Source: Thermasporomyces composti
GTDB taxonomy: Bacteria > Actinomycetota > Actinomycetes > Propionibacteriales > Actinopolymorphaceae
Assembly: GCF_003386795.1 (NCBI RefSeq)
Contig: NZ_QTUC01000001.1
Location: forward strand, 1,116,001 to 1,180,000
Direction of reading: 5' to 3'
Length of the DNA stretch: 64,000 bases
Under the pieces are notes generated by a model. The model saw only the letters and a list, made by a program, of their open reading frames with translations. It had not been told where the DNA came from and did no database searches. Positions 1-64,000 of the stretch are shown piece by piece. The position numbers and the translations under genes are program-made. The first letter of the stretch is position 1; each line of letters opens with the position of its first letter.

Positions 1-480
1 CATGAACGTCGTCACACCGTCGATGTCACACGCGATGTCGTCCGGCACGACGAGCGTGACCTGGGCGAGGCCCACCTGCAGGTCGAGTGTCACATCCATG
101 GGGAGCGCCGCCTCCGTGAAGTCGAGCGTGACGCTGCCGAGGACGGCGCGGACCCGCAGGCGTGGCGGCACGAGCCAGCGTCCCTTGATCTTCCGGTCGC
201 TCAGGACGGCGGTGATCTCGTCCTGACCGATCCGTACGAGCCCGACCTCGCGGTCGGGTCCGGCGGCGTTGGGAAGATCGGCGGTGAGCAGCGCTAGCTC
301 GGCGTACGTCTTCGCCGAGAAGGCGCGTTCCAGCCGCTCCTCGAGCTCGGTGAGGTCGAGCCGGCCTTCGGCCGCCGCCTGGCGCAAGACGGCGGCGGTC
401 TGCTCCCGATCGGCGTCACTCGCGCGAAGGTTGCCGGCACCTTCGGCCGGCCACCGTTCTCCGCCGCCTATGGACATCAT
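1..480 (-). CDS. DUF1707 domain protein (C-terminus outside window)
   Basis: The complementary strand reads from ATG 480 to the left edge with no stop, so the C-terminus lies outside the window. After a short leader the protein has the DUF1707 signature: LRASDADREQTAAVLRQAAA followed by a helical EGRLDLTELEERLERAFSAK segment (about residues 18-57). A beta-rich stretch then resembles the cell-wall-active-antibiotic-response/DUF2154 fold (SVTLDF, VGLAQVTLVVPDDI). DUF1707 is an actinobacterial domain of unknown function, often in small proteins beside membrane segments. An AGGAG ribosome binding site lies 10 nt before ATG 480; ATG 477 is also possible. Membrane topology cannot be judged from this fragment. 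Confidence 0.8.
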   Translation of the reverse strand, partial: MMSIGGGERWPAEGAGNLRASDADREQTAAVLRQAAAEGRLDLTELEERLERAFSAKTYAELALLTADLPNAAGPDREVGLVRIGQDEITAVLSDRKIKGRWLVPPRLRVRAVLGSVTLDFTEAALPMDVTLDLQVGLAQVTLVVPDDIACDIDGVTTFM

Positions 481-575
481 CGCGCTGCTGCTCCTGTCGT
501 CGTGCGGGTCTCGCCCTCCCCGCGCCTCGAAGCCGCCGGTCGCTCCCCTGCGTCCGAGCGCAGTACCGAGGCTAG

Positions 576-947
576 CCCACCTCGATCAGGGCGGTCGCTG
601 ACGCCGACGCTCGTCCACGCAAGCGGTACGCGATCACCGACGCGGGCGTGAGCGACGTCGAGGAGTGGCTGCGCACGTCGGAGAACCCCGAGCCGTACCT
701 GAGAGCGTCCTCTACACCAAGTACACCAAGGTCGTGCTCGCCCTGCTGTCCGGCCGGAGCGCCATCGACGTGCTGGACATCCAACGCGCCGCCCACCTGC
801 GGGTCATGCGCGAGTGACCCAGCGCAAGGCCAGCGGCGACCTCGTCGACCAGCTGATCTGCGCCTGTTCCACCTCGAGGCCGACCTGCGGTGGCTGGAGC
901 TCACCGCCGCCCGTCTCGACCAGCTCGCCAAGGAAGTCACGGCATGA
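576..947 (+). pseudogene. PadR-family regulator remnant, multiply frameshifted
   Basis: The C-terminal two thirds of a PadR-type repressor can be read only by changing frame three times. The order is: RKRYAITDAGVSDVEEWLR (to about 700), then LESVLYTKYTKVVLALLSGR through AAHLRVMRE, then TQRKASGDLVDQLI, then LFHLEADLRWLELTAARLDQ to a TGA at 945-947. The breaks look like single-base losses near 700, 820 and 862, none in a homopolymer. The N-terminal winged helix is missing; the readable frame stops at a TAG at 573. The final ATGA overlaps the next broken gene, as in intact PadR-ABC operons. This is a decayed regulator, not a functional gene. Confidence 0.8.
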
Positions 948-1671
948 CCAGCACGTCGCTCGACGAGCCCGCCGCAGGCGGCCCGCCGCTCCTCGAAGGC
1001 GTCGGCCTGCGCAAGACCTTCGGACAGACACCCGCGCTCCACGATGCCGCTCTCCAGGTACGCGAGAGCGAGATCGTCGCGGTGATGGGGCCCTCGGGCT
1101 CCGGCAAGTCCACCTTGCTGCACTGCCTCGCCGGCATCCTGCTGCCCGACGAGGGCCGAGTGACCTACGCGGGGAGAGATCTCAGGTCACTGTCGGACAA
1201 GGAGCGCAGCGCGCTTCGCCGCACCGACTTCGGCTTCGTCTTCCAGTTCGGCCAGCTCGTCCCGGAGCTCACCTGCCTCGAGAACGTCGCGCTCCCGCTG
1301 CGCCTGGGCGGCATGCGTCGCCGGCAGGCCGAACGCGTGGCGGCCGGATGGCTGGACCGACTGGAGGTGTCCGACGTCGCGAACAAGCGACCCGGTGAGG
1401 TGTCGGGAGGCCAGGGGCAGCGCGTGGCCGTCGCGAGGGCACTCGTCACGAACCCACGCGTGATCTGGCGTTCGCGCTCGTGGTGGCCGGGCTGACCGGT
1501 CTCGGCATCGGCGGCGCGCTGCTCTGGCTCGTCGAGTACCCGGTCGCGTTCGACTGGCCCTGGACCCTCACGCTCTGCGGGGCCGCAGCCGTGGCCGTCC
1601 TGGCCGTCACCGCCCTCACCCTTCCCGCTCTCTGGCGCACGACCGAGGCCGACGGACTGCGGACCGAGTAG
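944..1671 (+). pseudogene. ABC exporter remnant: ATPase N-terminus joined to permease C-terminus
   Basis: From ATG 944 the sequence encodes a LolD/MacB-type ATPase with Walker A GPSGSGKST, the Q-loop FVFQFGQLVPELT and signature VSGGQGQRVAVARALVTNP. It breaks off just before Walker B and stops at 1495. From about 1463, in another frame, comes the end of an FtsX-like permease: a hydrophobic segment VVAGLTGLGIGGALLWLVEY, a second one (AAAVAVLAVTALTLPALW) and a stop at 1671. The simplest reading is an internal deletion that removed the rest of the ATPase and nearly all of the permease. The ATPase start overlaps the PadR remnant by ATGA, so one resistance-type operon has decayed here. Confidence 0.82.
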
Positions 1672-1798
1672 CACAAGGAGGCTGCCGCCTGAGGAACGCG
1701 CGCAGGCGTCCTGCCCTGGCCGATGACGAGGGCGGCCAGGGCAGGCGTCGTGATCTCCGTCACTCGCGCCTACGAGGATGAGCGCAAGAACCGCGATA

Positions 1799-1815
1799 TG
1801 TTGATGCAATCAACA
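1799..1815. promoter_or_regulatory. Perfect inverted repeat upstream of citrate synthase
   Basis: TGTTGAT-GCA-ATCAACA, arms of 7 bp with a 3-bp spacer, lies 58 bp before the citrate synthase start. A TTGACA that could be a -35 box begins at 1816, directly after it. This is the form of a dimeric regulator's operator. The cognate protein is unknown; the HTH-bearing citrate synthase next door is one candidate. Confidence 0.55.
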
Positions 1816-1873
1816 TTGACAACCTCTCGCCTTGACGACGACAGTCCTCTCGTCCACGGGAGGAGAGGACTGC

Positions 1874-3058
1874 ATGTCGCCCACCGCAGCGAACGAGCGC
1901 CCAGATCTCATCACCGTTCCACCGGGCCTGGCCGGCGTCGCCGTCACCGACACCGCCCTCGGCGACGTCCGAGGGCGAGAGGGCTTCTACCACTACCGCC
2001 AGTACTCCGCCGTCGAGCTGGCTGAGCGACGCACGGTCGAGGACGTGTGGCACCTGCTCTTCGAGGGTGAGCTGCCGGATTCCCAGCAGCGGGACGCCTT
2101 CCTCGCCACCGTCGCGCCGCTGCGTCACCTCCAGGAGGACGTGCGAGCCGTCCTGCCGGCGATCGCGCGGGCGAGCGCCACACCCCTCGAGGGCTTGCGA
2201 ACCGCGCTGTCCTTGGTCGGGTCAGGCATGCGCCCGTGGTGGGACCTCGACGAGACGGCCCGGCGCCGGGACGCGCTCCTCATCTGCGCGCAGGTGCCCA
2301 CCCTGCTCAGCGCACTGCACCGGCTGGCACACGGCCAGGAGCCGGTCGAGCCTCGTGACGACCTACCGTTCGCCGCGAATTACCTGTACATGCTCAGCGG
2401 TTCCGAGCCGGAACCGCGCCACGTACGTGCGGTCCAGCGCTACCTCGTCTGCACCATCGACCACGGCTTCAACGCCTCGACCTTCACCGCGCGGGTGATC
2501 GCGTCCACCGGCGCGGACATCGCGGCCTGCGTCATCGGCGCGATCGGCGCGCTGTCCGGCCCGTTGCACGGCGGCGCCCCGAGCCGCGCGTTGGAGGCGT
2601 TGGACGCCATCGGTACGCCGGACCGGGTCGAGGCGTGGGTACGGGAGCGCCTCGCGGCCGGCGACCGGATCATGGGCTTCGGCCACGCCGTCTACCGCAC
2701 GGAGGACCCGCGTTCCCGGCTGCTGCGCACCACCGCCCAGGAACTCGGCGGTGAGCGGGTCGAGCTCGCTGTCGAGGTCGAGCGTCGGGTCGTCGAGCTG
2801 CTCGCCGAGCTCAAACCCGGTCGCGAGCTGCGCACGAACGTGGAGTACTACGCGGGGGTGGTGATGGAGCAGTGCGGCATCCCGCGCCCGATGTTCACGC
2901 CCACGTTCACGTCGAGCCGGGTGATCGGCTGGTGCGCCCACGCGCTGGAGCAGGCGCGCGAACGCAAGATCATCCGGCCCGCCGCGCGGTACGTCGGGCC
3001 TCCTCCCCCGCAACCGGTGCCGCCGCTTGAGGAGACCGGCGCGGCGACCGACGTCTGA
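1874..3058 (+). CDS. Citrate synthase family protein (citrate/2-methylcitrate synthase)
   Basis: The 394-residue protein should condense acetyl-CoA (or propionyl-CoA) with oxaloacetate at the entry of the TCA or methylcitrate cycle. Seen motifs are HGFNASTFTARVIAST, the first active-site histidine in GPLHGGAPSRALEAL (about residue 232), the second in MGFGHAVYRTEDPRSRLL (about 277), and a C-terminal CoA/closing segment ending RYVGPP. Where the family usually has a catalytic Asp (NxDxxxG), this protein has Glu in NVEYYAGV. ATG 1874 follows GGAGGAGAGG at good spacing; a TTG at 1832 would add 14 unsupported residues. It is convergent with the HTH-citrate synthase. Citrate and methylcitrate activity cannot be told apart here. 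Confidence 0.88.
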   Translation: MSPTAANERPDLITVPPGLAGVAVTDTALGDVRGREGFYHYRQYSAVELAERRTVEDVWHLLFEGELPDSQQRDAFLATVAPLRHLQEDVRAVLPAIARASATPLEGLRTALSLVGSGMRPWWDLDETARRRDALLICAQVPTLLSALHRLAHGQEPVEPRDDLPFAANYLYMLSGSEPEPRHVRAVQRYLVCTIDHGFNASTFTARVIASTGADIAACVIGAIGALSGPLHGGAPSRALEALDAIGTPDRVEAWVRERLAAGDRIMGFGHAVYRTEDPRSRLLRTTAQELGGERVELAVEVERRVVELLAELKPGRELRTNVEYYAGVVMEQCGIPRPMFTPTFTSSRVIGWCAHALEQARERKIIRPAARYVGPPPPQPVPPLEETGAATDV

Positions 3059-3105
3059 CCAGCGGTCCTCCAACCCGCGCGACGCTCGTGACCGGCCGTC
3101 CCCAG

Positions 3106-4308
3106 TCAGGTCTCGGGTCGCGGCCCGACGTAGAGGGCCCGTGGCCGGAAGCGCATCCGGTGCGGGTACTCCTCCAGGGCGTGGGCGATGTGCCCGGCGA
3201 TCCGCCCGAGCAGGAAGATCACCTCGCCGGCACCTTCCGTCAAACCGAGCTTGACAGTCAGGGAGGCGAGCGCGAGGTCGATGTTCGGTGCCGGTCCGCC
3301 GTGGCGACCGACCACGCTCACCAGCTCCTCGACGATCGCGTCGACCGGCCCAGGCCCGCCGGCGGCTCGGACCACGTCGAGCAGGACGTCGGCGCGCGGG
3401 TCGCGGTCGGTGTAGACCGCGTGCCCGAAACCCGGCACTCGCTCGGCGCGTCGGAGTCGCTCACCCACGAGACGAGCGACGTCGGCGGGATCGTGGGCCT
3501 CGCGCAGCAGCGCCTCCACCGCGGCCGACTGGGCGCCGTGCAGCGCGCCGCCGCCCACACTGAGCCCGGTGAGGACGACGAGGTACGGGTCCGCCCACAC
3601 CGACGCCGCCACCCGAGCCGCCAATGTCGAAGCGGCGAGCTCGTGGTCAGCGAGCAGCACGAGCGCAGCGTCGAGCGCTCGGACCTCGCCACGTTCGGGA
3701 ACCCGGTCCGCCAGCCGTGACCACAGCCGCTCCGCGATCGTCGGACCGGGCGCCTGGTTGCGCGCGGGAAGACAGTCGACGATGCCCGCGACGAGCGACC
3801 GAGCCGTCGCGGCGACGGCGGCGGGTCGGCGATCGTCCCGTACGGGATCGGTGGCGGCCAGCGCCGCGACGATGACCCGGATCCGATCGATGGTGCGCGC
3901 CTCCGCCGGGAGCGCCTCCTGCGCCCGCCGCCCTACCTCCACCGCGGACGGTGCCGCCTCCCAGGGACCGTTCGCCGGCGCCGCCCACAGCAGCTCCGCC
4001 ACCTCCTCGAAGTGGCGGGTCCGGGCCAGCTCGGTGACGTCCTCGCCGCGGTAGTACAAGGCCCCGGCGGGGTCGAGCAGGGTGAGCTCGGTGTCGACGA
4101 CGACCTCCAGGGCGCCGGCCCGGCCACCCTGACGGTGGCGCCGAGCCAGACGTTCCACCTCGATCCGGTCGAATCGCGACGACCGCCGGTCCGCGCCACG
4201 ATGGCGGGTGAGCATGCCCCGGCTCACGTAGGCGTAGATGGTCTCGGGCTTCACCCCGAGCAGCTGCGCGGCCTGCCGCGTGGTCAACCAGCGTGGCGAC
4301 TCACTCAC
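3106..4308 (-). CDS. Citrate synthase-like protein with N-terminal helix-turn-helix
   Basis: This 400-residue protein begins with an excisionase/MerR-like HTH (LTTRQAAQLLGVKPETIYAYV, residues 8-28, then SRGMLTRHRG and RFDRIEVERLARR). A citrate synthase fold follows from about residue 65. All three catalytic positions look intact: His in GGGALHGAQSAAVEALL, His in PGFGHAVYTDRDPRADVLL, Asp in PNIDLALASL. It ends RALYVGPRPE, like its neighbour. The fused HTH suggests DNA binding, perhaps self-regulation or control of the convergent citrate synthase; that is inference. Its start is 51 bp from the divergent fumC start, so the three genes probably form one TCA-related locus. Confidence 0.85.
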   Translation of the reverse strand: MSESPRWLTTRQAAQLLGVKPETIYAYVSRGMLTRHRGADRRSSRFDRIEVERLARRHRQGGRAGALEVVVDTELTLLDPAGALYYRGEDVTELARTRHFEEVAELLWAAPANGPWEAAPSAVEVGRRAQEALPAEARTIDRIRVIVAALAATDPVRDDRRPAAVAATARSLVAGIVDCLPARNQAPGPTIAERLWSRLADRVPERGEVRALDAALVLLADHELAASTLAARVAASVWADPYLVVLTGLSVGGGALHGAQSAAVEALLREAHDPADVARLVGERLRRAERVPGFGHAVYTDRDPRADVLLDVVRAAGGPGPVDAIVEELVSVVGRHGGPAPNIDLALASLTVKLGLTEGAGEVIFLLGRIAGHIAHALEEYPHRMRFRPRALYVGPRPET

Positions 4309-4347
4309 ACAGGCAACCTCATCACACGGTCGCGCCTGGCCTGGTCA

Positions 4348-4353
4348 TAGAGT
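4348..4353 (+). promoter_or_regulatory. Leaderless-type -10 box of fumC
   Basis: TAGAGT is followed after 6 nt by the fumC ATG at 4360, and no Shine-Dalgarno sequence lies between. This is the TANNNT-to-start spacing typical of leaderless actinobacterial transcripts. No clear -35 box is visible. Confidence 0.5.
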
Positions 4354-4359
4354 CGGGCC

Positions 4360-5754
4360 ATGGTCGACGAGCAGAACTTCCGGATCGAACGCGACACGAT
4401 GGGCGAGGTGCGGGTACCCGCCCACGCGAAGTGGCGAGCGCAGACCCAGCGGGCCGTCGAGAACTTCCCGATCTCGGGCCACACCCTCGAGAGCACGCAC
4501 ATTCGAGCGCTGGCCCTCATCAAGGCCGCAGCGGCGAAGGTCAACGCCGAGCTGGGTGTGCTCGACCCCGACGTGGCCAAGGCCATCCAGCAGGCCGCCG
4601 CCCAAGTCGCCGCCGGTGCGCACGACGACCACTTCCCGATCGACGTCTTCCAGACCGGCTCGGGCACCTCGAGCAACATGAACGCCAACGAGGTGATCGC
4701 CACGCTGGCCAGCGAGGCGCTGGGACGGCCGGTTCACCCCAACGACCACGTCAACGCCTCCCAGTCGAGCAACGACGTCTTCCCGTCGTCCATCCACATC
4801 GCCGCGACGGACGCCGTCGTGAACCTCCTCATCCCCGCCCTCGAGCACCTCGCGGAGGAGCTCGAGCGGAAGGCGGAGGAGTTCGCCGACGTGGTGAAGT
4901 CGGGACGCACCCACCTCATGGACGCCACGCCCGTCACGCTCGGGCAGGAGTTCGGCGGCTACGCCGCGCAGGTGCGCTACGGGATCGAGCGACTCCAGTC
5001 CACCCTGCCCCGCGTGGCGGAACTGCCGCTCGGTGGTACGGCCGTCGGCACCGGCATCAACACCCCGCCCGGGTTCGCCGCGAGAGTCATCGCCGAGCTC
5101 GCCGAGGTGACCAAGCTGCCGCTCACCGAGGCCCGCAACCACTTCGAGGCGCAGGGCTCGCGTGACGCGCTCGTCGAGCTCTCCGGCCAGCTGCGCACCA
5201 TCGCCGTCGGCCTCTACAAGGCCGCCAACGACATCCGGTGGATGGGGTCCGGCCCGCGCACCGGTCTCGCCGAGATCAACATCCCCGATCTCCAGCCGGG
5301 CTCGAGCATCATGCCGGGCAAGGTCAACCCGGTGATCAGCGAGGCGGTCCGACAGGTCGTCGCCCAGGTCGTGGGCAACGACGCGGCGGTGGCCTTCGCC
5401 GGGTCGCAGGGCGACTTCGAGCTGAACGTCATGCTGCCGGTGATGGCGCGCAACCTGCTGGAGTCGATCCGGCTGCTGACCAACGCGAGCCGGCTCTTCG
5501 CCGACCGTCTGGTCCGCGGCATCACCGCCAACGTCGAGCGGTGCCGCGAGTACGCGGAGTCCTCCCCCGCCATCGTCACCCCGCTCAACCGCTACATCGG
5601 CTACGAGAACGCCGCCAAGGTCGCCAAGCAAGCGCTGGCGGAGCGGAAGACCATCAAGCAGGTCGTCCTGGAGCAGGGCTACGTGGAGCGCGGCGAGATC
5701 ACCGAGGAGCAGCTCGACAAGGCACTCGACGTCATCTCCATGACGCATCCGTAG
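4360..5754 (+). CDS. fumC: Class II fumarate hydratase
   Basis: The 464-residue enzyme catalyses reversible hydration of fumarate to malate in the TCA cycle as a cytoplasmic homotetramer. Diagnostic segments are [16 protein letters not shown] (substrate binding), the B-site and helix region [40 protein letters not shown] with the catalytic His, and the superfamily signature [17 protein letters not shown] (about residues 317-333). Length is normal for class II fumarases. The start has a leaderless-type promoter and lies back-to-back with the HTH-citrate synthase gene, so fumarase and citrate synthase may share regulation. Confidence 0.96.
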
Positions 5755-5778
5755 CGACACGCCCTCGCCAAGAAGGAC

Positions 5779-5802
5779 GCGCCCGTCGGCTGGGACGGGC
5801 GC
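5779..5802 (+). terminator. Hairpin after fumC
   Basis: GCGCCCGTC-GGCTGG-GACGGGCGC, a perfect 9-bp stem with a 6-nt loop, begins 25 bp after the fumC stop. There is no T-run, which is usual for GC-rich actinobacterial terminators. Confidence 0.7.
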
Positions 5803-5929
5803 GGGAGCCGCGACGCTTGGGGCTCGGGGCGACGGTTGGCTCGTCCCGAGCCCGACCGCACGACCGGTTCCGTCCTTCGATCACCGGGCGATCCTCGCGA
5901 GCCGGCCCCTAGGTTAAGGTGGCTGGTCG

Positions 5930-6697
5930 ATGATCGCGCCGACCTCTGGTATTCCTGCCCCAGAGCTGCCCGCGGGAGTGCGTCCGTCTGGAAGCCCGCC
6001 GTACTGGAAGCCAGGCGAGCAGATCTGGTGGCGTTACCTGCGGCCGCTGAGCCGTCGTCCGGACGCCTCAGCCGCCGCGCCGATCGCGAGTACACCGACG
6101 GACTCGTCTCGACTCGGCAGCGCCATCAGCTCGGTCCGGCCGATGACGGTGGTGCGCGACGACGCCGAGGGGCTGGTCGCCTGGTTGGCGCCGCAGACCC
6201 CGGTGTTGCGATCCGTGCTCGCGGATGGCAGCGACCTGCGGTCGATCCCGGTGAGCCCGGAGCGGTTCAGCGCCCCACGCGCGGTCAAGCGGGACGTCTG
6301 GCACGGAGGCGGCATCCTCAAGATCGCGCCGACGGGCGTGCCCTGGTCGGCCTGGGTGTTCTGGGACGACGACGGGTCCCACCGCAACTGGTACATCAAC
6401 CTCGAGCAGGTCCACCTGCGGGACGACAAGAACGTCTACACGCGGGACCACGTCCTCGACCTCGTGGTGACTCCCGACCGGCAGGTGATCTGGAAGGACG
6501 AGGACGAGCTCGCCGCCGCGCTCGAGGCCGGCACGTTCACGCCCGAGGACGCCGAGCGGTTCGAAGCCGACGCCCGGGCGGTGGAGAAGCTGGTCGCGCG
6601 GTGGGCGTCACCCTTCTGCGACGGCTGGGAGAGCTGGCGTCCCGATCCTTCCTGGCCGATCCCCGACCTGCCCCCTGGCTGCACCGCCGACTACTAG
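5930..6697 (+). CDS. DUF402 domain protein
   Basis: The 255-residue protein has a DUF402 core in its second half: SAWVFWDDDGSHRNWYINLE, then VYTRDHVLDLVVTPDRQVIWKDEDEL, and a helical C-terminus ending near WRPDPSWPIPDLPPG. DUF402 relatives (FomD-like, some nucleoside diphosphatases) bind divalent metal through Asp/Glu/Lys clusters, and the DDD and KDEDE runs fit that. The N-terminal 90 residues look like the substrate-side beta sheet, starting with a PPYWKPGEQIWWRY motif. An AAGGTGG ribosome binding site lies 7 nt before ATG 5930. The substrate is unknown. The stop codon sits inside a tandem 17-bp repeat. Confidence 0.85.
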   Translation: MIAPTSGIPAPELPAGVRPSGSPPYWKPGEQIWWRYLRPLSRRPDASAAAPIASTPTDSSRLGSAISSVRPMTVVRDDAEGLVAWLAPQTPVLRSVLADGSDLRSIPVSPERFSAPRAVKRDVWHGGGILKIAPTGVPWSAWVFWDDDGSHRNWYINLEQVHLRDDKNVYTRDHVLDLVVTPDRQVIWKDEDELAAALEAGTFTPEDAERFEADARAVEKLVARWASPFCDGWESWRPDPSWPIPDLPPGCTADY

Positions 6698-6731
6698 GCA
6701 CCGCCGATGACCAGGCACCGCCGAGCCACCG
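6681..6731 (+). repeat. Three tandem 17-bp units across the DUF402 stop codon
   Basis: GCACCGCCGA recurs at 6681, 6698 and 6715, exactly 17 bp apart, with diverged 7-bp tails. The DUF402 stop TAG (6695-6697) closes the first unit. Repeats of the same kind overlap the stop codons of greA, yczR and msrA. Confidence 0.85.
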
Positions 6732-6754
6732 ACGGCGCTGGGCGACCGATGCGA

Positions 6755-6769
6755 CCCGGCGCGGCCGGG
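6755..6769. terminator. Short GC hairpin between convergent genes
   Basis: CCCGGC-GCG-GCCGGG lies between the convergent DUF402 and sugar-transport ATPase genes. The 6-bp stem could end transcription in either direction; there is no T-run. Confidence 0.45.
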
Positions 6770-6779
6770 CGCTGCCACA

Positions 6780-7955
6780 CTAGCTCACCGCGGCGGACGA
6801 GAGCGCCAGGTTCGCTCCGGTCCGTGGGTCGAACAGGTGCATGCGCCTGACGTCGACCCAGAAGCGCGCCCGCTGGCCCTCCTGGATCCGGCTCGCCGGA
6901 TCCAGCGAGATGATCAACTGCGGATGCGCCGCCTCCATGTCGAGCTCCTGGGCGAGCGCCTCCACCTGCGCCCGAATCTCCGGCGGAGACTCGTAGGGCA
7001 CGTAGGCGAACTGCTCGTTCCCCAGCCACTCGGTCACGTCGACCGTCGCCTCGAAGGTCTGCCCGAGCTCGAGCTTGCCGGCCTCGACGTACTCCGCGTC
7101 CTCGAAGTGGCCCGGTCGAAGGCCCGCGATGAGCAGGCGGCCTTCGACCTCGTCGGGGTCGACGCCTTGAGGCACCGGCACGGTGCAGAACGGGAGCTCG
7201 ACCTGGCCGCCGCTGACCCGAGCGGGCAGGAGGTTCATCGGAGGCGCACCGATGAACCCAGCGACGAAGAGATTGACCGGGTTCTCATACAGCTCCCGGG
7301 GTGTGGCGCACTGCTGCAAGGTTCCCTTGCGCAGGACGGCCACGCGGTCGCCCAACGTCATGGCTTCGGTCTGGTCGTGGGTGACGTAGACCGTCGTGGT
7401 GCCGAGCCGCCGCTGCAGCCGAGAGATCTCGGTACGCATCTGCCCACGCAGCTTCGCGTCGAGGTTCGACAGCGGCTCGTCGAACAGGAACGCCTGCGCG
7501 TCACGGACGATCGCCCGCCCCATCGCCACCCGCTGCCGCTGGCCGCCGGAGAGCTGACTCGGCTTACGTCGCAGCAGCTCCTTCAGCTCCAGCATCTCCG
7601 CCACGTGCTCGACGCGCTCGGTGACCTCGTGGTCCGGTCTCTTCGCCAACCGTAGCGGGAACGCGATGTTCTCGAACACGGTGAGGTGCGGGTAGAGCGC
7701 GTAGTTCTGGAACACCATCGCGAGGTTGCGCTCACGCGGCGCCATCTCGTTGACGCGCACTCCACCAATGCGGATCTCGCCTTCGGTGATGTCCTCCAGT
7801 CCCACGATCATCCGAAGCAAGGTTGACTTGCCGCAGCCCGAGGGACCCACCAGGATCATGAACTCGCCGTCGGCGATGTCGAGGCTCACGTTGTTGACGG
7901 CGGGTTCACCGTCGCCGTAGCGCTTGACGACGTTGATCAACTCGATGGCTGCCAT
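6780..7955 (-). CDS. Sugar ABC importer ATPase (UgpC/MsmK type)
   Basis: The 391-residue ATPase powers a carbohydrate importer from the cytoplasmic face. Motifs in order are Walker A GPSGCGKST, Q-loop VFQNYALYPHLTVFEN, signature LSGGQRQRVAMGRAIV, Walker B AFLFDEPLSNLDAKLRGQM and the switch His in YVTHDQTEAMTLGDR. A C-terminal TOBE/OB region (about 240-391) is typical of MalK/UgpC proteins that can be shared among importers. It is last in the minus-strand operon after the binding protein and two permeases. Clustering of the ATPase with a single sugar system suggests a dedicated rather than a shared ATPase. Confidence 0.94.
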   Translation of the reverse strand: MAAIELINVVKRYGDGEPAVNNVSLDIADGEFMILVGPSGCGKSTLLRMIVGLEDITEGEIRIGGVRVNEMAPRERNLAMVFQNYALYPHLTVFENIAFPLRLAKRPDHEVTERVEHVAEMLELKELLRRKPSQLSGGQRQRVAMGRAIVRDAQAFLFDEPLSNLDAKLRGQMRTEISRLQRRLGTTTVYVTHDQTEAMTLGDRVAVLRKGTLQQCATPRELYENPVNLFVAGFIGAPPMNLLPARVSGGQVELPFCTVPVPQGVDPDEVEGRLLIAGLRPGHFEDAEYVEAGKLELGQTFEATVDVTEWLGNEQFAYVPYESPPEIRAQVEALAQELDMEAAHPQLIISLDPASRIQEGQRARFWVDVRRMHLFDPRTGANLALSSAAVS

Positions 7956-7961
7956 GGCGCA

Positions 7962-8777
7962 TCAACCCTTCACTGCGCCGGAGGTCAGGCCGGCGACGAT
8001 CTTGCGCTGGAACAGGAGGACGAGCACGATCACCGGGATGGTGACGACGACCGCGGCCGCGGCGATCGCAGCCGTGGGCTGTTCGAAGAAGGACTCACCC
8101 GCGAAGAACGCGAGCGCAGCGGGCACAGTGCGGGCCCGATCGGACGCGGTGAGCGAGATACCGAAGACGAAGTCGTTCCACGCGAAGAAGAACGTGAGGA
8201 TCGCGGCGGTGAACACGCCGGGCGCCGCGAGGGGCACGATCACCTTCCGGAACGCCTGCCAAGGCGTCGCGCCATCGACTTGCGCGGCCTGCTCCATCTC
8301 CCACGGGATCTCGCGGAAGAACGCCGACAGGGTCCAGATCGACAGCGGCAAGGTGAACGACAGGTACGGGATGATGAGCCCGAGCCACGTGTCGTACAGC
8401 CCGAGGCTACGCCACATGTCGAACAGCGGCGGGACGAGCGAGATCGTCGGGAACATCGCGATCGCCAACGCCATCGACAACACCAGCCGCTTGCCGCGGA
8501 AGCGCAACCGGGCGATCGCGTAGGCCGCCAACGTGGCGAGGACCACCGACACCACCGTGGAGATGAGCGAGATGCCGATGGAGTTGCGCAAGGCGCTCAC
8601 GAACAGGTCGGTGTCGAAGACCGTGCGGTAGTTGTCCAGCGTCCACGTCGCGGGGAAGAACTGACGGTCGCGGACGTCGGCCTTGAGCGACAGGGAGAGG
8701 ATCCACACGACGGGGAAGAGCGTGTAGAGGACGATCAGCGCCCCCGCGACGCCCCACAGGACCTTGCGCCACCTCAT
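7962..8777 (-). CDS. Sugar ABC importer permease (MalG type)
   Basis: The 271-residue inner-membrane protein has about six hydrophobic segments, starting with [20 protein letters not shown]. The cytoplasmic EAA loop [20 protein letters not shown] (about residues 185-204) docks on the ATPase. C-terminal [10 protein letters not shown] is characteristic of MalG-like permeases. It overlaps the upstream permease gene by 4 bp and lies 6 bp before the ATPase, so the three genes are translationally linked. The substrate cannot be read from this sequence. Confidence 0.93.
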
Positions 8778-9703
8778 CCGCGATCACCTCTCACCTGGGA
8801 CAGGTCGGTCCGGAAGATCTTGATGAAGACGAAGGCGATCAGCACCACCGTCAGGAACAGCAGCACCGACACAGCCGATCCCAGGCCGACCGCGGTCCGC
8901 GCGATCATCTGCCGGTACGCGAGGAACGAGACCGTCTCGGTACCCTGCGCGCCGTTCGTCATGATGAAGATGTTGTCGAAGATGCGGTAGGCATCGAGGG
9001 TGCGGAACAACACCGCCACCATGATGGCGGCCTTCATGTTGGGGATCGTCACCTTCCACAACCGCTGCCACCACGTCGCGCCGTCGACCTTCGCGGCCTC
9101 TTGCAGCTCCTCAGGCACTTGAGCGAGACCGGCGAGCAGCAGCAAGGACATGAAGGGCGTGGTCTTCCAGATCTCCGACAACGAGATCGCGACGATGGAG
9201 GACCAGAACTGCCCGAAGAAGTCGAAGTTGGAGAGATTGAACCAGGGGTTGACGAATCCGGAGTCAGGCGCGAGGGCGAACCGCCACGCGAACGCCGATA
9301 CCACGGTGATGATGCCGTACGGCACCAGGATCGAGGTCCGGACGATCGCCCGTCCGACCACGATGCGGTGCATCACCATGGCGAACGCGAAGCCGATGAC
9401 CAGCTCCACCGCGACGGTGATGACCGTGATCAGGACGGTGACGCCGACGTCGCGCCACCACAGGCTGTCGGTGAGGATCACCTGGTAGTTGTGGAACCAG
9501 ACGAACCGCCGCGACTCCGGGTCGGTGATGCGGTAGCTCTGCAGGGAGAGCCACACCGCGCGCAGCATCGGGTACGCGGTGACCGCGAGCATGACGAGGA
9601 ACGCCGGCGCGCACAGGTACCAGCCGAGGCGCTGCTCAGCGCGGGACCGATCCGAGGCCTTCGTCTGGACGGTCGGTTCCACCGTGGACTGCACGGCTGC
9701 CAT
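8774..9703 (-). CDS. Sugar ABC importer permease (MalF type)
   Basis: The 309-residue permease has a cytoplasmic N-terminal tail (about 30 residues) and then roughly six membrane segments, the first near [20 protein letters not shown]. The EAA loop is [20 protein letters not shown] (about residues 212-231). It pairs with the MalG-type protein to form the channel. It lies 15 bp after the solute-binding lipoprotein gene and overlaps the second permease by ATGA, giving the standard order binding protein, MalF, MalG, ATPase. Confidence 0.93.
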
Positions 9704-9718
9704 GGCTCGTCCCTTCCG

Positions 9719-11149
9719 CTAGCTCAGCTGCTCGTCGTGGAGGACGGCCACGATCAGCTCGGCCGCCCGGCCCGGGGTCTGCTCGGTCAGCGAGGCAGGT
9801 GGGTGCCACGTGCGCTGGATCGCCGCGGTGATGTCGGGGTAGTACGGCGTGACAGGTCGGGGCGCCGCCTCGTCCACCGACTCCCGCAAGAGGTCCGCCA
9901 TCGGGAAGGCCTCTTGCACCTCGGGGTCGTCATAGACCGACTCCCTCGTGGCCAGCAGGCCCTCCGCGAGCATGTAGGTTCGCTGGCTCTCCGCCGAGGT
10001 GATGCACGCCACCGCGTCGACGGCCAGCTCCGGGTACTTGCTGAAGGCACCGATAGCGAGGTCGATACCGCCGAGCGGTGGCGCGCTGGGGCGCCCCTCC
10101 TCCACGGCGGGCCACCGAGCCCAGCCGAAGTCGTCAACGACCGCCTGCTGCCGGGCCAGCTCGCGCTCGGCCGCGGCACGCTCCCTGGTCGACCGCGCGT
10201 TCTCCACCTGAGCGCGGAGCTCGTCCAGCTTGGTGGTCTCGGCTGTGTAGACGAACGGCCAGTTCACCATGAAGCCGCCGTTCTCGGCCAGGAAACCGCT
10301 CTGCGTGGAACCCTCGTCGGCGTTGCTGATGTCAGCGGAGGCGGCTCGGGAGCGCGCGAGCGTGCGGATGATCTCGGCGGCGCGGCGTCCAGCCGCGGAG
10401 TCGATCGCTGGAGTGACGTCTCGACCGGCCTCGGGATCCCGCAACAGGGAACCTCCAGCGGAAGCCACGAGCGAGTTGATCAGGACCGTGTAGCCCTCGT
10501 AGCGCCTCGCCTGCACCTGGACGGTGGTTCCCGTCTTCTCCGCCGCTCGGATGACCTCGTCCCAGGTCACCTGTGTGCGCGGTCCGATGTCGAGGCCGGC
10601 CTCTCGGGCCACCGATCGCTTGTACCAGAGCAGCTGCGTGTTCGTGTTGAACGGGACCGCGTACAGCTCTCCCTGCCACAGCGCCGTCTCGAGCGGCCCT
10701 TCGAGCATGTCACGGGTGAGCCGCGACCGCTCGGCCTGGCTGAACGGACGGAGGAAGCCCGCGTTGGCGAACTCCGCGACGTACGGCACATCCAAACTCA
10801 TCAGGTCGATGCCGGAGTCGCCGGCGGCGAGCCGACGAACCAGCTGCTCCCGCTGGGATGTCGACTCGCGGGGCAACAACGCCGTCCGGATCCGGTAGCG
10901 ACCGTCAGCGGCCGCGGTACAGGTCTGCGCAAGCTCTTGTTGCGTTCCGGCGTCGGGGTTGATGTACCAGGTGAGGACGGGAACGGTGGACTCCTGGCCA
11001 CATCCGGCCAATGCCGCGCCGGCGACCAGTGCCGCCGCCACGGCCAGTGCTCGACATCGCCTCCCCGCTCGTCGCCGATTGGTGGGGTCACCACCCTTGG
11101 TACCGGCGGCTCTCGGCTTCTGACGTGCGCGGTCGGCTGTGTCAGCCAC
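9719..11149 (-). CDS. Sugar-binding lipoprotein of the ABC importer
   Basis: This is an extracellular solute-binding protein (family 1 type), about 476 residues. The lipobox ALAGC is near residue 50 after a basic, unusually long n-region (NRRRAGRRCR). Mature features include TWYINPD near the start, RLAAGDSGIDLMSLDVPYVAEF and a C-terminal AIQRTWHPPASLTEQ typical of sugar binders. GTG 11149 follows GGGGAGG, though the spacing is only 4 nt. The open frame extends to 11332, but the extra residues precede the lipoprotein signal and look non-coding. It heads the importer operon and sets its specificity, which is unknown. Confidence 0.9.
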   Translation of the reverse strand: MADTADRARQKPRAAGTKGGDPTNRRRAGRRCRALAVAAALVAGAALAGCGQESTVPVLTWYINPDAGTQQELAQTCTAAADGRYRIRTALLPRESTSQREQLVRRLAAGDSGIDLMSLDVPYVAEFANAGFLRPFSQAERSRLTRDMLEGPLETALWQGELYAVPFNTNTQLLWYKRSVAREAGLDIGPRTQVTWDEVIRAAEKTGTTVQVQARRYEGYTVLINSLVASAGGSLLRDPEAGRDVTPAIDSAAGRRAAEIIRTLARSRAASADISNADEGSTQSGFLAENGGFMVNWPFVYTAETTKLDELRAQVENARSTRERAAAERELARQQAVVDDFGWARWPAVEEGRPSAPPLGGIDLAIGAFSKYPELAVDAVACITSAESQRTYMLAEGLLATRESVYDDPEVQEAFPMADLLRESVDEAAPRPVTPYYPDITAAIQRTWHPPASLTEQTPGRAAELIVAVLHDEQLS

Positions 11150-11433
11150 GACGCCTCCCCGTCGACTCGTCCGTAGGCCTGCGGCCGTTACGGTCCGCCA
11201 CCCATCTTGCCGATCTCGTGGCGACACAGCAAAGTCAACCACGCTCAGTCCGCAGGTGACAGCGAGAAGTGACGCGCGTCGGGAGACGTCCTCGCCAGAA
11301 GAGCTCCGAACCAGGCGGGAAGGAGCGGCCACGAGCGGAGGGAGACCGGCGAGCCGGACGCGCCGACTCGGCGTCGGTCACCCGACGGACGCTACGCGAG
11401 TATGACCACGGGCGTCGGGCGACGCCCACGTGC

Positions 11434-12372
11434 CTAGTACCAGCCGTTGCGCTTCCAGAACTCCCAGGCGCCACAGGGGGTCGAGTAGCGCGAGGCGATG
11501 TAGTCCAGGCCCCACCGGATCTGGGTCCGCGGATTGGTCCGCCAGTCCGAGCCGTGGCTCGCCATCTTGCTGCCCGGCAACGCTTGCGGGATGCCGTACG
11601 CGCCGGAACGGGGGTTCGTGGCGTCCACTCGCCACCCGCTCTCCCGCGTCCAGATCGCGTCCAGACACGTGAACTGCACGGAGTCCCAGCCGCGCTGGCG
11701 CACCAGCTCGGCCGCGATCTGCTTGGCGGAGCCGGCGGGGAAACGCTCCATGTACCGCGCGGCGCGCTCCTGGGCACGCCGGCGCTCGGCCGCCGTCCGG
11801 TCGTGGACGACCGTCCCCGTCGCCGGAGTCGGGTCACTCGTGACCGTGGGGGTCGGAGTCGGGGTGACCGTGTGTGTGGTGAACCGAGGGGTCGCCGAAG
11901 GGGTCGCGCTCTGCTTCGGTCGTGCCTTCTTCGTGGGGAAAGCGCCGGGGACGCTCAAGTCCGACAGCACCAGGGTGTTCTTGGAGTCGGCGTACGCGCC
12001 CGACACCAGGATTCCGCCACCGACGGCGCCGGTGACGCCGATGGACGCCGCCGTCACCGCGGCGACGGTGGGGTTCAGCCGCGCCGACTTGCGTGCCGGA
12101 GGAGCGAGCTGAACTCCCAGGTCGCCGCCCGCGACAGGTGGAACGTTCAGGGGCGGCACGCCCGCCGACGGCTCACTCGCACCCGCCGTGAGCGCCGGCG
12201 TGGGGCGCTCGGCCGCACGCGCCGTGGGAGGTGAGGAGGCTGCGGGAACGGGAGACCGCCCGGCCACTCGCTTGCCGCCGGACTTCGTGCCCGAGGGTCG
12301 GGTGAGGAAGAGAGCGCGTCCACGCGCTCTGTGCTTCGCTGGTGCCTTGTGCCTAGCCGAATAGCCGGCCAC
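11434..12372 (-). CDS. Secreted lytic transglycosylase-like protein
   Basis: The 312-residue protein has a basic N-terminus (MAGYSARHKAPAKHRARGRA), a Pro/Ala-rich stretch and one hydrophobic segment (VAAVTAASIGVTGAVGGGIL, about 117-136). A Thr/Pro linker (HTVTPTPTPTVTSDPTP) precedes a C-terminal transglycosylase-like domain (about 215-312). That domain reads FTCLDAIWTRESGWRVDATN, with the likely catalytic Glu in RESGW, then SGAYGIPQALPGSKM and GLDYIASRYSTPCGAW. This is the common actinobacterial cell-wall hydrolase layout, acting on peptidoglycan outside the membrane. Its precise cleavage is not known from sequence. Confidence 0.85.
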   Translation of the reverse strand: MAGYSARHKAPAKHRARGRALFLTRPSGTKSGGKRVAGRSPVPAASSPPTARAAERPTPALTAGASEPSAGVPPLNVPPVAGGDLGVQLAPPARKSARLNPTVAAVTAASIGVTGAVGGGILVSGAYADSKNTLVLSDLSVPGAFPTKKARPKQSATPSATPRFTTHTVTPTPTPTVTSDPTPATGTVVHDRTAAERRRAQERAARYMERFPAGSAKQIAAELVRQRGWDSVQFTCLDAIWTRESGWRVDATNPRSGAYGIPQALPGSKMASHGSDWRTNPRTQIRWGLDYIASRYSTPCGAWEFWKRNGWY

Positions 12373-12417
12373 CCATGCCTCCAGACTCTCCGCGCCCGTC
12401 GGCGACGCCTCGCCTGA

Positions 12418-13749
12418 TCATAACGAGATGTCCTCCAACATCTCGGTGACCAGCGCCGCGATCGGAGACCGCTCCGAGCGCGTGAGCGTCACGTGGGCGA
12501 ACAACGGATGCCCTTTCAGCTTCTCGACAACTGCGACGACACCGTCGTGGCGACCGACCCGCAGGTTGTCGCGCTGCCCTACGTCATGGGTCAGCACGAC
12601 GCGCGAGCCGGAGCCGATCCGTGACAATACCGTGAGAAGAACGTTGCGTTCCAGTGATTGCGCCTCGTCGACCACGACGAACGCGTCGTGCAGTGACCGG
12701 CCGCGGATGTGGGTGAGCGGGAGCACCTCGAGCATCCCGCGGTCGAGGACCTCATCGAGGACGTCCGCGCTGGTCACGGCGCCGAGGGTGTCGAAGACCG
12801 CCTGCGCCCACGGCTGCATCTTCTCCGCCTCGCTCCCCGGCAGGTACCCGAGGTCCTGACCGCCGACGGCGTACAAGGGGCGGAACACGATGACCTTGCG
12901 ATGCTGGCGGCGCTCCATCACCGCCTCGAGGCCGGCGCACAGCGCGAGAGCCGACTTGCCCGTGCCGGCGCGTCCACCGAGGCTCACGATGCCGATCTCA
13001 GGATCGAGCAGCAGGTCGAGCGCGACCCGCTGCTCCGCCGAGCGACCGTGGATGCCGAAGGCCTCCCGGTCGCCGCGGACCAGCCGGACTCGCTTGTCGA
13101 CCGTCACTCGTCCGAGACCGCTGCCACGCTCGGAGTAGAGCACCAAGCCGGTGTGACATGGCAGGTCACGTGCGGCTTCGAGGTCGAGAACGCCCTCCGC
13201 GTACAGCTCGTCCAGCTCGGCAGCGGTGACTGGCAGCTCGGCCATACCGGTCCAGCCGGTCTCGACGGGCATGTCAGCCCGGTACTCCTCGGCCGCGAGA
13301 CCGGCGGCCGACGCCTTGACCCGGAGCGGGAGATCCTTCGAGACCAGGACGACGTCCCGACCTTCGATCGCGAGGTTGCGCGCGACGGCGAGGATGCGCG
13401 TGTCGTTGTCGCCGCCACCGCTCCAGCGGCCTGACGTGGAGCCCCGCATGTCCGGGGGCAGCACCTCGGGATTGGTGTGGTTGAGCTCGACTCGCAGGGT
13501 TCCGCCGGCCTCGGTGACCGGGACCGGCACGTCGAGCCGACCGTGCCGGACACGGAGCTCGTCGAGCAGCCGCAGCGCCGTTCGGGCGAAGTAGCCGAGC
13601 TCAGGGTGATGCCGTTTCCCCTCCAGCTCGCTGATGACCACGATCGGCACGACGACCTCGTGCTCCTCGAAGCGCTTGAGCGCGTGAGGATCGGCGAGGA
13701 GGACACTGGTGTCGAGGACGTACGTGCGAACACCCCGGGGGCGGCTCAC
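12418..13749 (-). CDS. phoH: PIN-PhoH fusion protein (PhoH2-like)
   Basis: An N-terminal PIN domain ([13 protein letters not shown], with [11 protein letters not shown] and VLVSKD acidic residues) is followed by a PhoH ATPase domain. The PhoH part carries [12 protein letters not shown] (Walker A), [10 protein letters not shown] (Walker B) and [18 protein letters not shown] at the end. Mycobacterial PhoH2 of this architecture is an RNA helicase/RNase, sometimes with a small upstream antitoxin; none is obvious here. I chose GTG 13749 (443 residues, family-like length). The open frame runs on to 13920, but that stretch has much lower third-position GC and contains an operator-like repeat. The longer start remains possible. 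Confidence 0.9.
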
Positions 13750-14210
13750 CGGTGTCCGCTCGTTGTCCCGTGCCAGACCCTCGTCCCGAAGTGGTTCGTT
13801 CTCGGGCGTCGCTGTGCCGGCCACATCTGAACCAATGGAACGTTGGTTATCGGAGAGGTAGCCGTTCGAGGAACGGTTGAGACTGTGGTCGGCACCGGTG
13901 CTCGGCTTCGCAGCAGCCACGTTCGCCCCTCCGGACCCGCGACGCGCACCCAGCGTCCGGTCCTCGCGTGATCGATGGTGGACCGGGACCAGGCCGCAGG
14001 GCCGGGTGCCGGCCCTCCCGCGGCCGGGTCTCCTGATCCCAGACCGCGATCTCCGCGCGACTCCCGTCCCGCCGTGCGGCGGGAGGAGGGCGACTTCGCA
14101 CGCATCAATGGGCCTCCCGGGCGGTCGAGTCGACCGTCACGTTCGAAAATACGTGGCTTGAGGCCTTGGGAACAGAGGGACGCGGAAGCCCGTGACTCTA
14201 TCTCGGTCTT
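13750..14210. other. Non-coding stretch between phoH and the prenyltransferase gene
   Basis: This stretch of about 460 bp holds the probable phoH promoter region and leader, including the AACCAA/TTGGTT repeat at 13830-13848. No convincing gene or RNA was recognised. Open frames here are arginine- and proline-rich and look accidental. Confidence 0.5.
13830..13848. promoter_or_regulatory. Inverted repeat upstream of phoH
   Basis: AACCAA-TGGAACG-TTGGTT has perfect 6-bp arms and a 7-bp spacer in a locally AT-richer patch, 81 bp before the chosen phoH start. It could be an operator. Its position inside the longest open frame argues for the shorter protein. Confidence 0.4.
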
Positions 14211-14972
14211 TCAGAGTCCGTATCGCCGGTTTCGGGCGGCGTAGGACCGAATCGCGCGCAAGAAGTCAACCTTCCGGAAATCCGGCCAGAGGGCCTCACA
14301 GAAATAGAACTCACTGTGTGCGCTCTGCCACAGCAGAAAGCCGGACAGCCGTTGTTCACCCGACGTTCGGATGATGAGGTCAGGGTCGGGTTGCCCCTTG
14401 GTGTAGAGGTGACGGGAGATGTCGTCGACGTCGAGCGTCTCGGCCAGCTCCTGCAGCGTGGTGCCACGGTCGGCGTGCTCTTGGAGCAACGAGCGCACGG
14501 CGTCGGTCAGCTCCTGGCGTCCGCCGTACCCCACCGCGACGTTGACCAGCATGCCGTCGACGTCGGCGGTGCGTTCGAAGGCCTCCTTCAACCGCCGCGC
14601 GACCGACTCCGGGAGCAGGTCCGCGGCACCGACCGGGTGGAGCCGCCACCGACGGGTCGCGGCCAGCCTGTCGACGATGTCCTCGATGATCCTGAGGAGC
14701 GCTTCCAGCTCGTCCGCCGGTCGGGCCAGATTGTCCGTGGACAGCATGTAGATCGTGACCACCTCGACCCCGAGCTCCTCGCACCAGCCGAGGAACTCCG
14801 GGATCTTCTCGGCGCCGGCCTGGTGACCGCTGGAGACGTGGTTGCCGAGCGCCCGCGCCCACCGGCGGTTGCCGTCGATCATGACCGCGACGTGGCGCGG
14901 CACCTTGTCGGGCGGGATGGACGCCATCAACCGCCGCTGGTAGATCCGGTACAGCAGGCCGGGTAGCCCCAT
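14211..14972 (-). CDS. uppS: Isoprenyl (cis-prenyl) transferase
   Basis: The 253-residue undecaprenyl/decaprenyl diphosphate synthase family enzyme makes long cis-isoprenoid carriers for cell-wall synthesis from farnesyl diphosphate and IPP. Seen are HVAVMIDGNRRWARALG with the catalytic Asp, the HQAGAEKIPEFLGWCEELGV helix, YMLSTDNLARPADEL, the basic PDLIIRTSGEQRLSGFLLWQ (RTSGExRxSxF) and YFCEALWPDFRKVDFLRAI. ATG 14972 follows a GAGGAG with good spacing; GTG 14996 would add 8 residues overlapping that site. Actinobacteria often carry two such enzymes (short and long chain), so the exact product length is uncertain. Confidence 0.93.
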   Translation of the reverse strand: MGLPGLLYRIYQRRLMASIPPDKVPRHVAVMIDGNRRWARALGNHVSSGHQAGAEKIPEFLGWCEELGVEVVTIYMLSTDNLARPADELEALLRIIEDIVDRLAATRRWRLHPVGAADLLPESVARRLKEAFERTADVDGMLVNVAVGYGGRQELTDAVRSLLQEHADRGTTLQELAETLDVDDISRHLYTKGQPDPDLIIRTSGEQRLSGFLLWQSAHSEFYFCEALWPDFRKVDFLRAIRSYAARNRRYGL

Positions 14973-15168
14973 GACGCGCTCCTCACCTCCTCGCACCGTG
15001 CACGCAGGCTACCGCCGCCTGTCGTGCCGGTGTCGGGACCGGGCGGTCCGTGGACCTTCGGACGGTGACGGACCGACCGGGTGGGCCAGCAGGCGGACCG
15101 ACGGATCCTAGACTCAGCGGGAAGGGATCGATTCGAGGTCGGTTCGAGGGACGAGCTGAGGGAACCGC

Positions 15169-15798
15169 ATGCGCGTCATCAAGTACACCCACGCGTGCGT
15201 TCGGGTGGAGAAGGGCGACCGGGCATTGGTCATCGACCCGGGCACCTTCAGCGAGGAGGAGCCTCTCGACGGCGCGGAGGCGGTCCTCATCACGCACCAG
15301 CACACCGACCATCTCGACACGGACAAGCTCGCGCGTCACCCCGATGTCCAGATCTGGACGAACGCCGCCGTCGCGACGCTCCTACAGGACGTCGACCCGG
15401 AGCGGGTGCACGTCGTCGCGAACGGCGACCGGTTCTCCGCGGCCGGCTTCGACGTGAGCGTGCTGGGCGAGCGCCACGAGGTCATCCACCCGGACCTGCC
15501 GCCGGTGCCGAACATCGGCTTCCTGCTGGACGACTCGTTCTTCCACCCCGGTGACGCGTTCACCGTGCCCGACCGACCGGTCCGCGCGCTCATGGTGCCG
15601 ACGAGCGCCCCGTGGCTGCGTGCGGCCGACTCGATCAACTACATCCGCACTGTCCGACCCGAGCTGGCGCTGTCGGTGCACGACGGCCTCTACAACGACA
15701 TCGGTCAGGGCATCGTCGACTCGCTGATCGCCTCCATGACCGAGAGCATCGAGTCGACCTATCGCCGGCTGACTCCGGGCACCTCCGTCGAGATCTAA
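15169..15798 (+). CDS. Metallo-beta-lactamase fold hydrolase
   Basis: The 209-residue protein has the zinc signature THQHTDHLD (HxHxDH) near residue 43 and further ligands in GERHEVI (about residue 101), FHPGDAF and SVHDGLYN. It resembles compact UlaG/YcjG-like MBL hydrolases of unknown substrate. A TAGACT box at 15109-15114 and a GAGGGA ribosome binding site 6 nt before ATG 15169 give a plausible promoter and a 48-nt leader. The next gene starts 23 bp later, so the two may be co-transcribed. Confidence 0.85.
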   Translation: MRVIKYTHACVRVEKGDRALVIDPGTFSEEEPLDGAEAVLITHQHTDHLDTDKLARHPDVQIWTNAAVATLLQDVDPERVHVVANGDRFSAAGFDVSVLGERHEVIHPDLPPVPNIGFLLDDSFFHPGDAFTVPDRPVRALMVPTSAPWLRAADSINYIRTVRPELALSVHDGLYNDIGQGIVDSLIASMTESIESTYRRLTPGTSVEI

Positions 15799-15821
15799 CG
15801 ACCCAGACTGGCCACGTCCTC

Positions 15822-16868
15822 ATGCCCCGCTACGCTCTGCTCATCCTGCCTGCCGCCAACCGGGTCTACGCCGACGCCGCTCCCGCGTTGACGCGAGCCG
15901 AGCTCGACGTCTTCGCCACGACCGTGCTCTCGGGTCGCCTCCACGACATCGACGACGTCGAGATCGGCGGCGTTCCGTACCTCGCGTTCTCCACCGAGAC
16001 ACCCCTGATCCCGCGCGACATCGGCTACCTGTCGCAGTTGTCGTCGCTGTACGCCCTCTTCGAGCTCGCCGACGACTGTTTGCGGCCGGTCGTCATCCGC
16101 CCGCTGGCCTGGTTCGACGACGACCTGCTGACCGTCCAGAAGTACGCCGGCAAGACCAACGAGCAGTTCACGAAGCTGCTGCTCAACGTGACCGTGCTGT
16201 CGTCGGCGTCGGCGGAGCGGATGCTGGACGGCAAGCTCCACGTCCTCGATCCGGTCTGCGGTCGTGGGACCACGCTCAACCAGGCGCTGATGTACGGCTA
16301 CGACGCCACGGGGATCGAGATCGACGACCGGCACGTCGAGGCCTACTCGGGGTTCATCCGCAGCTGGTTGAAACGCAAGCGGCTCAAGCACCAGGCCCAG
16401 TTCACGCCGATCCGCCGGGAGGGCAAGGTGATCGGCCGGCGGCTGCACGTCACCTTGGCGCCGACCAAGGAGGCCTACAAGGCGGGGCAGACCCTGTCGC
16501 TCACCGTGGTGAACGGTGACACGGTGCACGCCCGCGACTACTTCCGAGCCAACCTGGTCGACGTCGCGGTCGCCGACCTGCCGTACGGCGTCCAGCACGG
16601 CAGCCGAACGCCTGGCGGCCCGCTCTCCCGTCGCCCGCTCGACCTGCTCCGAGCGGCACTGCCCGGCTGGGTCCAGATCCTGCGCCCTGGTGGGGCGCTC
16701 GGCATCTCGTGGAACACCTACCTCGCGAGCCGCGAGGACATGGCGAACGCCTTGGCGCGGGCGGGCCTGCGGGTCTGCGACGACCCGCCCTACCAACGGT
16801 TCCGACACTGGGTCGACCAGGCGATCGTCCGGGACGTCCTCGTCGCGACCAAGCCGGGCCGCGGCTAG
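15822..16868 (+). CDS. TRM11-like SAM-dependent RNA methyltransferase
   Basis: The 348-residue protein starts at ATG 15822. It has an N-terminal domain (1-135) and a Rossmann methyltransferase domain with motif I VLDPVCGRGTTLNQALMYGYD and acidic ligand GIEIDDRH. Motif IV is DLPYG in VAVADLPYGVQHG, a variant of the (D/N)PPY of tRNA guanosine N2-methyltransferases (Trm11/TrmG10). The region between (HQAQFTPIRREGKVIGRRLH) is an insertion or basic flap that could bind RNA. It ends 3 bp inside the convergent hypothetical gene. tRNA modification is the likely role, but no THUMP domain is obvious. Confidence 0.8.
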   Translation: MPRYALLILPAANRVYADAAPALTRAELDVFATTVLSGRLHDIDDVEIGGVPYLAFSTETPLIPRDIGYLSQLSSLYALFELADDCLRPVVIRPLAWFDDDLLTVQKYAGKTNEQFTKLLLNVTVLSSASAERMLDGKLHVLDPVCGRGTTLNQALMYGYDATGIEIDDRHVEAYSGFIRSWLKRKRLKHQAQFTPIRREGKVIGRRLHVTLAPTKEAYKAGQTLSLTVVNGDTVHARDYFRANLVDVAVADLPYGVQHGSRTPGGPLSRRPLDLLRAALPGWVQILRPGGALGISWNTYLASREDMANALARAGLRVCDDPPYQRFRHWVDQAIVRDVLVATKPGRG

Positions 16869-17437
16869 CTGGCCTCGGCCTCGGTCGACGACTCGTCCCC
16901 GCGCTCGGCGGTCTCGGAGACGTCCGGGCCGTGGGCGCGGATCCGCTCGACCTCGGCCATCGCCTCCCGCAGCTCCCGAAGCCAAGCCTCGGCGTTCCGC
17001 CCGACGAGCTTGACGCACCAGGCGAGCGCTTCGGAGCGGGTGCGTGCCACGCCGGACTCCACGAGGGTGTCGAGGACCATGCGCTCGGGCTGACGGAGCC
17101 GGGTCATGACCGGAAGAGACAGCGTGGTGAAGGTCTCCCGGGTGCCACCGCATTGAGCGCCCCAGGCGACTTTCTGCTTGGTCGCGTGCTCGAGCTCACG
17201 CGCGATGCGGATGCGTTGCTCGCGAGTTCGTTCACGGAACTCCTTGATGCGCCCGGCCTCCGCCGCCGCTCGTTCGGCCGGGGACGCGTCGTCTGGGAGC
17301 TTCGGCGGAGCCAGCCGGCCGACGACCGTGATCTCCTCCCGGTCGATCGTGAGTTCGACGGGCCCGATGAACCACCCCTCCGGCAGGCGACCGGCCAACC
17401 AGCCGCGGATTCGTTCCTCGCGTTCTCGGCGTGTCAT
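16865..17437 (-). CDS. Conserved hypothetical protein, probably autoregulated
   Basis: This is a 190-residue, highly charged, mostly helical soluble protein. It starts MTRREREERIRGWLAGRLPE, has a short beta-like patch (FIGPVELTIDREEITVVGRL), then an Arg/Glu-rich helix (RIKEFRERTREQRIRIARELE). The conserved-looking part is GVARTRSEALAWCVKLVGRN, resembling a ribbon-helix-helix-type helix pair, near residues 128-147. I do not recognise a named family. Its start codon lies within an inverted repeat with no Shine-Dalgarno sequence, suggesting a leaderless, self-repressed gene. It overlaps the convergent methyltransferase stop by 4 bp. Confidence 0.75.
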   Translation of the reverse strand: MTRREREERIRGWLAGRLPEGWFIGPVELTIDREEITVVGRLAPPKLPDDASPAERAAAEAGRIKEFRERTREQRIRIARELEHATKQKVAWGAQCGGTRETFTTLSLPVMTRLRQPERMVLDTLVESGVARTRSEALAWCVKLVGRNAEAWLRELREAMAEVERIRAHGPDVSETAERGDESSTEAEAS

Positions 17438-17460
17438 GTAACGATGATTACACCGTTACA
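17437..17460. promoter_or_regulatory. Operator-like inverted repeat over a leaderless start
   Basis: TGTAACG-N10-CGTTACA has perfect 7-bp arms. On the complementary strand a TAATCA -10-like box lies inside it, 7 nt before the ATG of the hypothetical gene. The repeat therefore covers the promoter and the first base of the gene, which is the geometry of a repressor site. Confidence 0.6.
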
Positions 17461-17542
17461 GACCCAACGCCAAACGTGGCCACCCTCGTCCCCGCCTGCG
17501 GTCCGAGCCGGCGCCACGACACTCCGGGCTCCGCGGCGCCCG

Positions 17543-17893
17543 TCAGCGACGGCTGGCGGCCCCGTTGGGCGACCTCACACCGTTGGAGGCGAGAGCGCTC
17601 GAGGCCAGCTTCACCACCCGCCCGACGTTGAGATCCCATCCCAGCCCGTACGCCGTCGGCTGCAGGATGCGCTCGTCCTCCGGCGCCCACCAGGTCGAAC
17701 GGAGTCGATCAGCGGTTGGGGGCCGGTAATCGTACGGGATCCCCAAGATCCTGCCCCGCCACGTCCGCTCAGCCGGAGGACGGCGAAGCTCCCGCACCAC
17801 GGACGTCGTCACGAGCGCGCCGACCGCCCCCAGGAGCAGCGTGTCGACGGTGCTCCACCGGCGTCGCTTCTTGTCCTTCTTCTTCCGAGCCAT
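17543..17893 (-). CDS. DUF5808 domain membrane protein
   Basis: The 116-residue protein has a lysine/arginine-rich start (MARKKKDKKRRRW) and one hydrophobic segment (TLLLGAVGALVTTSVV, about 18-33). A DUF5808 core follows: RGRILGIPYDYRPPTADRLRSTWWAPED and GLGWDLNVGRVV. DUF5808 is a small actinobacterial/firmicute domain of unknown function. The basic leader should stay in the cytoplasm. It lies downstream of the YyaL-type gene on the same strand (88 bp gap). Confidence 0.82.
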   Translation of the reverse strand: MARKKKDKKRRRWSTVDTLLLGAVGALVTTSVVRELRRPPAERTWRGRILGIPYDYRPPTADRLRSTWWAPEDERILQPTAYGLGWDLNVGRVVKLASSALASNGVRSPNGAASRR

Positions 17894-17981
17894 CTCGGGG
17901 CTACTCCGTTCTGTCGCCGACTGCTCATGGTCGCCGCTCGCCCCCTGAACCCCACGGACGTCCGCGAGGGCGGAGCCGTAC

Positions 17982-20093
<2,112 letters not shown>

Positions 20094-20238
20094 CGTAGAC
20101 CAGTGGCCTGCCGGGCCGTGGCGGGGCGCCGCCCTCACCGCCGACGGGCGACGACGGCGCGGGTGACGGTGCGGTGACGGTGTGGCAGCCGTCGGACGGC
20201 TCGGCGCGCTGAGACGGGTTCGACGCCGTCGCTGGCAT

Positions 20239-20244
20239 TAGCCT
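20239..20244 (+). promoter_or_regulatory. Leaderless-type -10 box of the DNA methyltransferase
   Basis: TAGCCT is followed after exactly 7 nt by the GTG start at 20252, with no ribosome binding site between. This supports the GTG as both transcription and translation start. Confidence 0.5.
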
Positions 20245-20251
20245 GCGATAC

Positions 20252-21331
20252 GTGGAGGATCACGGCACGGTTCGCGACGACCACACCCCCAGCGCCTCAC
20301 AGCCTCCGTTCGACCTCCACGTCGGCGACGCGCTCACCGCCTACTCCCGCTGGCCGACCCCGGTGACCATCATCAGCGACGGCGCCTACGGCGTGCGCGG
20401 CTTCCACGGCGACCCCGCCGGTCCCGAGGGGCTGGTCGACTGGTACCGGCCGCACGTCGAGAGGTGGTCGAGGGCCGCTCACCCGGCGACCACGCTGTGG
20501 TTCTGGAACACCGAGGTGGGCTGGGCCAACGTGCATCCCCTGCTCGTCGAGCACGGCTGGGACTACGTCCAGACCATCACGTGGGACAAGGGCATCGCGC
20601 ACGTGGCGGGGAACGTCAACAGCCGATCGATCCGCCGCTTCCCGGTGGTCTCCGAGATCTGCGTCCTCTACCAGCGCCGGTTCGTCGTCGAGACGCCCGA
20701 CGGCCCGCTGCCGGTCCAGGAGTGGCTGCGGCGCGAGTGGCTGCGGACCGGCTTGCCGCTGTCGAAGGCCAACGAGGCGTGCGGGGTGAGGAACGCCGCC
20801 ACCCGCAAGTACCTCACCCGGGACTGGGTGTGGTACTGGCCCCCGGGCCGCATGTTGGAGCGACTCGCCAAGTACGCCAACGAGCACGGTGAGCCCACCG
20901 GCTGGCCGTACTTCAGTCTCGACGGCAAGTCGATCCTCACCGCCAAGCAGTGGGACTCCCTGCGCTATCGCTGGAACCACCAACACGGCCTCACGAACGT
21001 GTGGCGGCGCGGTCCGCTCCACGACGAGGAACGCCTCAAAGGCACGCGCCGTCGGGTCGCTCCGCGTGTGCACCGCACGACACCCGCCAGCTCCGCGCAC
21101 CTCAACCAGAAGCCGTTGGAGTTCATGGAGCGTCTGGTGCGGGCCGTCACCGAGCCGGGCGACGTGGTGTGGGAGCCGTTCGGTGGGTTGGCGTCCGCCT
21201 CCGTCGCCGCGGTGACGCTGGGTCGTCGGGCCTACGTCGCCGAGATCGACGCCGAGTTCGCCGCGCTGGCACGGGAACGCTTGCAAGCCGCGTGGGAAGC
21301 CGTCCGCCGCGACGCGACGACCGGGACGTAG
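20252..21331 (+). CDS. Solitary site-specific DNA methyltransferase (beta-type order)
   Basis: The 359-residue enzyme has motif IV first, as SDGAYGVRGFHGD (about residue 46) in place of the usual (D/S/N)PPY. The substrate-specificity region is in the middle (WNTEVGWANVH, ITWDKGIAHVAGN, VVSEICVLYQRRF). Motif X/I comes at the C-terminus (HLNQKPLEFMERLV, then GDVVWEPFGGLASASVAAV and AYVAEIDAEF). This permuted order and the NQKP box match N6-adenine/N4-cytosine enzymes. No restriction endonuclease is next to it, so it may be an orphan or epigenetic methylase. The DGAY motif is an atypical catalytic loop; the target sequence is unknown. Confidence 0.85.
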   Translation: MEDHGTVRDDHTPSASQPPFDLHVGDALTAYSRWPTPVTIISDGAYGVRGFHGDPAGPEGLVDWYRPHVERWSRAAHPATTLWFWNTEVGWANVHPLLVEHGWDYVQTITWDKGIAHVAGNVNSRSIRRFPVVSEICVLYQRRFVVETPDGPLPVQEWLRREWLRTGLPLSKANEACGVRNAATRKYLTRDWVWYWPPGRMLERLAKYANEHGEPTGWPYFSLDGKSILTAKQWDSLRYRWNHQHGLTNVWRRGPLHDEERLKGTRRRVAPRVHRTTPASSAHLNQKPLEFMERLVRAVTEPGDVVWEPFGGLASASVAAVTLGRRAYVAEIDAEFAALARERLQAAWEAVRRDATTGT

Positions 21332-21412
21332 CACGTGGCCGAAACCGCTCAACCCGACCGAAAACCTGGTGGCCTCCGCCGAGCCGGCATAGGTTAGCGC
21401 TGCTTCAGCCGG

Positions 21413-21438
21413 GTGAACAGCCGTTCACACTCGTGAAC
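21413..21438. promoter_or_regulatory. Helically phased GTGAAC half-site array (IclR operator)
   Basis: GTGAAC half-sites lie at 21413-21418, 21423-21428 (inverted) and 21433-21438, start-to-start exactly 10 bp apart, forming two overlapping 6-4-6 palindromes. A TAGGTT box at 21390-21395 lies just upstream and a further GTGAAC at 21469-21474 overlaps an alternative start. This arrangement suits a tetrameric IclR regulator acting on its own gene. Confidence 0.65.
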
Positions 21439-21477
21439 ACGGACGCCAGCCGCCTCGGGAGCACGCCGGTGAACGAC

Positions 21478-22323
21478 ATGGCCACGGGTGGGGTGAAGTC
21501 GGCGGAACGCGCCCTCGCGATCCTCGAGCTGCTCACCCGACACGAACGTCCGCTCACCTTCACCGAGATCGCGCGCACCTTGCGCTATCCGCGCTCGAGC
21601 CTGCATGGCCTGCTGCGGACCCTCGTCGATCGCGGTTGGGCGGAGTTCGACCCGGCGCGCCGGTCGTACACGCTCGGCATCCGCACCCTCGAGGCGGGCA
21701 ACGCCTACAACAGGTCGCTGGGCCTGGTCGACCGCGCGCTCCCGCTCATGGAGCACATCCGGGACACCCTCGACGAGACCGTGCACCTGGCCGTCCTCGA
21801 CGGCGTCCACAACGTCTACATCGCCAAGGTGGATGGGCGACAGACGTTGACCCTCGCCTCCGAGGTGGGACGCCGTCTCCCCGCCTACGCGACGGGTGTC
21901 GGCAAGGTCTTGCTCGCGGGCCTGCCACCTGAGGAGCTGGAAGCCCGGCTGAACGAGATGGACCTGGTGCCGGTGACCTCGCGCACCATCACCGACAAGG
22001 ACAAGCTGCGCCGGCACCTGGCCCTCGTGCGGCAGCGCGGCTTCAGCGTCGACAACGAGGAGTACACGCTCGGGATCCGGTGCCTCGCCGTCCCTATCTA
22101 CGACGTCAACCGTCGGACGGTCGCCGCGCTCAGCGTCTCGGTACCCGCGATCCGGTTCACCCCCGCACACCGCCAGCGCGCGCACCGGTTGCTCGTCGAC
22201 GCGGCGTATCGGCTGTCGGCGGCTTTGGGCTACCGGAGCGGAGCGCGGCCGCAGCCGTCGACGGGTGACCACCGTGGGTCGACCACTGGGGACACTCGCA
22301 GCCGGGCGTCAACCAAGGCTTGA
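21478..22323 (+). CDS. IclR-family transcriptional regulator
   Basis: The 281-residue protein has an N-terminal winged helix ([40 protein letters not shown], residues 6-62) and a C-terminal GAF-like effector domain. The effector part contains [36 protein letters not shown] and the conserved [23 protein letters not shown]. IclR proteins respond to small carboxylates or sugars, often regulating their own operon. ATG 21478 fits; GTG 21469 is also in frame and carries the fourth half-site. It overlaps the convergent aldo/keto reductase by 15 bp. The effector and other targets are not visible. Confidence 0.92.
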
Positions 22324-23175
22324 CAGCTGGTCGTACTCGTCGTCGTCCAGCTCGATCAGCGCGGCGGCGGTGTTCTCCTCCAGGTGGTCGACCTTGGATG
22401 TCCCCGGGATCGGCAACATGACCGGCGAGCGACGCAGGAGCCATGCCAGTGCGAGCTGTCCCGGAGCCAGCCCACGACGCCGCGCCAGCTCGTCCAACGG
22501 ACTGCCGGGTCTGGCCAGGTCACCCGTCGCGATCGGGTTCCACGGCAGGAAGCCCAAACCCTCACGCTCGGCGTAGTCGAGCACCGGCTCCCACGTCCGG
22601 TTGACGAGGTTGTAGAGGTTCTGCACCGACACGATCGGGGTCATCCGGCGCACGCCGGCCAGCTCCTCGACCGACACCTCCGAGAGTCCGAGGTGCCGGA
22701 TCTTGCCCTGGTCGCGCAGCTCGATGAGCGCCCCGACCTGATCCTCGACCGGCACCTCAGGGTCGATCCGGTGGAGCTGCAGCAGATCGATGCGGTCCAC
22801 CCGCAGCCTGCGCAGGCTCATCTCCACCTGCTGGCGCAAGTAGTCCGGACGGCCCACGGGGACCCAGACCCCCGGCCCGGGGCGGACCAGGCCGACCTTC
22901 GTCGCGATCACCAGGTCGTCGGGATAGGGGTGGAGCGCCTGCCTGATCAGATCCTCGCTCACCTCGGGGCCGTACGAGTCCGCGGTGTCGATCAGGTTGA
23001 TCCCGAGCTCGACCGCTCGCCGCAGCACACGGATCGCCTCGTCGACGTCCTCCGGCGGGCCCCAGATCCCGGGGCCGGTGAGCCGCATCGCGCCGAAACC
23101 CATACGGCGTACGCGTAGATCTCCTCCGAGCGCGAACTCTCCGCTGGCGAGCGCGGGACGGGTGGCAACGTCCAT
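22309..23175 (-). CDS. Aldo/keto reductase
   Basis: The 288-residue NADPH-dependent oxidoreductase has a TIM-barrel fold. Catalytic residues appear as Asp/Tyr in [18 protein letters not shown] and the Lys in [16 protein letters not shown]. The His-containing [20 protein letters not shown] lies near position 135 and the coenzyme-binding region in [24 protein letters not shown] 23175 is preceded by TAGCGT at 7 nt without a Shine-Dalgarno sequence, another leaderless-type start. The substrate is unknown; it is convergent with IclR and not clearly under its control. Confidence 0.92.
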
Positions 23176-23182
23176 GCTGGCG

Positions 23183-23188
23183 ACGCTA
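23183..23188 (-). promoter_or_regulatory. Leaderless-type -10 box of the aldo/keto reductase
   Basis: On the minus strand TAGCGT is followed after 7 nt by the ATG at 23175. The spacing equals that of the DNA methyltransferase promoter. Confidence 0.45.
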
Positions 23189-23296
23189 CGCCGACGACGA
23201 CATGCGGCTGATCCACCATGAGCCCATGCCAGGAGGGGCGAAGTGCCCCGATGCGGCGGGTGCGCGGCCTGCTCGCGGCTGGGTGGTACGCGTCGA

Positions 23297-25675
23297 TCAG
23301 CGTGGTTGGCCTCCACTCGGCTGGTTCGAGGTCGCGCCGCGAGGTTCGAGCCGAAGCCGAGTGGTGGTGTGTCGCTCGACCGCCGCTCGGCTGTAGAGGA
23401 GCGGGACGTACTCACCGCGCCGCCACAGCTCGACCAGGTCCCGGTAGTGCGGGCTGCGCGGATCGCCCGACTGCCCGGGTGTGTTGATGACGACGCTGTT
23501 GTCCCAGGCGCCCACGTCGAGCACCATGCGAAACGAGGCACCGATCGTCTGCGCGAAGTCGGTCCGGATGTAGGGCGCGGCGTTCACGGTCGAGGCCGAG
23601 CCGCCCACCGGCAGCGGACCTACGTCGAGGGCGGGGTCGAGGAAGCCGAGCGGATGCCGCTGGTGGTTCTTGTGCAGGTCACCCCACGCCCAGGTCGAGG
23701 GATCCTTCCCCAGCAGGCTCTCCACCTCCTGGTAGGCGGACCGAAGTGTGTCGAGGAGAATCCGGTCCCGACGTTCCTCGCCGTCAGGACCGAACCAGCG
23801 CGTCGGCTCCCGGAGTCCTTCCCGTAGACCGGCGCGGTCGATGTCGGCGTGGGGCGGGAGGAGCCCTGCCGGCACCAAGGCGTGGATGAGCGCCGGCGTG
23901 AGGTGCCGCGACACCCAGACCTCGAACAACGCCGCGGCGGCCGAGTCGGCGGCGAGTTCCGCGTTCCAGGAGTCCAGCACCGCCATGGCCGCGGCGACCG
24001 TGCGGTCGGCGTGGGCCGCCTCCACCGTCCCGTCCACGCCGCCGCGGCGCGTGACCTCCCTCAGCAGCCGCAGGAGCTCCTCGGCCGCGAGCGAGCGCAC
24101 GTCGGTCTGCAGGCGCATGGAGTCGACGAGCGTGTGCTTCTCACTGGACCGCAGGCGTTGAACGATTCGGCGGTAGCGCGCGTCGTCTGGCCACTCGAAA
24201 CACAGCTTTCGGTCCGCCGGGAACTCCTCGGGGAGGATGTACTGGTTGGCCGTCGCGACGAACCCGCGCGGAGGGTCCACCACCCCCGGAAAGTCGTCCG
24301 CGGTGTGGAAGCCGTCCCACTCGTAGCGCCCATCGCCCGGCACGGGCAGCAGCCCGTCCCAGCCGGGGCGCCTCGGGACCCAACCGGCGGCCTGCCATCC
24401 GATCTGGCCGGTCACGTCGGCGTAGACGTGGTTCTCACCAGGACCGCGCCACTCGCGCAAGGCCGCCCGGAACTGGCCTCCGTCGTCGGCTCGCAGGTAG
24501 CGCAGGCTGCCCAGGTACGGCGCGGTGCCGGGCTCGAACCACATCGATCGCAGGGCGTACGCCAGCCCTCTGTCAGCATCGACGTGGAGCACCGGGCCGT
24601 GCCGGGTGAACGCCAGCTCCACCTCGCGCGGCTCCTCGCCGCGGACCGCGACGGCCTCGGTGAGCACGCGCATGGCCTCCCAGCGGTCGCCGTACCGGTA
24701 GCGCGTGGGGTCGTCCGGGTGGAGCTGGTAGACGTAGAGATCCTCGACGTCGACCGGCACGATCGTGAAGCCGAACGCCACTCGGCCGTTGTGCCCCAGG
24801 CAGATCCCTGGGAGGACGGGTTCGCCCGCTCCCACCACGTCCAAGCCCGGGGCGGACAGGTGCGCGATGTAGCGAAGCGACGGGGTGGAGAACGCGCGGT
24901 GCGGGTCGCTCGCCAGGATGGGGCGGCCGGTGGCGGTCCGGCTCGGCGCGACCGCCCAGTTGTTGCTGCCCTCCCCCGCGCGAACATCGACCGGTGGGAC
25001 CGCCAAAGGAACGCCGAGGGGCGGCCGAGTGTCCTCGACGAGGACGAGCGGCTGGGTGGCCAGGTCGTAGACGCGCAGCACCTCGGCGGGAAGCCGAAAG
25101 TCCATCCCCTCGGCGTGGTGCGGCTCCCGGTGCGGACGCAGCCGCTGGCGGACGAGGTCCCTCTCCCATCCCACGGCCGCCACGGTGGCGGCGCGCGCGA
25201 CCTCGTGGCGCACGTTGTGCGCGATGCCGTGACTGCGGATACGCACGACGTCCTCCGGCTCCCAGCGGGCCGGCCGGTAACCGAGCATGCCGAACTCGGG
25301 CGGCATCGCCTCCGGATGGTCGGCAAGCCAGTCGACGTAGGCGTTGATCCCCTCGGTGAACCTGGTCACGATCCGCCGGGCGTCCGGGCCGTACGCGGCC
25401 CACTCCCGCTCCATGTCCCCGCGGTAGAGGAAGAGCCGCGCGGCGCGGTCGCGCTCGACGTATGCCGGCCCCAGCACCTCGGCGAGCCGCCCCAGTCCGC
25501 GACGTCGCCACAAGTCCATCTGGAACAGTCGGTCACGGGCGGCGTTGAAGCCCTGGGCGAAGAACAGGTCGTCCTCGGACTCGGCATACAGGTGGGGAAT
25601 CCCCCACTCGTCCACGAGGACGTCGACCGGACGCTCCAGACCGGTCACGGAGAACGTCGACACTTCGGCATCCAC
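23297..25675 (-). CDS. Penicillin acylase-family N-terminal nucleophile hydrolase
   Basis: This is a large Ntn-hydrolase precursor. The conserved start is [20 protein letters not shown], then [20 protein letters not shown] (alpha subunit). The cleavage site and catalytic Ser are in [20 protein letters not shown] (Ser about residue 237 of the chosen start). Later come [28 protein letters not shown] and a C-terminal [20 protein letters not shown]. These enzymes cleave acyl amides such as beta-lactams or acyl-homoserine lactones; the substrate is unknown. GTG 25675 with GAGAGG upstream gives 792 residues, family length. The frame stays open to 25942, but no clean signal peptide is seen there, so export is uncertain. 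Confidence 0.85.
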
Positions 25676-25940
25676 CCACCCGATCCTCTCGTCCCCTCGA
25701 GGCGCGGGGAAGGGAAGGCGAGCCTCCTGGCTCGGATCGGACGGAGCTCGTCCGCCTGATTCGGACGGCGGCTCGGAGGTGTCGTCCGCCGCCCGCGGGC
25801 AGGCGTCTACAGTGCCAAGGGAGAGCGCCAGGACGAGCGGGCCCGGAGCTGGGGGCCCGGAGAGCGGGGTCACGAAGGCGAGCCCGAGGCGGACCCGAAG
25901 GCCAGCCGGCCCCTGGATCGGGAATCGCTGGGAGACGGCC

Positions 25941-26354
25941 ATGGACAGCGGTCACCGGGCCGTGCCACACACGGCGGACATCCGGATCGAGGCGTGGGCG
26001 CCCACCCGCGAGGAATGCGTCGCCCAAGCCGTCCGTGGGCTGGTCGAGTCCTTCGCCGACGTCTCACGCGCCGTGCCGACCGACACCACCACGTTCGAGG
26101 TGACCGCGGAAACGGTCGAGGACCGTCTCGTCGCCGTCCTCGACGAGGTGCTGTTCCTCCTCGACACCCAGGACGTGCTCCCGCTGTCCGCGGTGATCGA
26201 GCCAACCGACGGTGGTGACACGGTGCGCTTCGAGGTCACCGGCCTCGACCAGGTTGAGCTCGTGGGAGCCGCCCCGAAGGCGATCTCGCTGCACGAGCTC
26301 AGGATCGAGGAGGGGCCGGACGGCTGGTCCTGTGGCGTCACGGTCGACGTCTGA
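25941..26354 (+). CDS. Archease (RtcB activator)
   Basis: This is a 137-residue protein of the archease (MTH1598/TM1083) family. Conserved landmarks are PHTADIRIEAWAPTREECVA near the start with the family HTAD motif, VEDRLVAVLDEVLFLLDTQD, and KAISLHELRIEE followed by an acidic C-terminus (GVTVDV). Archease helps RtcB turn over by promoting guanylylation. A GGGAGA ribosome binding site lies 5 nt before ATG 25941. rtcB is the next gene, convergent and 109 bp away, strongly supporting the assignment. Confidence 0.9.
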   Translation: MDSGHRAVPHTADIRIEAWAPTREECVAQAVRGLVESFADVSRAVPTDTTTFEVTAETVEDRLVAVLDEVLFLLDTQDVLPLSAVIEPTDGGDTVRFEVTGLDQVELVGAAPKAISLHELRIEEGPDGWSCGVTVDV

Positions 26355-26463
26355 CCCATTCGGCGCGTGGTCCTCGCACCCGCGGAGACGCCGACCCAGC
26401 GCACGACGCCGGAGTCCTCGACGCCTGAGTCCTCCAGCGGCACCGCCCTCGCTGACTCGGCCG

Positions 26464-27900
26464 CTACCCCTTGACGACCCCGACCGGAACCAGCCGCGCG
26501 ACCGGGCGGGCCAGCCCTGCCCCCGCGGCCGCCTCGATCACGGCGTCGATGTCCTTGTAGGCCTCCGGTGTCTCCTCCGCCAAGCCACGCGCCGACGCGC
26601 CACGCACGGCGATCCCCTGCGCCTCCAACCGGCGCCGCAGCTCCGCTCCACGCACCGAGCGCGCGGCCTGGTGGCGGGACAGCGCGCGGCCGGCGCCGTG
26701 ACAGGTGGAGGCGAACGCCGGGCCTCCCTCCACCCCGCTCAACACGTACGACGCGGTGCCCATCGAGCCCGGGATCAGCACCGGTTGGCCGACACCGGGG
26801 ACGTCACGAAGGTCGGGCGGCAGGTCGGGATGGCCCGGAGGCAGCGCCCGCGTCGCGCCCTTGCGGTGGACGCACAGCCGGCGCTCCTCGCCGTCCACGA
26901 CATGGGTCTCGATCTTGGCCAGGTTGTGCGAGATGTCGTAGAGCAGGTCGAGCGTCCGCCCGGTCTCCTTCTCGAAGACCTGGCGCGCCGCCTGCCCCAG
27001 CATCTGGCGGTTGGCCCGCGCGTAGTTGGCGGCCGCGGCCATCGCGCCGAGGTACGCCTGACCTTCCGGCGACGTGACGGGCGCACACGCCAGCTGCCGG
27101 TCCGGGACCTTGATGTCGTAGGCAGGCATGACCCGCTCCATCCTCGCCACGAAGTCAGAGCAGATCTGGTGCCCGAGCCCGCGCGAGCCGCAGTGGATCA
27201 TCACGCAGATCTGGTTCACGCGGAGCCCGAACGCCTCCGCCAGGCGCTCGTCGAGCACCGCGTCCACCGCCTGCACCTCCAAGAAGTGGTTCCCGGAGCC
27301 GAGACTGCCGAGCGACTTCATGCCGCGCTGCGCCGCCCGCTCGCTCACCTGGCTCGGATCGGCGTCCGCGACGGCGCCGAAGTCCTCGCAGCGGTCGAGG
27401 TCTCGCTCCACCCCGTGGCCCCGTTCGACGGCGTAGCGCGACCCGCCCCGCAGGACCGCGTCCAGCTGGTCGCGACCCGACAGCGTCCAGACCCCACCGG
27501 TGCCCATTCCGCGCGGAATCACCCGTGCGAGGCCGTCCATGACCGGCCCCACGACCTCGGCGAACCTGGATCGGTCCAGGTCGCAGGTGTACAGCCGCAC
27601 ACCGCAGGAGATGTCGAAGCCGACACCGCCCGGCGAGACCACGCCACCGCGGTCGATGTCGGTGGCGCACACGCCCCCGATCGGGAAGCCGTACCCCCAG
27701 TGGACGTCCGGCATGGCGTACGAGGCCTCCACGACGCCGGGAAGCGTCGCCACGTTCGCCACCTGCGTCAGCGCCTGGTCGTTCGACAGGTCAGGGAGCA
27801 ACCGTCGGGACGCGAAGACGACGCCGGGGACCCGCATGCCGTCGACGGGGTCGATTCGGAACCGATAGGGCGTCTCCTCGACCAGCTTCACCGCCACCAC
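26464..27900 (-). CDS. rtcB: RtcB-type RNA ligase (3'-phosphate, GTP dependent)
   Basis: The 478-residue enzyme joins RNA 3'-phosphate or 2',3'-cyclic-phosphate ends to 5'-OH ends in RNA repair or tRNA splicing. Metal and nucleotide ligands are visible in [28 protein letters not shown] (metal Cys), [24 protein letters not shown] and the guanylylated His in [14 protein letters not shown]. Length agrees with the family. The start is GTG 27900 after CAGGACG. Archease lies next door, so a full ligase-activator pair is present; there is no RtcA or RtcR regulator nearby. Confidence 0.96.
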
Positions 27901-28146
27901 CGTCCTGCCGGAAACCCAGACGACACACGTCCACCGGGATCATGGCGCATGGGGGATCCCCGAGCCACCGGGGTCGTCGCCGCGATGCGGGCCATCACGA
28001 TCATCTGCCCGTCGAATCATGCGCCCGGATGACGAGCGACGCGGACGCATGGCCCACTCGAGGTCGGGTCAGTTGTCGAGTCTAGGCAGCCGCCCGCGCT
28101 CGCCCAGGGCATTCGGTCCCACCCCAGGGTTCGGCCGGCGTCCCGC

Positions 28147-30060
28147 TCAGTGGGCGAATCGGGCCTCCTCGAGGAAGCGCACCGCGACCGGTCCGGCGTC
28201 CCGGCCACCGGCCCCGCCGCCCTCGATCACGATCGCGAACGCGATGTCGCCGCGGAACCCGATCATCCACGCGTGGGTGTGCGGCGGGTTGGCGGAGCCG
28301 TACTCGGCGGTGCCCGTCTTGGCGTGGACCGGCTCGCCGATCAGGTCCAGTTGGCGCGCCGACCCGGTCTCCACGACCGCCCGCATGAGCGCCCGCAGGT
28401 CCTGGTGCAGCCGCTCGGGCAACGGCTCGCCGACGGGGCCGCCAGGCGCGTCTTCCGGCAGCAGGACAGGAACGCGCGGTTGCCCGGACGCGACGGCGGC
28501 CGCCACCATCGCCATACCGAGCACGCTCACCTCGACCCGGCCCTGGCCGATCATGCTGGCTGCCTTCTCCACCAGGTCGCGTGGCGGCGGAACCGACCCG
28601 GAGAAGGCGGGGAGACCGAGCTGCCAGGTGGCGCCGATGCCGAATCGCTCGGCGACGTCCCGCAGGGCGTCGTCGCTCAGCCCTTCCGCGCGCTCGACGA
28701 TCGTCGTGTTGCACGAGTGCGCGAACGCGACGCGGAACGGCCCGTCCGACCGGCTGCCGCCGTAGGCGTTCTTGAACCGCTTACCACCGACGAACGTCTC
28801 CGCGGGGCAGGACACCCGGTCGTCGATACCGAGGCCGGCTTCCAACAGAGCGGCGGCGCTGATCACCTTGAACGTGGAGCCGGGCGGGTAGCGCCCGACG
28901 AAGGCGCGGTTGTAGGAGGTGACCCCAGGGCCGTTCGCGACGGCCAGGATCTCGCCGGTGCTCGCACGAACGGCCACGATCGAGGTGGGCTTCGTCTGGC
29001 CCGCGACGACGTTCTCTGCCGCCTCCTGCACCATCGGGTCCAGGGTCGTCTTGAGCGGAACACCCGGCCGCGGGGCCTGTCGGAACAGCACGTGTCGATC
29101 GCCGGTGTTGGGGACCTCCACCACGACGCGTCCGCCCGGCGTTCCGGCGAGCCGCCGTTGGAAGGCGCGCTGCAGGCCGGTCAGTCCCACGTCGTCCGTC
29201 GGCGCCGCCAACGGTCCGGCGTCCTCCAGCGCCTCCGGTGTCGGCGGGCCCACCGTGCCGAGGACGGCGCGGGCGTACGTCGGCGTGGGCGCCAGCGGCA
29301 TGGTGTCCTCACGCGTGACCACACCCGGCGTGTCGTCGAAGTGGCCCGCGACGTTGTCCCACACCTCCTCCCGCACCGTGATCGCGGGGACGAAGCGCGC
29401 CCCCGCACCCGCGGCCTTCACCCGCTGGCGCAGCTCGCCGGGATCGACGCCCAGGTGCAGCCGCAGCTGGCGATAGGTGACGTTCGGGTCGAGCTTGGTG
29501 GGGTCGACGCCAACACGGATGACGGGGCGCTCCTCGGTCAAGGGATCGCCGTTGCCGTCGAGGATCGGCGCGCGGGGCGGTAGCTCACGACGTCGGACCA
29601 GCTTGGCGGTCGGGGTGAGCTTGGGATGGAACGTCGCGTGGGTCCACCACACCCTCCAGTCACCGTGAGCGTCTTCGCGGACCTCCGCGGTGGTGACGTA
29701 GCTCCACGTGCCGAGTCCCTTCAGGTCGTGCGCCACGCTCAGCCGGTGGCGGCACACGCCGCGCCCGTCGTTGAGCCGCGCAGCCTCCTCGTCCGACAGA
29801 CACCGCAACGACCCGGTGGGGCGCACGGTCGTCCGCTCGATCGCGAGGGCCCGCGCGGCGGAGGCGAGGGTGGTGTCGGCGGCTTCACGGGTGCGTTCGT
29901 CGACCGTGGACCCCAGGTCACCCTTCGACCACGCGGACGCGAACGCGACGACGGCCGAGCGCGCCTCGGGAGGCGGACCCTGCGGCTCGCTGGCGCAACC
30001 AGCGAGGACAGCCGACGCGGCCGTGGCCACTGCGACCCAGCGACGCGGACTGTGGCACAT
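28147..30060 (-). CDS. Lipoprotein penicillin-binding protein (class B transpeptidase)
   Basis: The 637-residue protein has a lipoprotein signal (MCHSPRRWVAVATAASAVLAGC, lipobox LAGC, Cys22) and a MecA-type NTF2-like N-terminal domain (about 30-150). A linker/dimer domain follows, then a transpeptidase domain with STFK (catalytic Ser in YPPGSTFKVISAAAL), SCN (SxN) and KTGTAEYGS (KTG). All three catalytic motifs are intact, so it should crosslink peptidoglycan. The AGGAGGAGC ribosome binding site before ATG 30060 supports the start. Lipoprotein anchoring instead of a membrane helix is the distinctive feature. It lies downstream of ung on the same strand. Confidence 0.94.
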   Translation of the reverse strand: MCHSPRRWVAVATAASAVLAGCASEPQGPPPEARSAVVAFASAWSKGDLGSTVDERTREAADTTLASAARALAIERTTVRPTGSLRCLSDEEAARLNDGRGVCRHRLSVAHDLKGLGTWSYVTTAEVREDAHGDWRVWWTHATFHPKLTPTAKLVRRRELPPRAPILDGNGDPLTEERPVIRVGVDPTKLDPNVTYRQLRLHLGVDPGELRQRVKAAGAGARFVPAITVREEVWDNVAGHFDDTPGVVTREDTMPLAPTPTYARAVLGTVGPPTPEALEDAGPLAAPTDDVGLTGLQRAFQRRLAGTPGGRVVVEVPNTGDRHVLFRQAPRPGVPLKTTLDPMVQEAAENVVAGQTKPTSIVAVRASTGEILAVANGPGVTSYNRAFVGRYPPGSTFKVISAAALLEAGLGIDDRVSCPAETFVGGKRFKNAYGGSRSDGPFRVAFAHSCNTTIVERAEGLSDDALRDVAERFGIGATWQLGLPAFSGSVPPPRDLVEKAASMIGQGRVEVSVLGMAMVAAAVASGQPRVPVLLPEDAPGGPVGEPLPERLHQDLRALMRAVVETGSARQLDLIGEPVHAKTGTAEYGSANPPHTHAWMIGFRGDIAFAIVIEGGGAGGRDAGPVAVRFLEEARFAH

Positions 30061-30089
30061 GCGCTCCTCCTCGGGCCCGCCGCTTCGCG

Positions 30090-30980
30090 TTACGGCAATC
30101 GCCAGTCGATCGGCTCACCGCCCTGCTGGTGGAGCAGGGCGTTGGCCCGGCTGAACGGCCGCGAGCCGAAGAATCCGCGGTCGGCCGACATCGGGCTCGG
30201 ATGCGGAGACTCGATGCGCGGGACGTTGCCGAGCAACGGCCGAAGGCTCTGCGCGTCTCGTCCCCACAGGATGGCCACGAGGGGTGTCCCTCGCGCGACG
30301 AGCGCGCGAATGGCCTGGTCGGTGACCTTCTCCCAGCCCTTCCCGCGGTGGGAGGCCGGTCGCCCGGGTGTGACCGTCAGGACTCTGTTGAGCAGGAGGA
30401 CGCCCTGGCGCGTCCACGGCGACAGGTCACCGGTGGACGGCATCGGATAGCCGAGGTCGTCGACGTACTCACGGAAGATGTTCTGCAGGCTGCGTGGGAG
30501 TGGCCGGACGTCGGGAGCGACGGAGAAGCTCAATCCGACAGGATGCCCCGGCGTCGGGTAGGGGTCCTGTCCGACGATGAGCACCCGGACGTCAGCGAAC
30601 GGCTGCTGGAACGCGCGCAGGATGTTCGGACCGGCCGGCAGGTAGCCCCGGCCCGCGGCGACCTCCCGGCGCAGGAAGTCACCCATCGCCGCGATGTCAG
30701 CCGCGACAGGACGCAGCGCCTCCGCCCACCCGGCCTCGACCATCTCCTCCAGGGGTCGCCTGGCCTGCTCACGCGCGACCGGAGCCCGCTCGGCCGCGGA
30801 CGGAGCGGGCGGGGACGGATCGGGCGGGGACGAGGCCGCGTCACCAGCGGGCGCCGAGACGGTCGTCGCCGGACCGCCGGGCTCACCGAAGAGCACACCC
30901 TGGCCATCGACGCTGTCGGCTGGAACGGGGAACTCGACCCGTGCCGTGAGCGGAGCGCCAGCGTCGGGGGAGTCGATCAC
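30090..30980 (-). CDS. ung: Uracil-DNA glycosylase (family 1) with long N-terminal extension
   Basis: The enzyme removes uracil from DNA in base-excision repair. Motif A is [19 protein letters not shown] with the catalytic Asp. Others are [22 protein letters not shown] and the His-containing [20 protein letters not shown]. The catalytic core occupies the last 225 residues. Upstream is an unusual 70-residue, Pro/Ala/Ser-rich extension with QGVLFGE (about residue 27), which resembles a bacterial sliding-clamp binding motif (QxxLF). GTG 30980 follows AGGAGG with 5-nt spacing and gives 296 residues; the open frame extends further to 31025. Confidence 0.93.
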
Positions 30981-31217
30981 GCACACCTCCTGTCGGACCC
31001 TGTCCCCAGCCGGACGGCCCTCCACGTCGACAGGACTGGCCGGTGGGACGAAAAGCCAGTCACGTCGACTTTACGGCGAACGTCCGACCTTGCCCGCGCG
31101 ATCGTACGCCGGTGAGTCGCTCACGGCACCGTCCCGGTGCCACGCATCCAGCGAGCTCGCCCGTGAGGTCGATCGGGCCGGCCACGTCTGTCGGCGGCCG
31201 TGGCCGTCAACCGCCAC

Positions 31218-31234
31218 CGTGGCCAGCGGCCACG
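31218..31234 (-). terminator. Hairpin after the small membrane protein gene
   Basis: CGTGGCC-AGC-GGCCACG is a perfect 7-bp stem about 40 bp downstream of the minus-strand stop at 31275. No T-run follows. Confidence 0.45.
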
Positions 31235-31274
31235 TGATCGTCAGCAGCCAGGGTGATTTCAGCGGTCACGATCT

Positions 31275-31688
31275 TCAGCGGCCATTGGGGCCGCCTCCTC
31301 CACGCCCGGGCTCGCCGGGTCTGCCGTCCCCAGGTCGATCGCCGCGACGCGGTCCGTCCGAACCGCCAGCGCCCGACCCGCCGTCGCCCCGGGCGGCATC
31401 GCCTGGCTCGGCATCGCCCCGCTCCGCGCGGTGGTCCGCGGGCCGGTCGGGGCCGTCCGTCCGTTCGTCAGGCCGCTCCTCGAAGGTGACCTTGCGCAGC
31501 TGCTTGTTCATGCTGCGCCAGAGCAGGACGGTCGCCACGCCGAGAACGGCAAGCACCACGAAACCCAGCAGGCCTGGGCCCACCCAGTCGTCCGAGTTCC
31601 GGGGACTGGCCACGACGGCGCCTGAGGAGACAGCAGCCGACGCAGCCGGCGAGACGGTGGCCCGCACGAGCCCGATCAGCGACAGCAC
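31275..31688 (-). CDS. Small single-pass membrane protein
   Basis: This is a 137-residue protein from GTG 31688 (ribosome binding site AAGGAAGG 9 nt before). It starts with a signal-like stretch (VLSLIGLVRATVSPAASAAV). A hydrophobic segment follows in DDWVGPGLLGFVVLAVLGVATVLLWR (about 35-58), then the basic SMNKQLRKVTFEERPDE. The tail is very Gly/Asp/Arg-rich and disordered. Small membrane proteins with this WVGPGLLGF...RSMNKQLRKV core are common beside cell-envelope genes in actinobacteria; function unknown. The open frame runs to 31823, but the upstream part shows no coding signal. Confidence 0.65.
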   Translation of the reverse strand: MLSLIGLVRATVSPAASAAVSSGAVVASPRNSDDWVGPGLLGFVVLAVLGVATVLLWRSMNKQLRKVTFEERPDERTDGPDRPADHRAERGDAEPGDAARGDGGSGAGGSDGPRRGDRPGDGRPGEPGRGGGGPNGR

Positions 31689-31961
31689 CGACAGCACCCT
31701 TCCTTCGTTGGGTCCTTCGTTGGGCAACCCCTGGTGGCACGACCTAGCCCACCGCCGACCGGCTCGCACCGTCGGCGAGCGCCGAACCGCACTCTCCCAT
31801 CCTCCGCCTCGTTGAGCGGGCACGACGGCACCCGCCGCGTCGCGTCGTGGGGCCGCCAGAGGCCGACACGCGTTGGACGTTCCCGTCGTCCCACCACGGA
31901 GCGTCGCCTCGCTGCGCGATCGTGACGGCGGCGCGAGACGGCAGGGCTGGGTCGCCCTCGC

Positions 31962-32858
31962 CTACGCCGACGAGCCGCGGATCCCGGCGAACAGGTCGTC
32001 CTCGGGCAGCTCGACGTCGACCAGGCTCCGCGCGAGCTCGTAGTCCTCGGTCGGCCACGCCGCGATCTGCACCTCGAGGGGGCAGGCGAACCACGGGCCG
32101 TCCGGGTCGATCTGGGTGGCGTGGGCCAGGAGCGCCTTGTCTCGGACCTTGAAGAACTCCGCACACGGCACCCGGGTGGTCACCCGAGCGGCGTGGGCAG
32201 GGTCGGGCTTCCATTCGGCGAGCCGCTCAGCGTACGGAGACTCCAGCCCACGACGGACCATCTCGTCGTGCAGCGCCTGGAACCGCTCCCGGTGGAAGGT
32301 GTGGTGGTAGTAGAGCTTGAGCGGCTGCCACGGCGGTCCCGCCTCCGGGTAGGCGTCCGGGTCACCGGCCGCCTCCCAGGCCGCGATCGTGATCTTGTGG
32401 CACATGATGTGGTCGGGGTGCGGGTAGCCGCCGTTCTCGTCGTACGTGGTGACGACGTGCGGCCGGAACTCCCGGATCGCCGCGACCAGGGGCGCCGCGG
32501 CGACCTCCACCGGCTGGAGAGCGAAGCACCCCTCGGGCAGCGGGTCGGAGGGGTTCTCGGGGAAGCCCGAGTCGACGAATCCCAGCCACCGCTGCTCCAC
32601 GCCCAGGATGTCCCGGGCCCGCTCCATCTCCTCGCGACGGATCTTGGCGAGGTTGGCGAGGACCTCCGGGCGCTCCATCTTGGGGTTGAGGATCGAGCCG
32701 CGCTCGCCGCCGGTACAGGTCACCACGAGGACTTCCACGCCCTCGGAGACGTACCGCGCGGTGCTGGCGGCGCCCTTGCTCGACTCGTCGTCGGGATGGG
32801 CGTGCACGTGCATGAGCCGAAGCTGCTCGGGCGATCGCACCGTGGTCCTCTCCTCCAT
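31962..32858 (-). CDS. mca: Mycothiol S-conjugate amidase
   Basis: The 298-residue LmbE-family zinc hydrolase cleaves mycothiol-toxin conjugates to a mercapturic acid and glucosaminyl-inositol during detoxification. Zinc ligands are in [20 protein letters not shown] (AHPDDE) and [16 protein letters not shown] (HPDH). The Mca-like [16 protein letters not shown] and [18 protein letters not shown] regions distinguish it from MshB deacetylase. Mycothiol is exclusive to Actinomycetota, which fixes the phylum. It is divergent to greA with a 354-bp gap. The protein is cytoplasmic. Confidence 0.94.
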
Positions 32859-33212
32859 GGGTCAGGCTCGGTCCAAGCCTCAGGCGAGCACAAGGCTAGG
32901 AAGAGGCTAGAGATCGGGGTGGTGTCGCCTTCCCGTGGGTTGCCATGACCCGTATGGTGGAGATCAGGGCCCGACGAGCGCCGCACACCGCCCCCTGGAC
33001 GACCGTACCGGGCGCATTCAACCGGCCCTGGCGCTTCGGGGCCCGACGTCCTGTCCCGCCCCACAATGGCCGGATCAGGAGTTCATTGTTAGCCTCGTGG
33101 CTCTGTCCGTACAGTTCCGGGCACACAGCGAGACCGAGACGGAAGCAGGCCAGCGCGAGGATCACGGCATTCCGGGACTACGGATGTCCGCACGATCAAG
33201 GAGCGAATCACC
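32859..33212. other. Gap between mca and greA
   Basis: This 354-bp intergenic region holds the divergent mca and greA promoters and the greA ribosome binding site (AAGGAGCG). No convincing gene was found in either direction. In many actinobacteria a small DUF4307 membrane-protein gene lies here; I cannot find one. Confidence 0.5.
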
Positions 33213-33722
33213 GTGACGCAGTCCACCGATGAGAACATCATCTGGCTCACCCAGGAGGCCTACGACCGCCTCAAGGCGGAGCTTGAGCATCTCATGGGTC
33301 CTGTGCGCGCTGAGCTCTCCCGACGCATCGCTGAGGCCCGCGAGGAAGGCGACCTCCGCGAGAACGGCGGCTACCACGCCGCCAAGGAGGAACAGGGGAA
33401 GACCGAGGCCCAGATCCGCAAGCTGCAGGACATGCTGCGGCGGGCTCGCGTGGGCGACACTCCACCGGACGATGGCATCGTCGAACCCGGGATGAAGGTG
33501 ACGATCCGGTTCGAGGGTGAGGACGAGACCGAGACGTTCATCCTGGGCTCTCGGGAGCTTCTCTCGCTCGACTCGTCGGTGGACATCGAGGTCTACTCGC
33601 CTGACTCGCCGCTCGGCAAGGCCATCAGCGGAAAGCGGAAGGGCGACACGGTGACCTACACCACTCCCAACGGTCGCGCGGTCACCGTCGAGATCGTCGA
33701 CACAGTCCCCTTCGGCGCATGA
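33213..33722 (+). CDS. greA: Transcription elongation factor GreA
   Basis: The 169-residue factor rescues backtracked RNA polymerase by stimulating transcript cleavage. It has an N-terminal coiled coil (LTQEAYDRLKAELEHLMGPV through GGYHAAKEEQGKTEAQIRKL, with the tip acidic motif AREEGDLRENGGYHAA) and a C-terminal FKBP-like domain (GTYTIRF-type VTIRFEGEDETETF, SPDSPLGKAISGKRKGDTV). GTG 33213 follows AAGGAGCG. The stop codon is inside a 17-bp tandem duplication, and a large palindrome 54 bp further on is the likely terminator. Confidence 0.96.
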   Translation: MTQSTDENIIWLTQEAYDRLKAELEHLMGPVRAELSRRIAEAREEGDLRENGGYHAAKEEQGKTEAQIRKLQDMLRRARVGDTPPDDGIVEPGMKVTIRFEGEDETETFILGSRELLSLDSSVDIEVYSPDSPLGKAISGKRKGDTVTYTTPNGRAVTVEIVDTVPFGA

Positions 33723-33739
33723 TCCCCTTCGGCGCCTGA
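33706..33739 (+). repeat. Two tandem 17-bp units over the greA stop codon
   Basis: TCCCCTTCGGCGCATGA (33706-33722) is followed directly by TCCCCTTCGGCGCCTGA (33723-33739), 16 of 17 bases identical. The greA TGA ends the first copy and a second TGA ends the next. Confidence 0.9.
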
Positions 33740-33775
33740 CCGATCCGGGTCCCGGCGGCACCGTCAGCTATGAAA

Positions 33776-33807
33776 CCTGGGCTGGTACCTCGAGGTACCA
33801 GCCCAGG
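33776..33807. terminator. 32-bp perfect palindrome between greA and the DUF2089 gene
   Basis: The arms are CCTGGGCTGGTACCTC and its exact complement, 16 bp each with no spacer, centred at 33791/33792. It lies between convergent genes and so can terminate both. Such a long perfect palindrome is unusual for a simple terminator. Confidence 0.75.
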
Positions 33808-33837
33808 CGCACAGTGGACCGTGCCTGGCCCAGGGGA

Positions 33838-34257
33838 TCAGTCGAGGGCGCGGCGGAGCTGCTCGGCCGCGGTGTCGACGTCGATCTCGCCCCTGGCCAG
33901 ACGGTTGAGGATCTCCTCCCTGCTCGAGCGAGGTTCGGGCGCGTTCGGCGCCGGCTCCAGGCCAAGTTTCGCCAGAAGATCGGCGTAGCGCTGGCGCGCG
34001 GTCGGGTAGCTCACGCCGAGGTGCCGCTCGACCTCGCGCATGTTGCCGCGTGAGACGAGGAACACCCGGAGCAGCTCACGCTCGGCGTCGGTCAGACCGC
34101 AGAACGCGCAGGACTCGAAGACGCCCGAGAGCTCGCTCCCGCAGGAGCCGCACCCCAGCCGGGTCACCCGCAGCCCGGATCCGCACACCGGGCAGTCCCT
34201 GGGCGGACGGTACGCGGGCGGACCTGCCTCGGGGTGGTAGCCGGCCGTACCGCTCAC
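33838..34257 (-). CDS. DUF2089-type zinc-ribbon HTH protein
   Basis: This 139-residue protein has a CPVCGSGL...CGSCGSELSG zinc ribbon followed by CAFCGLTD. A helical domain then reads RELLRVFLVSRGNMREVERH and LGVSYPTARQRYADLLAKLG, typical of the DUF2089 winged/sigma-like HTH. It ends with a short helix (REEILNRLARGEIDVDTAAEQLRRA) like a SHOCT domain. It should act as a DNA-binding regulator. The GTG start overlaps the upstream stop as GTGA, so it is co-translated with the beta-rich protein behind it, a conserved pairing. Confidence 0.83.
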   Translation of the reverse strand: MSGTAGYHPEAGPPAYRPPRDCPVCGSGLRVTRLGCGSCGSELSGVFESCAFCGLTDAERELLRVFLVSRGNMREVERHLGVSYPTARQRYADLLAKLGLEPAPNAPEPRSSREEILNRLARGEIDVDTAAEQLRRALD

Positions 34258-35357
34258 GGCGCCTCTTTCACAGTCGCCATCCCCATCACGACCTCGAGGT
34301 CGACGGTCGCGTCGCCGAGGCCGACGACGTGCTCCTCGCGGTCCTTGCCGGGGGGATCCCACTGGACGCGCCCAAGCTGCACGTCGGGTCGGATCCGGAC
34401 GCTGGACTGCGGGAGCAGCCGGAGCTGGAGCGATCCGGACTCCACCCGCAGTCTGGAGCGACCCTTGGTGATCTTCCCCTCGACCTGCGCCGACCCGGCC
34501 TGGACCAGCAGGTCCACGGGCCCCACGACGTCACGGACGCGGGCCGACCCGGCAGTCACCCGAACCTGCTCGAGCTTGGGGATGCGCTCGGCGTTGACGC
34601 TGCCCGCCGTGACCTCCACCTCGACGGTCAGGCTCGGGTTCACCCGGACCGACAGCTCCCGACCCAGCTCGAAGACGCGGTCCTGCAGGTCGCGCAGGGA
34701 ACGCGTCCGCATCAGGGTGAACCCGTCGATCGAGGCGCCGAACTCACCCTCGCTGCTGACCAGGAGCGTGTCGCCCTCCTGGCGGACGACGTGCGGACCG
34801 TCGACGGCGACCGTGGAGACGAAAGGCTCGCCGATGATCCGGACGCGGCGCCCCACGGCGCGGACGCGGAGGCGGTTGGCGGTCGCGGGCGCCGGCGCCG
34901 ACGGACCGGCCTCGCTCGTCGAGGTGGTGTCGGTCGTGGTCGTGCTGCCACTCACCTCGTCGATGCGGGCCTTCGCCTCCTCGGGCGTGAGCCGTCCCGC
35001 CGCGACGTCCTCGAGAATCGCGCGAATCGTGTCCCCGGCGGATCCTGCCGCGCCGGCTGCGCCCTCCGTCGGCGACGTCGTCCTGTCGGCCGACGACGTG
35101 GCGCCCGCGGTCTCCGACCGCGAGTTCTCGGCGGTCTGGGACGTGCCGGTCTCGGACCTGGTGGTCTCCGACGTCGTGGTCTCAGACGGGGTGGCCTCGC
35201 TCGGCCCGCTCGCCGCGGGCTCACCCGAGTCCGCCGACACGGCACCGTTCGCACCGGACGCGCGCGAGGGGCTGTCGCTCGGAGGGGCGCCGTCGCTGGG
35301 AGAGCCGACCGGGTCGGTGGCCTCCTCCCATGGGTCAGGAGATGTCTGCTCCGACAT
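34254..35357 (-). CDS. Partner protein of DUF2089: disordered N-terminus plus beta-rich adhesin-like domain
   Basis: This 367-residue protein opens with a Ser/Thr/Glu-rich unfolded stretch (1-105). A SHOCT-like helix follows (TIRAILEDVAAGRLTPEEAKARIDE, about 110-134), then another Thr-rich linker and a long beta-solenoid-like domain of repeated strands of the form VRVTAGSARVRDVVG / VDLLVQAGSAQVEG / LRVESGSLQLRLLP. It resembles DUF4097/polymer-forming proteins. The same SHOCT-type helix ends its DUF2089 partner, suggesting the two bind each other or share control. The ribosome binding site is GGGGAGG. Function unknown. Confidence 0.8.
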   Translation of the reverse strand: MSEQTSPDPWEEATDPVGSPSDGAPPSDSPSRASGANGAVSADSGEPAASGPSEATPSETTTSETTRSETGTSQTAENSRSETAGATSSADRTTSPTEGAAGAAGSAGDTIRAILEDVAAGRLTPEEAKARIDEVSGSTTTTDTTSTSEAGPSAPAPATANRLRVRAVGRRVRIIGEPFVSTVAVDGPHVVRQEGDTLLVSSEGEFGASIDGFTLMRTRSLRDLQDRVFELGRELSVRVNPSLTVEVEVTAGSVNAERIPKLEQVRVTAGSARVRDVVGPVDLLVQAGSAQVEGKITKGRSRLRVESGSLQLRLLPQSSVRIRPDVQLGRVQWDPPGKDREEHVVGLGDATVDLEVVMGMATVKEAP

Positions 35358-35480
35358 GGGGTCCTCCCCTGGTCTCTGTGGTGGCGGGAGCTGACCCCGA
35401 AGGACCCGACCTCTCGCACGCCGGTTCCTCGGGGATGGTTTCTAGGGTCTAGGTCGATTCCATCCCGGACCAGCATCGAA

Positions 35481-35512
35481 TGTCAATGTGATCTTCATAG
35501 ATTGTGAAGATC
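35481..35512 (-). promoter_or_regulatory. Inverted repeat abutting a TTGACA box
   Basis: GATCTTCA-N7-TGAAGATC (35490-35512) has perfect 8-bp arms in an AT-rich patch between the ilvA stop and the DUF2089 operon. On the minus strand a perfect -35 hexamer TTGACA (complement of 35481-35486) follows it, and TGGAAT stands 18 nt later. It could be a regulator site for the DUF2089 operon; it might also end ilvA transcripts. Confidence 0.5.
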
Positions 35513-35514
35513 GG

Positions 35515-36783
35515 TTACGAAAAACTGACTGGATAGCCGATCTTGCCCAACCGTTTGAGAATCTCCTCACGGTGGTGCCGGCCCCTGGTCTCGACCTGGA
35601 GCGCCACCTCGACCTCGTTGAGGTGCAGACTCGCGGAGGTGCGCTCGTGGACGACGTCCAACACGTTGGCGTCGGCCGCCGCGAGCTCGGTGAGCAAGGC
35701 GGCCAGCCCGCCAGGCTGGTCGGGGACCCGGACCCGAAGGGACAGGTAGCGCCCCGCCGCCGCCATGCCGTGGCGGAGCACGCGCATGAGGACGAGCGGG
35801 TCGATGTTCCCGCCGGAGAGCACCGCCACCACCGGCGGCTCCACGTCGAGGCTGGCCTCCAGCAACGCGGCGACGGGGGCGGCGCCCGCCGGCTCGACCA
35901 GCAGCTTGGCGCGTTCGAGCACCAGCAGCAGGGAGCGCGACAGCGCCTCCTCGCTCACCGTCACCACGTCCGAGACGTACCGCCGGATCAGCTCGAACGG
36001 CGCGTCGCCGGGACGTCCGACCGCGATCCCGTCGGCCATCGTCGCCATCGACTCCAAGGACACCGGATGCCCCGCGGCCAGGGACGGCGGATACGCGGCG
36101 GCACCGGCGGCCTGGACACCGATCACCCGAGCCCGTGACCCACGCGCCGCGAGAGCCGCGGCCACTCCGGCGGCCAGCCCGCCGCCACCGACCGGCACGA
36201 GCACGGTCGCGACGTCCGGACACTGCTCGAGGATCTCCAGGCCCAGCGTCGCCTGCCCGGCGATCACATCCGGGTGATCGAAGGGATGGATGAGCACGGC
36301 CCCGGTCGCCTCCGCGTAGGCCGTCGCCGCCCGGAGCGCCTCGTCCACCGTGGCGCCCTCGAGGACGACCTCCGCGCCGTAGCCACGGGTGGCCTCCTCC
36401 TTCGGGATCGGGACGCCCACGGGCATGAAGACCGTGGCCTTGGCTCCGAGCAGGCGGGCGGCCAGCGCCACACCCTGGGCGTGGTTGCCGGCGCTCGCCG
36501 CCACGACCCCCCGCTCACGCACCTCCGGCGCGAGCCGGGCGATCCGGACGTACGCCCCGCGAATCTTGAACGAGCCGGCACGCTGGAGGTTCTCGCACTT
36601 GAGGAAGACCGGACCCCCGATCCGGTCCGACAGCCAGCGCGAGCTCTCGAGCGGGGTGACGCGGGCGACGTCGCGCAAGGTCACCGCGGCGGCCTCGATG
36701 TCGGACAGCAGCCGCGACGGCTCGGGCGGTGCGCCTGCGACCGCCGACCCGGGAACCGTTGAGGACTCCGGATGGGGACTCAT
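35515..36783 (-). CDS. ilvA: Threonine ammonia-lyase with ACT domain
   Basis: The 422-residue PLP enzyme deaminates L-threonine to 2-oxobutyrate for isoleucine synthesis or threonine breakdown. The PLP lysine is in NLQRAGSFKIRGAYVRIARL. SAGNHAQGVALAARLLG and VLVPVGGGGLAAGVAAAL (PLP phosphate loop) are clear. A single C-terminal ACT-like domain (about 345-422: LSLRVRVPDQPGGLAALLTEL) could bind an amino acid effector. One regulatory domain and the short length resemble the catabolic/YbdN-type actinobacterial form. ATG 36783 is used. The neighbours do not belong to the isoleucine pathway. Confidence 0.93.
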   Translation of the reverse strand: MSPHPESSTVPGSAVAGAPPEPSRLLSDIEAAAVTLRDVARVTPLESSRWLSDRIGGPVFLKCENLQRAGSFKIRGAYVRIARLAPEVRERGVVAASAGNHAQGVALAARLLGAKATVFMPVGVPIPKEEATRGYGAEVVLEGATVDEALRAATAYAEATGAVLIHPFDHPDVIAGQATLGLEILEQCPDVATVLVPVGGGGLAAGVAAALAARGSRARVIGVQAAGAAAYPPSLAAGHPVSLESMATMADGIAVGRPGDAPFELIRRYVSDVVTVSEEALSRSLLLVLERAKLLVEPAGAAPVAALLEASLDVEPPVVAVLSGGNIDPLVLMRVLRHGMAAAGRYLSLRVRVPDQPGGLAALLTELAAADANVLDVVHERTSASLHLNEVEVALQVETRGRHHREEILKRLGKIGYPVSFS

Positions 36784-36922
36784 GCTCGCAGTCTTGCACC
36801 GCCGCGCTCGGTCCCCGCGACGGTGAGCCCCTCGTCGGGGCCGTGATGACGCCGCGTGATCCGGCGTCCCGCATCCGCGCTCGCGCGCGTGACATGTGAC
36901 GAGAGTCGCGTACAACGAAGTC

Positions 36923-38365
36923 ATGGAACGGACTGCCGCGTCGCGCCGGCGGGTACGCCGCCCACCGGGCCCGTCGGGCGTGGCCGTCCTGGGCGGGTTA
37001 CTCCTTCGCCGAGACCCCCTCACCCTGATCGACCACGTCGTGCGCGAGCATCACCGCCTCGCGTACGTGCGGCTCGGCTCGGAGCACGTCTACCTGCTCA
37101 GCCACCCCGACCTCGTCCACGAGCTGTTCGTCACCCGGGGACGGCAGCTTCGCAAGGGGCGCGCTCTCGAACGCATCCGCCTGCTCCTCGGCGACGGCCT
37201 GCTCACCAGCGAGGGAGAACGGCACCGTGCCCAGCGGCGGCTCATCCAGCCCGCACTCCACGGTGACCGTCTCGCCACCTATCTCCCGGTGATGGTGGCG
37301 ACGGCGCGGCGGTACGACCGCCGGTGGCGGGACGGCTCGGAGATCGACATGGCGCGGGAGATGTCGACCCTCACCCTCGAGGTCGTGGGTCGGGCGCTCT
37401 TCGGTTCGGATCTGACCGACATCGCCGATCCCGTGGCGAGCGCCTTGGGCACTCTCCTCGACGGCTCACCTCGACATCTCCTTCCGGGCATCGACCTGCT
37501 CCTGCGCGTGCGAACGCCCGCGCAGGCTCGCCTGATGCGGGCGGTCGACACGCTCGACCGGATCGTCCGCGAGGTGATCGCCCGTCGACGCGCCGCCCCG
37601 GCGGGCACCGACCTCCTCGCCACGTTGCTCACGCAGATCGACGACGACACGCTCGTGCGGGACGAGGCGATGACGCTGCTCCTCGCCGGACACGAGACCA
37701 CCGCGACCGCGCTGACCTGGACGTGGTGGCTGCTGGCGAAGCACCCAGAGGTCGCCGCGTGGCTGCACGAGGAGCTGGACCAGGTGCACCTAGGCCACCA
37801 AGGACCGGACCATACCGGGTGCTCGGGCGCAACCGACCAGCAAGCCACGAACCTCGCGACGCGGGCGGGCCCTCCAGCCGCCGTGACACGGCCCGGCCCC
37901 TCGGCGCTCCTCGACCGCCTCCCTCGGACCCGCGCCGTCCTCGCGGAGGCGATGCGGCTTCGGCCGCCGTCGTGGATTCTCGGCCGTCGCACGCTCTGTG
38001 ACGTCGAGCTCGACGGCTGGACGTTGCCGGCCGGGTCGCTCTGCGTGGCGAGCCAGTGGGCGCTCCATCGGGACCCGCGGTTTTGGTCCGAGCCCGAGTC
38101 GTTCCAGCCCCAGCGCTGGCTGACTCCGGACGGCCACTTCGACGAGTCCGCGCCGGGCCAACCGCGGGCGGCGTACCTCCCATTCGGGCTCGGCGCCCGG
38201 ATTTGCGTGGGCCTGGCGTTCGCGTGGACGGAGGGGACGCTCGTGCTCGCGACCCTGGCGCGACGCTGGGCGCCGACTCCGGTGCCCGGCCAGGTGGTGA
38301 CGCCGCGGCCCGCCGTGACCCTCCGGCCGAGCGCCATGCGCATGGTGCTGCGGGCGCGAACTTAG
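36923..38365 (+). CDS. Cytochrome P450
   Basis: This is a 480-residue monooxygenase. Visible features are the I-helix LLLAGHETTATALTW (oxygen binding), the K-helix EAMRLRPPSWILGR (ExxR), RFWSEPESFQPQRWL and the heme loop LPFGLGARICVGLAFA with the Cys ligand. The region between the J and K helices carries about 38 extra residues (HLGHQGPDHTGCSGATDQQA and on), locally richer in odd codons, making the protein longer than typical bacterial P450s. ATG 36923 is chosen; GTG 36896 is in frame. It is followed by the MarR/efflux pair; redox partners are not nearby. The substrate is unknown. Confidence 0.92.
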   Translation: MERTAASRRRVRRPPGPSGVAVLGGLLLRRDPLTLIDHVVREHHRLAYVRLGSEHVYLLSHPDLVHELFVTRGRQLRKGRALERIRLLLGDGLLTSEGERHRAQRRLIQPALHGDRLATYLPVMVATARRYDRRWRDGSEIDMAREMSTLTLEVVGRALFGSDLTDIADPVASALGTLLDGSPRHLLPGIDLLLRVRTPAQARLMRAVDTLDRIVREVIARRRAAPAGTDLLATLLTQIDDDTLVRDEAMTLLLAGHETTATALTWTWWLLAKHPEVAAWLHEELDQVHLGHQGPDHTGCSGATDQQATNLATRAGPPAAVTRPGPSALLDRLPRTRAVLAEAMRLRPPSWILGRRTLCDVELDGWTLPAGSLCVASQWALHRDPRFWSEPESFQPQRWLTPDGHFDESAPGQPRAAYLPFGLGARICVGLAFAWTEGTLVLATLARRWAPTPVPGQVVTPRPAVTLRPSAMRMVLRART

Positions 38366-38406
38366 TTGCATGACACAAGCAACCCCCTATACTTGCGTCG
38401 TGCAAG
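38366..38406 (+). promoter_or_regulatory. Promoter and MarR operator of the marR-efflux operon
   Basis: A near-ideal sigma70 promoter is present: TTGCAT at 38366-38371, 16-nt spacer, TATACT at 38388-38393. Two inverted repeats flank it: GTTGC-N9-GCAAC (38365-38383) over the -35 box, and CTTGC-GTCGT-GCAAG (38392-38406) after the -10. Binding there would block transcription, as expected for a self-repressing MarR protein. Confidence 0.8.
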
Positions 38407-38414
38407 GAACTGGA

Positions 38415-38873
38415 GTGACCGCCGACCGCGCCCAGCCGGAAGACTCCACCCGCGACGCCACCGAGACGCTGTTCGTCGCCCTGTGTCGGATGTTCCGGTT
38501 CTTCAAGCGCGTCCCGGGCACATCGATCGACCCGGCGCTCCAGTACGTCCTCCACGCCATCGGCGGGCGGGGACCACTGCGGCTCTCCGATCTGGCGAGC
38601 CTGGTGCAGCTCGACGTGTCGACGGTGAGCCGGCACGCGCGGGCGCTCGAGGAGGCCGGCTACCTCCACCGCACCGTCGACCCCGACGATCGGCGGGCCA
38701 GCCTCGTGTCGATCACCGAGGCGGGGCGGCAGGTGCTGGCCGAGATCGCCGATCGCCGCCGCGCCCTGCTCGACGCCGCTCTCGTCGAGTGGCCCGACAA
38801 GGACCGTCGAGACCTCGCTCGGCTGCTGACCCGTCTGTCCGACGACCTCGACTCGACAACACCCAGCTCGTGA
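38415..38873 (+). CDS. MarR-family regulator
   Basis: This is a 152-residue winged-helix repressor. The wing/recognition region is LRLSDLASLVQLDVSTVSRH followed by EEAGYLHRTVDPDDRRASLV (DxRR of the wing). It has flanking dimer helices at both ends. GTG 38415 lies 22 nt after the -10 box with AAGGA 6 nt before; an earlier in-frame ATG (38370) precedes the promoter and is not used. The downstream MFS pump is the probable target, with control of both genes at the adjacent operator. Confidence 0.92.
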   Translation: MTADRAQPEDSTRDATETLFVALCRMFRFFKRVPGTSIDPALQYVLHAIGGRGPLRLSDLASLVQLDVSTVSRHARALEEAGYLHRTVDPDDRRASLVSITEAGRQVLAEIADRRRALLDAALVEWPDKDRRDLARLLTRLSDDLDSTTPSS

Positions 38874-38924
38874 CCCGGGCCTACGCCACGGCCCCATCCG
38901 ACGAACCATCCGGAGTTCGCCTCG

Positions 38925-40508
38925 ATGACCAACGACCAACAAGCGGCGTCGTCCGCCCCCGCGGCCACACCGCGAGCGGACGACGCGCCCACCTACCTCC
39001 CCCACCGCCAGATCCAGATCGTCCTGATCGGGCTCATGGCCGGCATGTTCCTCGCCGCGCTCGACCAGAGCATCGTGGCGACGGCGCTGCCGCGCATCGT
39101 CAGCGATCTCGGCGGACTCGACCACCTCTCCTGGGTCGTCACCGCCTACCTGCTCACCTCCACCGCGTCGACGCCGCTGTGGGGCAAGATCTCCGACCTC
39201 TACGGGCGCCGGCTGATCTTCCAGGTGGCCATCGGCACCTTCCTCGTCGGGTCGGTGCTGGCGGCGCTCGCCCAGACCATGCTCCAGCTCGTCGGGTCGC
39301 GGGCGGTGCAAGGCCTCGGCGGCGGCGGTCTCATGGCACTCGCCCTCGCCGTGATCGGCGACGTCATCCCGCCCCGTGAGCGTGGCCGCTACCAGGGCTA
39401 CGTGGGTTCGGTCTTCGGCATCTCCAGTGTCGCCGGCCCGCTGCTCGGCGGCTGGTTCACTGACGGACCCGGGTGGCGCTGGATCTTCTGGATCAACCTG
39501 CCGGTGGGGCTCGTGGCCCTGCTGGTCACGTCGTTCGCGCTGCGGATCCCCAGGATCCGCCGAGATCATCGCATCGACTACCTCGGCGCCACCACCATCG
39601 TCGCGGCCGCCTCGTGCCTGCTGCTCTACCTGAGCTGGCGCGGCGTGTCGTACGGCTGGACCGAGCGCGGAGCACTCGCTCTCCTGGCCGCGTCGATCGC
39701 GTTGACGGGGCTGTTCGTGTTCGTCGAGGCGCGGGCGGCGGAGCCCATCCTTCCGCTCGGGCTGTTCCGCGGCGCCGTCTTCTCGATCGGCAGCGCCTTC
39801 ACCGTGCTGACCGGGTTCGTCATGCTCGGCACGGTCATCTACCTGCCGTTCTACCTCCAGGTCGTCAAGGGCATGTCCCCCACAAGGTCCGGCCTGGCCA
39901 TGCTGCCGGCGGTGCTCGGCATCTTCATCGCATCCGTCGGCTCCGGCCAGCTCATCACGCGCACCGGCCGGTACAAGATCTACCCGGTCGCGGGCGGGGC
40001 CATCATCGCCGCGGGCCTGTGGCTGCTGTCGCACCTGCACGCCGACAGCACGATGTGGACGATCAGCGGCTACCAGTTCTTCATCGGGATCGGGCTGGGC
40101 CTGACCATGGCGACGGTCATGGTGGCCGTGCAGAACGCCGTCCCCCAGCGCGACATGGGTGCGGCGACGAGCGCGATGACCTTCTTCCGCTCCCTGGGCG
40201 GGGCTGTCGGGACGGCGGTCTTCGGCGCTGTCCTCACCAGTCGACTGAGCACGCACCTGAGCGAGACGGTTCCGCCTCAGGTCGCGGCCCGGGTCCCAGC
40301 CGGCACCACGCAGGACGTCCAGGCGATCCACGCCCTCCCGGCGGAGGTCAAGGCCCCCGTGATCGAGGCCTTCGTGCGAGCCCTGGACGACGTCTTCCTC
40401 ACCGGGATCCCCTTCGCGCTGGCCGCATTCGTCGTCGTGCTGTTCCTCAAGGAACTTCCCCTGCGTACGGGACGAGGCGCAGAGGGCCAGCACGCGCCGA
40501 TGGGCTGA
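38925..40508 (+). CDS. DHA2-family (EmrB/QacA) drug:H+ antiporter
   Basis: The 527-residue MFS protein has about 14 membrane helices. It begins IVLIGLMAGMFLAALDQSIVATALPRIVSDLGG, with the DHA2 motif on helix 1. LWGKISDLYGRRLIFQVAIG is motif A, GSRAVQGLGGGGLMALALAV follows, and motif C-like GSVFGISSVAGPLLGGWFTDGPGWRWIFWIN is present. It should export drugs or solvents across the membrane. It lies 52 bp after marR, in one operon with it. Confidence 0.94.
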   Translation: MTNDQQAASSAPAATPRADDAPTYLPHRQIQIVLIGLMAGMFLAALDQSIVATALPRIVSDLGGLDHLSWVVTAYLLTSTASTPLWGKISDLYGRRLIFQVAIGTFLVGSVLAALAQTMLQLVGSRAVQGLGGGGLMALALAVIGDVIPPRERGRYQGYVGSVFGISSVAGPLLGGWFTDGPGWRWIFWINLPVGLVALLVTSFALRIPRIRRDHRIDYLGATTIVAAASCLLLYLSWRGVSYGWTERGALALLAASIALTGLFVFVEARAAEPILPLGLFRGAVFSIGSAFTVLTGFVMLGTVIYLPFYLQVVKGMSPTRSGLAMLPAVLGIFIASVGSGQLITRTGRYKIYPVAGGAIIAAGLWLLSHLHADSTMWTISGYQFFIGIGLGLTMATVMVAVQNAVPQRDMGAATSAMTFFRSLGGAVGTAVFGAVLTSRLSTHLSETVPPQVAARVPAGTTQDVQAIHALPAEVKAPVIEAFVRALDDVFLTGIPFALAAFVVVLFLKELPLRTGRGAEGQHAPMG

Positions 40509-40528
40509 GTGACCGACACTCGGTCGCG

Positions 40529-40572
40529 GTGCGCGCACCCGCTGGCCCTCGCGAGGTCGCGGGTGCGCGCAC
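40529..40572. terminator. 14-bp stem terminator between convergent genes
   Basis: GTGCGCGCACCCGC (40529-40542) pairs exactly with GCGGGTGCGCGCAC (40559-40572) around a 16-nt loop. It lies between the convergent efflux pump and AI-2E transporter genes and probably ends both. Confidence 0.85.
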
Positions 40573-40575
40573 TGG

Positions 40576-41814
40576 TCAGACCTCCACGTCGCTCCGCTCG
40601 TTGGCCAGGTGGAAGGCGACGGCGTTGATGAAGGCCGTGAGCGGGACAGCGAACAGGGCGCCGACGATACCTGCCAGATAGGCGCCGGTGGTGATCGCCA
40701 GCAGGATGGCCAGCGGATGGATCCGCACGAAGTGGCCCATGAGGAAGGGCTGCAGGATGTGCGCCTCCGCCTGCTGGACCAAGAGCACGCCGCCGAGCAT
40801 GACGATCGCGATCACGGGGCCCTTCACGACCAAGGCGAGGAGCACGGCGACCGCGCCCGAGACCAGGGCACCCACGATCGGCACGAACGACGTGAGGAAC
40901 ACCAGGACGCCGATCGGCACGACGAACGGCAGGCCGAGGATCAGCGCCACCAAGGCGATGCCCACCGCGTCGACAGCCGCCACCATGACGGTGGCTCGGA
41001 CGAAGGCGGTCAGCGACATCCAGCCACGGCGCGCGGAGGAGTCGACCCGCCCGCGTGCTCGACGCGGGAACAGGCGCACGACCCACGCCCAGATGCGCGC
41101 ACCCTCGTACAGCAGGAAGTAGGTCGCGAACAGCGTGAGGAGCAGGCCGGCGACGATGTGGCCGAGCGTCGTGCCGACCTGGAGTGCGCCCTGGGTGAGC
41201 TGATCGGTGGTGACGAGCGCTCCGAGGGAGTTGAACGCCTCATCGATGTCCCGTTCGGACAACCCGAGCGGTCCCCGGATGAGCCAGAGCTTGATCTCGT
41301 TGAGGCCGCGCACGAGCTGACGAGCCAGCCCGGCGTAGCCCGCGGCGACCTGTTGACCCACGAGCGCCAGCAGACCGAGGACTAGGAGCACGAGACCGAG
41401 CAGGGTCAGCCCCGCGGCGACACCTCGGGCGATCCCGACCCTGGACAGCGCGTTCGTGACCGGGACGATGAGCGCGGTGATCAGCACAGCGACGAGGAGC
41501 GGGACCACCACGACGCGTAGCGTCAGCAGCAACCAGCCGAGCAGCACGACGGCGAACCCGATGAGCAGCAGGCGCCACGACCACTCGCTCGCGACGAGGA
41601 TGGCGGGCGGCAGCTCGACGGTGGGACGCTCGGGTGGGCGGGCGGAGCCCGCGCCAGGAGCGCCCATCCCACCGCGGGCGCCCTCGCCCGTTGACGGAGC
41701 ACCGGCGGGTGCCTCGTGCGCCTCCTCGGGCGTGCTTGGTGGCCGCCGCCGGAGCCTGCGCAGCCACGTCGACGGCCGCTGGCGCCTCCCCGGGGTGATC
41801 ACAGTCCGGCTCAT
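40576..41814 (-). CDS. AI-2E family transporter
   Basis: The 412-residue membrane protein of the AI-2E/PerM family has a charged N-terminal tail (1-75) and then about eight helices, including LLLIGFAVVLLGWLLLTLRVVVVPLLVAVL. The conserved LVFLTSFVPIVGALVSGAVA and HILQPFLMGHFVRIHPLAIL follow near the C-terminus. Family members move autoinducer-2, sodium or unknown solutes. It ends 3 bp from the shared terminator. Substrate unknown. Confidence 0.92.
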   Translation of the reverse strand: MSRTVITPGRRQRPSTWLRRLRRRPPSTPEEAHEAPAGAPSTGEGARGGMGAPGAGSARPPERPTVELPPAILVASEWSWRLLLIGFAVVLLGWLLLTLRVVVVPLLVAVLITALIVPVTNALSRVGIARGVAAGLTLLGLVLLVLGLLALVGQQVAAGYAGLARQLVRGLNEIKLWLIRGPLGLSERDIDEAFNSLGALVTTDQLTQGALQVGTTLGHIVAGLLLTLFATYFLLYEGARIWAWVVRLFPRRARGRVDSSARRGWMSLTAFVRATVMVAAVDAVGIALVALILGLPFVVPIGVLVFLTSFVPIVGALVSGAVAVLLALVVKGPVIAIVMLGGVLLVQQAEAHILQPFLMGHFVRIHPLAILLAITTGAYLAGIVGALFAVPLTAFINAVAFHLANERSDVEV

Positions 41815-41903
41815 ACCCCGGCCGGCGAACGGCCAACGCCGCCGAGGCTCGGCCCTTATCCGGCCGAGCGCGAAAGGTCAGACCACCGGAGCTCGAGGCT
41901 CGA

Positions 41904-42884
41904 TCACCCGGCTGACCAGTACCGGTCGCCCGCGAGGATGAACGCCGCCGCTCCCACGATGCCGGCGTCCTGGTCGAGCCCCGCGCGCACGACCCGGACC
42001 GTCCGGGCGAACTCGATGCGGGCGTACTGGCGGAGGTACCTGTGGAGCGGGTCGAACAGCAACGCGCCGACCTGCGAGACGCCTCCGCCGACCACGACCA
42101 GCTCCAGGTCACACAGGGCCACCGCCGACGCGATGCCGATCCCGAGGGCCCGCCCGGCGCGGTCGAACGCCTCGCGCGCGATCGCATCCCCGGCGAGCGC
42201 GTCGTCGGCGAGCGTCTTCGCAGTCGCCGACGCGTCGTCGGGACGCCAGCCTTGCTCCCGCGCCCACGCCACGAGGCCGGGTCCGCGCGCGATCGCCTCG
42301 ACACATCCTCGGGCGCCGCAGCCGCACTGCGGGCCGTCGGGGTCCACGATGAGGTGTCCGACGTGTCCGGCGTTGCCGCTGCGGCCGTCGATCAACCGCC
42401 CGCCCAGGATGAGGCCCCCACCCACGCCGGTGGAGACCACCATGCCGAGCATGTTGTCGACACCGCGCCCGGCGCCACGCCAGTGCTCGGCGACGACGAC
42501 GGCCACGGCGTCGTTGTGGACCCGCACGGGAACGCCGGGATAGGCCTCGGCGAGCCGCTCCCGGAGCGGGAAGTCACGCCAGGCGGTCAGGTTGACCGGC
42601 GACACCAGACCGTCCGGCCAGCGCATGGGTCCACCACAGCCGACGCCTACGCCGCGCACGCGCGGATTCCCAGCCGTGTCGAGGACCTCGTCACACAGCT
42701 TGCGCAGTCGGCCGAAGATCGTGTCGGCGTCGTCCGCTCCGACGGTGGTCGGCGCGCGCCGACTCGCCAGGACCTGGCCGTCGGCGTCCACCAGCCCGAC
42801 GGCGAGTTTGGTACCGCCGATGTCGATGGCCAAGACGGGACGGCTGGGGTCGGCGGCTGGGGCGTCCGCTGTCTGGTCGGTCAT
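41904..42884 (-). CDS. ROK-family sugar kinase
   Basis: This is a 326-residue ASKHA-fold protein. The phosphate loop VLAIDIGGTKLAVGLVD lies at the start, and catalytic Asp and sugar contacts are in PVRVHNDAVAVVVAEHW. The ROK signature with zinc ligands follows: GNAGHVGHLIVDPDGPQCGC and GARGCVEAIARG (about residues 172-201). Adenosine binding is in LELVVVGGGVSQVG. Glucokinase-like or other hexokinase activity is likely; there is no HTH, so it is an enzyme, not a ROK repressor. It is divergent from the neighbouring membrane protein. Confidence 0.93.
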   Translation of the reverse strand: MTDQTADAPAADPSRPVLAIDIGGTKLAVGLVDADGQVLASRRAPTTVGADDADTIFGRLRKLCDEVLDTAGNPRVRGVGVGCGGPMRWPDGLVSPVNLTAWRDFPLRERLAEAYPGVPVRVHNDAVAVVVAEHWRGAGRGVDNMLGMVVSTGVGGGLILGGRLIDGRSGNAGHVGHLIVDPDGPQCGCGARGCVEAIARGPGLVAWAREQGWRPDDASATAKTLADDALAGDAIAREAFDRAGRALGIGIASAVALCDLELVVVGGGVSQVGALLFDPLHRYLRQYARIEFARTVRVVRAGLDQDAGIVGAAAFILAGDRYWSAG

Positions 42885-42999
42885 GGGACGTCATCTTGCC
42901 CGGTGCGGTCCTGGACCGCGCGAGGAGGACCGCGCCCACGGACGGCGGGACGCGACCGACGTTCGAGCCGAAACCAGCCACCGGGTTCACACTGGGGCC

Positions 43000-43899
43000 A
43001 TGCGGTGGGACAGCGGACCCGGCGACTCGCCCGTCGACATCGCCGAGATCGGCGGGCCGTCGCGACGGACCTGGCCCCGTTGGTTCCGGTCGGTGGCCCT
43101 AGGGGTGGCGGCGGTCGGTGGCGCCTGGCTGCTGCTCGCCGCCCTCACCCGCTCCGACGTGACGACGGCGGTGGAGCCGCCTCGCCTCACCGACCAGTTT
43201 CGGGCAGAGCTCGGCGTCACGGTCCGCAACGCCGGAGACGAGCACCAAACGATGACCTTGCTCGCCGTTCCCGAGCTGCCAGGGCTGTCCTTCCGCGGCG
43301 TCCGCGACAGCGCGGGCGAGACACTCCAGGACGACCTGCCCGACCTTCCCCCGCACGCGAGCGTCGCCTTCACCCTGCTCTGGCAGGTCGAGGACTGTGC
43401 CGCCGCGCTCACCCTGGACGACGCTCCCGTGCGCCTCGACCTCAAGATCGGGACGGGCTTCGGTGTGTCCGAGGTCGTCCACGTCACCGGAGGGCCGCGC
43501 CGAGAGCTCGTCCCCGCTGTCTGCCGGCGACACCCCGACCGAGGAATCCCCCAGGCGGTCGACCGGATGGTGACCCCACGCTGGAACACCGTGGACGTCC
43601 ACATCACCGTTCGGAACGTCGGTGGCCGTGGGCTCGTTCTCCGCTCCGCCGAGCTGCCGGCCGGCTGGGACGAGGCCGGTCAGGTCACCGACCGCAGCGG
43701 CGTCCGCCACCTTCCCGTCGGTGAGGAACGGACCTTCGTCCTGCGGTTCCACGCGCACGACTGCGCGGCGCCGGTCCAGGGCCCGGCCCGACTGACGCTG
43801 CGGTTCGACACCGAGGGCTCCCGCCGGACCGAGGAGCTCGAGGTCGTCGTGGCCGACTCCTGGCAGAACGTCCTCGGCGTCTGCGCGGGGCCGTCGTAG
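43000..43899 (+). CDS. Membrane-anchored protein with two beta-sandwich repeats
   Basis: This is a 299-residue protein of unknown family. It has a cytoplasmic N-terminus (MRWDSGPGDSPVDIAEI), a single membrane helix (VALGVAAVGGAWLLLAALTR, about 32-51), then an extracellular region with two similar domains. Each domain has VTVRNAG / ITVRNVG and ends with a Cys-containing strand (VEDCAAALTLDD, HAHDCAAPVQGP). These look like two Ig-like domains for binding or adhesion. The open frame extends further left but lacks coding character; ATG 43000 fits. It is convergent with the giant ATPase. Confidence 0.72.
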   Translation: MRWDSGPGDSPVDIAEIGGPSRRTWPRWFRSVALGVAAVGGAWLLLAALTRSDVTTAVEPPRLTDQFRAELGVTVRNAGDEHQTMTLLAVPELPGLSFRGVRDSAGETLQDDLPDLPPHASVAFTLLWQVEDCAAALTLDDAPVRLDLKIGTGFGVSEVVHVTGGPRRELVPAVCRRHPDRGIPQAVDRMVTPRWNTVDVHITVRNVGGRGLVLRSAELPAGWDEAGQVTDRSGVRHLPVGEERTFVLRFHAHDCAAPVQGPARLTLRFDTEGSRRTEELEVVVADSWQNVLGVCAGPS

Positions 43900-43932
43900 C
43901 CGCCTCCGCGGCATCAGGGGGTCGACGCGGTC

Positions 43933-43954
43933 CCACGCGCCGCTCTCCGCGTGG
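43933..43954. terminator. Hairpin between the beta-sandwich protein and the giant ATPase gene
   Basis: CCACGCG-CCGCTCTC-CGCGTGG, a 7-bp stem with an 8-nt loop, lies between convergent genes. Confidence 0.55.
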
Positions 43955-43984
43955 CGACCTCGGCCATCACCGCAACGGTGGCGG

Positions 43985-46900
43985 TCACCGTGCCCGCTCG
44001 TCCACGTCGCGGGGGTCTGAGGAGGCACCCGCCTCGGGGGAGCGCATCGCGTTCACCATTCCCGCGTTGACAGGCCCCGCGTTCACGGGCCCCGCGTTCA
44101 CGGGCATGCCGGTGTCCGCCACCTCCGCGGGGATCCCGGTCTCCGTCGACATCCCGACCCCGGGTGGCGCGCCGGCCGCGACGCCAGGCTCACCGCCCAC
44201 GTCCGGGTGGCTCTGCTCCATCGCAAGCGGAGGTCCCTCGAACTGCGGCAGGTCGACGATCTCGACCATGGGCCGTGCCGCGCCGCGGGTGCGCCGACGC
44301 GCCGCGTCGACCGCCAGGTCGGCGACGTAGGTCGCGAGTCGCGCGTTGCGCAGCCGGGGATCCGGCGGGCGCGTGGCGAGGAGTTCACCGGCCCAGCGAG
44401 CCGTCTCCTCTGTCGTCGTCGCGCCACGCTGCTCGACGACTCTGCCGAACACCACCGCGTACTCGCTCGCGTCGAAGTCGTGGGTGCGGACCACCCGCCA
44501 CCACGCGGCGAGGGCCGGGCTGACGTCGACCATGCGGCGGTAGCCGTCGCTCGCGGCGAAGGCCACGATCTGCAGCGCCGACCCGTGCACGCTGATCAGC
44601 CGGTGCAGCTCCGCGGCGAGCACCGCGCCGTTGTGCGGCCGGGCGATGAGCTGGTCGATGCCGTGGATGGCGAGCAGACGTCGTCCCAGGCAACCTTCGA
44701 CGCACGCCCGTAGCTCGGCGACCGCGGTCGTCGGATCGGCGTTGGCGAAGTGCTCGTGACGGAGCCACACCGCCGTCCCGTCGAAGCCACGGACGGTGAG
44801 TGTGCGCGCGGCCACCTCGACGGCGAGGCTGCGGCCGGTCCCGGGCGGGCCGGCGACGACGAGCCGGATGTCGGCGTCCGGGTTCATGACGATCTCGCGG
44901 AGCGCGGACACGAGCGCCGCCTGGCCCACGATGCGGTCGATCAGCGCCATCGCGCGCGCTCGCGGGCTCATCCGCTCGACCCTGCCGTTGGCTTGGCCCG
45001 GCGACGGACCCAGCGGCGCGGCGCGGACGGCGCCCTCCGGCGTCCCGGAGGGACCCGGCGACCACACCTCCCCTGGTCCCGCGGCGGTGTCGTGGCCGTT
45101 GGGCCGGTGACCGGCCTGGTGGTCCGTCACGACATCAGGCCGCGGCGACGGTGGAGTCGCGGCACCGGGCCAACCATCAGCTGACACGGCACCAGCGAGG
45201 TTCGACCCGTCCTCACCGCCATACGTGGGGTCCGCGGCTCCCCACGAGTCCGCTCGGGCGGAGGGTGGGACGAGCTCAGACGACGCAGGCTCGGCCCGGC
45301 TGGTGGACTCGCCGTGAGCCTCCTCAGCCACCCCGACGCCCTCACCGTCAGCTCGACCGTCGGCATCGGCCCTTCCGTCGGTGGACGCCACGCCATTGAC
45401 GCCATTGGTCGCGGTGGCGGGCTCGACATCGGCGCCAGGCTCGCCGCCGATGTCGGGCATGCCGCTGCCGCCGGGCACGCCGTTGGTGCTGTGCTCACGA
45501 CGGGCGCTGTGCTCGCCACGACGATGAAGCTCGCCGCGGCGATGAGGCTCGCCCGGGGGATGGGACTCGCCGCCATAGACGCCAGGCACGTCGGTGACGC
45601 CGGTGACACCGACGACCGCGTCGGGATCGGCCACGCCGTTCGTGTGGGCCGGTGCCGCAGGATCTCGTGGCCCCTGGACGTCCCCTGGCTCCTCGATGTC
45701 CGGTCCCTCGGCGAGGGTGGACCCCTCCACCACGGGACGCTCCTCGACCGGCAGCGCCACCTCCACTCGTGCGGTCTCCGGTGGCGTCGGCGACGCGCCG
45801 TCAGGAGCGCTGTGCGACCCTGCAGCCGTCCCGGCCGGCTCTCCGCCGGAGGCGCCACCCGACTCCGGCTCGACGACGACCGGCGGGGCCGTCTCGGCTC
45901 CCTCCGCGCCGGGCCGCCGCGACTCGGCCTCGGCCGCTCCCGTGGGACGCGGCCGAGACCCCAGGGATGCACCCGGCGAGGCCTCCGCCTCGACCGCACG
46001 CACGTCGTGCTGAGTGCCGTTCACGGTGCCGTTCGCTCGGGCGCCGTTCGCTGATGTCGCGGCAGGCTCGCCCACCTGCGCGACGTTCGCGGCACCGGCG
46101 TCCGTGTCACCGTGCACAGGATCACCGTGCGGAGAATCACCGGGCAGAGAATCGCCGTGCAGAGAAGCACCGGGCGCAGGATCTCCGGGCGCAGGGTCGT
46201 GGCGCGCGGCGTCGTGGTGTGCGTCGTCGTCCCGGTGCGCAGCATCCTCCTGACCGGCATCTTCCTGGCCGGCATCCTCCTGGCCGGCCTGCTCGTGGCC
46301 GGCATCCTCGTGCGCGACGTCGACGTGGGCGGTGTCGACGTGACCGGTGTCGTGGTGACCGGTGTCGTGGTGGCCGGAGTCGTGGTGGGCGGTGTCGTCC
46401 GACGCGGTCTCGGCCACGTCCTCCGTCGTCACGCCGCCCCGCGCGGACGCCGCCTCGCCTTCGTGTCCACGCGTCTCCGGCGGCGTGTCCTCTCGTGTCG
46501 GGACAGCCTCGCTTGGTCGAGCGTCCTCGTCATCGGCCGACCGAGAGGGGGTGGCCACACCGGCGTCACCGACCTCACCTGGCCGCTCAGCCGGTCCCGC
46601 GTGTTCGGCCGGTCCTGTCTGGTCCTTCACCCCGGCCTGTGCGGCCGTCGGTGCGGCCACTCCAGCCTCCGTGGAGGGCCGGGACTGCTCGGAGGGCGAG
46701 AGCTGCTCGGCTGGGTGAGCCTCGCGCCCTGCGTTCGCCCCCGCCTCGTTCGCCTCTTGCCGCGGCTGTGCCGCGCGAGGACCTTCCTGGCTCGCTCGTA
46801 CGACACCCGGTGCGGGGCCGAAGGGGAAGGCGTGCTCCACCGCCACCCATCCCGGCATCGCTGCCCCGCCCGTCAGCGGGTGCCGCACCCGGCGCACTCG

Positions 46901-47974
46901 CGTCAGCCGGCGTACGTCCTCCTGGAACGCGGTGACGGGCACCCGACAGTCGCGTGGCGTGACGGGTGTGCCGGGCAGCCCTTGCACGACGCCGGTGAGC
47001 CGGACCGCCAGGTCGAGCCAGGCCCGACACAGCTGGAACTGACCGGCGACCAGTGCACGAGACAACCAGGCCCGGATCTGACGCTGCCACGGCTCCGGCT
47101 TCCACTGGCGAGCCCGCACCGGCAGCTGGTCGCGGACGGACGCGTAGAGCTCGCCACGGATGCCGACCGCCAGCTCGGCGGGCGGCTCGACGACGCCCGC
47201 CTGAATCAGCAACTGGATGAAGGCCGCATCCGCGTCGCCCCCACCCGGGACCATCGCATTGAGGCGCTCGTGGGCGGCCATCCATCCGTCGACGATCCAG
47301 CTCAGGTATCCCACGGGACCGGTCAACTCGGGGACGAGCGCGACGACCTCGTCGTCCGCCGCCTCGGCCCACCGCTCCTCGAGGAGAGTCCAGTCCGGCG
47401 ATCCCTGTGGTGCGGTGAGCGTCGCCTCCACCAGGTCGGGGTCGCGACGAGCCGCGGTGTGCAGCCGGAGCAGCGCCTCGCGGCGCGGCTCCAGCGGTGC
47501 CAAGCCTTCGAGGCGTCGCAGCAGCTCGATGGTGAGGTCCCAGGCGACCTCACGGCGTGCCCGGTCGTCCCCCGCGGCACGGAACAGCTGGCCCCCTGGC
47601 GGACGCCACGGCGCCGCCGGCGCGATCCAGCCCTGAGCGGGCAGGCTGTCCGCATTCGGCCCGAGGCGGAACCGGCGCACGACGTCGACGTCGATCCGCA
47701 TGCGCGAGCCCGCCCTGATCGCGACGTCTCCGCACAGGAAGGCGACGATTCCTTGGGCGTCAGCAACGACGGCCGGCACCGGGGTCCGCAACTCGGGATG
47801 TTTGCTGACGGTGAACTGGGAGGACCGCTCGTCGGCTACCAGCGCGTCGATGCGGGCGGACAGCTCCTCGACGAGCCCGTCCCGCACCCTCCACGGACCG
47901 TAGGAGTACAGGTCGATGACGGGTTCATCGCCGAACAGCAGGTCGAGAGCTCCGCGCAGCCCGGCCTCACTCAT
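43985..47974 (-). CDS. Giant ATPase with repeat-built disordered centre
   Basis: The protein has about 1329 residues. An ordered N-terminal domain (about 1-390) does not match a family I know (LRGALDLLFGDEPVIDLYSY...; helical with WRVRDGLVEELSARID). Residues about 390-980 are disordered, acidic, Ala/Pro/Glu-rich, with 5-residue repeats rich in His and Asp (HHDTG, QEDAG). A P-loop ATPase domain follows (about 990-1250): RLVVAGPPGTGRSLAVEVAA (Walker A) and RRLLAIHGIDQLIARPHN (Walker B-like, Asp), like AAA/CbxX-type proteins. The C-terminus carries VNAGP repeats. ATG 47974 follows AAGGGTGG. It might be a regulator or chaperone of a surface system. Confidence 0.8.
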   Translation of the reverse strand: MSEAGLRGALDLLFGDEPVIDLYSYGPWRVRDGLVEELSARIDALVADERSSQFTVSKHPELRTPVPAVVADAQGIVAFLCGDVAIRAGSRMRIDVDVVRRFRLGPNADSLPAQGWIAPAAPWRPPGGQLFRAAGDDRARREVAWDLTIELLRRLEGLAPLEPRREALLRLHTAARRDPDLVEATLTAPQGSPDWTLLEERWAEAADDEVVALVPELTGPVGYLSWIVDGWMAAHERLNAMVPGGGDADAAFIQLLIQAGVVEPPAELAVGIRGELYASVRDQLPVRARQWKPEPWQRQIRAWLSRALVAGQFQLCRAWLDLAVRLTGVVQGLPGTPVTPRDCRVPVTAFQEDVRRLTRVRRVRHPLTGGAAMPGWVAVEHAFPFGPAPGVVRASQEGPRAAQPRQEANEAGANAGREAHPAEQLSPSEQSRPSTEAGVAAPTAAQAGVKDQTGPAEHAGPAERPGEVGDAGVATPSRSADDEDARPSEAVPTREDTPPETRGHEGEAASARGGVTTEDVAETASDDTAHHDSGHHDTGHHDTGHVDTAHVDVAHEDAGHEQAGQEDAGQEDAGQEDAAHRDDDAHHDAARHDPAPGDPAPGASLHGDSLPGDSPHGDPVHGDTDAGAANVAQVGEPAATSANGARANGTVNGTQHDVRAVEAEASPGASLGSRPRPTGAAEAESRRPGAEGAETAPPVVVEPESGGASGGEPAGTAAGSHSAPDGASPTPPETARVEVALPVEERPVVEGSTLAEGPDIEEPGDVQGPRDPAAPAHTNGVADPDAVVGVTGVTDVPGVYGGESHPPGEPHRRGELHRRGEHSARREHSTNGVPGGSGMPDIGGEPGADVEPATATNGVNGVASTDGRADADGRADGEGVGVAEEAHGESTSRAEPASSELVPPSARADSWGAADPTYGGEDGSNLAGAVSADGWPGAATPPSPRPDVVTDHQAGHRPNGHDTAAGPGEVWSPGPSGTPEGAVRAAPLGPSPGQANGRVERMSPRARAMALIDRIVGQAALVSALREIVMNPDADIRLVVAGPPGTGRSLAVEVAARTLTVRGFDGTAVWLRHEHFANADPTTAVAELRACVEGCLGRRLLAIHGIDQLIARPHNGAVLAAELHRLISVHGSALQIVAFAASDGYRRMVDVSPALAAWWRVVRTHDFDASEYAVVFGRVVEQRGATTTEETARWAGELLATRPPDPRLRNARLATYVADLAVDAARRRTRGAARPMVEIVDLPQFEGPPLAMEQSHPDVGGEPGVAAGAPPGVGMSTETGIPAEVADTGMPVNAGPVNAGPVNAGMVNAMRSPEAGASSDPRDVDERAR
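44063..44107. repeat. Tandem 15-bp repeat (VNAGP)
   Basis: Three units of the form CCCGCGTTCACGGGC sit side by side near the C-terminus of the giant ATPase gene, encoding VNAGP pentapeptides. The period of 15 equals that of the larger central arrays. Confidence 0.85.
45491..45580. repeat. Tandem 18-bp repeat array
   Basis: Five diverged 18-bp units with a shared GCTCGCC core encode hexapeptides such as HRRGEL/HRRGEH in the disordered region of the giant ATPase. Confidence 0.7.
46110..46199. repeat. Tandem 15-bp repeat array (G-D-x-x-H/P)
   Basis: Six units matching CCG(T/G)GC-N4-GATC(A/G)-type sequence, period 15, start at 46110, 46125, 46140, 46155, 46170 and 46185. They encode PHGD/LPGD-like pentapeptides. 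Confidence 0.85.
46249..46399. repeat. Tandem 15-bp repeat array (HxDxG / QEDAG)
   Basis: Ten consecutive units of 15 bp, such as CGTGGTGACCGGTGT at 46351, encode His/Asp- then Glu/Asp-rich pentapeptides. Units grade from one half of the array to the other, as expected from stepwise duplication. Confidence 0.9.
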
Positions 47975-48212
47975 GACCACCCTTGTCCTTCGTGCCTGCG
48001 GCGTCGCGTCGTCCGCGTCGAGTGCGCTTTTCCCGGCACGATCGAGGCGCGGCGACCATGATCCGCGGGCAGCCTAGCGAAGCGCGACGGCGAGATCATG
48101 TGGCGTCGTTCACGGTCACCGACGCCGACGACACCGGTCAACCGTCAGGCCGACGACGCCGACTCACCGTCGCCCGACGGGACCGGCCGAGCGTCAGGAC
48201 GCGGCACCGGGC

Positions 48213-49391
48213 TCACAAGGTCGGGCTGGCGAGGATCGCCGCGAGCAGGGCGGTCCGGTCGACCAACGAGGACACCAGGATCGACTCGTGCACGGCGTGG
48301 GCGCCCGCGCCGTCCGGCCCGAAACCGTCGAGCGTCGGAACGCCAGCGGCGCCGGTGAAGTTCGTGTCGCCGGCACCCGTGGCCGGACGACCGCCGAGCC
48401 GCTGCCCGAGCCGCTCGGCGATCGCGACGACGGAGTCCAGCAGGGGGTTGGGGTCCGGCGCCGTCCACGCGGGGCGGTTCGACAACAGCTGGACGGAGAC
48501 TGTCGCGTCCTGTCGTACCGGGGCGAGCGCACGGATCTTCGCCAGCACCGCGCGTTCGACGTCGAGGTCGGTGAAACGGAGGCCGAGCTCGGCTTCCGCG
48601 TGGCCCGCGACGACGTTGGTTCGGGTTCCCCCGGCGATCCGACCGATGTTGAGCAGGGTCGTCCCGTCGTCAGGGACCAGGGCGCGGATGGCGGCGAGCT
48701 GGTCGAGGAGCTCGTCGATCGCGGACACCCCCCTCGTCGGGTCGAGCGCGGCGTGAGCTTCCCGGCCCGTGACGTCCAGCCGCACCCGGGTGCTCCCCAT
48801 GCGGCCGGTCTTGAGGATGCCGCGGCGATGCGGTGGCTCGAAACCGAGGACGGCCCGTGCGCCGACCAGGTGCTCCCGCACGACCCGACCGCCGTCGGGG
48901 CTACCCACCTCCTCGTCCGCGACGACCACGGCCCGCACCTGTCGGGCTAGTGGGATGTCGAGGGCGGCCAGCGTCCGCAGCGCGGCCTCGATGACGACCA
49001 GGCCACCCTTCATGTCGTAGGTCCCCGGTCCGCTGATGCGCGTGCCGTCGTCGGCGTAGGGCATGCGCGCGAGCTGGCCGACCGGCCACACCGTGTCGTA
49101 GTGGCCGAGCAGCATGAGGTGCTCGCCGTCGTCGGGTCCCCACCTGGTCACCAGGTGGTCGCCCGCGGGTCCGGGGACGCGTTCGGTGCGACCGCCGACC
49201 TCACGGTGTCCCCGCAGGATGAGGTCCGCGCAGGCGGCGAGGGCGGCCGCGTCGCCGGAGGGGGATTCGGCGAGGACGTAGGTCCGCAGCCGTTCCCGCG
49301 CGAACGGCAGCTGCTCAGCCGCCGCGGCGGCCAGGTCCGCGTAGGGCAGGTCGTCGTCGAGCCGGGCCGGGTTCGGCAGCGGGTCAGTCAT
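48213..49391 (-). CDS. M20-family metallopeptidase (amidohydrolase)
   Basis: This 392-residue dizinc hydrolase is of the carboxypeptidase G2/ArgE/DapE group. Zinc ligands are seen in LMLLGHYDTVWP, GPGTYDMKGGLVV, VVADEEVGSPDG (catalytic Glu), GREAHAALDP (dimer His) and GAHAVHESILV (last His). It would cleave an N-acyl (for example N-succinyl) group from an amino acid. It is divergent from a GNAT and an enolase-superfamily racemase, which fits the N-succinylamino-acid route. The ATG at 49391 overlaps the cupin reading frame and would overlap its repaired stop as ATGA. Confidence 0.9.
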   Translation of the reverse strand: MTDPLPNPARLDDDLPYADLAAAAAEQLPFARERLRTYVLAESPSGDAAALAACADLILRGHREVGGRTERVPGPAGDHLVTRWGPDDGEHLMLLGHYDTVWPVGQLARMPYADDGTRISGPGTYDMKGGLVVIEAALRTLAALDIPLARQVRAVVVADEEVGSPDGGRVVREHLVGARAVLGFEPPHRRGILKTGRMGSTRVRLDVTGREAHAALDPTRGVSAIDELLDQLAAIRALVPDDGTTLLNIGRIAGGTRTNVVAGHAEAELGLRFTDLDVERAVLAKIRALAPVRQDATVSVQLLSNRPAWTAPDPNPLLDSVVAIAERLGQRLGGRPATGAGDTNFTGAAGVPTLDGFGPDGAGAHAVHESILVSSLVDRTALLAAILASPTL

Positions 49392-49743
49392 GGCGCTCCC
49401 AGGACGCTAAGGGCGGTGGCGTCACGCCCGTGCGACACGAGCGTGTGGGGGTCGTCGCCGGATGGTGGGCGACATCGCCGGGTCCTAAGGACTTGGCCCG
49501 GGCCCCCACCGTGAGTGTGTACGAGCCGGCGAGGACGACACAGGTTTCGTCGCCGGCGTGGCGTCCCGGGTGTCCCTCAGGCGGCTCTGGCCCTTCGACC
49601 AGCGTGGCCCGCAACGAGACGGCACCCAGCGCGGTCCACTCCCGGACCCGGAAGCGATGGGGAGCCGGCAGGCCGCCCGCTCGTCCAGCGTCGGGACGCT
49701 GCGGCGCGGGAACGGCAGTCGACGGCCGGCTTGACCCTGTCAT
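49384..49743 (-). pseudogene. Small cupin gene with apparent -1 frameshift
   Basis: A cupin-domain protein (about 119 residues as read) has strand motifs SLRATLVEGPEPPEGHPGRH, ETCVVLAGSYTLTVGARAKS and LGPGDVAHHPATTP. After TTP the reading turns into TRSCRTGVTPPPL, unlike cupins. Adding one C to the CCCCC run (GGGGG at 49447-49451 on the top strand) restores TPHTLVSHGRDATALSVLGA with a TGA overlapping the next gene's ATG as ATGA. So a frameshift or a sequencing error is likely. It starts at ATG 49743 behind a leaderless TAACAT box. Confidence 0.75.
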
Positions 49744-49827
49744 GCGGCCGATGTTACAAACCGGCGCGACAAACAGTTCAAATTTTTCGGTGATCTTTTA
49801 CTTTCAACGAAAGAGTTGGATGTACCC
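49744..49827. promoter_or_regulatory. AT-rich bidirectional promoter of the racemase-peptidase cluster
   Basis: This 84-bp region is clearly AT-richer than the surroundings. Leftward, TAACAT (complement of 49751-49756) stands 7 nt before the cupin ATG. Rightward, TACTTT (49799-49804) follows a TTCAAA (49777-49782) at 16 nt, and the repeat CTTTC-AAC-GAAAG at 49801-49813 overlaps it. It looks like one shared control region for both directions. Confidence 0.6.
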
Positions 49828-50664
49828 ATGACCACACCCGCCCGCGTCGTCGTCCGCCCGCTCGAGACGCCGGAGGAGATGCGGACCGGTGTCGCCCTGT
49901 ACCGGCGGGTCCTCCGGCTCGCAGCGACCGACCCGGCGGTCAGCCCTCGACTGTTGTGGGCGCTGCGGCGGAATGGCGGATCGGTCATGGGGGCCTTCGC
50001 CGGAGAACAGCTGATCGGTTTCGCCTACGGCTTCCTCGGCAAAGACCCCGAGTCGGGCGAGCTGTACCACTACTCGCAAGCCGCCGTGGTCGACGACGAC
50101 TGGCAGGGACGCGGCGTCGGCCGTGCCCTCAAGCTCGGTCAGCGCGACTACGTTCTCGCCACGACGGGGATCACTCGGATGCGCTGGTCCTACGACCCGG
50201 TCCGAGCCGCGAACGGCCACTTCAACCTCGACGTCCTGGGCGCCCGGGGCCGGTGGTTCGTCCGGAACCTCTACGGCGTCGACGACATGGGACGAGACAT
50301 CGGTCACCCCAGTGACCGGCTCATCGTCGAGTGGGATCTCGCCGGGGAGCCCTCCCCGGCCGCGACCGGTCGCGTGCCGAGCCGCACGCCAGGCTGGGGC
50401 GAGACCACGGTCGAGGGCGATGACCTGTTCATCGGTGTTCCCCGGGTCTGGTCCTCCGTCGCGGGCGACCATGAGCGAGCGCTGGCGGTTCGGGCGGCGG
50501 TCAGCGCGGCGTTCGAGGAGGCGATCGCCGCCCGCTACGTCGCCGTCTCGTGCCGCGTGGCGGACGAGAGCTCCGCCTGGTACCACCTGCGGCGGACGTC
50601 GACCGACGCTCAGCCCTCCGCCGACGCCGGCTCCGGCGCATCCACCGGGACGACCCGGCCATGA
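49828..50664 (+). CDS. GNAT acyltransferase, probable amino-acid N-succinyltransferase
   Basis: This is a 278-residue protein with a GNAT fold (VVVRPLETPEEMRTGVALYR, YHYSQAAVVDDDWQGRGVGR as the acyl-CoA binding loop, then ITRMRWSYDPVRAANGHFNL). The C-terminal half (GHPSDRLIVEWDLAG) is typical of COG3375-like acetyltransferases. By genome context with a racemase and an M20 amidase it may succinylate D-amino acids. ATG 49828 is chosen over TTG 49816. It overlaps the next gene by ATGA. Confidence 0.82.
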   Translation: MTTPARVVVRPLETPEEMRTGVALYRRVLRLAATDPAVSPRLLWALRRNGGSVMGAFAGEQLIGFAYGFLGKDPESGELYHYSQAAVVDDDWQGRGVGRALKLGQRDYVLATTGITRMRWSYDPVRAANGHFNLDVLGARGRWFVRNLYGVDDMGRDIGHPSDRLIVEWDLAGEPSPAATGRVPSRTPGWGETTVEGDDLFIGVPRVWSSVAGDHERALAVRAAVSAAFEEAIAARYVAVSCRVADESSAWYHLRRTSTDAQPSADAGSGASTGTTRP

Positions 50665-51836
50665 GCATCCCACGGGCAGGATGGTCTTTCGTGAACGCTC
50701 CTCTCGCGACCGCCGACGCCGCCCGCCTGGCCAAGGTGGAGGCCTTTCGGGTCCGCCTGCCGCTCGTCCACGAGTTCGAGACCAGCTCGCACCGCAAGGC
50801 GTGGCTGGAGCACATCCTGGTCCGGCTGGAAGACGCCGACGGCGCCGTCGGCTGGGGCGAGATCGCCTCGCCAAGCGACCCGTACTACTCGTCGGAGACC
50901 GTCGACACCTGCTGGCTGCTGCTGACGCGCTACCTCGCGCCGGCGATCCTCGCCCACCGCTGGACGCACCCCGACGAGGCCGGACGAGCGTGGGAACGGA
51001 TTCGCGGTCACCACTTCGCGAAGGCGGGCGTGGAGATCGCTTGCTGGGACCTCGCCTGCCGGCGCGCGGGCATGTCGTTGGCCCGGGCGCTGGGCGGCAG
51101 CCGGGCGACCGCCCCGGCCGGCGTGAGCCTGGGCATCGAGCCGACCATCGACGATCTGCTCGCCCAGGTGGAACGTCACGTGACCAGCGGCTACCGCCGG
51201 GTCAAGCTCAAGATCGCGCCCGGCTGGGACACCGAGCCCGTCCGCGTCGTCCGCGACACCTACCCCGACCTCGCCCTGCAAGTGGACGCGAACGGCGCCT
51301 ACACCGAGGACCCCGACCACCTGCGTGCCCTGCGCGCGCTCGACGCGTACGGGCTCTTGCTGATCGAGCAGCCTTTCGCTCCGGGGGCGCTGTCCGCGCA
51401 CGCCCGGTTGCAGGCTCAGCTGGAGACCCCGCTGTGCCTGGACGAGTCCGTCGACGACCTGGACCAGCTCGACACCGCGATCACCCTCCGGGCGGCGAGG
51501 ATCCTCAACATCAAGGTCTCCCGCATGGGCGGGCTCTCCACGGCACGCCAGGCCCACGACCGCGCGCTCGAAGCGGGCTGGCAGGTGTGGTGTGGAGGGA
51601 TGCACGAGTTCGGCGTGGGCCGGGCCGCCAACGTGGCGCTCGCCAGCTTGGCCGGCTTCAGCCTGCCCAGCGACGTGTCGGGTTCCGACAAGTACTACGA
51701 ACGTGACGTCGTCGACCCGCCGATCAGGGCGTATGACGGCGAGGTCCCCGTGCCGTACGACCGACCCGGCATCGGTCACGAGGTCGACGAGCCGTTCGTC
51801 CGGTCACTGGCCAGCGACACCTTCGTCCTGACCTGA
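50661..51836 (+). CDS. N-succinylamino-acid racemase / o-succinylbenzoate synthase family
   Basis: This is a 391-residue enolase-superfamily enzyme. The catalytic KxK is in RRVKLKIAPGWDTEP. The metal ligands are Asp in LQVDANGAY, Glu in LLIEQPFAPGA and Asp/Glu in LCLDESVDDL, and the second Lys is in ILNIKVSRMGGLS. The family makes o-succinylbenzoate for menaquinone or racemises N-acylamino acids. There are no men genes here, but the GNAT and M20 neighbours favour the racemase role. It overlaps the GNAT gene by 4 bp. Confidence 0.88.
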   Translation: MSIPRAGWSFVNAPLATADAARLAKVEAFRVRLPLVHEFETSSHRKAWLEHILVRLEDADGAVGWGEIASPSDPYYSSETVDTCWLLLTRYLAPAILAHRWTHPDEAGRAWERIRGHHFAKAGVEIACWDLACRRAGMSLARALGGSRATAPAGVSLGIEPTIDDLLAQVERHVTSGYRRVKLKIAPGWDTEPVRVVRDTYPDLALQVDANGAYTEDPDHLRALRALDAYGLLLIEQPFAPGALSAHARLQAQLETPLCLDESVDDLDQLDTAITLRAARILNIKVSRMGGLSTARQAHDRALEAGWQVWCGGMHEFGVGRAANVALASLAGFSLPSDVSGSDKYYERDVVDPPIRAYDGEVPVPYDRPGIGHEVDEPFVRSLASDTFVLT

Positions 51837-52052
51837 CGGACGAGGCGGAGCCGGGCGCGGGACGCGACCTGCCGTCGCCACCGCGCACAGGGCCGGCACC
51901 CGCGCCACGTCGGCGAGACGGTCGGGGTCCACCACACCCGTGACGCGCCGCGACACCGGCTCGCGATCCACCCACGGTCAGTGCCGAAGCGATGGCGACG
52001 GCTCGTCGGCTCCCGGCTCGCCGATGCGCCGCGAGCACGGTATGACTGCCTC

Positions 52053-52913
52053 ATGACGTCCAGGACCCCGATGCGCGTAGGCATCAAGCTCTCACCTCAG
52101 CACACCACCATCGACGAGCTTCGCGCCGTGTGGCGGCTCGCCGACGAGGCGGGCTTCGACAGCTGCTGGACCTTCGACCACTTCGCGTCGATCGGCAGCG
52201 ACGACCCCAGCGGAGACGTGTTCGAGGGATGGACGCTGCTCGCCGCCATGGCCGAGGGAACCGAACGCGTCCGGATCGGCTGCATGGTGACCGGAGTGAC
52301 CTACCGTCACCCCGCTGTGCTGGCCAAGATAGCCGTGACCGTCGACCACCTGTCCGGCGGACGTCTGGACTTCGGTCTGGGCGCGGCCTGGGCCGAGGTC
52401 GAGCACCAGATGCTCGGCTTGGAGCTGGGCAGCCTGCGCGAGCGGATGGACAGGTTCGAGGAAGCCTGTCAGATCATCACCTCGCTGTGGACCCGTCCGA
52501 CCACGACGTTCTGCGGCCGCTACTACCGGCTGACCAACGCGTTGTCCAACCCCAAGCCCGTCCAGCGCCCCTACCCTCCGTTCTGGATCGGGGGCAGTGG
52601 TCGCAAGCGCACCTTGCGGATCACCGCGCAGTACGCCGACGCGTGGAACGCCTCGGGTGGGTCGCCTGAGGAGGTGGCCGAGCTGTCCGCGGTGCTCGAC
52701 CAGCACTGTGCCGACGTCGGTCGAGACCCGAGCGAGATCAAGCGGACGGTCCAGCTGCGCTACACCGGCGACGCGGACGAGCTGCTCACCACGGTCGAGC
52801 GGTTCGCTCAGGTCGGCATCGGCGAGGTGATCGTCATCCTCCGCGGTGGCGAGGCGATCGCCCAGGCCGAGCAGGTGGCGGCCTTGCTTCCTCGGTTGCG
52901 CGCGGTCGGCTGA
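52053..52913 (+). CDS. LLM-class (F420- or FMN-dependent) oxidoreductase
   Basis: This is a 286-residue TIM-barrel luciferase-like monooxygenase/reductase. Seen are MRVGIKLSPQHTTIDELRAV, the FDSCWTFDHFAS segment, TERVRIGCMVTGVTYRHPAV, LDFGLGAAWAEVEHQMLGLE, and the C-terminal YPPFWIGGSGRKRTLRIT. The family has several hundred members in actinobacteria with F420 as likely cofactor. It lies between the racemase and metB genes on opposite strands. No ribosome binding site is clear before ATG 52053. Substrate unknown. Confidence 0.88.
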   Translation: MTSRTPMRVGIKLSPQHTTIDELRAVWRLADEAGFDSCWTFDHFASIGSDDPSGDVFEGWTLLAAMAEGTERVRIGCMVTGVTYRHPAVLAKIAVTVDHLSGGRLDFGLGAAWAEVEHQMLGLELGSLRERMDRFEEACQIITSLWTRPTTTFCGRYYRLTNALSNPKPVQRPYPPFWIGGSGRKRTLRITAQYADAWNASGGSPEEVAELSAVLDQHCADVGRDPSEIKRTVQLRYTGDADELLTTVERFAQVGIGEVIVILRGGEAIAQAEQVAALLPRLRAVG

Positions 52914-52939
52914 CGCGGTCGACGGAGCGCGGGCCAGGG

Positions 52940-54094
52940 TCAGTCGAGGGCTTGGGCGAGGTCGTCGAGCAGGTCGTCCACCGTCTCGATGCCGACCGAC
53001 AGGCGCACCAGGTCGTCCGGCACCTCCAAGGGGGAGCCGGCCGCGCTCGCGTGGGTCATCCGGCCCGGATGCTCGATCAACGACTCGATCCCGCCCAGCG
53101 ACTCGGCGAGGGTGAACAGCTTGGCCCGTTCGCAGACCCGGATGGCCTCCTCCGCGCCACCACGCACACGGAACGACACGATGCCGCCATACCTGCGCAT
53201 CTGCTTCGTCGCGATCTCGTGGCCTGGATGGTCAGGCAAGCCGGGATAGAGCACCTGGCGCACCTTCGGGTGCTCGGCCAGGAAGGCCGCGACCCGCTCG
53301 GCGTTGTCGCAGTGCCGCTCCATGCGCACCGCGAGCGTCTTCAGCCCGCGCAGCACCAACCACGCGTCGAAGGGGCCGCTCACCGCGCCCATGGCGTTCT
53401 GGTGGAACGCCAGCCGCTCACCCAGCTCGGCGTCGGCGGTGATGAGCGCGCCGCCGACCACGTCGGAGTGGCCCCCGGCGTACTTGGTGGTGGAGTGGAC
53501 GACGACGTCCGCGCCGAGGGTCAGCGGCTGCTGCAGGTAGGACGAGGCGAAGGTGTTGTCGACGACGAGCAGCGCGCCCGACTCGTGAGCGACCTCGGCG
53601 AGCTGGGCGATGTCGGCGATCGTGAGGAGCGGGTTCGTCGGCGTCTCGACCCACACCATCGCGGTGGGACGGCTGCGCACCGCCGCGCGCACCGCGTCGA
53701 CGTCGGAGATCGGCACGGGGGTGTGACTCACCCCCCACGGCTCGGCGACCTTCGCGAACAGCCGATACGTCCCGCCATACGCGTCGTTCGGGATGACGAC
53801 GTGGTCGCCGGGCCGGCAGACGGTCCGCAGCAGGGTGTCCTCAGCGGCCATGCCGCTGGCGAACGCCAGCGCGCGGCTCCCTCGCTCCAGCGCCGCCAGG
53901 CATTCCTCCAACGCGGTGCGCGTGGGGTTCTGCGTGCGGGAGTACTCGTAGCCCTGCCGGGGGCGTCCGACGCCGTCCTGGCGGTAGGTGCTCGTGGCGT
54001 AGATCGGCGTGATCACCGCCCCGGTCGTGGGGTCGGCCGGTTGGCCCGCGTGGATCGCGAGGGTCTCGAAGCCGTGGTGGCGCTGCTCGCTCAT
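52940..54094 (-). CDS. metB: Cystathionine gamma-synthase family PLP enzyme
   Basis: This is a 384-residue Cys/Met-metabolism enzyme. It begins FETLAIHAGQPADPTTGAVI and has the YEYSRTQNPTRTALEECLAA motif (SRTGNPT). The PLP lysine is in VVHSTTKYAGGHSDVVGG, with ETPTNPLLTIADIAQLAEVA and SLGGIESLIEHPGRMTHAS nearby. It forms cystathionine or cleaves it (CGS or CGL). The start overlaps the upstream YczE gene stop by ATGA, so the two are translationally coupled. Confidence 0.92.
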   Translation of the reverse strand: MSEQRHHGFETLAIHAGQPADPTTGAVITPIYATSTYRQDGVGRPRQGYEYSRTQNPTRTALEECLAALERGSRALAFASGMAAEDTLLRTVCRPGDHVVIPNDAYGGTYRLFAKVAEPWGVSHTPVPISDVDAVRAAVRSRPTAMVWVETPTNPLLTIADIAQLAEVAHESGALLVVDNTFASSYLQQPLTLGADVVVHSTTKYAGGHSDVVGGALITADAELGERLAFHQNAMGAVSGPFDAWLVLRGLKTLAVRMERHCDNAERVAAFLAEHPKVRQVLYPGLPDHPGHEIATKQMRRYGGIVSFRVRGGAEEAIRVCERAKLFTLAESLGGIESLIEHPGRMTHASAAGSPLEVPDDLVRLSVGIETVDDLLDDLAQALD

Positions 54095-54786
54095 GCGCTG
54101 AGGCTATCGCCGCTGGTCACCGGGGTTGTGGGACGCGCCGGCGGACGCGGCGCCACGGTGCACAGCGGAAGCAGGACGTGGACGAGAGGACCGATGGTGA
54201 ACGCGTAGAGCAGGGTGCCGATCCCGATCGTGCCGCCGAGGAGCACCCCCACCACGACCACGCTCAGCTCGATGGTGGTCCGCACCAGTCGGACCGATTT
54301 GCCGGTCCGTCGGACGAGGCCGGTCATGAGACCGTCTCGGGGCCCGGGACCGAGCCGCGCGCCGATGTAGGCCGCGGTGGCCACGGCGTTCAGCACGACG
54401 CCGCTCACGACCAGCACGCCACGGGCGAGGAGGGACGTGGGCGTGTGGAGCACGGCGAGAACCACATCCGCCACGAGCCCGATGACGACGGCGTTGCAGA
54501 TGGTGCCGACGCCCGGCCACTGGCGCAGCGGGATCCAGGCCAGGAGCACCACCACGCTCGTGAGAATCACGATCGTCCCGAACGACAGGGGCACGTGGTG
54601 CATGAGGCCCTGGTGGAGGACGTCCCACGGGAACAGACCGAGGTCCGCTCGCACGAGCAGGGCGAGCGACACACCGTACACGCCGAGCCCGACGAACAGT
54701 TGGGTGAGCCGGCGGACGAGGCGTCCTTCCCGCAGCGTGGCCAGCGGTGACGCCGCGAAGTCAACGTCGGAGGTCGCAGTCGACAT
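54091..54786 (-). CDS. YczE-family membrane protein
   Basis: This is a 231-residue integral membrane protein with roughly five helices. The signature starts RRLTQLFVGLGVYGVSLALL and then DLGLFPWDVLHQGLMHHVPL, typical of YczE/YitT-like proteins. C-terminal LYAFTIGPLVHVLLPLCTVA also fits. It is divergent to the MocR-type regulator next door, with which YczE proteins are known to be paired, and it is coupled to metB. Transported molecule unknown. Confidence 0.85.
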   Translation of the reverse strand: MSTATSDVDFAASPLATLREGRLVRRLTQLFVGLGVYGVSLALLVRADLGLFPWDVLHQGLMHHVPLSFGTIVILTSVVVLLAWIPLRQWPGVGTICNAVVIGLVADVVLAVLHTPTSLLARGVLVVSGVVLNAVATAAYIGARLGPGPRDGLMTGLVRRTGKSVRLVRTTIELSVVVVGVLLGGTIGIGTLLYAFTIGPLVHVLLPLCTVAPRPPARPTTPVTSGDSLSA

Positions 54787-54805
54787 GACTCCGATCCTGG
54801 GCGAG

Positions 54806-54849
54806 AACTGGCCTGGATTCCCAGAGCCAGTTGTGAAAGAGTGGCCTGG
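54806..54849. promoter_or_regulatory. Operator region of the YczE/YczR pair
   Basis: Direct repeats TGGCCTGG occur at 54809-54816 and 54842-54849, starts 33 bp apart. A perfect inverted repeat AACTGG-N15-CCAGTT spans 54806-54832. MocR proteins commonly bind direct repeats; the second copy overlaps the regulator's own start, so autoregulation is likely. Confidence 0.6.
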
Positions 54850-56339
54850 TGGTGGACCGATCCGCGAGTGCCACGTACGTCGTGAGACTGCTCGGGAGCT
54901 GGCGCGGCGCCGGCCCGTCCTACCGGGCCCTCGCCGAGCGGATCCGCGCCCTCGTCCTCGACGGCCGGCTGCCTCCCGGCACTCGCATGCCGAGCGAACG
55001 CGAGCTCGCTCGCGCGCTGCCCGCCAGCCGCACGACCGTCGCCGCCGCCTATGCGCTGCTCCGCGAGTGGGGCTTCCTGGCCAGCCGGCGTGGCGCGGCG
55101 AGCCGCGTCGTCATCCCACCCGGCGCCGGGACAGGCGGGCCCTATCCCGGAGGGGGCGCGATCGTGCCGGTGTCGGACCCGGACGGGGGCGTCCTCGACA
55201 TGTGCGCGGCGGCGTTGCCGGCCCCGCCCGGTCTCGCGGAGGCGGTCGACGCGGCGACCCGCGCGCTGCCCGCGTACCTCGGCGGGCACGGGTACACGCC
55301 GCTCGGCGCGCCCGGCCTGCGGGAGCTGCTCGCCCAGCGCTACAGCGCGCGGGGTCTGCCGACCACACCCGACCAGATCCTCGTCACCGGCGGAGCCCTG
55401 CAGGCGTTCGGCTTGATCCTCCGCACCTTCGTCAGCCCAGGGGACCGGGTGCTCGTCGAACACCCGACCTACCCCAACGTCTTGGAGGCGGTGCGCCAGG
55501 TGCCAGCGCGCGCTGTGCCGGTGCCCTTCGGCCCGGACGGGTGGGACATCGCGATGCTGGAGGCGACGTTCCGCCAGGCGGCACCCCGCCTCGCCTACCT
55601 CGTGCCGGAGTTCCACAACCCGACCGGATCGCTCATGCCCGAGGCGACCCGAGAGCGGGTAGCCGCCGTCGCCGCCCGCACCCGCACGCTCACCGTCGCT
55701 GACGAGACGCTGGTCGACCTCTCCCTCGACGTCGACCAGACGCCGCCTCCGCTCGCCGCGTACGACCGGAGCGATCGGATCCTGCTCATCGGCAGCGCCA
55801 GCAAGTGCTTCTGGGGCGGCCTCGGCGTCGGCTGGCTGCGCGCACCGGCGTCCCTCGTCCCCACCCTGCTCAGGGTTCGCGCGGTGACCGACCTGGGAAC
55901 GTCGCTGCTCAGCCAACTCACGGTCGCCGAGCTCCTGGCGCGCGAGGCGGCGATCCTCGCCGAGCGCCGGGCGCTGGTGCGGGCCCGACGCGCGAGCCTT
56001 GCCGCCGCGCTCGCCCAGCACCTGCCACAGTGGCGGTTCACCATGCCGGCGGGTGGTCTGAGCCTGTGGTGTGAGCTCGAGGCGCCGGTCTCGAGCACGC
56101 TCGTGGCGCTGGCCCGACAGCACGGCGTGCGGCTGGTGGAGGGACCGCGGTTCGGGCTGGACGGCGCCTTCGAACGGTTCATCCGGCTGCCGTACACCCT
56201 CGCCGAAGCCGATCTCACGCGGGCCGTCGAACGCCTGGCGATGAGCTACACGGCGCTCGCATCCACCACCGCGGGCGCTCCCGACACCACCGTCACGACC
56301 GGCCGTGCCACCAGCGACCCCACTCCCGTCGTCACGTGA
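54849..56339 (+). CDS. yczR: MocR-type (GntR + aminotransferase) regulator, YczR
   Basis: This is a 496-residue chimera. The N-terminal GntR winged helix reads SYRALAERIRALVLDGRLPP and GTRMPSERELARALPASRTT (about 25-95). A class I aminotransferase fold follows, with AALPAPPGLAEAVDAATRAL, RVLVEHPTYPNVLEAV, PEFHNPTGSLMPE and the PLP lysine in GSASKCFWGGLGVGWLR. PLP-type effector sensing controls the adjacent YczE gene in known pairs. The start is GTG 54849 or 54852. The stop lies inside a tandem 15-bp duplication. Confidence 0.92.
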   Translation: MVDRSASATYVVRLLGSWRGAGPSYRALAERIRALVLDGRLPPGTRMPSERELARALPASRTTVAAAYALLREWGFLASRRGAASRVVIPPGAGTGGPYPGGGAIVPVSDPDGGVLDMCAAALPAPPGLAEAVDAATRALPAYLGGHGYTPLGAPGLRELLAQRYSARGLPTTPDQILVTGGALQAFGLILRTFVSPGDRVLVEHPTYPNVLEAVRQVPARAVPVPFGPDGWDIAMLEATFRQAAPRLAYLVPEFHNPTGSLMPEATRERVAAVAARTRTLTVADETLVDLSLDVDQTPPPLAAYDRSDRILLIGSASKCFWGGLGVGWLRAPASLVPTLLRVRAVTDLGTSLLSQLTVAELLAREAAILAERRALVRARRASLAAALAQHLPQWRFTMPAGGLSLWCELEAPVSSTLVALARQHGVRLVEGPRFGLDGAFERFIRLPYTLAEADLTRAVERLAMSYTALASTTAGAPDTTVTTGRATSDPTPVVT

Positions 56340-56357
56340 GCAGTCGTCACGTGAGCA
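56328..56357 (+). repeat. Tandem 15-bp duplication over the yczR stop
   Basis: GTCGTCACGTGAGCA is present twice in succession at 56328-56342 and 56343-56357, identical. The first contains the yczR stop TGA (56337-56339). The in-frame copy repeats the same stop. Confidence 0.9.
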
Positions 56358-56525
56358 TCGCCCGCGACCCTTCCAACCTCGAGCCGCCCATCCAGCCGGC
56401 CGCGAGAGGCCGACCGGCGAGGTCGTCGCGTGAGCCCAGCGCCTTCATGAGGGACGGAATGGGTCGGGCGGACCTCGGGTTGACAATGGGGGAGTACGCC
56501 GATGAACCCGAGTGAGGCCACCGTC

Positions 56526-57185
56526 ATGATCTTCCAGCGTCGGACACCCACGATGCCCACACAGGACGAGGCGCTGCCCGGCCGGGCCGAGCGTCCGTTC
56601 ACGGTGCCGGAGCGCCACGAGGTCCTCGGCACACCTCTCGAGGGCCCGGTGCCCGAGGGCTACGAGCTCGCGGTCTTCGGGATGGGCTGTTTCTGGGGTG
56701 TCGAGCGGCTCTTCTGGCAGACGCCAGGCGTCTGGTCGACCGCCGCCGGATACTCAGGTGGTTTCACCCCGAACCCGACGTACGAGGAGGTCTGCACCGG
56801 CCTGACCGGGCACGCCGAGGTGGTCCGGGTGGTCTTCGACCCCGCGAAGGTCACCTACGCCGACCTGCTGCGGATCTTCTGGGAGAACCACGACCCCACC
56901 CAGGGGTACCGTCAGGGCAACGACGTCGGCACCCAGTACCGCTCGGCGATCTACTACACCAGTGACGCCCAGCGCGAGGCCGCGGAGGCGTCGAGGAAGG
57001 CTTACGCGGAGCGGCTCGCCGCCGCCGGCTACGGCGCGGTCACCACCGAGATCGCCCCGCTCGGCGACTTCTGGCTGGCGGAGGACTACCACCAGCAGTA
57101 CCTGCACAAGAACCCCGACGGCTACTGCGGCATCGGCGGCACCGGGGTGAGCTGCCCCGTCGGGCTGGCGCTCGGCGAGTCCTGA
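56526..57185 (+). CDS. msrA: Peptide-methionine (S)-S-oxide reductase MsrA
   Basis: This is a 219-residue repair enzyme. The catalytic Cys is in [20 protein letters not shown] (GCFWG). [56 protein letters not shown] and [20 protein letters not shown] are canonical. The C-terminal [14 protein letters not shown] supplies the resolving Cys residues. ATG 56526 fits family N-termini (MIFQRRTP); ATG 56502 would add 8 residues. It uses thioredoxin to reduce oxidised methionine. A 20-bp repeat overlaps its stop. Confidence 0.95.
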
Positions 57186-57213
57186 CCCGCCGCCTCGGCG
57201 AGTCCTGACCCGC
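57171..57213 (+). repeat. Duplicated 20-bp unit over the msrA stop
   Basis: CTCGGCGAGTCCTGACCCGC occurs at 57171-57190 and again at 57194-57213, 3 bp apart (period 23). The msrA TGA is inside the first copy. Confidence 0.9.
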
Positions 57214-57240
57214 TGGTCCGCGGCGTTCGAAGCTGGCCGG

Positions 57241-57915
57241 TCAGGACGTCCCACGCGTACGCGGCGCGGTCTGGTCCCGCAGGTCGAACAGGGCCAGGTC
57301 GAGCTGCTCACGGGTGAGCGGCGGTCGGGGAAGCGGGTGCGCGGCCTCAGGCCGCAGCCCGTCGAGGATGAGGCCGAGCTGCCGACGCCACAGGTCAGGG
57401 GCCACGTTCTTGGTCGCCGCGGTGAGCCGGGAGATCGACCAGATGATGAGGACGATGTCGGTCGGCGCGAAGTCGGCCCGCAGCACACCCTGCTCGCGCG
57501 CGCGACGGACGAGGCGGTCGCCGGTGTCGTAGACGCGCTGTGTCGCCGCGGTGAGCGTGGTCGCTTCGGGGAAGCGCATCGACAGCAGGTCGCTGAGTCC
57601 GCGGTCGGCGGCGAGCAGCTCGCAGATCCGCTCCAGGCACCACACCAGCCCCTGCCAGGCGTCCTCCTGCAGCAACGCCTCCTCGACGATGCACTGGAAC
57701 GTCCCGACCATGTCGACGAAGGCCGCTTCGATGAGCGCCTCCCGGGTGGGGAAGTGCCGGTAGAGGGTGGCGTTTCCGACACCGGCGCGGCGGGCGATCT
57801 CGTCGAGCGACGCCCCCAGACCGTGCTCGGCGAAGGCGGCCCGGGCCGCGGCGAGCAACCGCTCCCGGTTGCGCCGGGCGTCCCGCCGAGCCGGCCTTCC
57901 ACGCTCACGGCTCAT
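57241..57915 (-). CDS. TetR-family regulator
   Basis: This is a 224-residue repressor with an N-terminal HTH (RLLAAARAAFAEHGLGASLD, EIARRAGVGNATLYRHFPTR) and a C-terminal ligand domain (LLAADRGLSDLLSMRF). ATG 57915 has TAGAGT on the same strand 8 nt upstream, so it may be leaderless. It is divergent from the LLM oxidoreductase, and direct and inverted repeats in the gap suggest it controls both. Ligand unknown. Confidence 0.92.
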   Translation of the reverse strand: MSRERGRPARRDARRNRERLLAAARAAFAEHGLGASLDEIARRAGVGNATLYRHFPTREALIEAAFVDMVGTFQCIVEEALLQEDAWQGLVWCLERICELLAADRGLSDLLSMRFPEATTLTAATQRVYDTGDRLVRRAREQGVLRADFAPTDIVLIIWSISRLTAATKNVAPDLWRRQLGLILDGLRPEAAHPLPRPPLTREQLDLALFDLRDQTAPRTRGTS

Positions 57916-57942
57916 GGTCTCGCACTCTACAAAACGTGGACT

Positions 57943-57997
57943 ACTCCCCGCTTTACCGCTACCGTGTGGGACAGAAGTGGGGATGACTCCCCGCTTT
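57943..57997. promoter_or_regulatory. TetR operator region
   Basis: ACTCCCCGCTTT occurs twice, at 57943-57954 and 57986-57997, start-to-start 43 bp. The second is part of a near-palindrome AAGTGGGGA-TGAC-TCCCCGCTT (57975-57996; one mismatch). Confidence 0.6.
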
Positions 57998-58024
57998 GTC
58001 GTCTCGCAGCCACCGGAGTGCGTG

Positions 58025-59059
58025 ATGAAGATCGGGCTCGCCCTGTATCCACGGCACCTTCCGTACCGCCCGGAGCCGCTCGAGGAGCTGTACGGGTCGT
58101 TCCTCGACAACGCCGTGTACGCCGAGGAGCTCGGCTACTCCCACGTGTGGATGGGAGAGCACCACTTCTCCCCCGACGCCTGGCCGCCCTCCACGCTCGT
58201 GCTGCTGACCCACGTCGCGGCACGGACGAGCCGGATCCGGCTTGGTACCGGCATGTTGCTGATGCCGTTCCACCATCCGTTGCGCGTGGCCGAGGACGCC
58301 ATCGTCTTGGACGTGCTCTCACACGGTCGGCTCGACCTCGGCTTCAGCGTCGGCTCCGCGTTCCACGAGTACCGGACGTTCAACGTGCCGATGTCGGAGC
58401 GACTGGGGCGAACCCAGGAGGGAGTGGAAGTCGTCCGCCGGTGCTTCACCGAGGACCGCTTCGACCACCACGGGAAGTACTACGACTTCCCCGACGTGCG
58501 CATGGAGTGGTACCGGCCGGTCCAGCGCCCTCACCCTCCCATTTGGATCGGGGCGTTCGGCCCCAAGGCCTTCGCCTGGGCGGGCCGGAACGGCTACCAC
58601 ATCAACCTGGGGTACACGCCGCTGTACGAGCAGGTGTATCTCCCCGCACTCGAGGCCGCCGGGCACGATCCCCGGCAGGCGATGCTCAACCAGCTCGTCT
58701 ACTGCCACGTCGCGCCCACTCGCACACAGGCGTGGGACGAGGCCGAGGAAGGATTCCGCTGGGTCATCGAGTACTACCAGACCATGACCGGTGCCCCAGG
58801 CATCTCGGATGCCGGGCCGCTGCCCCCGGGCACCCTCCCACCGCTGGGTGAGTTCCGGAACACCCCGGGGATCGGGTTCGGCGGGAAGTTCATCGTCGGC
58901 ACCCCCGACGACCTGACCCGCCATCTCGAGCAGGTGGCCAAGACCCCGGCCACCCACGTCGCACTCGCCCTCGGCGTCGCCGGCATGTCGAAGGAGCAGA
59001 TGCGGCGGTCGATGGAGCTGATCGCCGAGCGGGTGCTCCCTCGCTTCCACGACACCTGA
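58025..59059 (+). CDS. LLM-class flavin/F420-dependent oxidoreductase
   Basis: This is a 344-residue luciferase-fold enzyme. Segments include MKIGLALYPRHLPYRPEPLE, AEELGYSHVWMGEHHFSPDA, LGTGMLLMPFHHPLRVAEDA, LDLGFSVGSAFHEYRTFNVP and PIWIGAFGPKAFAWAGRNGY, all usual for the bacterial luciferase/alkanal monooxygenase family. A CGGAG site lies before ATG 58025. It is divergent from the TetR gene. Substrate unknown. Confidence 0.9.
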   Translation: MKIGLALYPRHLPYRPEPLEELYGSFLDNAVYAEELGYSHVWMGEHHFSPDAWPPSTLVLLTHVAARTSRIRLGTGMLLMPFHHPLRVAEDAIVLDVLSHGRLDLGFSVGSAFHEYRTFNVPMSERLGRTQEGVEVVRRCFTEDRFDHHGKYYDFPDVRMEWYRPVQRPHPPIWIGAFGPKAFAWAGRNGYHINLGYTPLYEQVYLPALEAAGHDPRQAMLNQLVYCHVAPTRTQAWDEAEEGFRWVIEYYQTMTGAPGISDAGPLPPGTLPPLGEFRNTPGIGFGGKFIVGTPDDLTRHLEQVAKTPATHVALALGVAGMSKEQMRRSMELIAERVLPRFHDT

Positions 59060-59126
59060 GCGACCCGAGAGGACCGGCCTCGCCAGGCACGCGCCGTCCG
59101 TCGAGTCCCAAGCGTCCACACTGCGA

Positions 59127-59152
59127 AGGATGGAGGCGTACGCCTCCATCCT
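59127..59152. terminator. 26-bp perfect palindrome
   Basis: Two 13-bp arms, AGGATGGAGGCGT and its exact complement, meet without a spacer 68 bp after the oxidoreductase stop. It may terminate that gene, but it also sits exactly at the upstream edge of the ABC exporter wreck. Confidence 0.6.
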
Positions 59153-60388
59153 GACGAGAGCCGAGTACGCGAAGGAACACGCGTCTTCGGGTTGCGGAGC
59201 TACTTCCTCGACCGGTGGCGCCGCTCCCACTCCGCGACCTTGGAGGAGACGCGCCGCATCAGACGAAAGGGGACCACCGTCGTCCTCGCCTGGTCGTTGC
59301 TCAGCGGCCTCGGCACCGGCCTTCCGTTCCGCTACGTCGTGCTGAAGACCATCGCAAGGAGTTCTCCCTGGGGGATATCGCGTTGTTCTCCGGCCTGGTC
59401 TTCGACGTTCGGCGTGGCCTGCTCGTGCTTCTCGGCAGCAGCTCGGCCTTGCTCGAGTCGACGCTCCAGGTGCGGCCGTTCATCGACGTCATGGCCTATC
59501 AGGACGACGGCCCCAAGCCTTCACGGACATCACGTGAGGAGACACCTTCGGCCACCCGGCCGCCAGTCAGACGAGACGACGGTCTGGTGCTCGACAACGT
59601 CTCGTTCTCGTACCCCGGCCGTGCCGAGCCCGCGCTCAAGGATGTGAGCCTGCGGATCGGCTCGGGTGAGATCGTCTTGGTGGTCGGCGAGGACGGCGCC
59701 GGCAAGACCACGTTGGCGAAGCTGATCTGCCGCCTCTACGACCCCTCGGCCGGGCGCATCCTGTGGAACGGAACCGATTACCGGGACATTCCTCTGGCGG
59801 AGCTTCGTCGAAACATCAGCGTCGTCTTCCATGACTACGCGCGCTTTCCCACGACGCTGCGAGAGAACGACGCTGCGAGAGAACGTGGCCGCCGGATCGG
59901 TCGACCAGCGTGACGAGCGCGCGGCGATCGTCTCCGCGCTCGACAAGGTAGGTCTCCGGCCGCTCGCCGATCGCTCAACGCTCGGCCTCGACGTCCCACT
60001 GACCAAGGAGCTGGAAGGCGGTATCGACCTGTCCGAGGGCCAGTGGCAGCGCCTCGCGATCGCGCGGGCGCTCATGCGCGTCGCGCCAGGGCTCGTCGTG
60101 CTCGACGAACCGACGTCCGCGATCGACCCGCAGACGGAGCACGAGGTGCGTGCCTGCCTTCGGGACATGGCGGAAGGCCGAAGCGCGCTGATCGTGAGCC
60201 ACCGCCTAGCGCTGGCCAGCATCGCCAGCTCGATCATCGTGCTGAAGGAGGGGAGGATCGTCGAGCAGGGACATCATGCCGAGCTGATGGAACGACGCGG
60301 CCTGTATCGGGAGATGTTCCTGCGCCAGGCGAGCGGCTACCTCGCGGCCGCGAACGCGCCGGTCGCGCACCCTCCTCTGGACGGGTAG
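59149..60388 (+). pseudogene. ABC exporter (fused permease-ATPase) pseudogene
   Basis: The reading frame is broken at least three times. LTRAEYAKE leads into RVFGLRSYFLDRW after a shift near 59180. The frame ends in the permease domain near 59350, and a large middle part of that domain is missing. The next frame runs SLGDIALFSGLVFDV and the nucleotide domain: VVGEDGAGKTTLAKLICRLY (Walker A), then a shift in LRENDAARE. The last frame has VAAGSVDQRDERAAIV, LSEGQWQRLAIARAL (signature), LVVLDEPTSAIDP (Walker B) and SHRLALAS. A 16-bp tandem duplication at 59852-59883 explains the last shift. Confidence 0.9.
59852..59883 (+). repeat. 16-bp tandem duplication causing a frameshift
   Basis: CGACGCTGCGAGAGAA is present twice in succession. 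Removing one copy restores FPTTLRENVAAG across the break in the ABC exporter, so the duplication is probably the direct cause of that frameshift. Confidence 0.92.
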
Positions 60389-60459
60389 CCGCGGCAAGCG
60401 CGGAGACCGCACCACCCTCGCACCGCCAGGACCAGGACTCGTCCTCGTACGCTTGTTCG

Positions 60460-61008
60460 GTGCCGTTGGTGTGGGTGACCGGAACCGCGGGCGTCGGCAA
60501 GTCGACCGTGTGTGCCGTGCTGAGGAGCAGGGGCCACCTGGCGGTCGACGCCGATTGGGACGGCTACAACCGCTGGGTCGACCGCAGCAGTGGCGAGGTT
60601 GTCGCCGATCCTCCGTATCCGGTGCCAGCCGGGTGGCTGGATCGCTACGCCTGGCGGATCACCCGGGCGAAGGTCGAGACCCTCGCGGAGCGGGCACGCG
60701 GGTGGACGACGTTCCTCTGCGGATACGTCGAGAACGAGGACGAGGTTCGGGACCTCTTCGACCTCATCGTCTGCTTGGTCGCCGACGCCGAGACGATTCG
60801 ACATCGCCTCCAGACCCGTGCGACGAACGCGTTCGGCCGGCGCCCCGAGGAGCTCGCCGCGGCTCTCGACCTAGCCGAGCGAATCGAGGCCATGTATCGA
60901 AGCCTCGGCGCCACGATCATCGACGCTCGGCGGCCGGCGGAGGACGTCGCCGACGCGGTCCTCGCGGCGGCCGGGACGGTCGACTCTCCCTCGACCCGCA
61001 CGGCGTGA
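60460..61008 (+). CDS. Small P-loop kinase-like protein
   Basis: This is a 182-residue nucleotide-binding protein: Walker A VTGTAGVGKSTVCAVLRSRG, then DADWDGYNRWVDRSSGEVVAD (substrate or metal Asp) and LFDLIVCLVADAETIRHRLQ. The Arg-rich TNAFGRRPEE lid resembles AAA/adenylate-kinase-like proteins. The GTG at 60460 has TACGCT 6 nt upstream (leaderless type). Substrate unknown. Confidence 0.82.
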   Translation: MPLVWVTGTAGVGKSTVCAVLRSRGHLAVDADWDGYNRWVDRSSGEVVADPPYPVPAGWLDRYAWRITRAKVETLAERARGWTTFLCGYVENEDEVRDLFDLIVCLVADAETIRHRLQTRATNAFGRRPEELAAALDLAERIEAMYRSLGATIIDARRPAEDVADAVLAAAGTVDSPSTRTA

Positions 61009-61070
61009 CCTCCTCCGACGAGCCCGTCGGTCGCCGCGCGCTCACGCAGGTCACGCACGGCGCACAGCGA

Positions 61071-61913
61071 TCAGGTCACCACGAGCGCGCCCAGCCGCCA
61101 GTACTCCTCGTGGGCCTCTCCGTCGAGGACGAGGTCGACCGTGCGCCCGGCGTCCCCGCCCTCGATGGTGAAGGTCAGCCAGGCGAACTCACCGGGCCCG
61201 AGGAGGTGGTCCGTCTCAGCGACCCGGCTGCCGTCGAGGTAGACGACGGTGTGACTGGAGGTGAACTGTGGATCCCCGGTGAGGACGTAGGCGCGATGGA
61301 CACCCGGAGGGACGGCGAGCCGGAGTGTGCCCACCTCGCGGTTGAACACGAAGTCTCGTCGCAGCGGATCGAGAACCTGCCGGTCTCGTGCTTGTGGCGG
61401 CGCTCCCACCCAGCCATAACCGCGCGTGGGGTCCCAGGTCGTGTCCGGCGTGAGCACCGCGTACCCCTCCAGGACCGGGCTGCCCGGCGGCCCCGCGTCC
61501 AGGGCGAGGACCACGTCGCCGGCCGACCAGACGGCGGTGACCCCCGCCGTCGCGGAGTCGGTCGCCACGCCTCCACCGCCCGCCTTGTCGGTCTGTCCGA
61601 CGAACGTGAGCGTCTGCTCGGTGAGGAGGTCGGCGTCGGCGAGCGGGGTCGCCGAGACCGTGTAGACGCCGTGGACGGGCAGGCCGTCGCTGTCGAGCTC
61701 GAACCGCTGCGATGCGGGCGCGAGCTCCCAACCGTCGGGGCCCGCAGCAGTCAGCGTGCCCCTGACCCGCTTGCGTCCCTGCGCCCAGATCGTCACCTCG
61801 AAGGTCCGAGAAACTCCGCGCGGCATGAAATTCTCGGTGGGGGACACGCGCACGGCGATCTTCGTCGGCATCACGTCGCGGGCCACCACCCGACCCCACC
61901 ACTGTCCGGTCAC
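61071..61913 (-). CDS. Hypothetical protein coupled to the glycosidase gene
   Basis: This is a 280-residue, mostly beta-structured protein: TKIAVRVSPTENFMPRGVSR, EVTIWAQGRKRVRGTLTAAG, DGLPVHGVYTVSATPLADAD, YAVLTPDTTWDPTRGYGWVG, then a final FAWLTFTIEGGDAGRTVDLV with tail YWRLGALVV. The regions GYGWVG and REVGTLRLAVPPGVHRAYVL resemble carbohydrate-binding modules with a malectin-like fold. The GTG at 61913 overlaps the glycosidase stop (GTGA), so it is made with that gene. No catalytic motif was recognised. Confidence 0.7.
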   Translation of the reverse strand: MTGQWWGRVVARDVMPTKIAVRVSPTENFMPRGVSRTFEVTIWAQGRKRVRGTLTAAGPDGWELAPASQRFELDSDGLPVHGVYTVSATPLADADLLTEQTLTFVGQTDKAGGGGVATDSATAGVTAVWSAGDVVLALDAGPPGSPVLEGYAVLTPDTTWDPTRGYGWVGAPPQARDRQVLDPLRRDFVFNREVGTLRLAVPPGVHRAYVLTGDPQFTSSHTVVYLDGSRVAETDHLLGPGEFAWLTFTIEGGDAGRTVDLVLDGEAHEEYWRLGALVVT

Positions 61914-63353
61914 CGCGAGGTCCTCTCCTTCTCCGCTCGAACCGGCAGCCGGTACAGCGCCGCCGCGGCGGTGTCGAGCCTGATGTCCAGGCGCTTCCGC
62001 GGCGGGGGCACCTCGACGTAGCGCTCGGTCGACGGGTCGAAGACGGCGATGCCGCGACCACGGACCCGTCGGCCAAGGTTGACACGGACTCGGCAAGGCT
62101 CCTTGTAGGAGTAGTTGACGACCAGCAGCCAGCGGTAGTTCGGCTCATCGGGCTTGCTGAACTGGCTGAGGATGACCGGGTCGCCCCACGACTCGGCGAC
62201 GTACTCGTCCGGTGCGAACGCGGGTAACCCAGGCGGCGGGAAGTCCAGCAGGTTGGCGATGCCGAGAACCTCCGGGCGCAAGGGCTTGAGCTGCCGGCCC
62301 ACGCGCGCCAGCCAGTTGTTGTTGATGTCCTTGGCGGCGTAGTACAGGTCGGTGCGTTGGCCGTCCAGTGTGATCAACCCGGGGCCGAACTCGGCGTAGA
62401 CCTCTGGAGTCCAGTAGGTGAAGTACTGGATGCCCTTGCAACCGAAGGCGAGGCTGACGTTGATCTGCCACAGCAGCTCCTCCGGGGTGGGGCGTCGGTA
62501 GTTGGTGCTGGTGAACGACTGCACGTAGACCCACGTCGGGAGGTCGTACGTCAGGCCGGCCGCGCGCACCTCGCCCCACTGTTCCAGGAAGCCGAGGTTG
62601 TCACCGGTCCGCCGGAACGGGTAGTTGTCGAACGACACCATGGGGGTGACAGCACCTCGATGAGCTCCCGCAGCGCATCCCCCGTGTGCCAGGGAGCGGC
62701 GTTGGTGTGGAACAGGACGTCCGGGGCCAGCTCCCGACCCAGGCGGAAGACTTCGGCCATGCTCGGGTACCACTCCTCGGTGGGCTCATCCTTCAGGTGT
62801 AGGCCGGCGAACGCCGGATATGGCCGGTACTCGGCGAGCGTGTCGATGAAGATCTGCCGCCACTGGTCCCGGGGGTAGTCGCGGATTCCGTAGATGCGGA
62901 AGTCGGTGGGGACGCCGTAGAGGCCGTGCTCCTCGCACAGCCTCAACATCGTGTCGTTGACGGGGAAGTCGACGATGTCGTTGACGCCGAGGACCCACGT
63001 GAAGCCGGCTTCGGCGATCTCGGCGTACCGCTCGCTGGTGGTGAACGGCTGAGGCGGTGGCCAGAAGAAGCCGATCGGCAGGTCGGGTCCGCTCAACAGC
63101 GGCAGCTCGGCCGCGCCGACGAACGGCGCCGGACCTGCCAGTCCCGGCACACGCGGGGAGAGACGGTGCGCGGTCGGCGCTTCTTCGCCAGCGGACGAGC
63201 TGGCGAAGGCGGGACGCCCCGTTCCCAAGGACAACGCGGCACCGAGGCCACCTGCGGCCAATCCCAGGAAGCGCCGGCGCTCCAGGTTCCCCGACGATGC
63301 GAGGACTGACGATGGGGAGCCTTCGTGCCTGAGGGATCTGCCTCGAACACCAT
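61910..63353 (-). pseudogene. Tat-secreted glycoside-hydrolase-like gene with two frameshifts
   Basis: Three reading segments form one protein of about 480 residues. MVFEADPSGTKAP comes after GGAGGAG at ATG 63353. Then, one C missing in a CCCC run (63314-63317), ERRRFLGLAAGGLGAA (Tat signal, RRxFL) and a barrel start (IGFFWPPPQPFTTSERYAEI, LHLKDEPTEEWYPSM). Then, one C missing in a CCCCC run (62642-62646), MVSFDNYPFRRTG, GCKGIQYFTYWTPEVYAEFG and the C-terminal domain. A GH-A clan (GH42/GH5-like) sugar hydrolase is likely; both breaks are in C runs, so they may be sequencing errors or decay. Confidence 0.75.
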
Positions 63354-63596
63354 GGGAACTCCTCCGGCGCTCCGGTCGAACTCGATGTGGAGTCGCGTGT
63401 CTGACTCGCCTCCACCACTGTCCGGAGAGCTACCGGAGGCACGTAATGAAGCCTTGGATCATGGGCAAGGTCCTGGATCGGTCAGAGCGCTGCCACGATG
63501 TGGCCGCCTAGGACGGCTCGGCCACTTGGAACCCGACACGGCGCACGTCCGTTGACTCCCACGACAGCCTCCGATGACGAACTCGGGAGAACCTTC

Positions 63597-64000
63597 ATGT
63601 CCGACACCACCGTGCCGTCGTCTCCGATCACCGTTCGCCGTGCCACGGCTCACGACCTCGATGAGGTGACCGCTGTCTTCGCGGCGGCGGTCTGGGACGA
63701 GGCGGTCGCGGCGTGGATGCTGCCCGATGAAGAGCGGAGGCGCGCGTGGGGTCACGCCACCGCCTTTCGGCGTTACCTGGGCGCTCAGATCGACGACGGT
63801 GCGCTCGTCGTCGCCGGTGGGGCACAGATCGCCGGCGTCTCCGTCTGGTCCCGCGTCGACGGATCGGACCCCGACGACGATCAGGGCGAGCTGATGACGA
63901 CCGTCCGGACGATCTACGGACCCTACGTCGATCGTTTCGTCACGGTGATGACGGCGACGGCCCACGCCCACCCGTCCGAGTACCCCTACCTCTACCTCGC
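63597..64000 (+). CDS. GNAT N-acetyltransferase (C-terminus outside window)
   Basis: This frame is open to the right edge, so the gene continues. The N-terminus is ITVRRATAHDLDEVTAVFAA and the following WDEAVAAWMLPDEERRRAWG, RYLGAQIDDGALVVAGGAQI and VSVWSRVDGSDPD match the GNAT fold. Near the edge TATAHAHPSEYPYLYLA marks the strand before the acetyl-CoA loop. ATG 63597 has GGGAG 8 nt upstream. Acceptor unknown. Confidence 0.85.
   Translation, partial: MSDTTVPSSPITVRRATAHDLDEVTAVFAAAVWDEAVAAWMLPDEERRRAWGHATAFRRYLGAQIDDGALVVAGGAQIAGVSVWSRVDGSDPDDDQGELMTTVRTIYGPYVDRFVTVMTATAHAHPSEYPYLYL

Follow-up and report, generated by a model that had tools for sequence, protein, structure and literature searches.

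The 1329-residue protein encoded at 43985..47974 of the window (the whole 64,000-nucleotide stretch of Thermasporomyces composti DNA that was analysed) appears, on balance, to be a non-catalytic protein that descends from a multi-AAA+ chaperone and now serves as a scaffold or adaptor. Its domain order is an N-terminal domain, a low-complexity linker, a single degenerate AAA+ domain and a C-terminal tail, and its start ATG agrees with the starts of its orthologues. The features are as follows.

43985..47974, minus strand: whole gene, 1329 aa, start ATG at 47974
46796..47974, minus strand: N-terminal domain, mostly alpha-helical, conserved, aa 1-393
44966..46795, minus strand: linker, acidic, Pro/Ala/Gly-rich, presumably disordered, about aa 394-1003
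46673-46710: weak 18-bp array (TRF)
46249..46399, minus strand: 15-bp array of HHDTG / HVDTA / QEDAG pentapeptides, aa 526-576 (TRF)
46107..46199, minus strand: 15/30-bp array of GDPAP / HGDSL pentapeptides, aa 592-622 (TRF row 46107-46194)
45511..45571, minus strand: 18-bp array of GEPHRR / GELHRR hexapeptides, aa 802-822 (TRF)
44195..44965, minus strand: degenerate AAA+ domain (orthologue of AAA1 in the three-AAA relatives), aa 1004-1260
44828..44851, minus strand: Walker A position, GPPGTGRS, with Arg in place of Lys, aa 1042-1049 (sequence and alignment)
44648..44683, minus strand: Walker B position, RRLLAIHGIDQL, with His-Gly in place of Asp-Glu, aa 1098-1109 (alignment)
44061..44107, minus strand: 15-bp array, VNAGP three times, following the AAA+ domain in the C-terminal tail, aa 1290-1304 (TRF row 44061-44105)
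43039..43899 (start approximate), plus strand: convergent neighbour, a predicted single-pass membrane protein with no Pfam match

By predicted fold, the C-terminal domain is a CbbX/EccA-type AAA+ module. The best PDB folds for its AF2 model (pLDDT 90) were CbbX 3syk/3syl, with 3syk as the top Foldseek match (E 3e-9), and the VIA comparison with CbbX gave a Z of 18.5 and an rmsd of 5.3 over 249 aligned residues, other AAA+ structures being tied within about 1. The original prediction of a P-loop ATPase did not hold: the protein lacks the two intact AAA+ domains found in the relatives, and other residues stand at the Walker A Lys, the Walker B Glu, the arginine finger and the sensor-1 signature. 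Among the eight Actinopolymorphaceae members (the window protein and those of seven family genomes), the Walker A Lys is missing in seven (R, G, A, T, T, T, M), the catalytic Glu of Walker B is Gly in 8/8 and Trp takes the place of the arginine finger in 7/8, the window copy included. The GY of sensor-1, a signature of the SpoVK-CbbX-EccA clade (PMC10659427), is also missing, the canonical VAGY being aligned with AFAA and a DGY lying four residues downstream. An active ATPase with unusual motifs, in which an AAA+ domain with a Walker A Arg still binds and hydrolyses ATP, would be consistent with the intact predicted AAA+ fold, with the sensor-2 Arg kept in the window copy (RNAR; G, S or K in 7/8 others of the pseudo group) and with GPPGTGKS in one relative, L024 (A. 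alba). The latter alone in the family keeps the Walker A Lys, so that nucleotide binding may persist in some family members. This reading was nevertheless rejected on motifs as quite improbable, since neither the catalytic Glu nor the arginine finger is kept by the window copy or by nearly all of the family, and four relatives have a GPPDVGxx loop devoid of the P-loop Lys or Thr/Ser.

The closest homologue of the window AAA+ domain is the AAA1, already degenerate, of proteins of about 1160 residues (Actinomadura and others) composed of the N-terminal domain, AAA1 and two intact AAA+ motors, AAA2 and AAA3. BLAST scored the match to AAA1 at 140 bits and those to AAA2/AAA3 at no more than 46, and the domain tree groups the window domain with AAA1 at a split support of 100/100. 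These three-AAA+ proteins of Actinomadura, Spirillospora, Actinoallomurus and Labedaea (L041-L059) have a homologous N-terminal domain (35-41% identical) and a homologous, degenerate AAA1 (32-39%), but differ in their two further intact SpoVK/CbbX-type AAA+ domains and in having no long linker between N-terminal domain and AAA1. In the AAA1 of 18 such relatives the Glu is absent (18/18) and the Walker A Thr/Ser replaced (18/18) while the Lys is kept in 17; in the AAA2, AAA3 and single AAA domains of the relatives, Walker A is intact in 43/43 and Walker B in 42/43. Kribbella and other Propionibacteriales also have proteins (L031-L037) that join a homologous N-terminal domain (21-26% identity) to a single AAA+ domain, which, however, is intact and groups with AAA2/AAA3, not AAA1. 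Outside the family, every relative with the N-terminal domain and AAA1 also has one or two intact AAA+ domains, whereas the window protein ends after AAA1 and, like the seven other family members, lacks both motors. By parsimony, and without a rooted tree, we infer that AAA2 and AAA3 were lost here rather than gained elsewhere.

A trans-acting AAA2/AAA3 partner gene was rejected, as a search with AAA_lid_6 found no separate candidate in the window genome. Each family genome has one AAA_lid_6 gene, which is cbbX beside Rubisco in the four genomes checked, and the only other CbbX-type AAA+ of the window genome is this cbbX, adjoining rbcL and rbcS in the Rubisco operon. A function as Rubisco activase, prompted by the CbbX fold match, was discarded as well, the true cbbX being that different gene. 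Regarding a defence system, the window protein had no match in the PADLOC search and the weak IetA and TRIP13 matches of its relatives fall on generic AAA+ domains; this candidate was likewise rejected.

The absence of known matches for the N-terminal domain, as noticed originally, was confirmed in Pfam, NCBIfam, PDB sequences (nothing below E 0.5) and PDB folds. Its AF2 model is all-helical and of middling confidence (pLDDT 76), and with this model Foldseek returned nothing below E 1.5 and VIA a Z of at most 4.5. The best VIA row, the PCI domain of eIF3a (Z 4.5 over 81 residues), lies inside the chance range quoted for helical models, and assignments to TPR or any other known fold were unconvincing by Pfam, PDB sequence, Foldseek and VIA-align. 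The window copy of the domain is 57-64% identical to those of the 7 same-family genomes and about 40% identical to its Actinomadura counterpart over 360 residues.

A decaying pseudogene, that is, an open reading frame left over after motor loss with a linker expanding for want of selection, would account for the lost motors and motifs and for the fast drift of the linker. On the other hand, the gene is syntenic with an intact open reading frame in 8/8 family genomes, and dN/dS values are 0.26-0.38 for the N-terminal domain and 0.18-0.30 for the pseudo-AAA+ domain. Values of 0.18-0.38 show that the folded domains are constrained and under purifying selection, and the pseudogene, rejected on dN/dS and synteny, is highly improbable. 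The convergent membrane-protein gene is kept beside the gene in 7/7 relatives; no operon is seen at the locus, both family-conserved flanking genes being on the opposite strand.

As the gene is under selection, the protein probably works as a binding scaffold and not as a machine. The ancestral protein, a dedicated chaperone, would have used its N-terminal domain and pseudo-AAA1 to choose or hold the client of AAA2/AAA3. In Actinopolymorphaceae, both motors would have been lost and the protein would now be a scaffold or adaptor whose N-terminal domain may bind one partner while its pseudo-AAA+ domain may bind another or oligomerise. The linker would be a tether of which only the flexibility and acidity count, leaving the copy number of its short repeats to drift.

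The tandem repeats noticed in the original prediction, with a 15-bp period at three regions and an 18-bp array, are real. TRF gave six rows with scores up to 101 on the linker, compared with a mean of 0.08 rows in 100 codon-order shuffles, of which only 1 reached a score of 69; the residue autocorrelation of the linker peaks at period 5, a height attained in 0/500 shuffles. The linker repeats are thus beyond chance. TRF splits the HHDTG-type array into two 15-bp rows (46242-46332 and 46325-46398), its in-frame translation being DDTAHHDSGHHDTGHHDTGHVDTAHVDVAHEDAGHEQAGQEDAGQEDAGQE, and the GDPAP / HGDSL array reads HDPAPGDPAPGASLHGDSLPGDSPHGDPVHG. These two arrays lie in the linker, whereas the third 15-bp region, translated as MPVNAGPVNAGPVNA, is in the C-terminal tail beyond the AAA+ domain. 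A disordered centre made of five-residue repeats was therefore an overstatement: repeats do lie in the linker, whose disorder is inferred from composition and whose net charge is -69, but the pentapeptide arrays cover only about 80 of its ~610 residues. Other short period-15 arrays occur at five further places in the window (TRF).

The anticipated variation in length between related genomes was found, the repeats being in frame and the linker ranging from about 70 to 645 aa over 8 genomes (645 aa here; the seven relatives have 275, 316, 164, 96, 93, 84 and 70 aa). No repeat sequence is common to the linkers of the window protein and the seven relatives, and the arrays are lineage-specific. Neither a constant repeat number nor a housekeeping family for the N-terminal domain was found, and the original observation stands in this respect. 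Its suggestion that the His/Asp pentapeptides bind metal, as a metal buffer or sensor, could draw on the 33 His of the linker and the HHDTG-like units. The window linker is, however, the only His-rich one among the 8 (0-7 His in the seven relatives), the arrays and their motif are unconserved and the neighbours include no metal-related genes; such a function was rejected and can be given hardly any credence.

Catalytically dead AAA+ domains are already known; the Torsin activators LAP1/LULL1 keep the AAA+ fold and have lost catalysis. LonC is described as a degenerate AAA+ protein with no ATP-powered unfolding (PMC3391209), and the DUF of EccC5 is a degenerated ATPase domain (PMC11154593). All of these share with the window protein a retained AAA+/ATPase fold and lost catalysis, but they belong to other lineages and none joins this N-terminal domain with a hypervariable linker. 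With the SpoVK-CbbX-EccA clade (PMC10659427), the window protein shares the fold, its closest solved folds being CbbX (Z 18.5) and its closest PDB sequence EccA1, and a variable N-terminal domain preceding a single AAA+; it differs in the replaced Walker A, Walker B, sensor-1 GY and arginine finger and in an N-terminal domain that is neither TPR/beta-helix (EccA) nor beta-prism. A conserved, stand-alone dead AAA+ domain traceable from relatives with two intact motors and one dead domain would let the role of such a domain without motors be asked. It is also an annotation trap, gene finders labelling such proteins AAA ATPases.

An alternative to the scaffold or adaptor is a type VII secretion (T7SS) accessory factor, equivalent to EccA, whose N-terminal and pseudo-AAA+ domains still handle T7SS substrates. 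In four Actinomadura genomes the three-AAA relatives do border a T7SS cluster (MinD-like ATPase, DUF6177, mycosin, WXG100, EccB, EccD, EccC), the best PDB sequence match of the AAA1 profile is EccA1 (9lur, E 3.3e-6) and EccB is present in all eight family genomes. EccB is, however, common in Actinomycetota, and gene and T7SS are unlinked in all family genomes, being 1.09 Mb apart in the window genome (EccB at C1:2256061, the gene at C1:1160-1164 kb). The window protein has no match to the EccA family TIGR03922 up to E 1, and the three-AAA relatives score 403.8, below the cut-off of 466.65. The remaining Actinomadura three-AAA loci examined adjoin pyruvate carboxylase and a Ser/Thr kinase with no EccB link within the available sequence, so that the relatives, linked to EccB at only 4 Actinomadura loci, are not strictly T7SS genes. 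Consequently, a T7SS function of the window protein is considered unlikely. Literature searches, most subscription journals lying outside them, returned no description of this protein family and nothing on DUF6177.

For the ancestral function, the T7SS locus of the intact relative in four Actinomadura genomes is a lead. Tentatively, a triple-AAA+, secretion-linked chaperone may have shed both motors and kept the pseudo-AAA+ domain and an N-terminal domain of putatively new fold, giving a tethered, ATP-independent adaptor in which the pentapeptide arrays would be a by-product of a linker selected for flexibility and charge, not for sequence. In Actinomadura itself, the AAA-MinD-DUF6177-T7SS cluster hints that type VII secretion outside the mycobacteria may have an accessory factor similar to EccA.

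The protein of 1329 residues encoded at 43985-47974 (minus strand; window at C1:1116001-1180000 of a single-contig genome of 4.37 Mb) had been described in the original prediction as a P-loop ATPase. Its C-terminal domain yields only sub-threshold AAA matches in Pfam and NCBIfam. The AlphaFold2 model of this domain (pLDDT 90) has CbbX as best fold match (Foldseek 3syk, E 3e-9; VIA against 3syl, Z 18.5, rmsd 5.3, 249 aligned, with other AAA+ structures within about 1.5 Z), and the best PDB sequence for its profile is EccA1 (9lur, E 3.3e-6). The window copy reads GPPGTGRS at Walker A, IHG at Walker B and Trp at the arginine finger position, so that Walker A Lys, Walker B Glu and arginine finger are all replaced, and the ATPase assignment is not supported. 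Of the eight Actinopolymorphaceae members, a single one (A. alba) retains the Walker A Lys, all have Gly in place of the Walker B Glu, and seven carry Trp at the arginine finger position. Judging from these motifs, the catalytic residues of the AAA+ domain are gone, and the protein is a variant among already known degenerate AAA+ proteins.

When 84,980 genomes were scanned with the N-terminal domain, the nearest relatives recovered included Actinopolymorpha pittospori, A. alba and A. rutila, which places the window genome in the Actinopolymorphaceae. The 18 more distant relatives were nearly all from Actinomadura and its neighbours, with Labedaea and one metagenome bin in addition. Complete distant relatives have about 1143-1199 residues, in which the shared N-domain is followed by three AAA+ domains. 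The window AAA+ domain is about 40% identical to the first of these (AAA1; 121-156 bits) compared with at most 47 bits against AAA2 or AAA3, and a maximum-likelihood tree separates AAA1 and the window group from all intact AAA+ domains with 100/100 support, the branching order inside that group being unsure because of long branches. AAA1 is devoid of Walker B Glu and of Walker A Thr/Ser in 18/18 sequences, the Lys being kept in 17. AAA2 and AAA3 always have an intact Walker A and, with a single exception, an intact Walker B. A class-wide search (395 genomes) revealed further relatives in which AAA1 is followed by one intact AAA+ domain (907-residue form) or by two; among the relatives found, the Actinopolymorphaceae copies are alone in lacking such domains. 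Parsimony favours loss of the motors in Actinopolymorphaceae over a less likely gain in the others. One Spirillospora genome (G413, L109-L112) carries four paralogues in which the N-domain and a degenerate AAA1 precede one or two intact AAA+ domains, and in its 907-aa copy the Walker A Lys is likewise replaced by Arg (GPEGTGRR).

No stand-in motor for the lost AAA2/AAA3 was found by an AAA_lid_6 search of the family genomes, each of which holds one such gene. In four of these genomes, the window genome included, this gene adjoins rbcL and rbcS and is therefore the Rubisco activase gene cbbX. The window genome's rbcL, rbcS, cbbX operon lies at L073:5626-8685 (G000:C1 ~1779.6-1782.7 kb), and three relatives (L076, L077, L078) have the same cbbX with rbcL upstream. 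In another family genome, G001, the sole AAA_lid_6 gene encodes a different AAA+ protein (L074:8819-11398; L075; frame of 859 aa), 43% identical to the window genome's CbbX and located about 12 kb from a second type VII secretion (T7SS) EccB gene.

Four Actinomadura genomes have, after the three-AAA gene, genes for a MinD-like ATPase and DUF6177 and then a T7SS cluster (mycosin, WXG100, EccB, EccD, EccC), suggesting an EccA-like accessory module outside mycobacteria. At the Actinomadura loci L065-L069 the neighbouring MinD/ParA-like ATPase is Pro-rich and the T7SS locus complete. Elsewhere the three-AAA gene adjoins pyruvate carboxylase and Ser/Thr kinase genes. No T7SS was found near the gene under study in Actinopolymorphaceae genomes, and the window genome's own T7SS locus (L070, G000:C1:2247000-2266900; WXG100 pair, EccB, EccC-like and subtilase genes) contains no EccA-type AAA+ gene.

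The gene is present in all seven other family genomes searched, with N-domain identity of 57-64%, and is flanked in each by an MFS transporter gene and a convergent membrane protein gene; most also have P450, MarR, AI-2E-like and ROK genes nearby, and several a divergent GNAT gene. The convergent neighbour (43039-43899) apparently encodes a membrane-anchored protein with two Cys-containing repeats and no Pfam match; it adjoins the gene in 7/7 relatives, with an end-to-end gap of about 5-10 bp where measured versus 85 bp in the window. Four close Actinopolymorpha species give Nei-Gojobori dN/dS values of 0.26-0.38 in the N-domain and 0.18-0.30 in the pseudo-AAA+ domain; the gene is under selection. 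The predicted variation in length was borne out, the linker having 645 residues in the window copy versus 275, 316, 96, 93, 164, 84 and 70 in the seven relatives.

In line with the original prediction, no match to the N-domain was found in Pfam, PDB sequences or PDB folds (best Foldseek E 1.5; best VIA Z 4.5 over 81 residues). Its model is mostly helical (pLDDT 76) and may represent a new fold. Members of the SpoVK-CbbX-EccA clade have been described as dedicated chaperones whose variable N-terminal domains recruit substrate (PMC10659427). The N-domain and dead AAA1 would once have made up the part of a chaperone of this type that held the client or partner, and Actinopolymorphaceae would have retained this part alone, as a flexibly tethered scaffold or adaptor. 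Retention of the holding part of a lost-motor chaperone as a tethered scaffold or adaptor is the most economical reading. The data establish the dead domain, the lost motors, the selection and the variable linker; both the scaffold role and the partners are what we infer.

The arrays noted originally were recovered with TRF, and their in-frame translation gives:

aa 526-576, minus strand, HHDTG/QEDAG-like pentapeptides
aa 592-622, minus strand, GDPAP/HGDSL-like pentapeptides
aa 802-822, minus strand, GEPHRR-like hexapeptides
aa 1290-1304, minus strand, VNAGP repeats (tail)

Six TRF rows with scores up to 101 were obtained in the real linker compared with an average of 0.08 rows in 100 codon-order shuffles, one of which attained a score of 69, and residue autocorrelation is maximal at period 5 (0/500 shuffles equally high). 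The linker arrays exceed chance, and TRF, translation and shuffles together confirm in-frame 15-bp repeats. The HHDTG, GDPAP and GEPHRR arrays lie in the presumably disordered linker, the VNAGP array in the tail and not in the centre. The His arrays are found in none of the seven relatives, whose linkers contain 0-7 His versus 33 in the window copy. Different, unrelated arrays occur instead in the A. alba linker (PSPEQ-like) and in the tails of the relatives L026 (ADAEP, 6-7 copies) and L030 (SEDGG/SEDVG), indicating that short tandem repeats arise repeatedly in linker and tail and that their sequence is not kept, which counts against the suggested metal binding by His/Asp pentapeptides. Further 15-bp tandem arrays are present in the window at 26404, 30798, 31384, 35133 and 56328, that at 35133-35199 inside a 367-aa ORF (34254-35357, minus) without Pfam match, and a two-copy 49-bp tandem duplication (48116-48209) extends over the last part of the M20 peptidase gene region and into the gap on the upstream side of the studied gene.
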